Shown one piece after another: positions 1 to 21,566 of a stretch of 21,566 nt of DNA. Positions within the stretch are counted from its first letter, which is position 1. Every line of letters starts with the position of its first letter. Both the position numbers and the translations under genes were made by a program. The notes beneath the pieces were generated by a model. It had not been told where the DNA came from and searched no databases. It saw only the letters and a list, made by a program, of their open reading frames with translations. Source of the stretch: a virus; IMG/VR virus record IMGVR_UViG_3300007541_000273, positions 1 to 21,566 of that record; one strand, written 5' to 3'.

Positions 1-285
1 GGGGAAGCTTTACAGTATGTAAAAGATCAAACAGAGGCTATCTGTTTAGAAGCTGTTAAACAAAATGGGGAAGCTTTACAGTATGTAAAAGATCAAACAG
101 AGGCTATCTGTTTAGAAGCTGTTAAAAAAAATTGGGAAGCTTTACGGTATGTAAAAAATCAAACAGAGGCTATCTGTTTAGAAGCTGTTAAAAAAGATGG
201 GTACGCTTTACAGTATGTAAAAGATCAAACAGAGGCTATCTGTTTAGAAGCTGTTAAACAAGATAGGTACGCTTTACGGTATGTA
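1..285 (+). repeat. 66-bp tandem repeat, about 4.3 copies
   Basis: Units begin at 1, 67, 133, 199 and 265; the last one diverges after about 285. Units 1 and 2 differ at a single base near their ends. Units 3 and 4 differ by a handful of bases, for example GAA to TAC at the second codon. The period is a multiple of three and keeps the reading frame. The high identity points to recent duplication or gene conversion. The window opens exactly at a unit boundary, so the copy number seen here may be incomplete. Confidence 0.95.
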
Positions 286-459
286 GATAAATCAATTTTT
301 AGAAATAAGTTAGATTCACTTGAGAAAATACATGATGATTATGTGAATATCAACAAACAATTAATAAATGATATTAAGTCGATATTGTTTAATAAATCAG
401 TAAATAATGATGATAAGATTGAATTTGTTAAAAAAATTTTTAAGGAGATGGAGAAATGA
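1..459 (+). CDS. DUF4116-type repeat protein, 3' part (5' end outside window)
   Basis: Frame 1 is open from the first base to TGA at 457-459, giving 152 codons without a start. The first ~95 residues are four complete copies and one partial copy of a 22-residue unit (GEALQYVKDQTEAICLEAVK and two more residues). This resembles DUF4116 repeats (A-L-x-x-V, then h-C-L-x-A-V), a helical repeat of unknown function seen in some bacteria, phages and giant viruses. The last ~58 residues are non-repetitive, charged and probably helical. The stop overlaps the ATG of the next gene, so the two are probably co-translated. A role in protein binding is only inference from the repeat type. The repeat assignment is fairly sure; the function is unknown. 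Confidence 0.7.
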   Translation, partial: GEALQYVKDQTEAICLEAVKQNGEALQYVKDQTEAICLEAVKKNWEALRYVKNQTEAICLEAVKKDGYALQYVKDQTEAICLEAVKQDRYALRYVDKSIFRNKLDSLEKIHDDYVNINKQLINDIKSILFNKSVNNDDKIEFVKKIFKEMEK

Positions 460-704
460 ATGAATTAGAATTTGAAAGAAGAGATAAATTAAGAAATAGA
501 GTCTTAGGTGAAGTAGAAAATTTAATCAGCTTACATGAAAAATGGGTGATTTGGAATCAAATTGATAACTTAATTTCTATTGATACCCAAATATCAAGCA
601 GTGATGACGTGATATTAGATAACCTTGTAACTTTTTCACATAAAAAAAATTTATTTATGCAAAATTTAATTAGGAATTTAGATAGGTTGGTGAGTGATGA
701 GTAG
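456..704 (+). CDS. Small hypothetical protein, 82 aa
   Basis: It starts at ATG 456, which overlaps the TGA of the repeat gene (ATGA). AAGGAG lies 8 bases upstream, so both the start and translational coupling are credible; ATG 460 is an alternative. The protein is charged and probably helical (RRDKLRNRVLGEVENLISLH), with no membrane segment or recognisable motif. It ends in TAG at 702-704, overlapping the ATG at 697 of the disrupted DUF551 gene. Function unknown. Confidence 0.65.
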   Translation: MNELEFERRDKLRNRVLGEVENLISLHEKWVIWNQIDNLISIDTQISSSDDVILDNLVTFSHKKNLFMQNLIRNLDRLVSDE

Positions 705-932
705 TTATGACTTTATAGGATTTTCATTAAGTCAAGCAAGAAAATACTCATATTTTGCGGAAACAATACCACTCAAATAGGAATATTTGCGGAAATATCT
801 AAGTATGCAAAAGGTGATAGCTGTGGCGAATATTGGTTTTTCGAAAACTCAAACAGTGAGTACTCATTTGCTAACCAAGAAATAACACACTGGATGCCGC
901 TACCAGAACCACAAGAAGAGGATAACAAATGA
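697..932 (+). pseudogene. DUF551-like gene, apparently frameshifted
   Basis: ATG 697 opens a frame that stops after 27 residues at 778-780 (MSSYDFIGFSLSQARKYSYF and seven more). The -1 frame downstream, open from 711 to TGA 930-932, reads KILIFCGNNTTQIGIFAEIS and ends THWMPLPEPQEEDNK. The HWMPLPEP ending is the hallmark of DUF551, a small domain of unknown function common in phages. That frame has no ATG, GTG or TTG before the domain. Adding one A to the AAAA run at 741-744 would join the halves into a 78-residue protein of normal DUF551 layout. Its TGA overlaps the next ATG (929), as expected for a formerly intact gene. It could be a real mutation, a sequencing error in the homopolymer or, less likely, programmed -1 slippage. 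Confidence 0.6.
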
Positions 933-1270
933 CCGTTTTTGATAAATTAAACGAAGAACAACTTACGAAATTATACAAGGGAGAATTTTTGGAATGGAAA
1001 ATGGTGCTTAGTGAAGTTTTATCAGCTTTTGAAAGCGACCATTTTAGCATACAACTCCCTAAAAGTCTTTACAATACTATTGCGACGCGACAAATTTCAT
1101 TAGGAAGTCTATTGACACCGTTAACAATGCTCTCAGCATTGTTTATTAATTGTGCGTTTCGCCCACATTCACATGGTGAAAGTATATTGTTGTTAACTGT
1201 TAAAAAAAAATATTCGTTTAAATTATATGAATTTAATATACCAAAGAATCCTAAAAAATATCAAATTTAA
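929..1270 (+). CDS. Hypothetical protein, 113 aa
   Basis: ATG 929 overlaps the TGA of the DUF551 frame, with a GAGGA element just upstream. The N-terminal half is helical and charged. Residues ~55-75 (SLGSLLTPLTMLSALFINCA) form one moderately hydrophobic stretch that may be a buried helix or a weak membrane segment. The C-terminus is lysine-rich (KNPKKYQI). No family recognised. The tight coupling to its neighbours supports it being a real gene. Confidence 0.55.
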   Translation: MTVFDKLNEEQLTKLYKGEFLEWKMVLSEVLSAFESDHFSIQLPKSLYNTIATRQISLGSLLTPLTMLSALFINCAFRPHSHGESILLLTVKKKYSFKLYEFNIPKNPKKYQI

Positions 1271-1294
1271 AAGAAGCGTAGCTATAGGTGTTTT

Positions 1295-1639
1295 ATGAAA
1301 ACTAAAAGACAAAATGATAAATTGGGGTATAATCCTGAAACAATACCATTAAAACCAAACACAAGATACGTAGTTAGTGAACAATCTAGAGAACTATGGG
1401 ATAAATTTATGAATAGTAAAAAAGAGAAATTAAATTTTAATGATTTAAGTCATAAAGAACAAATGTTGTTAAGTAAATATTATCAATACATGGAATTAAA
1501 AACAGAAGAGTTTTTCAAAACAAACAACATAGAGTGTGCTGGTTTATCTTTAAAAGCTACTTTTGATAGTTTTGAAATTAAAGAAAAAACTAAAAACATC
1601 AAATCTTTAAAGATATGTGGCAAAGAACTAAAATTATGA
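1295..1639 (+). CDS. Hypothetical protein, 114 aa
   Basis: The start is ATG 1295 with a modest AGGTG element about 6 bases upstream. The protein is soluble, lysine- and glutamate-rich, with no membrane segment. The central part (LWDKFMNSKKEKLNFNDLSH) looks helical. I do not recognise a family. Its TGA (1637-1639) overlaps the most likely start of the next gene (ATGA), indicating an operon. Confidence 0.55.
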   Translation: MKTKRQNDKLGYNPETIPLKPNTRYVVSEQSRELWDKFMNSKKEKLNFNDLSHKEQMLLSKYYQYMELKTEEFFKTNNIECAGLSLKATFDSFEIKEKTKNIKSLKICGKELKL

Positions 1640-1836
1640 TCACAATTACTATTCTGTTAATAATTACTTTGCTGTTTATTTCATACTTTATGGTATGTCT
1701 TACCGAGTATTACAATTACAGTATATTAGATAAGTTATTAGCAACGTGTAAATTTTTCTTAATTATATGTTTTTATATTTTTTTAATGTATTTGTTAGAA
1801 TTGTTTTTACAATACTCAATTGACAACTGGTGGTAA
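1636..1836 (+). CDS. Small two-helix membrane protein, 66 aa
   Basis: I place the start at ATG 1636, which overlaps the upstream stop as ATGA. The longer in-frame ATG at 1615 lies inside the previous gene and lacks a ribosome binding site. Residues ~2-22 (ITITILLIITLLFISYFMVC) and ~38-58 (TCKFFLIICFYIFLMYLLEL) are strongly hydrophobic, giving two membrane helices with a short loop. Size and topology would fit a holin-like or membrane-modulating phage protein, but there is no specific motif and no lysin next to it. Function unknown. Confidence 0.55.
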   Translation: MITITILLIITLLFISYFMVCLTEYYNYSILDKLLATCKFFLIICFYIFLMYLLELFLQYSIDNWW

Positions 1837-1838
1837 TT

Positions 1839-2153
1839 ATGAACAACATGAAACAACAAATCCTATCAATACAACCAGTAAATGAAGATTACAGTAGCGC
1901 AAATGAAAAACTGGATTTTGAAATAAAAAAGTACAATTTCAACGAACGTAAATATTATGCAAACTATGTTTTATTCTTCACTGTTGGATGCTTTGCTGCA
2001 ATTATGGCTTTAGTGCTTGTTACCGCGATATGTGCAAGCAAAGGTGTTAAGTTTTTAGATACTAGTGTTTTAATATCTTTTATTGGCTTGATAGGCACGA
2101 ATATCGTTGGGGTATTAGTTGTAATCGTTAAATATTTGTTTAAAGGTGATTAG
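1839..2153 (+). CDS. Two-helix membrane protein, 104 aa
   Basis: ATG 1839 follows the upstream stop (1834-1836) by two bases. A GTG at 1830 is possible but overlaps the neighbour and adds only three residues. Residues 1-45 are polar and charged. Two membrane helices follow (about 46-68, VLFFTVGCFAAIMALVLVTA, and about 78-99, VLISFIGLIGTNIVGVLVVI), then a short lysine-containing tail. This topology places an N-terminal domain on one face of the membrane. No family recognised. Confidence 0.55.
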   Translation: MNNMKQQILSIQPVNEDYSSANEKLDFEIKKYNFNERKYYANYVLFFTVGCFAAIMALVLVTAICASKGVKFLDTSVLISFIGLIGTNIVGVLVVIVKYLFKGD

Positions 2154-2155
2154 AT

Positions 2156-2311
2156 ATGATTAAAGGACAAGAATGGAAAGCTGCAAGAAAGGTTGTGCAA
2201 TTGGTAATAAAAAAAGAAGTTAATCACATTGATTTAATTAAATTACCGATGGATATACTGCATAGAGTATTTTTAATATTAGATAGAAAAAATATGTGGC
2301 ATAGATGGTAA
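2156..2311 (+). CDS. Small hypothetical protein, 51 aa
   Basis: This short ORF starts at ATG 2156, two bases after the upstream stop, with AAAGGTGATT at a good spacing. It encodes a basic peptide starting MIKGQEWKAARKVVQLVIKK and ending NMWHRW. It fills an otherwise empty interval in a tightly packed operon, which supports it being real. No motif seen; function unknown. Confidence 0.5.
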   Translation: MIKGQEWKAARKVVQLVIKKEVNHIDLIKLPMDILHRVFLILDRKNMWHRW

Positions 2312-2347
2312 TATAATATATAATGTCAAAAAACAAAAGGATAATAT

Positions 2348-2821
2348 ATGATAGAGATCAAACATCAAATTGTTGATTGCAACCCAAGTCACACTTACTT
2401 TTATATAACAGATTCAGATTATAACAATGATGGTATAAAATTTGTTATTCGAAATGATGGTCATATTGCAATTATGACATGTAAGGTGGTAGATGAATTA
2501 AATAATTTATATTATTCACTTAATGGGGTTATAAGTGTAAAAATAATTGCAGATTACAACTTAAAAGACTCAACTGTAAAATGCAAATTCGTATATGATT
2601 CAACAGTTACTTACTCAGAAAATAAATATATTGTCAAAAATGTTGATGATATGATTAATTTTGCAAAAGAAGGATGGAATGAGTTATTAGAAAGTTCTGA
2701 AAAGTATAAAAAGTTAGAACGTGCGATTAGGAAATTGAAAATTTTATTTGAGAAAGATCATGATGTTTTTGAGAGAGTTAATTTAATGTTATTTAATGAG
2801 AGTTTGAATGTTGTATCATAA
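2348..2821 (+). CDS. Hypothetical protein, 157 aa
   Basis: ATG 2348 is preceded by AAAGGAT at a good distance. The first ~105 residues alternate in a beta-strand-like way (HTYFYITDSD, GIKFVIRNDGHIAIMTCKVV, YSLNGVISVKIIADYNLKDS). The last ~50 residues are helical and charged (AKEGWNELLESSEKYKKLER). The architecture is therefore probably a beta domain plus a helical tail. No family recognised. It overlaps the DUF3310 gene by 14 bases. Confidence 0.55.
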   Translation: MIEIKHQIVDCNPSHTYFYITDSDYNNDGIKFVIRNDGHIAIMTCKVVDELNNLYYSLNGVISVKIIADYNLKDSTVKCKFVYDSTVTYSENKYIVKNVDDMINFAKEGWNELLESSEKYKKLERAIRKLKILFEKDHDVFERVNLMLFNESLNVVS

Positions 2822-3290
2822 TATAAAATTGAAAGATAGTGAATTTACTTATTTAGAGTATATTAATAAATTTGTTGAATGTTTTAATAAAACATCTATT
2901 TTGAATAAATTAAGACATCACAATGGAATGTTAACACTTAATGGTGAACATCATATTGACATCGCAGGAGCATTGTCTATGGACAATCTTTCATCATGTG
3001 ATTTAAAACTTTTTATTAACAGGTGCGTTAAAAATTTATTGGAAAAAGAAAATTCAAAATCAACACACCCACTTCTAAACCCAAAAAGCAAACACTATGA
3101 TCAGCCAGATGGTCGTGAGGGAATTGAATTGCTTGAACAAATGTTTACAACAGAACAACTAAAGTCTTGGGCTTTGATCACTGCAATGAAATATAGGTTG
3201 AGAATTGGTAGAAAAGATGATGGCGAAAAAGAATTATTAAAAATTAAAACTTATGAAGATTATTATAAATACTTAAATAAAAAGGGTTAG
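2808..3290 (+). CDS. DUF3310 domain protein, 160 aa
   Basis: The C-terminal part (residues ~96-152) carries the DUF3310 pattern: KHYDQPDGREGIELLEQMF, then a helix with AMKYRLRIGRKDD and a lysine-rich helix near TYEDYY. This family is widespread in phages, where it is sometimes labelled nucleotide kinase-like. Its biochemical role is not established. In many DUF3310 proteins the second motif is KYLWRxGxK; here it is KYRLRIGRK. The ~90 residues before the domain are an extension I do not recognise. The start at 2808 overlaps the upstream gene by 14 bases. Confidence 0.7.
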   Translation: MLYHNIKLKDSEFTYLEYINKFVECFNKTSILNKLRHHNGMLTLNGEHHIDIAGALSMDNLSSCDLKLFINRCVKNLLEKENSKSTHPLLNPKSKHYDQPDGREGIELLEQMFTTEQLKSWALITAMKYRLRIGRKDDGEKELLKIKTYEDYYKYLNKKG

Positions 3291-3292
3291 AT

Positions 3293-3421
3293 ATGATTAG
3301 GAAAGATGTTTTTGAATCAATTAAAAGAGCAGATCAAGAGGGCTTATTGGATATGGCTTTAGAAGTTCATGGTATTAGTATTGAGCAGTATAAATTAACA
3401 TTAGAGGAGATGGAAAGATGA
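3293..3421 (+). CDS. Small hypothetical protein, 42 aa
   Basis: ATG 3293 follows the DUF3310 stop by two bases. The acidic, helical peptide begins MIRKDVFESIKRADQEGLLD, and its TGA overlaps the ATG of the next gene (ATGA at 3418). The same spacing pattern on both sides supports a real gene in a coupled operon. No motif; function unknown. Confidence 0.5.
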   Translation: MIRKDVFESIKRADQEGLLDMALEVHGISIEQYKLTLEEMER

Positions 3422-3621
3422 TTTATTTGTTAGGTTGCTTGTTAGTTGCAGTTATGTTTTTATGTGTTTATTTTAGTGGTATGGGTTCAAGTTGGATGTA
3501 TAAGTTGAAGGAAAAAAATGGTAAATTACTGTTAGCGGTTATCGTTGGAATGATTGCGTTGTCATGGTTAACAATTATAGTATTCGTTATTTACTATCTT
3601 TGGAAGCAATATGTTAAATGA
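3418..3621 (+). CDS. Two-helix membrane protein, 67 aa
   Basis: The ATG overlaps the upstream TGA. GAGGAGATGG about 8-14 bases upstream provides a ribosome binding site. Helix 1 is residues ~2-22 (IYLLGCLLVAVMFLCVYFSG), then a short basic loop (YKLKEKNGK), then helix 2 at ~38-60 (LLAVIVGMIALSWLTIIVFV). This is a small integral membrane protein of unknown role; a holin is possible but unsupported. Confidence 0.55.
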   Translation: MIYLLGCLLVAVMFLCVYFSGMGSSWMYKLKEKNGKLLLAVIVGMIALSWLTIIVFVIYYLWKQYVK

Positions 3622-4054
3622 TCTTATTGGTAAAACATTTGGAAGACTAACAGTTAAGGATATTTCTACTCCGAGGCGTTATAATAAAAATATTCAACAG
3701 ATGTTAGAATGTGTATGTAGCTGCGGAGCAGATAATGTTATTGTTCAAAAGACGCACTTGAAAAATGGATATGTAAAATCATGTGGTTGCTTGTGGCGTG
3801 AGCAAATAAAAAAAGGACGTGATATGAAGATTGTTGCTGATAAACAGAAGATAATTGATAATAAAACACTACTTCCATTGAGCGTTGTTCAGGAATTTAT
3901 AAAGGCAAATAAAATTAAAAAAATAACAGAAAATACTGGTTTGGATTATAAAACAATAAGGTCTGTTAGAGATGCAAAAATGTGTGACTTAAATATTAAT
4001 AGTTCTTCTGTTGATAAAATTGCTAAAATGATTTTGGAAGAAAGAAATGCTTAA
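3611..4054 (+). CDS. Zinc-knuckle (CxC...SCGC) DNA-binding protein with C-terminal HTH-like part, 147 aa
   Basis: Residues 5-61 read LIGKTFGRLTV, then CVCSCG (Cys34, 36, 38), then KSCGCL (Cys58, 60). This GxxFGRLTV...CxCG...SCGCL module is the zinc-binding N-terminal segment known from many phage HNH/AP2-type homing endonucleases and related small DNA-binding proteins. No HNH or GIY-YIG nuclease motif follows. Instead residues ~97-125 (VVQEFIKANKIKKITENTGL) resemble a helix-turn-helix. It may be a regulator or a relic of a homing endonuclease. A protein with the same CxCG...SCGCL signature lies on the other strand at 16254-16544. Confidence 0.6.
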   Translation: MLNDLIGKTFGRLTVKDISTPRRYNKNIQQMLECVCSCGADNVIVQKTHLKNGYVKSCGCLWREQIKKGRDMKIVADKQKIIDNKTLLPLSVVQEFIKANKIKKITENTGLDYKTIRSVRDAKMCDLNINSSSVDKIAKMILEERNA

Positions 4055-4418
4055 AATTGGAATATTTATCACTTTTATTTTCGTATCTGTTTTGATTTTT
4101 TTTGGTATAAAAAACGGAAAAGTTGCTGAGATGTCTTACAGCTTGCAGTGGGACATATTGGCAAGTATTGGTTTAGGAGGAGCAGTTATAGGTGCAATGT
4201 TAGTAGCAACTTGTGTGCCAAAAAACATTATGATTGCTCAATTAATTTGGGTAATTACTAATGGTTACAGTACAATATATCATACATTTCATAGTCAATT
4301 GATAAATTATGTCATTTTGTACTCAATATTTACGATAACAGCTATTTTTGGATCAGTAATAATGTGGAGGAAATTAAATCATGAAGAAGACCGTGGTTAT
4401 GTTGATCCTTATCTTTAG
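4047..4418 (+). CDS. Four-helix membrane protein, 123 aa
   Basis: ATG 4047 overlaps the end of the zinc-knuckle gene, and GGAAG lies upstream. About four hydrophobic segments are visible: residues 3-20, 36-56, 61-80 and 85-106. They end in a charged tail (WRKLNHEEDRGYVDPYL) that overlaps the signal peptide coding of the next gene. It could be a small transporter-like or holin-like protein; nothing in the sequence decides. Its adjacency to a spanin-like lipoprotein makes a lysis role worth testing. Confidence 0.5.
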   Translation: MLKIGIFITFIFVSVLIFFGIKNGKVAEMSYSLQWDILASIGLGGAVIGAMLVATCVPKNIMIAQLIWVITNGYSTIYHTFHSQLINYVILYSIFTITAIFGSVIMWRKLNHEEDRGYVDPYL

Positions 4419-4773
4419 TTTGATCGGTTGTAGCACGATAATGAGCGCATTTAGTGCTATAAGTGGATTGTTTGGATCGAGTCAAGATTCAACTCATGTA
4501 AATAATAATTTAGATGCTCAAAATGGTGATAACAAATCAAATAAAGTAGAATCTGATAAGATAGAAAATAGTAAAGTTTCAGGTCGTGATCAAACCGAAT
4601 ACTCAGCAAAGGAATTAGTTGTTAACCAAGGTAGTATATGGGATCATTCAATTGCTTTCATATTAGGATTTGTTCTTTCTAGTCTTGCAACTTTTTTAGT
4701 TGGATGGCATATAAGGTCTCCAAGATGGATAGAAAATAGAAGAAATTTAAAAAAATCGTTGACAAGTAAATAA
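4381..4773 (+). CDS. Lipoprotein with C-terminal membrane helix, possible unimolecular spanin, 130 aa
   Basis: GGAGG lies upstream of ATG 4381, and the gene overlaps the previous one by 38 bases. Residues 1-17 form a lipoprotein signal peptide ending in a lipobox (LIFSLIGC, acylated Cys17). A polar Ser/Asn/Lys-rich linker of about 70 residues follows, then a membrane helix at ~90-109 and a basic tail (RSPRWIENRRNLKKSL) that would stay in the cytoplasm. An outer-membrane lipid anchor plus an inner-membrane C-terminal helix is the layout of u-spanins such as T1 gp11, which is of similar size. The neighbouring genes are replication genes, not an obvious lysis cassette, so the function is inference. 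Confidence 0.5.
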   Translation: MKKTVVMLILIFSLIGCSTIMSAFSAISGLFGSSQDSTHVNNNLDAQNGDNKSNKVESDKIENSKVSGRDQTEYSAKELVVNQGSIWDHSIAFILGFVLSSLATFLVGWHIRSPRWIENRRNLKKSLTSK

Positions 4774-4787
4774 TTACTATGTATCTT
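4759..4787 (+). promoter_or_regulatory. Likely sigma70 promoter for the replication operon
   Basis: A perfect -35 TTGACA (4759-4764) and a 17-base spacer precede TATCTT (4782-4787, 4 of 6 matches to TATAAT). It overlaps the last codons of the lipoprotein gene and points at the 77-residue gene and primase, whose first ATG is 36 bases downstream. No experimental evidence. Confidence 0.45.
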
Positions 4788-4823
4788 TGACCATGAAGAA
4801 ACAAAAGACAAAAGGAGTCAGTT

Positions 4824-5057
4824 ATGGTCAGTCAATTAATTTCAGTAGCACATGTATTGGGTCAGTATCTACCTGATGTAAATCCAGTTGATATTTCATT
4901 TGGCACTTTATACAAAAACGGTAATATCTTGCTTATGGAGGATGATTTTAATTTAGCTGTCAAGACATTAGAGCTAAATGTTTTAAGAAATAAAACAAAA
5001 TTTGGTATTCAGCAAGTTGCAACATACATGGGCATTACTTTCACAAATTGGATTTGA
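4824..5057 (+). CDS. Hypothetical protein, 77 aa, first gene of the replication operon
   Basis: A strong AAAGGAG lies 6 bases before ATG 4824, behind the promoter at 4759-4787. The protein is small and of mixed character (for example LLMEDDFNLAVKTLELNVLR), with no membrane helix or known motif. It ends three bases before the primase start. Its place as the first gene of the replication transcript suggests an early role, but nothing more specific can be said. Confidence 0.6.
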   Translation: MVSQLISVAHVLGQYLPDVNPVDISFGTLYKNGNILLMEDDFNLAVKTLELNVLRNKTKFGIQQVATYMGITFTNWI

Positions 5058-5060
5058 ATT

Positions 5061-7391
5061 ATGTACAAAATAAGAACTGGTGTTGGTATTGATAGGATGG
5101 GTAAGAATGCTGAAATAACCATTCATCAAATAATTAATGCAGTTGAAAAAGCTAGAATAATCACAAGATCAGATAAAAACAAACAAGAATGGATATTATT
5201 TGGAGAATCCTCTGGGAGAAAACGAGATGACGTAAAAAACAGGTGTATACTTTCAATTGATATAGATAATACAACAAATACAATAAGTTACATAAAAAAT
5301 TTGCTTGTCAATTCAGGGTATAATTACATACTGTACACAACTGTAAATCATTCACTTGAAGCACCTAGGTGTAGAATTTTAGTGCCACTGATAGAAGTTA
5401 TTATTTCTGAACAGTATTCTCAGGCTGTTAAGTCTTTCATAAATATATCAGGACTTGATGGTTTAATTCCTCTTGATCCTAAAAAACCAGCAATAGATGA
5501 AAAAAGCTTTGAATGTCAGCAAGTAATGTATATTGGATGCAGGAACGAGGACGAGTATGAGTATGATTATGAAGTTGATATGCAATTTTTTAAGCATAAA
5601 AATATTAATTTATCCAATAAAAAAAACAAAGAAAATAAGATTTCAAACAAAACAGAGGAAGAGAAAATTGTAGACGCTTTATCCTACATACCTTCTGATG
5701 ATAGAGATATTTGGATTGCTGTTGGAATGGCTTTATATCACGGTCTTGGTAATAGTCAAGAGGCTTTTTCAATATGGGATGATTGGAGCAAAACAAGCCA
5801 CAAATACAAACAAAAAGGGATGATAAAAACTTGGGGTAGTTTTAATAGGGAAGGCTCTGTTAGAGGTCTTGGAACTATTTATCATTATGCAGAAGAAAAT
5901 GGATTTGTTAATTATTGTATTGATTCAAATGTTGAACTGTATGTTACTGATGAATTTAATAGATCAATTGATAACATGGTTGAGAATTGGAAAAAAAGTA
6001 AACTTGAAGAGCAGTCTGAAATAAACGAGGAAATCGTTTTAAAGTCTATTGAAAAAAGTAAAAAAACTGATATTGAAATAGAAGAAGAAAAAATAAAGAT
6101 TGAGAAAGAAAGTGGTGTTAAGTTGCCGATCCCAAAAAAAGGAATTTTAAAAGATATATATGAATACATAAGAAAGAAGTCTATTTATTTTGTACCGGAG
6201 GCTGCGATTATGACTGCAATATCAGTTGTAGGTTGTGCAGCAAGTAAGACTCGTGAAAGTCCTACTGGAACGAGAACATCTTTGTATTCTGTTATATTAG
6301 CACCTTCAAGTTCAGGAAAGAATGCTAGCGCTACATTCATTGATGATCTGATAGATGCAGATGATCTTGAAACTTGCAATATATCATTAAGCAGCGGATT
6401 TCATAGCGTAAGTGCTTTAGGTGAGATATTAAAAACTCCAAAAAATCCGATAATTGTTGTTGACGAAGCCAGCGCTTTGTTTTCTCAACTTCTTTCGGGT
6501 GACAATAAGGGATCGATGGCAGGTACTCAGCAAGCTATGATGGCTATCAGCAGCAAGCAGGGATTAACATATCGTGGAGCGCAATATTCAAAAGCAAACA
6601 GCTCAATGAATGTTGAGGTTAAAAACGCAACATTAACTTTATTTGCTTTGAATACAAAAGACGATTTCCTAAAGCATTTCACAAAAGATAATGCAAGGAA
6701 TGGATTTGCAGGAAGGTTGCTTATTGCAACAAGTAATTCATTTGATGTTAAGGCTAATAAGAAGAACTATAAAGACAAAACGTTAATGGATAATATTGTA
6801 AAATTCATGACAATACTAACCCAGAAACAGAATGTTAATTTTTATAACCCAGAAGCAGAAGCAAGTGCTGATGACAATTTTGAACAAAATGTATTCGATA
6901 TTCAAACTGATCATTTCGCTAATGATGCTGTTGAGTCAAGATATTTTGAAATATCTGAGAATTATAGAGATACGGCTAAGGGTCTTGCAGAGCCTTATAG
7001 ATCATTGCTTGCTAAGCAGCCAGAAAACTTAATAAAGCTAGCTCATATATACGCTATATCTATGAATGTTAACGATACTATAATAGATGAAGATGCTTTG
7101 ACATTTGGTAAAGCATGTTGTGATTATTTTTACAATGTTCAAGCAAATGCTTTTCAATCTTTCGATGACCAGTCTGAAAGTTCTGACAATGTTGTGTATA
7201 TTCTTGATAAATTAAGATTATTTGATGGAATGGTTGACTTCACGTCTTTGCTAAGAAAATGCCGTAAATTCAGTAAGAAAAAACTAGATGAAGTGGTTAG
7301 AGACATAACAACAATGGATTATGCGACTATAGAGAATGGAAAGATAAAAATTACTAAAGATGGAATAGATTTTTTATCAAAAAGCCGTTGA
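5061..7391 (+). CDS. Primase-helicase (AEP-like primase, PriCT-2, DUF3987-like helicase), 776 aa
   Basis: Three parts are visible. Residues ~1-175 look like an archaeo-eukaryotic-type primase: SIDIDN with Asp67/Asp69 as metal ligands, then NHSLEAPRCRILVPL with His97 and Arg103. Residues ~198-285 match PriCT-2 (IWIAVGMALYHGLG, WDDWSKTSHKY, IKTWGSF, LGTIYHYAEENGF). After a charged linker (~300-355) comes a DUF3987/D5-like ATPase with Walker A APSSSGKN (Lys420) and Walker B IIVVDEAS (Asp468, Glu469), plus an arginine-rich stretch near FTKDNARNGFAGRLL. It would make RNA/DNA primers and unwind the replication fork. ATG 5061 follows the upstream gene by three bases; the ribosome binding site is weak, so coupling is likely. 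Confidence 0.85.
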   Translation: MYKIRTGVGIDRMGKNAEITIHQIINAVEKARIITRSDKNKQEWILFGESSGRKRDDVKNRCILSIDIDNTTNTISYIKNLLVNSGYNYILYTTVNHSLEAPRCRILVPLIEVIISEQYSQAVKSFINISGLDGLIPLDPKKPAIDEKSFECQQVMYIGCRNEDEYEYDYEVDMQFFKHKNINLSNKKNKENKISNKTEEEKIVDALSYIPSDDRDIWIAVGMALYHGLGNSQEAFSIWDDWSKTSHKYKQKGMIKTWGSFNREGSVRGLGTIYHYAEENGFVNYCIDSNVELYVTDEFNRSIDNMVENWKKSKLEEQSEINEEIVLKSIEKSKKTDIEIEEEKIKIEKESGVKLPIPKKGILKDIYEYIRKKSIYFVPEAAIMTAISVVGCAASKTRESPTGTRTSLYSVILAPSSSGKNASATFIDDLIDADDLETCNISLSSGFHSVSALGEILKTPKNPIIVVDEASALFSQLLSGDNKGSMAGTQQAMMAISSKQGLTYRGAQYSKANSSMNVEVKNATLTLFALNTKDDFLKHFTKDNARNGFAGRLLIATSNSFDVKANKKNYKDKTLMDNIVKFMTILTQKQNVNFYNPEAEASADDNFEQNVFDIQTDHFANDAVESRYFEISENYRDTAKGLAEPYRSLLAKQPENLIKLAHIYAISMNVNDTIIDEDALTFGKACCDYFYNVQANAFQSFDDQSESSDNVVYILDKLRLFDGMVDFTSLLRKCRKFSKKKLDEVVRDITTMDYATIENGKIKITKDGIDFLSKSR

Positions 7392-7415
7392 CAATTTAAA
7401 AAATATGTTTAAAAT
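7388..7415 (+). promoter_or_regulatory. Likely sigma70 promoter upstream of the HTH gene
   Basis: TTGACA (7388-7393), a 16-base spacer and TAAAAT (7410-7415, 5 of 6 matches) overlap the primase stop codon. A strong AGGAGG (7424-7429) follows, so any leader RNA would be very short. As at 4759, the -35 box sits inside a CGTTGACA string at the 3' end of a gene. Confidence 0.5.
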
Positions 7416-7435
7416 AACTAATTAGGAGGTAACGA

Positions 7436-7639
7436 ATGAAATTAAAAATTGATGGTTTATTAAGTGTGACTCAAGTTGCTCAAATGTTCGGTGTTAAGAG
7501 GGCTAGTCTTTATTATCACATGAACAATAAAGACTTCCCAAAAGCAGTTAGGTTGACTGAAAATGGAAATAGATATTATAACAAGACAGACATTTTAGAA
7601 TGGCTGAAAACAAAAGGAGTAAAGATAGATGAGCTTTAA
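7436..7639 (+). CDS. AlpA/excisionase-like helix-turn-helix protein, 67 aa
   Basis: AGGAGG lies 6 bases before ATG 7436. The chain reads LLSVTQVAQMFGVKRASLYYH, then a wing-like strand around NGNRYYNKTDILEWLKTKG. This is the AlpA/MerR-like winged HTH layout found in phage excisionases and small regulators. It probably binds DNA as a regulator or architectural factor for the replication genes. No integrase is visible, so excision is not implied. It overlaps the start of the Sak4-like gene by 11 bases. Confidence 0.75.
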   Translation: MKLKIDGLLSVTQVAQMFGVKRASLYYHMNNKDFPKAVRLTENGNRYYNKTDILEWLKTKGVKIDEL

Positions 7640-8378
7640 TTTAGATAGCTTGATTGGATGCAATGAGAAACGTCCAAAAGTAATAACGATTGCTGGGAGC
7701 GGTGGAGTAGGTAAAAGCTCAATGGCAGCGTTATTTCCAAGTCCTGTTTTTATAAAAACAGAAGACGGATTGGCTAGCATCTCACATATGAAAAATGTTA
7801 AGTCATTTCCGTTATGTAAAAAGCCTCAAGATGTTCTTGATCAAATCAAAGCATTAGGTACAAATGATCATGAATTTAAGACTTTAGTTATTGATTCAAT
7901 CACTCAATTAAATGTCTTGATTGAAGAAGAGCTTGTAAGCAATGATCCACGTGCACAGTCTATTAATCAAGTTGGCGGAGGATATGGTGCAGGTTATAGT
8001 ATGTTGAGTGCTGAACACTCACGCATTAGACGTGCATGTGACTGGTTGATGAACGAAAAAAATATGCATATAGTTTTCATAGCACACGTTGATATTGCTA
8101 CTGTAAAACCTGCTGATGCAGATGAGTATAATCAATATACACTACGTATGCATTCTAAGTCAGTTAGTCATTATTCAGATAATGTTGACTGCGTTGCATT
8201 TCTTAAACTAAGATCATTTGTTACTAAAACTAGTGGTAACAGGGGGATTGCAAAGACAGATGGTAAAAGAGTTATCACTTGCTATCCAGTACCTAGTCAT
8301 ATTAGTAAAAATAGATTTGGAATAGAAGACGATTTGGTTTTTGAAAAGGTAGTTAATCCTCTTGAGCAATATTTGTAA
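7629..8378 (+). CDS. Sak4-like RecA-fold ATPase (single-strand annealing recombinase), 249 aa
   Basis: Residues 21-31 contain Walker A (AGSGGVGKSS, Lys29), with Walker B LVIDS at 86-90 (Asp89). Motifs with IVFIAHVD and a basic C-terminal half follow. Size and layout match the phage AAA_24/Sak4 family, remote RecA relatives that anneal single strands. In phage HK620 the cognate SSB stimulates this activity. Here an SSB-like gene with a DSALPF tip lies downstream, separated by the alanine-rich gene. The start ATG 7629 overlaps the HTH gene. Role: recombination and replication repair on phage DNA. Confidence 0.8.
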   Translation: MSFNLDSLIGCNEKRPKVITIAGSGGVGKSSMAALFPSPVFIKTEDGLASISHMKNVKSFPLCKKPQDVLDQIKALGTNDHEFKTLVIDSITQLNVLIEEELVSNDPRAQSINQVGGGYGAGYSMLSAEHSRIRRACDWLMNEKNMHIVFIAHVDIATVKPADADEYNQYTLRMHSKSVSHYSDNVDCVAFLKLRSFVTKTSGNRGIAKTDGKRVITCYPVPSHISKNRFGIEDDLVFEKVVNPLEQYL

Positions 8379-8390
8379 GGAAAAAATAAA

Positions 8391-9167
8391 ATGTTATATA
8401 CAACATTAAACAAGATTCGTGAATTTAGTCCATGCGAGGATGGATGGAAACAATTATTAACGTATTTAAATAAAACCAAAGCTGATGATGAACAGCTAGA
8501 TTTTAAAACTATCTTAAATGCAATAGGAATTAAAGATACATTATGGTGCTTACGAACGCAAGATTTTAAAGATTACTATAAATTTGTAGTCAAGGTTGCT
8601 TATAGTGTTTTACCAATTTTTGAAAACAAGTATCCTGACGATAAGCGTCCAAGACTAGCGATTGAAGCAGTCGATAAGTTTATGAAAGGTGAAATAAGCA
8701 AAGAAGAATTAGAAGAAGCTAGGGCTGATGCTGCTGCTGCTTATGCTGCTGCTTATGCTGCTTATGCTGCTGCTTATGCTGCTTATGCTGCTGCTGCTGC
8801 TGCTGCTGATGCTGCTGCTGCTTATGCTGCTTATGCTTATGCTGCTTATGCTGCTGCTTATGCTGCTGCTGCTGATGCTGCTGCTTATGCTGCTGCTGAC
8901 GCTGCTGCTGATGCTGCTGCTGCTTATGCTGCTGCTTATGCTGCTTATGCTGCTGCTGCTGATGCTGCTGCTGCTGCTGATGCTGCTGATGCTGCTGCTG
9001 CTGCTGATGCTGCTGATGCTGATGCTGATGCTGATGCTGATGCTGCTGCTGCTTATGCTGCTGCTGCTTATGCTGCTTATGCTGCTGCTGACGCTGCTTA
9101 TGACGCTGCCAAAAAAGAAAAATGGAAAGAAATAGAACAGATATTTGTTGAAGAGTGTTTAAATTAA
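8391..9167 (+). CDS. Phage protein with N-terminal SPCxxGW domain and long alanine-rich tract, 258 aa
   Basis: The N-terminal ~105 residues carry EFSPCEDGWKQLLTYLNKTK and ADDEQLDFKTIL, then DTLWCLR. I recognise this domain from phage proteins of unknown function that end in alanine-rich repeats. Residues ~112-240 are almost only Ala, Tyr and Asp. Tyr recurs at spacing 4-3-4-3 (YAAAYAAYAAAYAAY), which would put it on one face of a helix or coiled coil. The C-terminal cap (KKEKWKEIEQIFVEE) is normal. Relatives I know usually have Trp, Arg or Asp between alanines. Function unknown; its place between the recombinase and SSB genes suggests a replication-linked or DNA-associated role. Confidence 0.75.
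   Translation: MLYTTLNKIREFSPCEDGWKQLLTYLNKTKADDEQLDFKTILNAIGIKDTLWCLRTQDFKDYYKFVVKVAYSVLPIFENKYPDDKRPRLAIEAVDKFMKGEISKEELEEARADAAAAYAAAYAAYAAAYAAYAAAAAAADAAAAYAAYAYAAYAAAYAAAADAAAYAAADAAADAAAAYAAAYAAYAAAADAAAAADAADAAAAADAADADADADADAAAAYAAAAYAAYAAADAAYDAAKKEKWKEIEQIFVEECLN
8724..9110 (+). repeat. GCT-based trinucleotide tract encoding the alanine-rich region
   Basis: For 129 codons the sequence uses only GCT (one final GCC), TAT and GAT, with a few GAC. All frames therefore stay open on both strands over most of its length. The near-total use of one alanine codon indicates slippage or unequal-exchange expansion and not merely selection for alanine. Confidence 0.9.
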
Positions 9168-9196
9168 AGTTTACTAACAAAAAAAGGAGAAACAAT

Positions 9197-9643
9197 ATGT
9201 TTTTTAACGCAGAAGAAGAAAATAAGAAAAATCCAAGTGAATATGATCCAATTCCTGCCGGATGGTATTATGCAAGCATTGAGGGTGTTGAGCTGAAAAC
9301 CACTAAAGCCGGAGACGGTCAATTTATTGCTGTTACTTTTTCATTGATTGGAAAGCAAGAGGGTCGTAAATTATGGCACAATTATAACATTTCAAATCCT
9401 AATGAGATGGCTGAAAAAATTGGTCGTGGTGAGCTTGCACGTCTTTGTATTGCTGTTGGAAAAGTTCAGTTATCAGCACCAGAAGATTTGCTTAATTCAT
9501 TTGTTGATATCAAAGTAACAATTAAGCCTGATAATCGTGATAAAGACGTTATGCGTAACTTTATAACTCAATATGCGGAAGGAGATAAGAACAGCGCTAA
9601 AGAACTAGCCAAGCCTGTTACTGATTCCGCTCTACCTTTTTAG
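9197..9643 (+). CDS. DUF669-family, SSB-like protein, 148 aa
   Basis: I start at ATG 9197 because AAGGAG lies 8 bases upstream; the upstream in-frame ATG at 9155 sits inside the alanine-rich gene without a binding site. The body (YDPIPAGWYYASIEGVELKT, VTFSLIGKQEGRKLWHNYNI, LARLCIAVGKV) matches the DUF669 phage family, an OB-fold single-stranded DNA binding type protein often next to Sak4, Erf or RecT genes. The last residues, DSALPF, mimic the acidic/hydrophobic tip of bacterial SSB (DxxIPF), which recruits partner proteins. It probably coats single-stranded DNA and assists the Sak4-like protein. Confidence 0.8.
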   Translation: MFFNAEEENKKNPSEYDPIPAGWYYASIEGVELKTTKAGDGQFIAVTFSLIGKQEGRKLWHNYNISNPNEMAEKIGRGELARLCIAVGKVQLSAPEDLLNSFVDIKVTIKPDNRDKDVMRNFITQYAEGDKNSAKELAKPVTDSALPF

Positions 9644-9882
9644 TGTTTAGCGAAGAAATAAAAAAATTACTCGATTCAGAAGATAAGAAATTCATAAACC
9701 TTAAATTGTCAAAACATATGATTAAACACAGGTCGTTTATTGCAAAAAACTACGAGCTTATCTTCTGGAAAGAGTATGAAAAAGAAATTTTTGAACATAA
9801 AAAAAGAAATGCAGGGGCTAGGGCTGCTAATTCTTATTTAAGAGATTTAAAGGTTAGGACTCATTATGATAGAGTTACGTGA
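9643..9882 (+). CDS. Small hypothetical protein, 79 aa
   Basis: The frame begins with GTG 9643, which overlaps the TAG of the SSB-like gene (TAGTG), and it has no clear ribosome binding site. It is probably reached by translational coupling; ATG 9718 is an alternative that would give a 54-residue product. The protein is basic and helical (KRNAGARAANSYLRDLKVRT) with no known domain. Its end overlaps the helicase start by 17 bases. Function unknown. Confidence 0.55.
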   Translation: MFSEEIKKLLDSEDKKFINLKLSKHMIKHRSFIAKNYELIFWKEYEKEIFEHKKRNAGARAANSYLRDLKVRTHYDRVT

Positions 9883-12373
9883 TTATCAGAAAGAAGCTAT
9901 TAATTCAACATATCAATATATAAATGACGGCAAAGGGAACCCAGTTATTAGTGCTGCTTGTGGTGCTGGAAAATCGATAATCCAAGCAAAAATAGCTAGT
10001 GACGTTAGATCAAAAGGAAAAAGATTTTTAATGCTTGTTCATACTAAAGAATTAGTGGAACAAAATGCAAATAAAATAAAAGCATTATTGCCAGATGAAA
10101 AAATTGGTATATGTTGCAGTGGAATAACATCAAAAAAAAGCGCTAAAGAAAATATAGTTTGTGCTAGCCCACAAACTTTTGTCAATATGATTGGCAAGAT
10201 TGAGGAGGGGTTTGATGTTTTGACTATTGATGAATGCTTTAGTGGAGACACCGAAATTCTTACAGAAAAAGGTTTTGTAAGATTTGACAAACTTAAAAAT
10301 GAAAAAGTAGCACAAGTTACAAAAGATGATCAGTTTATAGATTTTGTAAACTACACTAGGAAAATTGAAAAAACACCTGAATCAGACGTTTACCATATCA
10401 GAAGTGATAAAGGAGTGGATTTAATATTAACTGCTGGTCATGAGATGCTACTACATAATAAAAGAGCTGGTGAATGGGTTAAGAAGAAGCTAGAAGAATC
10501 TAATTTTAATCCACATTGGCAGGTTGCTAAAAGTGGTTTCTCATCTCACGCACGAAACACGCTTACTCCGTTTGAAAAGCTAGCAATTGCTTTTCAAGCT
10601 GATGGTACTAGACACTGTGAAAGCAGGATTTATTTTTCATTTTCTAAACAAATAAAAATAGATTATTTCCTAAAATTAATGGAAGAGTTAGGGTGCCAGT
10701 ATGAAGAAATATCACCGTGTTCTAAATCAAGTGAAAAAGTAAAAGACAAACGAAGATTCTCTGTTGTTAATTTTGGTTTAACTAAAGACATTCCAAGTTA
10801 CTTTAATATAAATGAATTAAGTGTAAATAAAGCCATCGAGATAATAGAATACATGAATATTTGGGATGGTCACATTGCATCTAAAAATTGTTATTTATAC
10901 ACAAACACTGACAAGAAGTCAGTTGATTTCTATCAAGCAGTTTGTTGCTTATGTGGATATTCAACAAAAATGGTTAGGGCTGTTGATAAAAGAAGCGATA
11001 AATTTAATGACGTTTTTAGGCTATTCATAACTAAGAAGCAAATGGCATCAACACAGAGTTGGAAGAAAGAGAAAATAGAATTTAAAGATAAAGTATATTG
11101 CGTTGAAGTTCCCAAAGGAAATATCGTTGTTAGAAGAAAAGGAATGACTCTTGTTGTTGGAAATTGCCACCGTATACCTTTCAAAAAAGAATCAGTTTAT
11201 CAAAAAATAATCTCATTTTTGAAACTATTAAATCCAAATATGATAATTATCGGCATGTCTGGTACTCCCTTTAGGGAAGATGGCACAGTATATGACACGC
11301 AAGGTAGCATATTTAGCGGATTATCCTATGACATAGGTATAAAAGAATTATTACAGAAGAATTACCTATGTCCTGTTATAAGCAGGGGCGGTGTACAAAA
11401 AATAGATTTATCATCAGTTAAAAAACTAGGTGGAGAATACAATCAGTCTGATCTTGCTCGTGCTGCAGACGTTGATACACTAAATGAATCTGTTGTGAAT
11501 GACATAATTGAAAATGGTTATGATAGAAATTGCTGGTTAGTTTTTTGCAGCGGAATACAGCATGGGGAGCATTTAAAAGAAAAATTTATTTTAAAAGGGA
11601 TAATTGCAGAGGTTATAACTAATAATACTTCAAAGCAAGAAAGAGAAAACATAATTGATAAGTTCAAGAAAGGTGAGATAAAATGCTTAATTAATAATTC
11701 AATATTGAATACAGGATTTGACCACCCTCCTATAGATTTAGTTGCTTTCGTCCGTGCTACATTATCAACAAGCTTGTTTATACAATCAGTATCACGAGGA
11801 ATTAGAAAACATAGCAGTAAAGAGAACTGCTTGCTATTAGACTATGGAAACAATATAGAAACACATGGTTTCATAGATGAACCTACGCCAAAAATAAAAA
11901 AGAAAGGTGATAAAAGAGAACCGGTAACAAGAGAATGCCCTAAGTGCCACTTAATATTACCAGTGCAATCTAGGGTATGTGAATGCGGTTATGAATTTCC
12001 AATTGCAGAAACAGTTGCAACGTATCAGTCATATTCTTATGACGGTGCTGTGACAAGTGATCAAGTTAAGCCTATAGGAAAGTATGTTAAAAGTATTATG
12101 TGTAAACGCCACAAAAAAAAGAACTCAATTGATAGTGTAAAAATAACATACTTATTTGAAGATTTAAGCAGTGCTGACGAGTATTTATGCCTTGATCATG
12201 GCGGTTACGCATCAATTAAGGCGAAAAGTCGTGTAAAAGAAATGGGAGGAATTTCTGATAGTGTTAGTTCAGCTTTAGATGAATGGATTAGTTGGTCAAA
12301 ACCAACTAAGGCAATATTATCATTTGATCAAAAATATAAGCGTTATAAAATTGATAGATTATTTTTTAATTAA
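9866..12373 (+). CDS. SF2 (DEAD/H) helicase interrupted by an intein, 835 aa precursor
   Basis: Helicase motifs in order: ELRDYQKEAI; motif I AACGAGKS (Lys36); Ia LVHTKELVEQ; motif II DECHR, split by the intein after Asp122-Glu123; III GMSGTPFRED; IV WLVFCSGIQHG; V NTGFDHPP; VI QSVSRGIR. A zinc ribbon follows (ECPKCHLILP and CECGYEF) and a C-terminal domain. Removing residues 124-433 leaves a 525-residue helicase, a normal length for phage UvsW/RecG-like SF2 helicases. It probably remodels forks or recombination intermediates. The active site cannot form until the intein splices, because motif II is interrupted between Glu and Cys. Confidence 0.9.
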   Translation: MIELRDYQKEAINSTYQYINDGKGNPVISAACGAGKSIIQAKIASDVRSKGKRFLMLVHTKELVEQNANKIKALLPDEKIGICCSGITSKKSAKENIVCASPQTFVNMIGKIEEGFDVLTIDECFSGDTEILTEKGFVRFDKLKNEKVAQVTKDDQFIDFVNYTRKIEKTPESDVYHIRSDKGVDLILTAGHEMLLHNKRAGEWVKKKLEESNFNPHWQVAKSGFSSHARNTLTPFEKLAIAFQADGTRHCESRIYFSFSKQIKIDYFLKLMEELGCQYEEISPCSKSSEKVKDKRRFSVVNFGLTKDIPSYFNINELSVNKAIEIIEYMNIWDGHIASKNCYLYTNTDKKSVDFYQAVCCLCGYSTKMVRAVDKRSDKFNDVFRLFITKKQMASTQSWKKEKIEFKDKVYCVEVPKGNIVVRRKGMTLVVGNCHRIPFKKESVYQKIISFLKLLNPNMIIIGMSGTPFREDGTVYDTQGSIFSGLSYDIGIKELLQKNYLCPVISRGGVQKIDLSSVKKLGGEYNQSDLARAADVDTLNESVVNDIIENGYDRNCWLVFCSGIQHGEHLKEKFILKGIIAEVITNNTSKQERENIIDKFKKGEIKCLINNSILNTGFDHPPIDLVAFVRATLSTSLFIQSVSRGIRKHSSKENCLLLDYGNNIETHGFIDEPTPKIKKKGDKREPVTRECPKCHLILPVQSRVCECGYEFPIAETVATYQSYSYDGAVTSDQVKPIGKYVKSIMCKRHKKKNSIDSVKITYLFEDLSSADEYLCLDHGGYASIKAKSRVKEMGGISDSVSSALDEWISWSKPTKAILSFDQKYKRYKIDRLFFN
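10235..11164 (+). mobile_element. Intein with LAGLIDADG-type endonuclease, 310 residues, in helicase motif II
   Basis: It begins at Cys124 (CFSGDTEILTEKGFV, block A) and ends at Asn433 (GMTLVVGN, block G), followed by Cys434 of the extein. Block B is LILTAGHEMLLHNK (Thr-x-x-His). Two endonuclease-like motifs are seen: LAIAFQADG (Asp246) and a degenerate second near IIEYMNIWDG (Asp334). The residue before the terminal Asn is Gly432, where most inteins have His; such variants are known, but the residue matters for Asn cyclisation. The endonuclease may still be active for homing into intein-less helicase genes. Confidence 0.9.
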
Positions 12374-12390
12374 AAGTAAAGGAGGTACAT

Positions 12391-12750
12391 TTGAAAAACT
12401 CACCACTTGAATCGGCTGAACAAAAAGGGTTTATTGATTGGCTAAGAAATAAACACCCACATTTAATATCATTTTCAATTCCAAACGGTGCAACAATGAC
12501 TAAAAGAGAAGCAATGAAGATGAAGAACGAGGGGCTTCTTGAGGGAGTTCTAGATATTTGTGTAATGTTGCCTTTTGGTAAAAGTGTTTTCATAGAAATG
12601 AAAAGAGTAAGACCAAAAGGGAGATTGTCTGATGTTCAAAAAGATTTTATAAAAAAGGCAAATGATTTAGGTCATGACACTATAGTTGCATGGGGTGCTG
12701 AAGATGCAAGTATAAAGTTTTTAAGATATTTGGAGGACAATTCTTTTTAA
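12391..12750 (+). CDS. VRR-NUC domain nuclease, 119 aa
   Basis: The start is TTG 12391, supported by a perfect AAAGGAGGT 4 bases upstream and no nearby ATG. The motifs of the PD-(D/E)xK-type VRR-NUC fold are in place: ESAEQK (Glu7, Gln11), NGA, GVLDI (Asp55), FIEMKR (Glu69, Lys71) and GRLSDVQ (Gln83). Stand-alone phage VRR-NUC proteins are structure-specific nucleases, related to the Holliday-junction-cutting nuclease domain of FAN1. Its place behind the helicase suggests resolution of branched replication or recombination DNA. It is the last gene of the + operon; its stop directly abuts the stop of the convergent gene. Confidence 0.85.
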   Translation: MKNSPLESAEQKGFIDWLRNKHPHLISFSIPNGATMTKREAMKMKNEGLLEGVLDICVMLPFGKSVFIEMKRVRPKGRLSDVQKDFIKKANDLGHDTIVAWGAEDASIKFLRYLEDNSF

Positions 12751-13098
12751 TTATTTTTCTTTTTTAAGCTTATTAATATAAATCCAAGCAGTATCAAGAC
12801 TTTTTTGTACTTCTGAAACCAAAACAGTTAACTTTCCTATTTGATCTGGTTTATTAGATACATATTCCGAATAGTAAGTAAAGAATGCTAATAATAATGA
12901 TATTATTGCTCCTATGGTAATAACTGTCTTTTTCATGCCAGAAACCTCTATTAATTGCTTCTCAAGATCATTAACTTTATTTTTAACTCTATCTAACTCT
13001 TCTTTTAATTCAGAGCTATCTGATATTATTTTCATTCTTTCAATTTCTATTTTTATTTTTTGTATATCTTTCTTTAATTCACTGTTGAATATATCCAT
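12751..13098 (-). CDS. Membrane-anchored coiled-coil protein, 115 aa
   Basis: The start is placed at ATG 13098, with AGGT about 8 bases upstream; a longer start at 13137 lacks any binding site. Residues ~5-52 are heptad-like and highly charged (LKKDIQKIKIEIERMKIISD, LDRVKNKVNDLEKQLIEV). A single membrane helix follows at ~56-76 (VITIGAIISLLLAFFTYYSE) and then a soluble tail. The layout loosely recalls XhlA-type holin-associated proteins, but the tail is longer and I do not assign it. It lies alone on the - strand between + genes. Confidence 0.6.
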   Translation of the reverse strand: MDIFNSELKKDIQKIKIEIERMKIISDSSELKEELDRVKNKVNDLEKQLIEVSGMKKTVITIGAIISLLLAFFTYYSEYVSNKPDQIGKLTVLVSEVQKSLDTAWIYINKLKKEK

Positions 13099-13141
13099 AA
13101 AAATACCTATATCGCGCAATACATAGCATAAAAACAAAGCA

Positions 13142-13170
13142 TTGACTAATTATTATTGGTATTTTATACT
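13142..13170 (+). promoter_or_regulatory. Strong-looking sigma70 promoter
   Basis: TTGACT (13142-13147), a 17-base spacer and TATACT (13165-13170) give 5 of 6 matches at each box with ideal spacing. It points at the small basic gene starting at 13204 and lies in the divergent gap beside the coiled-coil gene. Confidence 0.6.
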
Positions 13171-13203
13171 CATATAGTGTTATATACAAATAAAGGAATA
13201 ATG

Positions 13204-13344
13204 ATGGCTATTAATATGTTGAAAAACAGTGTACGATTCAAGGCAAGTCCGATGAAGCAGGTTACACTAAAAAATGGAACAAAAGAAGATCAAAAAGAAA
13301 AAGTGGTTTCCAAAAAAACCTCACCAAAGAAAGTTAAGAAATAG
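13204..13344 (+). CDS. Small basic protein, 46 aa
   Basis: AAAGGA lies 6 bases before ATG 13204 (ATG 13201 is also possible), downstream of the promoter at 13142-13170. The peptide starts MAINMLKNSVRFKASPMKQV and ends in a lysine-rich tail (SKKTSPKKVKK). The strong positive charge suggests binding to nucleic acid or to an acidic host protein, as with some early host-takeover peptides; that is inference. Its 3' end overlaps the exonuclease gene on the other strand by 11 bases. Confidence 0.55.
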   Translation: MAINMLKNSVRFKASPMKQVTLKNGTKEDQKEKVVSKKTSPKKVKK

Positions 13345-14119
13345 TCCATTCCTTTTCAGTTAAATTAACTTTGGACTCAACTTCAAAGGCATTGCAGTAC
13401 AAAGAGTTAGTTTCATAATCGTATCTGTGATTTAAGCTAAGACAGAAAAAGTCTCTATACAAATCTAGCAAATCTAGCTTTTTACTTTTGTAGATATCAA
13501 TAAGCATTGATTCAGCTTCTTCCTTGCTGTTGATGTCTTTAAACGCGTTTTTAACAGCAACAGCACCCATTCCTTTGATTCCTTTGATTCCATCTGCCGC
13601 ATCACCTTGCATAGCTTGCTTATACCAAAACATTTCATCTTTTTTACATGACTCCAGTGTCATTGGGTTCAAAACATCATCTAATGTATTAAAATCTTTA
13701 TCAATACTTACAATTTCAGCAAGTAAACCTCTATCTTTAATTCCTTTGAAAGCATATGAAATAGCATCATCAGTCTCATTATAATATTCACATTGCTGAA
13801 CTTCATTTGAGTTATAAAATTTCTCAATCAATAAATTCAACCCGACAGGTGGTCGCAAATTTGACCTGTTTGCTTTATATTCAGGATTAATTATTTTACG
13901 AAAATTGAAACGATTATCTAAATTTATATTATTTCCAAAAAGCAACAATTTAATATTTTCACCATTCAAAGGCTCAAGAATATCAGTCATATTTTGCATT
14001 CCCTTTTCTAAGTTAAATGCATCAATGAAATATCCTTTTTGAATCTCTATTGTTTCTAGCCCACGTGCTGCACTTTTATAAAGCAAGCTATCTATATCTA
14101 CTAGTCTATACTTAATCAT
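13334..14119 (-). CDS. 5'-3' exonuclease of the FEN / PolA-exo family, 261 aa
   Basis: Metal-binding motifs are in place: DIDSLLY (Asp8, Asp10), RKIINPEYKANR (81-85), ETDDA (Asp117, Asp118) and SIDKDF (Asp140, Asp142). A helix-hairpin-helix region follows (QGDAADGIKGIKGMGAVAV, with Asp173 and Asp176). The length is like that of T4 RNase H or T5 D15 exonucleases. It would remove RNA primers or flaps during phage DNA synthesis and complement the primase. AAGGAG lies upstream of ATG 14119, and the gene overlaps the RNA ligase end by 8 bases. Confidence 0.88.
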   Translation of the reverse strand: MIKYRLVDIDSLLYKSAARGLETIEIQKGYFIDAFNLEKGMQNMTDILEPLNGENIKLLLFGNNINLDNRFNFRKIINPEYKANRSNLRPPVGLNLLIEKFYNSNEVQQCEYYNETDDAISYAFKGIKDRGLLAEIVSIDKDFNTLDDVLNPMTLESCKKDEMFWYKQAMQGDAADGIKGIKGMGAVAVKNAFKDINSKEEAESMLIDIYKSKKLDLLDLYRDFFCLSLNHRYDYETNSLYCNAFEVESKVNLTEKEWTIS

Positions 14120-15047
14120 TTAAATACTCCTTAACAAATGGCACACATAAACGCTTACACTCTTTTTCAAAAATCTTATCGTACTTGTTATTAGAGAAAA
14201 ATATTACCTCATCATATTCTTGCATTTCTTCTAATGCATCAGCATGAAAATCATATAATAAGCTGCCAAAGTCTTTTTTAAAATAAGTCTTTTTACTTGT
14301 AACGTTTTGTAGTCTGTTGTTAGTGACATATTTACTAAATTTTTCTACTGCATCAATTACACTCTTAGGAATTTCTTTTTTCTCTTCGCTACTTAGCCCT
14401 AGACTTTTACGCTTCTCAGACCATTTTTTAGATTTTTTCTTGATTAAGAAACTTTCACTGTTGTAATAAAAATAAGTATCCATTAGCGGATAAATGACTA
14501 TACCTTCCATAATATTGCCTTTAATATCATTAACTTGATTATAAGTTGCAAAACTACTCTCAATATCTACATCCATTTCCAATGCTTCATATAATTTCAT
14601 TTTTTTAGTATCCAATACTAGAAAATGATCATATAATAACTCCCAATTTTCTAAATGAGACCACTTTTTCACTCCATCAAAATATAAATCAAAAGCAACA
14701 AAAGATGGCGTTAATAGTTTAAGTGGCACATAAACAGGATTAGCTTGCACCCTATTACCATAAAGCTCACCAAAAACAGTTACTGTTGTGTATAAATAAT
14801 TCAGATTGGAAACAAAGCTACGCATTCTACTTTCCAATACTTCTTTGATAGAATTTACATTATAGAAGTTATCACCACTAATGATCTTACTACGGGACGC
14901 GAATTGCACTTCATCAATTTCTCTGTTATATATGATTGAAAAATTAGCACCATGTATTTTTTCAGACACTAAAACTAACTGATCTTTGTCTAATTCATCA
15001 ATGTACTTACTGTCATAGTTGAATATTTTTTTATATCTAGTAAAAAT
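14112..15047 (-). CDS. Rnl2-type RNA ligase, 311 aa, apparently starting at ATT
   Basis: Nucleotidyltransferase motifs are complete: motif I EKIHGANF (adenylated Lys30), III VFGELYG (92-97), IIIa FDLYF, IV MEGIVIYP (Glu181) and V FLIKKKSKKWSE (~200-211). It resembles T4 Rnl2, which joins 3'-OH and 5'-phosphate RNA ends in duplex or nicked RNA. The first ATG/GTG/TTG in frame is GTG 14969, which would remove the first 26 residues. The upstream frame reads FTRYKKIFNYDSKYIDELDK, which aligns with the T4 Rnl2 N-terminus. The codon at the expected Met position (15047-15045) is ATT, with AAGGA 8 bases upstream. It lies 5 bases after RtcB. Confidence 0.85.
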   Translation of the reverse strand: MFTRYKKIFNYDSKYIDELDKDQLVLVSEKIHGANFSIIYNREIDEVQFASRSKIISGDNFYNVNSIKEVLESRMRSFVSNLNYLYTTVTVFGELYGNRVQANPVYVPLKLLTPSFVAFDLYFDGVKKWSHLENWELLYDHFLVLDTKKMKLYEALEMDVDIESSFATYNQVNDIKGNIMEGIVIYPLMDTYFYYNSESFLIKKKSKKWSEKRKSLGLSSEEKKEIPKSVIDAVEKFSKYVTNNRLQNVTSKKTYFKKDFGSLLYDFHADALEEMQEYDEVIFFSNNKYDKIFEKECKRLCVPFVKEYLND

Positions 15048-15052
15048 GTTAT

Positions 15053-16249
15053 TTATCCTTTTATATTTAAAACTGCTTTTAATTTATGCTTTATTTTAAC
15101 CAAATCTTTTTGAGCATTCATAACAGCGTTCATATCTTTATATGCGTTTGGACTCTCATCGATAATTCCTTCGTCTAGTCTACATTCAACGCCTTTCATG
15201 GATTCTGCATGCTCCATAAGTGTTATTTGTTTTCTAGCCTCATTCCTACTCATTTTTCTACCTGCTCCATGTGAGCACGAGCAAAAAGACATTTTATTAC
15301 CAAGACCTTCAACTATGTAAGAAGTTTGCCCCATAGCATTAGGTATGATTGCTGTGTCACCTACTCTGGCTCTAACAGCGCCTTTTCTCGCAACATAAAC
15401 ATTCTTGTTGAAGTGATTCTCTTTCTCTATATAGTTGTGATGACAATCTATAACAATATCATTGAAGTCTTTAAAAACATCAGTGATAAAGTATGTTTTA
15501 AAGCAACTCACTATTAAATTAAGAATAACAGCTCTGTTAAGCTTAGCGTATTGCTGAGCAAAGCTAACAGAATATATATAGTCATTGAAGTGCTTAGATT
15601 CTTCAACCAGATAAGATAAATCAATATCAGGTATATACTTATCAATGTAATATCTCTGCATTTCTTCTTTCGCTTTATCAATGTAATATCTTCCAATACG
15701 ATTACCAACACCCCTAGAACCTGTGTGCAACATTATCCAAATCTGGTCATTTTCATCTAAGCATATCTCTATAAAATGATTTCCACCACCTAATGTTCCA
15801 AGCTGCCTGTATAATTCTTTATGTTCAGCAAAGCCATTTGATAATTCAACAACGTAATCATACATTGATTGTAAATATAATACTTCTTTCTCGAACTTTC
15901 TTAGGTGATCCTCATCTTTGTGGACACCAAATCCAACTGGAACGACACTCTCAATATCCATTCTCATTTGATGAAGATCATCTGGAAAATACTTAGCGTC
16001 TACGCCAGTGTTTAATGCCAACATTCCGCAACCTATATCAACTCCTATTGTAGCAGGTACCACTGCTTTTATAGTTGGAATTACAGTTCCAACAGTAGAC
16101 CCTTTTCCATAGTGGCAATCTGGCATTACAGCTACATGTTTGTGTATAAATGGCAAACTTGATGTTCTATTAACTTGTTCAATAGTCAAGTCATCAACAT
16201 CAACACCATTTGTGAAAAATATCGATCTATCGTTATATCTAGTAAACAT
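15053..16249 (-). CDS. rtcB: RtcB RNA ligase, 398 aa
   Basis: RtcB joins RNA ends bearing 2',3'-cyclic phosphate or 3'-phosphate to 5'-OH ends, using GTP and Mn2+. Diagnostic motifs are present: MPDCHYGKGSTVG (42-54), GVDIGCG (Asp71, Cys74), GGGNHF (His158), LHTGSRGVG (His175), DCHHNY (His270, 271) and SCSHGAGRKMSR with the guanylylated His327. The length matches E. coli RtcB (about 408), so the enzyme looks intact. The start ATG 16249 lies just after the zinc-knuckle gene and its ribosome binding site is weak. Next to Rnl2 it suggests repair of RNA, probably tRNA, cut during infection. Confidence 0.95.
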   Translation of the reverse strand: MFTRYNDRSIFFTNGVDVDDLTIEQVNRTSSLPFIHKHVAVMPDCHYGKGSTVGTVIPTIKAVVPATIGVDIGCGMLALNTGVDAKYFPDDLHQMRMDIESVVPVGFGVHKDEDHLRKFEKEVLYLQSMYDYVVELSNGFAEHKELYRQLGTLGGGNHFIEICLDENDQIWIMLHTGSRGVGNRIGRYYIDKAKEEMQRYYIDKYIPDIDLSYLVEESKHFNDYIYSVSFAQQYAKLNRAVILNLIVSCFKTYFITDVFKDFNDIVIDCHHNYIEKENHFNKNVYVARKGAVRARVGDTAIIPNAMGQTSYIVEGLGNKMSFCSCSHGAGRKMSRNEARKQITLMEHAESMKGVECRLDEGIIDESPNAYKDMNAVMNAQKDLVKIKHKLKAVLNIKG

Positions 16250-16253
16250 ATCA

Positions 16254-16544
16254 TTATTTCATTTTGTTTTTCAAACACCCACAACTTTTCGTATGGTTTC
16301 TTCTTATATCGCTCTCACGAGCTATAAATATGTTGCCACATAAACACATAACATTCAACATTTTTCTACGTCTTTTTTGACTTTCTTGGTTATTGACACC
16401 TAAAACACTAATTGATTTACATCCCCATTGTTTTATTCTTATTCTTGTTTTCAATAATTCTTTATTGCAATCCATGTCTATTATTTTATTTCGTGAATCT
16501 ACAGCCCACCAAGTTTTTTGATTAGTAGTAAATATATTTATCAT
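16254..16544 (-). CDS. Small zinc-knuckle (CxCG...SCGCL) protein, 96 aa
   Basis: The C-terminal third has VMCLCGNIFIARESDIRRNH and KSCGCL (Cys67, 69, 88, 90). This is the same zinc module as in the protein at 3611-4054 and in phage HNH/AP2-type homing proteins, but here it sits at the C-terminus and no nuclease motif is visible. A basic patch (QKRRRK) precedes it. It overlaps the upstream gene as ATGA and ends five bases before RtcB. It may bind DNA or RNA, or be the remnant of a homing gene inserted upstream of rtcB. Confidence 0.6.
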   Translation of the reverse strand: MINIFTTNQKTWWAVDSRNKIIDMDCNKELLKTRIRIKQWGCKSISVLGVNNQESQKRRRKMLNVMCLCGNIFIARESDIRRNHTKSCGCLKNKMK

Positions 16545-17104
16545 TTTGCTATTTCTGCACCCCGCAGCCTTTGAAATGGATATAAAACTCTATTATACTC
16601 TGATAAATCAGGAGCGTGCACTGCTTTTATCAAGATTCCATTTATATATTCTTTGTCAGTCTGATATTTTTCTGGCAATATTTTAACATTTGTTTGAATT
16701 ACTTCTTGATTTTTTATCAAACCAATAGAGCTTCTTGCGCTTTTTAGTGTCACATATAACCTTATCGTGTTGTAGTAAGGGTATCTTATCATCTTATAAC
16801 TATCATCTAAATATATTACTGGTATGCCATTATACTTTGACATATCAACAATAGTGCCAGTTATGTACCCAATACGACCAGAATAAGCATCCCATGCGTT
16901 GAAAACATTGCTATTTAGATCAGAAGTAATTTTTATATCAACGATATTAAATTCTACAATTGAAACATCTGAATTAGAAACAATCTTATTTATTTCATTT
17001 TCCGTTAAGTATGAACTTTTATTGGTTTTTATAATGAAATATAAAAATAATGATACAATAATTAGTGATAAAATAATTGAAATTATTATATATCTTATTT
17101 TCAT
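16541..17104 (-). CDS. Membrane-anchored protein with possible OB-like domain, 187 aa
   Basis: Residues 5-26 form one strongly hydrophobic segment (YIIISIILSLIIVSLFLYFI), an uncleaved anchor or signal sequence. The rest is soluble and strand-rich (GRIGYITGTIVDMSKYNGIP, PVIYLDDSYK, IRLYVTLKSA). That pattern resembles tRNA_anti-like OB folds, but I cannot confirm it. With the basic residues placed as here, the domain would lie outside the cytoplasm. The start codon is inside an inverted repeat (17104-17141). No defined function. Confidence 0.55.
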   Translation of the reverse strand: MKIRYIIISIILSLIIVSLFLYFIIKTNKSSYLTENEINKIVSNSDVSIVEFNIVDIKITSDLNSNVFNAWDAYSGRIGYITGTIVDMSKYNGIPVIYLDDSYKMIRYPYYNTIRLYVTLKSARSSIGLIKNQEVIQTNVKILPEKYQTDKEYINGILIKAVHAPDLSEYNRVLYPFQRLRGAEIAK

Positions 17105-17141
17105 ACAATATTCTCTATATTAAACAATTATGAATATTGTA
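17104..17141. repeat. Inverted repeat at the start of the 187-aa gene
   Basis: TACAATATT (17104-17112) and AATATTGTA (17133-17141) are 9-base complementary arms 20 bases apart. The inner arm abuts the ATG. This could be an operator or a leader hairpin that affects translation. It lies in the only sizeable gap in this part of the operon (17105-17160). Confidence 0.4.
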
Positions 17142-17160
17142 CATTATTTAAGATGCAAAT

Positions 17161-17430
17161 CTAATGATAAATTATTTCTTTATCTTTTATTTGTTCTATA
17201 CATATTTGATCTAGTAAATTAATAACTATTTCATATAATGCTTCTGCATCACTTAAACATTTTTCAATGTGTTCTTCAGAAACTCCTTTATTAGCAATAA
17301 GAGCTGATTTGGTTAAAGAATTTCGACAGTCTATCAAAAACTTATTCTTCACATATTCAGTAGATGCTTCCCTTATAATCCACATTTTAACTTGTTTTAA
17401 AAGCTCAGAAATGATTGTGTATTCAAACAT
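17161..17430 (-). CDS. Small hypothetical protein, 89 aa
   Basis: The start is ATG 17430, with AGGAGG 8 bases upstream; the longer in-frame start at 17448 would place that binding site inside the coding region. The protein is helical (FEYTIISELLKQVKMWIIRE, CLSDAEALYEIVINLLDQIC) with no membrane segment or known motif. It overlaps the upstream gene by 8 bases. Function unknown. Confidence 0.6.
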   Translation of the reverse strand: MFEYTIISELLKQVKMWIIREASTEYVKNKFLIDCRNSLTKSALIANKGVSEEHIEKCLSDAEALYEIVINLLDQICIEQIKDKEIIYH

Positions 17431-17635
17431 ATTTATGCCTCCTATCAACTGTGTAGATTTTTGACTTTTTATATGATCTATTCTTATTTGTTATCATTCT
17501 TCTTTGAGGCCTCAATGCATGGTGCATAAGGTATAATCTCGTTCTTTCATTCATTTTTATAGACCTCATATATGGTAATTGGTCTTGGGTTATTATTTTT
17601 TTATTTGAAGTGAATAAATCTATAAGTTGAATCAT
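17423..17635 (-). CDS. Small basic hypothetical protein, 70 aa
   Basis: The ATG overlaps the stop of the 62-residue gene (ATGA). The protein is strongly basic in its second half (HHALRPQRRMITNKNRSYKK), which suggests nucleic acid binding. No family recognised. Confidence 0.5.
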   Translation of the reverse strand: MIQLIDLFTSNKKIITQDQLPYMRSIKMNERTRLYLMHHALRPQRRMITNKNRSYKKSKIYTVDRRHKYV

Positions 17636-17820
17636 TTTATCTTACCATCCAACTGCAACTGCATTATTTTCATTGAAACTTTAAATGCATATTTATTCTG
17701 ATCTTCTCCAATGTAAGGGCGTGGAATTTGCAACATATCTGATAACATATAAACATCTTCCAATCCATGATAGTTGCCAGCTCTCTCTAATGCTACCATT
17801 AATTCATCTTTGTCAATCAT
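17632..17820 (-). CDS. Small hypothetical protein, 62 aa
   Basis: ATG 17820 lies inside the end of the upstream gene and is preceded by GAGGACG. The peptide begins MIDKDELMVALERAGNYHGL. It is probably helical, with no motif. Tight overlaps on both sides (8 and 4 bases) support a real operon gene. Function unknown. Confidence 0.5.
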   Translation of the reverse strand: MIDKDELMVALERAGNYHGLEDVYMLSDMLQIPRPYIGEDQNKYAFKVSMKIMQLQLDGKIK

Positions 17821-18205
17821 ATCGTCCTCTTAATACTTTCTCTAATTGATTTTTCAAATATTCATTTTGTTTTGTTATAGTTTCAAGATGATCTGAACAA
17901 TTGATTAAAATGTTTTCGCTTAGAATTAATAGGTCTTCTTTGAATTTATCTTCTTTTAACTCAATCTTAAGACTTATGGGGAAAGTCTCTAGTGAATTTT
18001 TAATATTGAAGGATATTCTTGGATTCAAAGCTTCATCTGCATATTTTCTAAAAATTATACTGTATATTTTACCATATCCTAGTTGCTCTTCTACTTCATA
18101 ATATGTTTGTTTTATAAGAGATCCTTTAATTTTTTCTAATCCAGCCACACCTTTCAAGTCGACTCCAAAAAAGCTGTATTTAAAAAAATCATCATACAAT
18201 GCCAA
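17813..18205 (-). CDS. Hypothetical protein, at least 130 aa, start unclear
   Basis: The shortest credible start is TTG 18205, but it has no ribosome binding site. The frame stays open upstream to a TAA at 18262-18260 and continues in a protein-like way (FIDFEVYDSSNSDYCLALYD). Before that TAA lies the 48-residue ORF in the same frame with a strong binding site. The simplest reading is one ~196-codon gene broken by the TAA. The C-terminus is a charged coiled-coil-like helix (DHLETITKQNEYLKNQLEKV). Function unknown. Confidence 0.5.
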   Translation of the reverse strand: MALYDDFFKYSFFGVDLKGVAGLEKIKGSLIKQTYYEVEEQLGYGKIYSIIFRKYADEALNPRISFNIKNSLETFPISLKIELKEDKFKEDLLILSENILINCSDHLETITKQNEYLKNQLEKVLRGRYD

Positions 18206-18252
18206 ACAATAATCACTATTACTTGAATCATAAACCTCGAAATCAATAAATA

Positions 18253-18272
18253 AGAAATATTAAAATATTTCT
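18253..18272. repeat. Perfect 20-bp palindrome at the end of the 48-aa ORF
   Basis: AGAAATATT (18253-18261) and AATATTTCT (18264-18272) are perfect complements separated by two bases. The TAA stop of the 48-residue ORF lies at its centre. On the - strand the hairpin is followed by T-rich sequence, so a weak terminator is possible, but the stem is almost entirely A/T. Confidence 0.6.
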
Positions 18273-18406
18273 ATAAAATCTTCCTCAAACATAAAGTAAC
18301 ATAATTCACCACGATTAACAGAGGAGATAATATTTATATATTTGTCCATGTTTTTTAAAAATTTATTGTTATTCATATTATTACTTGCATATCTTGTAAA
18401 TTTCAT
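18260..18406 (-). CDS. Small hypothetical protein, 48 aa, perhaps 5' part of a split gene
   Basis: AAAAGGAGAAGAA gives a very strong ribosome binding site for ATG 18406. The peptide starts MKFTRYASNNMNNNKFLKNM and ends GELCYFMFEEDFIEIF. The downstream open frame (17813-18259) is in phase with it, separated only by TAA. It may be a genuine short protein or the amino end of an interrupted one. It shares FTRY near its start with RtcB and the RNA ligase. Confidence 0.5.
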   Translation of the reverse strand: MKFTRYASNNMNNNKFLKNMDKYINIISSVNRGELCYFMFEEDFIEIF

Positions 18407-18420
18407 TTCTTCTCCTTTTT

Positions 18421-18573
18421 TTATAAATATTTATTAATTTTTTTTATTGCTTTTTTGGTACTTACTTTTCCACTCATAAATATGTTTATCTCTTCCCCTT
18501 CAATTGTTAGCCTGAAGTGATAATTGTCTACATTAATTAACTTAAAGCTAAATTCAATGTTTGAACATATTAG
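18421..18573 (-). pseudogene. Open frame without a start codon, about 50 codons
   Basis: After the TAG of the 78-residue gene the same frame stays open to TAA 18423-18421. It reads SNIEFSFKLINVDNYHFRLT, then IEGEEINIFMSGKVS and a lysine-rich end. There is no ATG, GTG or TTG before the late Met. An ATG at 18568 in another frame stops after four codons; deleting one T after it would give an intact 48-residue protein. The options are a frameshifted gene, amber readthrough or a sequence error. FRLTIEGEE...SGK is faintly like IF-1/OB proteins, which I do not trust. Confidence 0.35.
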
Positions 18574-18810
18574 CTAATATAGCTTCACCCTAACTAAAGA
18601 TAAGTTGCGATCATACAACCTCTTTTTCTCAGCGTTTTTACTGTAAAAAATAGTTTCAGCATGAAGTAGTGTATGCAACAATTCTCTATTAAATTCAACT
18701 AATTGCATATACTCTTCTCTACAAGTTTCAGCATACATAGAGACAATTTTGTAATGATGTTTTTTAGGAACATATTTTCTAAATACCCATTCTTTAATAA
18801 ATTTAATCAT
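18574..18810 (-). CDS. Small hypothetical protein, 78 aa
   Basis: ATG 18810 lies 3 bases after the upstream stop, with a GGTAG element nearby. The protein is basic and helical (KFIKEWVFRKYVPKKHHYKI, EFNRELLHTLLHAETIFYSK) and without membrane segments. Its TAG is followed by an in-phase open frame of 50 codons. Function unknown. Confidence 0.5.
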   Translation of the reverse strand: MIKFIKEWVFRKYVPKKHHYKIVSMYAETCREEYMQLVEFNRELLHTLLHAETIFYSKNAEKKRLYDRNLSLVRVKLY

Positions 18811-18813
18811 AAA

Positions 18814-19143
18814 CTACCATAATACCTCATCTTCATTAAGATTATCTATACTTAAGTCTAAATCACCATGACATCCTAGATGAATGTCTAAACATTCCTC
18901 TTTCTCAATCAAACCCCATTTAACTAAGTGACATATAAAAGAGTTTTTTTCGCTTGCATTTCCCCATATATCTGAGCCATATTCTCTATAATTTTTATTT
19001 CTTAAAATATAGTCCTCTTTCAGTTTATCTATGTCAAAATCTTTTTTACATCTATAAAGACCAACATTATGTAAATCATCATATGAGTCAGCATTAAATA
19101 AAATTAACTTACCTTTTTCGATATAATTTGTTTTAGATTTCAT
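18814..19143 (-). CDS. Hypothetical protein, 109 aa
   Basis: I use ATG 19143; a TTG two codons earlier is the only longer start. It overlaps the 3' end of the NAMPT-like gene by 11 bases, so it is probably co-translated. The protein is soluble and rather acidic at the end (GDLDLSIDNLNEDEVLW). It has His/Cys residues in FICHLVKWGL and LDIHLGCHGDLD that could bind metal, which is only a guess. No family recognised. Its direct coupling to the NAD+ genes makes it a candidate partner. Confidence 0.55.
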   Translation of the reverse strand: MKSKTNYIEKGKLILFNADSYDDLHNVGLYRCKKDFDIDKLKEDYILRNKNYREYGSDIWGNASEKNSFICHLVKWGLIEKEECLDIHLGCHGDLDLSIDNLNEDEVLW

Positions 19144-20602
19144 CTGCAATATCTCTTATTTGACGTAATGAAGTTTCTTGTACTAATTTACCGTTTTCAT
19201 ACACAACTTCCAACAGCCCTTCACTTTCCTCTTTAACAGTGCAGTTATCGTTAACTTTAATATTGTCACCACTTCTATAAACTTTTAATAATCCTTTTAG
19301 AGATTTTTTGCCATTATCGGTCTTAGGGTCTTTGTAGATAGCTTCCCATTTATTGTTCTTGTAAACAGCAGTTGCTTTAACAGCGGTGCCATGGGTATCT
19401 CTAGTTACATATTGATACGTATAAGAACCTATGCCTAACACTATGTTTGAACTAGCAAATCCTTTTCTTTCTAACTTATCCAATATCTGCTCTTGTCTTT
19501 CTAATGTTATACTATCACCGTATATGGCACCGATTTTGTCATTTAAAACCTTATAGCCTTTTGAGTTTATGGTTCCGCCAAAAATATCCCACAAGCACTC
19601 AATTAAACCTTTATCCTCTGGCATTTCTCTTAAAGGTGATTTACCACAAATAATATCTACTGGGTCTCCTGAGTCAGGACGTATAACAACTTTACCATCG
19701 CGAGCCATTATATCTTTTTTTAACTGAGGTAAAAACTCATTAACTACTTTCCAAAAATCCCAAGTATCACTAACAATACTTAAAACCCCCACTGGAGATA
19801 CTTCGTTCATTAGATATTTAAAAAACTCAATTTCCCCTTCATTCTGCCAAGAACATGTTACCGAGTGTTCTGTCGCATTAACTGAACACCCTATAAGTTC
19901 TTTTGATGAGTCTGCGTTGTAATAATCTTCAGCAAATCTTACTGCGGGTATTGTGTCAGTACCGACAAATCCTGAACATAAATGAGCGAACCCAGACATA
20001 GCAGCTGCTTCTAACCCAAACATTCCCCTAAAACTGAAATCGTGCCCTTGAAACTTAACGTGGTCATCGTTATCACATGTTTTTTGTGAGTATTCCATAA
20101 ACTTATCATAATACGCTTTTGCCGTTGTAGCTGAGGTTGAAATCGCCCATATATAAGAAGACAATACTGTTTCTACCATGTTTGTAAGCCATTGGAAACC
20201 TTCGACAGTATTAACTATCGTAAAGCAAGGTACTTGATATGGAACTAAGGTACCTTCTGGTAATGCTTTTATTTTTAACGGCAGATAACCTAAATCGTAC
20301 AAGTTACTTAAATAATCAACATTTACGTCATGCCCTAGCATATTCGATAGTAATTCTTTATGGTTTTTCATGGCTACATCTTTTGATACTTTGAAAAAAG
20401 TTTCATTCCATGTTTTAATTAAATATTCTTTGATGAAATATTGTAATCCAAGAAATACAACACCTTTAGAATCCTTTATGTTAGAAAGTTTACTGCTTCT
20501 ATTTGTGTAATTTGAATAGACTTTTTTAACATCTGGGTGATATGCATGCACATGAAATTCTTTGTATACATCTTTTTGTAACGTGGCTTGTATCATTTTC
20601 AT
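19133..20602 (-). CDS. nadV: NAMPT-like phosphoribosyltransferase (NadV; candidate Namat), 489 aa
   Basis: Full-length type II PRTase of the nicotinamide phosphoribosyltransferase family. Nicotinamide-site residues match human NAMPT: DVYK (Asp11, Tyr13), HDFSFRG (Phe189, Arg192), GTDT (Asp216), ATEHS (His246) and VIRPDSGDP (Arg308, Asp310). It would join nicotinamide to PRPP, giving NMN. In the NARP1 pathway the homologue Namat instead uses ADPR-pyrophosphate and makes NAD+ directly. The gene overlaps the upstream Prs-like gene by ATGA, and no NMN adenylyltransferase or PnuC is seen nearby, which fits NARP1. The sequence alone cannot settle substrate choice. Confidence 0.9.
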   Translation of the reverse strand: MKMIQATLQKDVYKEFHVHAYHPDVKKVYSNYTNRSSKLSNIKDSKGVVFLGLQYFIKEYLIKTWNETFFKVSKDVAMKNHKELLSNMLGHDVNVDYLSNLYDLGYLPLKIKALPEGTLVPYQVPCFTIVNTVEGFQWLTNMVETVLSSYIWAISTSATTAKAYYDKFMEYSQKTCDNDDHVKFQGHDFSFRGMFGLEAAAMSGFAHLCSGFVGTDTIPAVRFAEDYYNADSSKELIGCSVNATEHSVTCSWQNEGEIEFFKYLMNEVSPVGVLSIVSDTWDFWKVVNEFLPQLKKDIMARDGKVVIRPDSGDPVDIICGKSPLREMPEDKGLIECLWDIFGGTINSKGYKVLNDKIGAIYGDSITLERQEQILDKLERKGFASSNIVLGIGSYTYQYVTRDTHGTAVKATAVYKNNKWEAIYKDPKTDNGKKSLKGLLKVYRSGDNIKVNDNCTVKEESEGLLEVVYENGKLVQETSLRQIRDIADEI

Positions 20603-21465
20603 AATTTTATTACCTCTATATATTTATTTGATTCACCTGAATAATAACTATCTGTCGTATAAATTTTATCAATATATGGTTTTAGTGCGTCTAAACCTTT
20701 CGTAAATATTCCGTGAGTCACAACTAACTCCACCGATTTAGCGTCATATAATTCTTTAGTCTTAGCCAACTTAGCTAGTTCTATGAACGTTCTTCCACCA
20801 TCACAAATATCATCTATTATAACTACATTCTTATTTGTAACATTACCGTGTATAGTAACTCTTGAAATTTCTCCTGTTTTTAAATCACGATGTTTGAACC
20901 CAGTGGCTACTGAGTTTTTTGCATTAAACTTTAAAGCTAGTTCATTTACTTCTTTGTACGCACCGACATCTGGTGACAGGACTATAGTGTCCGTTGAACC
21001 TACTTTTTCTGACAGTAAGTCAAAAAATATTCTGTTTTTACCTATAGTTTTAGCGTTATTTATCAATAATGGAGCTACATTGCTATGAGGGTCATATATG
21101 TTAACTTCGTCAAAATTCATTGAGTTGACCATACCGGCAACGACATTTAAACTAAAACATTCTCCAGCCGAGCAAACTCTGTCTTGACGCATATACGGTA
21201 AGTATATTAAGTCTAAAATATATTCAAACTTACATGGTGAGGCAGAACCTAATGCATCTTTAATCAACATTAGCTCAAATAAATCTTTCTCGTCTTTTAA
21301 CCTTGCTCTGAAATGTATCATTTTGAGTTCTGTTATTATTTTTTGATCTTTTATTTCTATTTTTATTTCACCAGATGGGAATTTTACTTTATTGTATTCT
21401 ATGTTATAAGTTTTTATTAAATCTTTATTTATATATGGTATTGCCGTCAATTCAATTGTTTTCAT
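20599..21465 (-). CDS. prs: Prs-like ribose-phosphate diphosphokinase (candidate Adps), 288 aa
   Basis: Prs-family motifs are present: YMRQDR (91-96), IYDPHSN (123-129), VLSPDVGAYKEVNELALKF (162-180) and the PRPP-type loop VVIIDDICDGGRTF (214-227). At 288 residues it is shorter than bacterial Prs (about 315) and resembles the prs partner found beside nadV in phages such as KVP40. Canonical activity is PRPP synthesis from ribose-5-phosphate and ATP. In NARP1 the homologue Adps pyrophosphorylates ADP-ribose. AAGGGTG precedes ATG 21465. It is the first gene of the - operon visible here and is translationally coupled to the NAMPT-like gene. Confidence 0.88.
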   Translation of the reverse strand: MKTIELTAIPYINKDLIKTYNIEYNKVKFPSGEIKIEIKDQKIITELKMIHFRARLKDEKDLFELMLIKDALGSASPCKFEYILDLIYLPYMRQDRVCSAGECFSLNVVAGMVNSMNFDEVNIYDPHSNVAPLLINNAKTIGKNRIFFDLLSEKVGSTDTIVLSPDVGAYKEVNELALKFNAKNSVATGFKHRDLKTGEISRVTIHGNVTNKNVVIIDDICDGGRTFIELAKLAKTKELYDAKSVELVVTHGIFTKGLDALKPYIDKIYTTDSYYSGESNKYIEVIKL

Positions 21466-21566
21466 AATTATTCACCCTTGTTATATTTTCTATTAACAAT
21501 TCTTAGCATAGCTCTCCCATCTCCACATACCCACTTCACCACAACCCCCCATCTCACACTCTCTGA
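21466..21566. other. Region upstream of the NAD+ genes; odd composition at the very end
   Basis: This is the leader side of the - operon. Bases 21466-21520 are AT-rich like the rest and include the ribosome binding site. The final ~45 bases are C-rich and contain almost no G on the + strand (CCACATACCCACTTCACCAC, then a run of six C). No convincing -35/-10 pair or ORF was found. The shift may be a natural element or poor sequence at a contig end. Confidence 0.4.

Follow-up and report, generated by a model that had tools for sequence, protein, structure and literature searches.

A phage RNA ligase gene directly behind rtcB probably starts at AUU and shares a 14-nt repeat with the rtcB start

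How might an RNA ligase gene be translated whose reading frame offers no credible canonical start codon ahead of its active site? The question is raised by a phage locus in the IMG/VR record IMGVR_UViG_3300007541_000273, of which positions 1 to 21,566 were analysed (the window; 21,566 nt). On its minus strand, an HNH-type gene, rtcB, the RNA ligase gene and a 5'-3' exonuclease-like gene form a tightly packed series (Table 1). A first-pass annotation, made from the letters alone, had placed the ligase start at an ATT codon. Following up this proposal, we regard ATT 15047-15045 as the best start reading for the ligase, probably with low-level initiation coupled to termination of rtcB.

Table 1 Features of the rtcB-ligase locus (window coordinates).
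Feature	Position	Strand	Remarks
HNH-type gene	16544-16254	-	
rtcB gene	15053..16249	-	398 aa, ATG start; Pfam RtcB (PF01139) 1.4e-114
Direct repeat TTTACTAGATATAA, rtcB copy	16233..16246	-	immediately 3' of rtcB ATG
T TTA AAT, possible -1 slippery heptamer at rtcB end; rejected	15065..15071	-	downstream fold z = +0.69
SD site AAAAGGA	15056..15062	-	last two rtcB codons (invariant Lys-Gly) and preceding base
rtcB stop TAA (inside TAAATAAC)	15053..15055	-	5 nt upstream of ATT
Rnl2-type RNA ligase gene	14112..15047	-	311 codons and stop; Pfam and PHROG matches
Proposed ligase start codon ATT	15045..15047	-	no canonical alternative; in register with Met1 of Rnl2 proteins
Direct repeat TTTACTAGATATAA, ligase copy	15031..15044	-	immediately 3' of ATT
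GTG, sole canonical in-frame start near ligase N-terminus; rejected	14967..14969	-	
Catalytic Lys30 codon (EKIHG motif)	14958..14960	-	invariant in 62/62
5'-3' exonuclease-like gene	13334..14119	-	PHROG 107 1.3e-23; 8-nt overlap with ligase end

Judged by its domains and motif, the ligase appears to be of the T4 Rnl2 type, with a predicted nick-sealing activity. The protein contains an adenylyltransferase domain (Pfam RNA_ligase, PF09414, 2.3e-16), in which the KxHG lysine motif is present, and an Rnl2 C-terminal domain (T4_Rnl2_C, PF18043, 1.5e-10); its residues 2-308 match PHROG 548 (4e-40). Residues E29, K30, G33 and N35 are invariant in the family, and all 12 columns that are invariant across 62 sequences are retained in the ligase. 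T4 RNA ligase 2 (RnlB; PDB 1s68, 2hvq) belongs to the same family and has both domains and the conserved N-terminus; however, its identity to the phage ligase is just ~21-28%, and T4-type genes start at ATG. An AlphaFold model of the phage ligase built from 62 sequences reached a mean pLDDT of 86 (87 for residues 1-20). Its best PDB matches are the T4 Rnl2 structures 2hvq/2hvr. Overlaid over their whole length, these fit loosely (rmsd 15-20 Å), perhaps due to domain placement; with the single-domain entry 1s68 the fit is at 4.7 Å.

At the start site we observe the ATT, a suitably spaced SD, and a conserved frame that is intact and offers no other credible start. The joint of the two genes reads ATAAAAGGATAAATAACATTTTTACTAGATATAAAAAAATATTC on the minus strand; AAGGA (15060-15056) is followed by the eight bases TAAATAAC (15055-15048), ATT and then TTT ACT AGA TAT, exactly as the first-pass annotation had described. 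The frame opened by ATT runs for 311 codons to a TAA at 14112. Between ATT and GTG 14969-14967 it holds no in-frame ATG, GTG or TTG, and a protein begun at that GTG would read V-S-E-K with the catalytic lysine at position 4; both points had likewise been made before and are borne out. In the 5' direction, the frame is open for just 12 codons (IKSSFKYKRINN), again with no ATG, GTG or TTG. The anti-SD duplex at ATT amounts to -5.4 kcal/mol, which equals the value for the gene with an ATG start at 2348 and ranks lower-middle among the genes of the window, and the RNA around ATT is nearly unfolded (-0.1 kcal/mol for 60 nt). Two further codons were considered as starts and rejected on inspection of the sequence, namely an upstream in-frame ATA at 15056-15054 and the ATT right after the preceding stop of the ligase frame; neither has an SD at suitable spacing. 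The gene for RtcB, beginning at 16249 (-), presents the reverse of the ligase: it starts with ATG and lacks an SD (duplex +0.4 kcal/mol).

The position of ATT also agrees with the protein family. When the ligase is aligned with six further Rnl2 proteins, the codon falls at, or beside, their Met, which confirms the claim that the encoded N-terminus lies in register with Rnl2. Phe occupies position 2 in 49 and Tyr position 5 in 55 of 62 relatives, and the ligase has F2 and Y5; Tyr5 of T4 Rnl2 has an essential role. Of the other loci that encode the catalytic motif, all 70 viral ones and 79 of 80 bacterial ones have a canonical start 18 or more codons ahead of the lysine, the sole exception being a 16-codon open stretch that looks broken. 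Given these relatives, the lack of such a start in the phage ligase is exceptional, and the homology argument for ATT as the start holds on 70 viral and 79 bacterial sequences. The comparison of orthologues suggested by the first-pass annotation gave ATG or GTG for distant relatives and ATT only for a second contig of the same phage, the sole close relative. A close relative that would show a conserved ATT or an ancestral ATG was not found, the nearest having ~31% identity.

Could the ATT simply be wrong? A base-call or assembly error that replaced a true ATG would suit both the usual ATG of the Rnl2 family and the T run directly after the start codon, but the second contig speaks against it. 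IMGVR_UViG_3300025646_000652 (17,245 bases) has ends that differ from those of the window, past which it extends by 4,615 bases, and is identical to window positions 9115-21566 with zero mismatches over 12.4 kb. It reads ATT at the ligase start, and was the only match when all viral contigs were scanned for ATN at the joint; the two contigs may share one sample. An error common to both is unlikely, and we give this explanation hardly any credence. Initiation at the internal GTG 14969, the start given by a standard ORF caller, would produce a protein of 285 aa that lacks the conserved F2, Y5 and N10 and begins within a strand (residues 24-30 of the AlphaFold model) which this start would cut; the site has no SD (-0.9 kcal/mol), and such a start is very improbable.

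A start codon would be unnecessary altogether if a programmed -1 frameshift at T TTA AAT produced an RtcB-ligase fusion. Read in the frame of rtcB, the heptamer does match X XXY YYZ, with the ligase frame already open at that point, yet it encodes a Val-Leu-Asn stretch common to related RtcB proteins, the RNA downstream shows no excess folding over shuffled sequences (z +0.69), which leaves no stimulatory structure, and the alignment of the ligase N-terminus begins exactly at ATT, all of which makes such a fusion scarcely plausible. More thought is due to a gene that has recently lost its ATG and is barely or not translated, its frame being intact because the loss is young. As would suit a recent event, the 14-nt repeat shared with rtcB is exact, also at third codon positions, and AUU was very weak in an E. 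coli survey, in which ATT ranked seventh of 64 codons with ~0.3% of ATG (Hecht 2017, as cited in PMC10666635); at such a value the ligase gene might be nearly silent. However, the well-spaced SD and the stop 5 nt upstream persist, the family-invariant residues are all kept, and the sequence is identical in two contigs. We consider such a silent or nearly silent gene unlikely and prefer initiation at ATT.

If ATT is the start, the ligase would be translated from AUU 15047-15045, with fMet inserted by the initiator tRNA. The distance of 5 nt between the rtcB stop and AUU is as close as in termination-coupled gene pairs, and together with the SD in the last rtcB codons it would place a terminating ribosome over the ligase start. 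A ribosome that terminates at the TAA would already sit over AUU, with the SD at hand, and could reinitiate there at a low rate, yielding less ligase than RtcB. This SD is formed by the codons for the C-terminal Lys-Gly of RtcB (K397, G398), invariant in nine RtcB proteins. Reinitiation requires very short distances, the commonest overlaps being -4 or -1 nt and +5 less usual (PMC10666635), and AUU/AUA reporters reach ~10% of AUG in S. aureus (PMC13009471). From short-distance reinitiation and the published weakness of AUU, low and rtcB-dependent ligase synthesis is expected; AUU initiation, the coupling to rtcB and the low level are each what we infer from this arrangement.

But, how should a ligase gene have come to lack its ATG? 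The first-pass annotation had viewed AUU as a means of the phage to limit the ligase relative to RtcB and had pointed to the autoregulation of IF3. Low expression is indeed a likely consequence, whereas an evolved device is unsupported, and nothing points to IF3 feedback. A simpler historical cause is suggested by TTTACTAGATATAA, a 14-nt exact direct repeat absent from that annotation, which stands behind the rtcB ATG as well as behind the ligase ATT. Directly ahead of the exact block the two copies differ, as the start codon ends in G in rtcB (ATG) and in T in the ligase gene (ATT). The block is the sole 14/14 match in 465 pairwise comparisons of the window's gene starts (next best 11, mean 5.0). 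When in-frame 14-mers were drawn at random from window genes, 66 of 400,000 draws matched in full, a figure that includes the same 14-mer drawn twice and a gene with Ala-rich repeats. The similarity extends weakly upstream (32 nt at 78%), making it the longest direct repeat in 3.8 kb. Since the encoded FTRY fits the Rnl2 N-terminal pattern FxKY and related RtcB proteins are without such an N-terminus, transfer from the ligase to rtcB is the likelier direction.

We put roughly even odds on the idea that the ATG and first codons of the ligase gene were duplicated or split off when rtcB arrived upstream. Whether rtcB was inserted with target duplication or the start region was duplicated, the ligase would have been left with the final codon of the insert, so that rtcB keeps ATG-TTTACTAGATATAA and the ligase keeps TTTACTAGATATAA behind a non-ATG codon. 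ATT may thus be an accident of rearrangement rather than an evolved switch of the IF3 type. In a bolder version, which we offer tentatively and consider rather doubtful, rtcB inserted just behind the ligase ATG with a 14-nt target duplication and took over the start and the next four codons, while the ligase survives on an AUU fed only by ribosomes leaving rtcB, with an SD drawn from the invariant Lys-Gly end. If this were true, start-codon capture would set the ratio between two RNA-repair enzymes. An empty-site relative was found neither by the exonuclease search nor in the flanks of viral ligase loci nor in 11 checked records: the exonuclease search for sister phages returned just 27-31% matches, none of the other viral ligase loci has rtcB, the HNH gene or the exonuclease within its 3 kb flank, and just one of the 11 records carries rtcB at all, about 45 kb away.

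Other repeats occur nearby. A role of TTTACTAGATATAA as a common translational operator was considered and rejected, as neither an antisense nor an additional exact copy exists. The shorter ATNTTTACTA lies near the HNH gene start and is too short to build on; its count in the window is five, with 1.0 expected, and three of these copies lie at consecutive gene starts. Close to the HNH gene start, ATATTTACTA is likewise present (16526-16535, -). Inside rtcB, an exact 17-nt direct repeat with copies 36 nt apart (15639-15691, -) encodes RYYIDK twice.

AUU starts as such are already known from infC, pcnB and S. aureus cvfC1; what is unusual here is the likely origin of this one. The earlier statement that they are known mainly from infC was right in that infC uses AUU but too narrow, as pcnB and cvfC1 do so as well (PMC13009471). 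E. coli infC, encoding IF3, likewise combines AUU with an SD, yet it is autoregulated by its product, of which the phage ligase bears no sign. Also in E. coli, pcnB encodes an RNA-metabolism enzyme too, and its weak AUU start limits the yield (Binns and Masters 2002, as cited in PMC13009471); it is, however, a bacterial gene, whereas the ligase is encoded by a phage, lies directly behind rtcB and has a duplicated start region. In S. aureus, cvfC1 has AUU and SD in an operon, with ~10% of AUG measured (PMC13009471), but its SD is extended, while the ligase relies on a 5-base SD of the ordinary kind, with a stop codon 5 nt ahead of AUU. No earlier phage AUU/ATT start was found in the literature searched, which covers the subject in part. 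The locus offers a clean and testable example of AUU use by a phage gene, which gene callers limited to ATG, GTG and TTG would cut at GTG 14969 with loss of conserved residues, and it suggests how a gene that has lost its ATG can persist, drawing on ribosomes from a neighbour newly placed upstream.

Further features of the window may be of interest in their own right. A helicase gene (9866-12373, +) contains an apparent intein: its helicase domains span residues 2-124 and 439-792, Intein_splicing matches at 155-417 with 8e-5, below its cut-off, and residues 111-436 match a ribonucleotide reductase family in PHROG. The gene at 8391-9167 (+) encodes a protein with ~130 residues of Ala/Tyr/Asp repeats (AAYAAAYAAD...) and a weak Imm-5-like match, its GC content being 42% compared to 31% for the window. 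Finally, adjacent genes for a nicotinamide phosphoribosyltransferase and a ribose-phosphate pyrophosphokinase (19133-21465, -) form an NAD-salvage pair near the two RNA-repair ligases.
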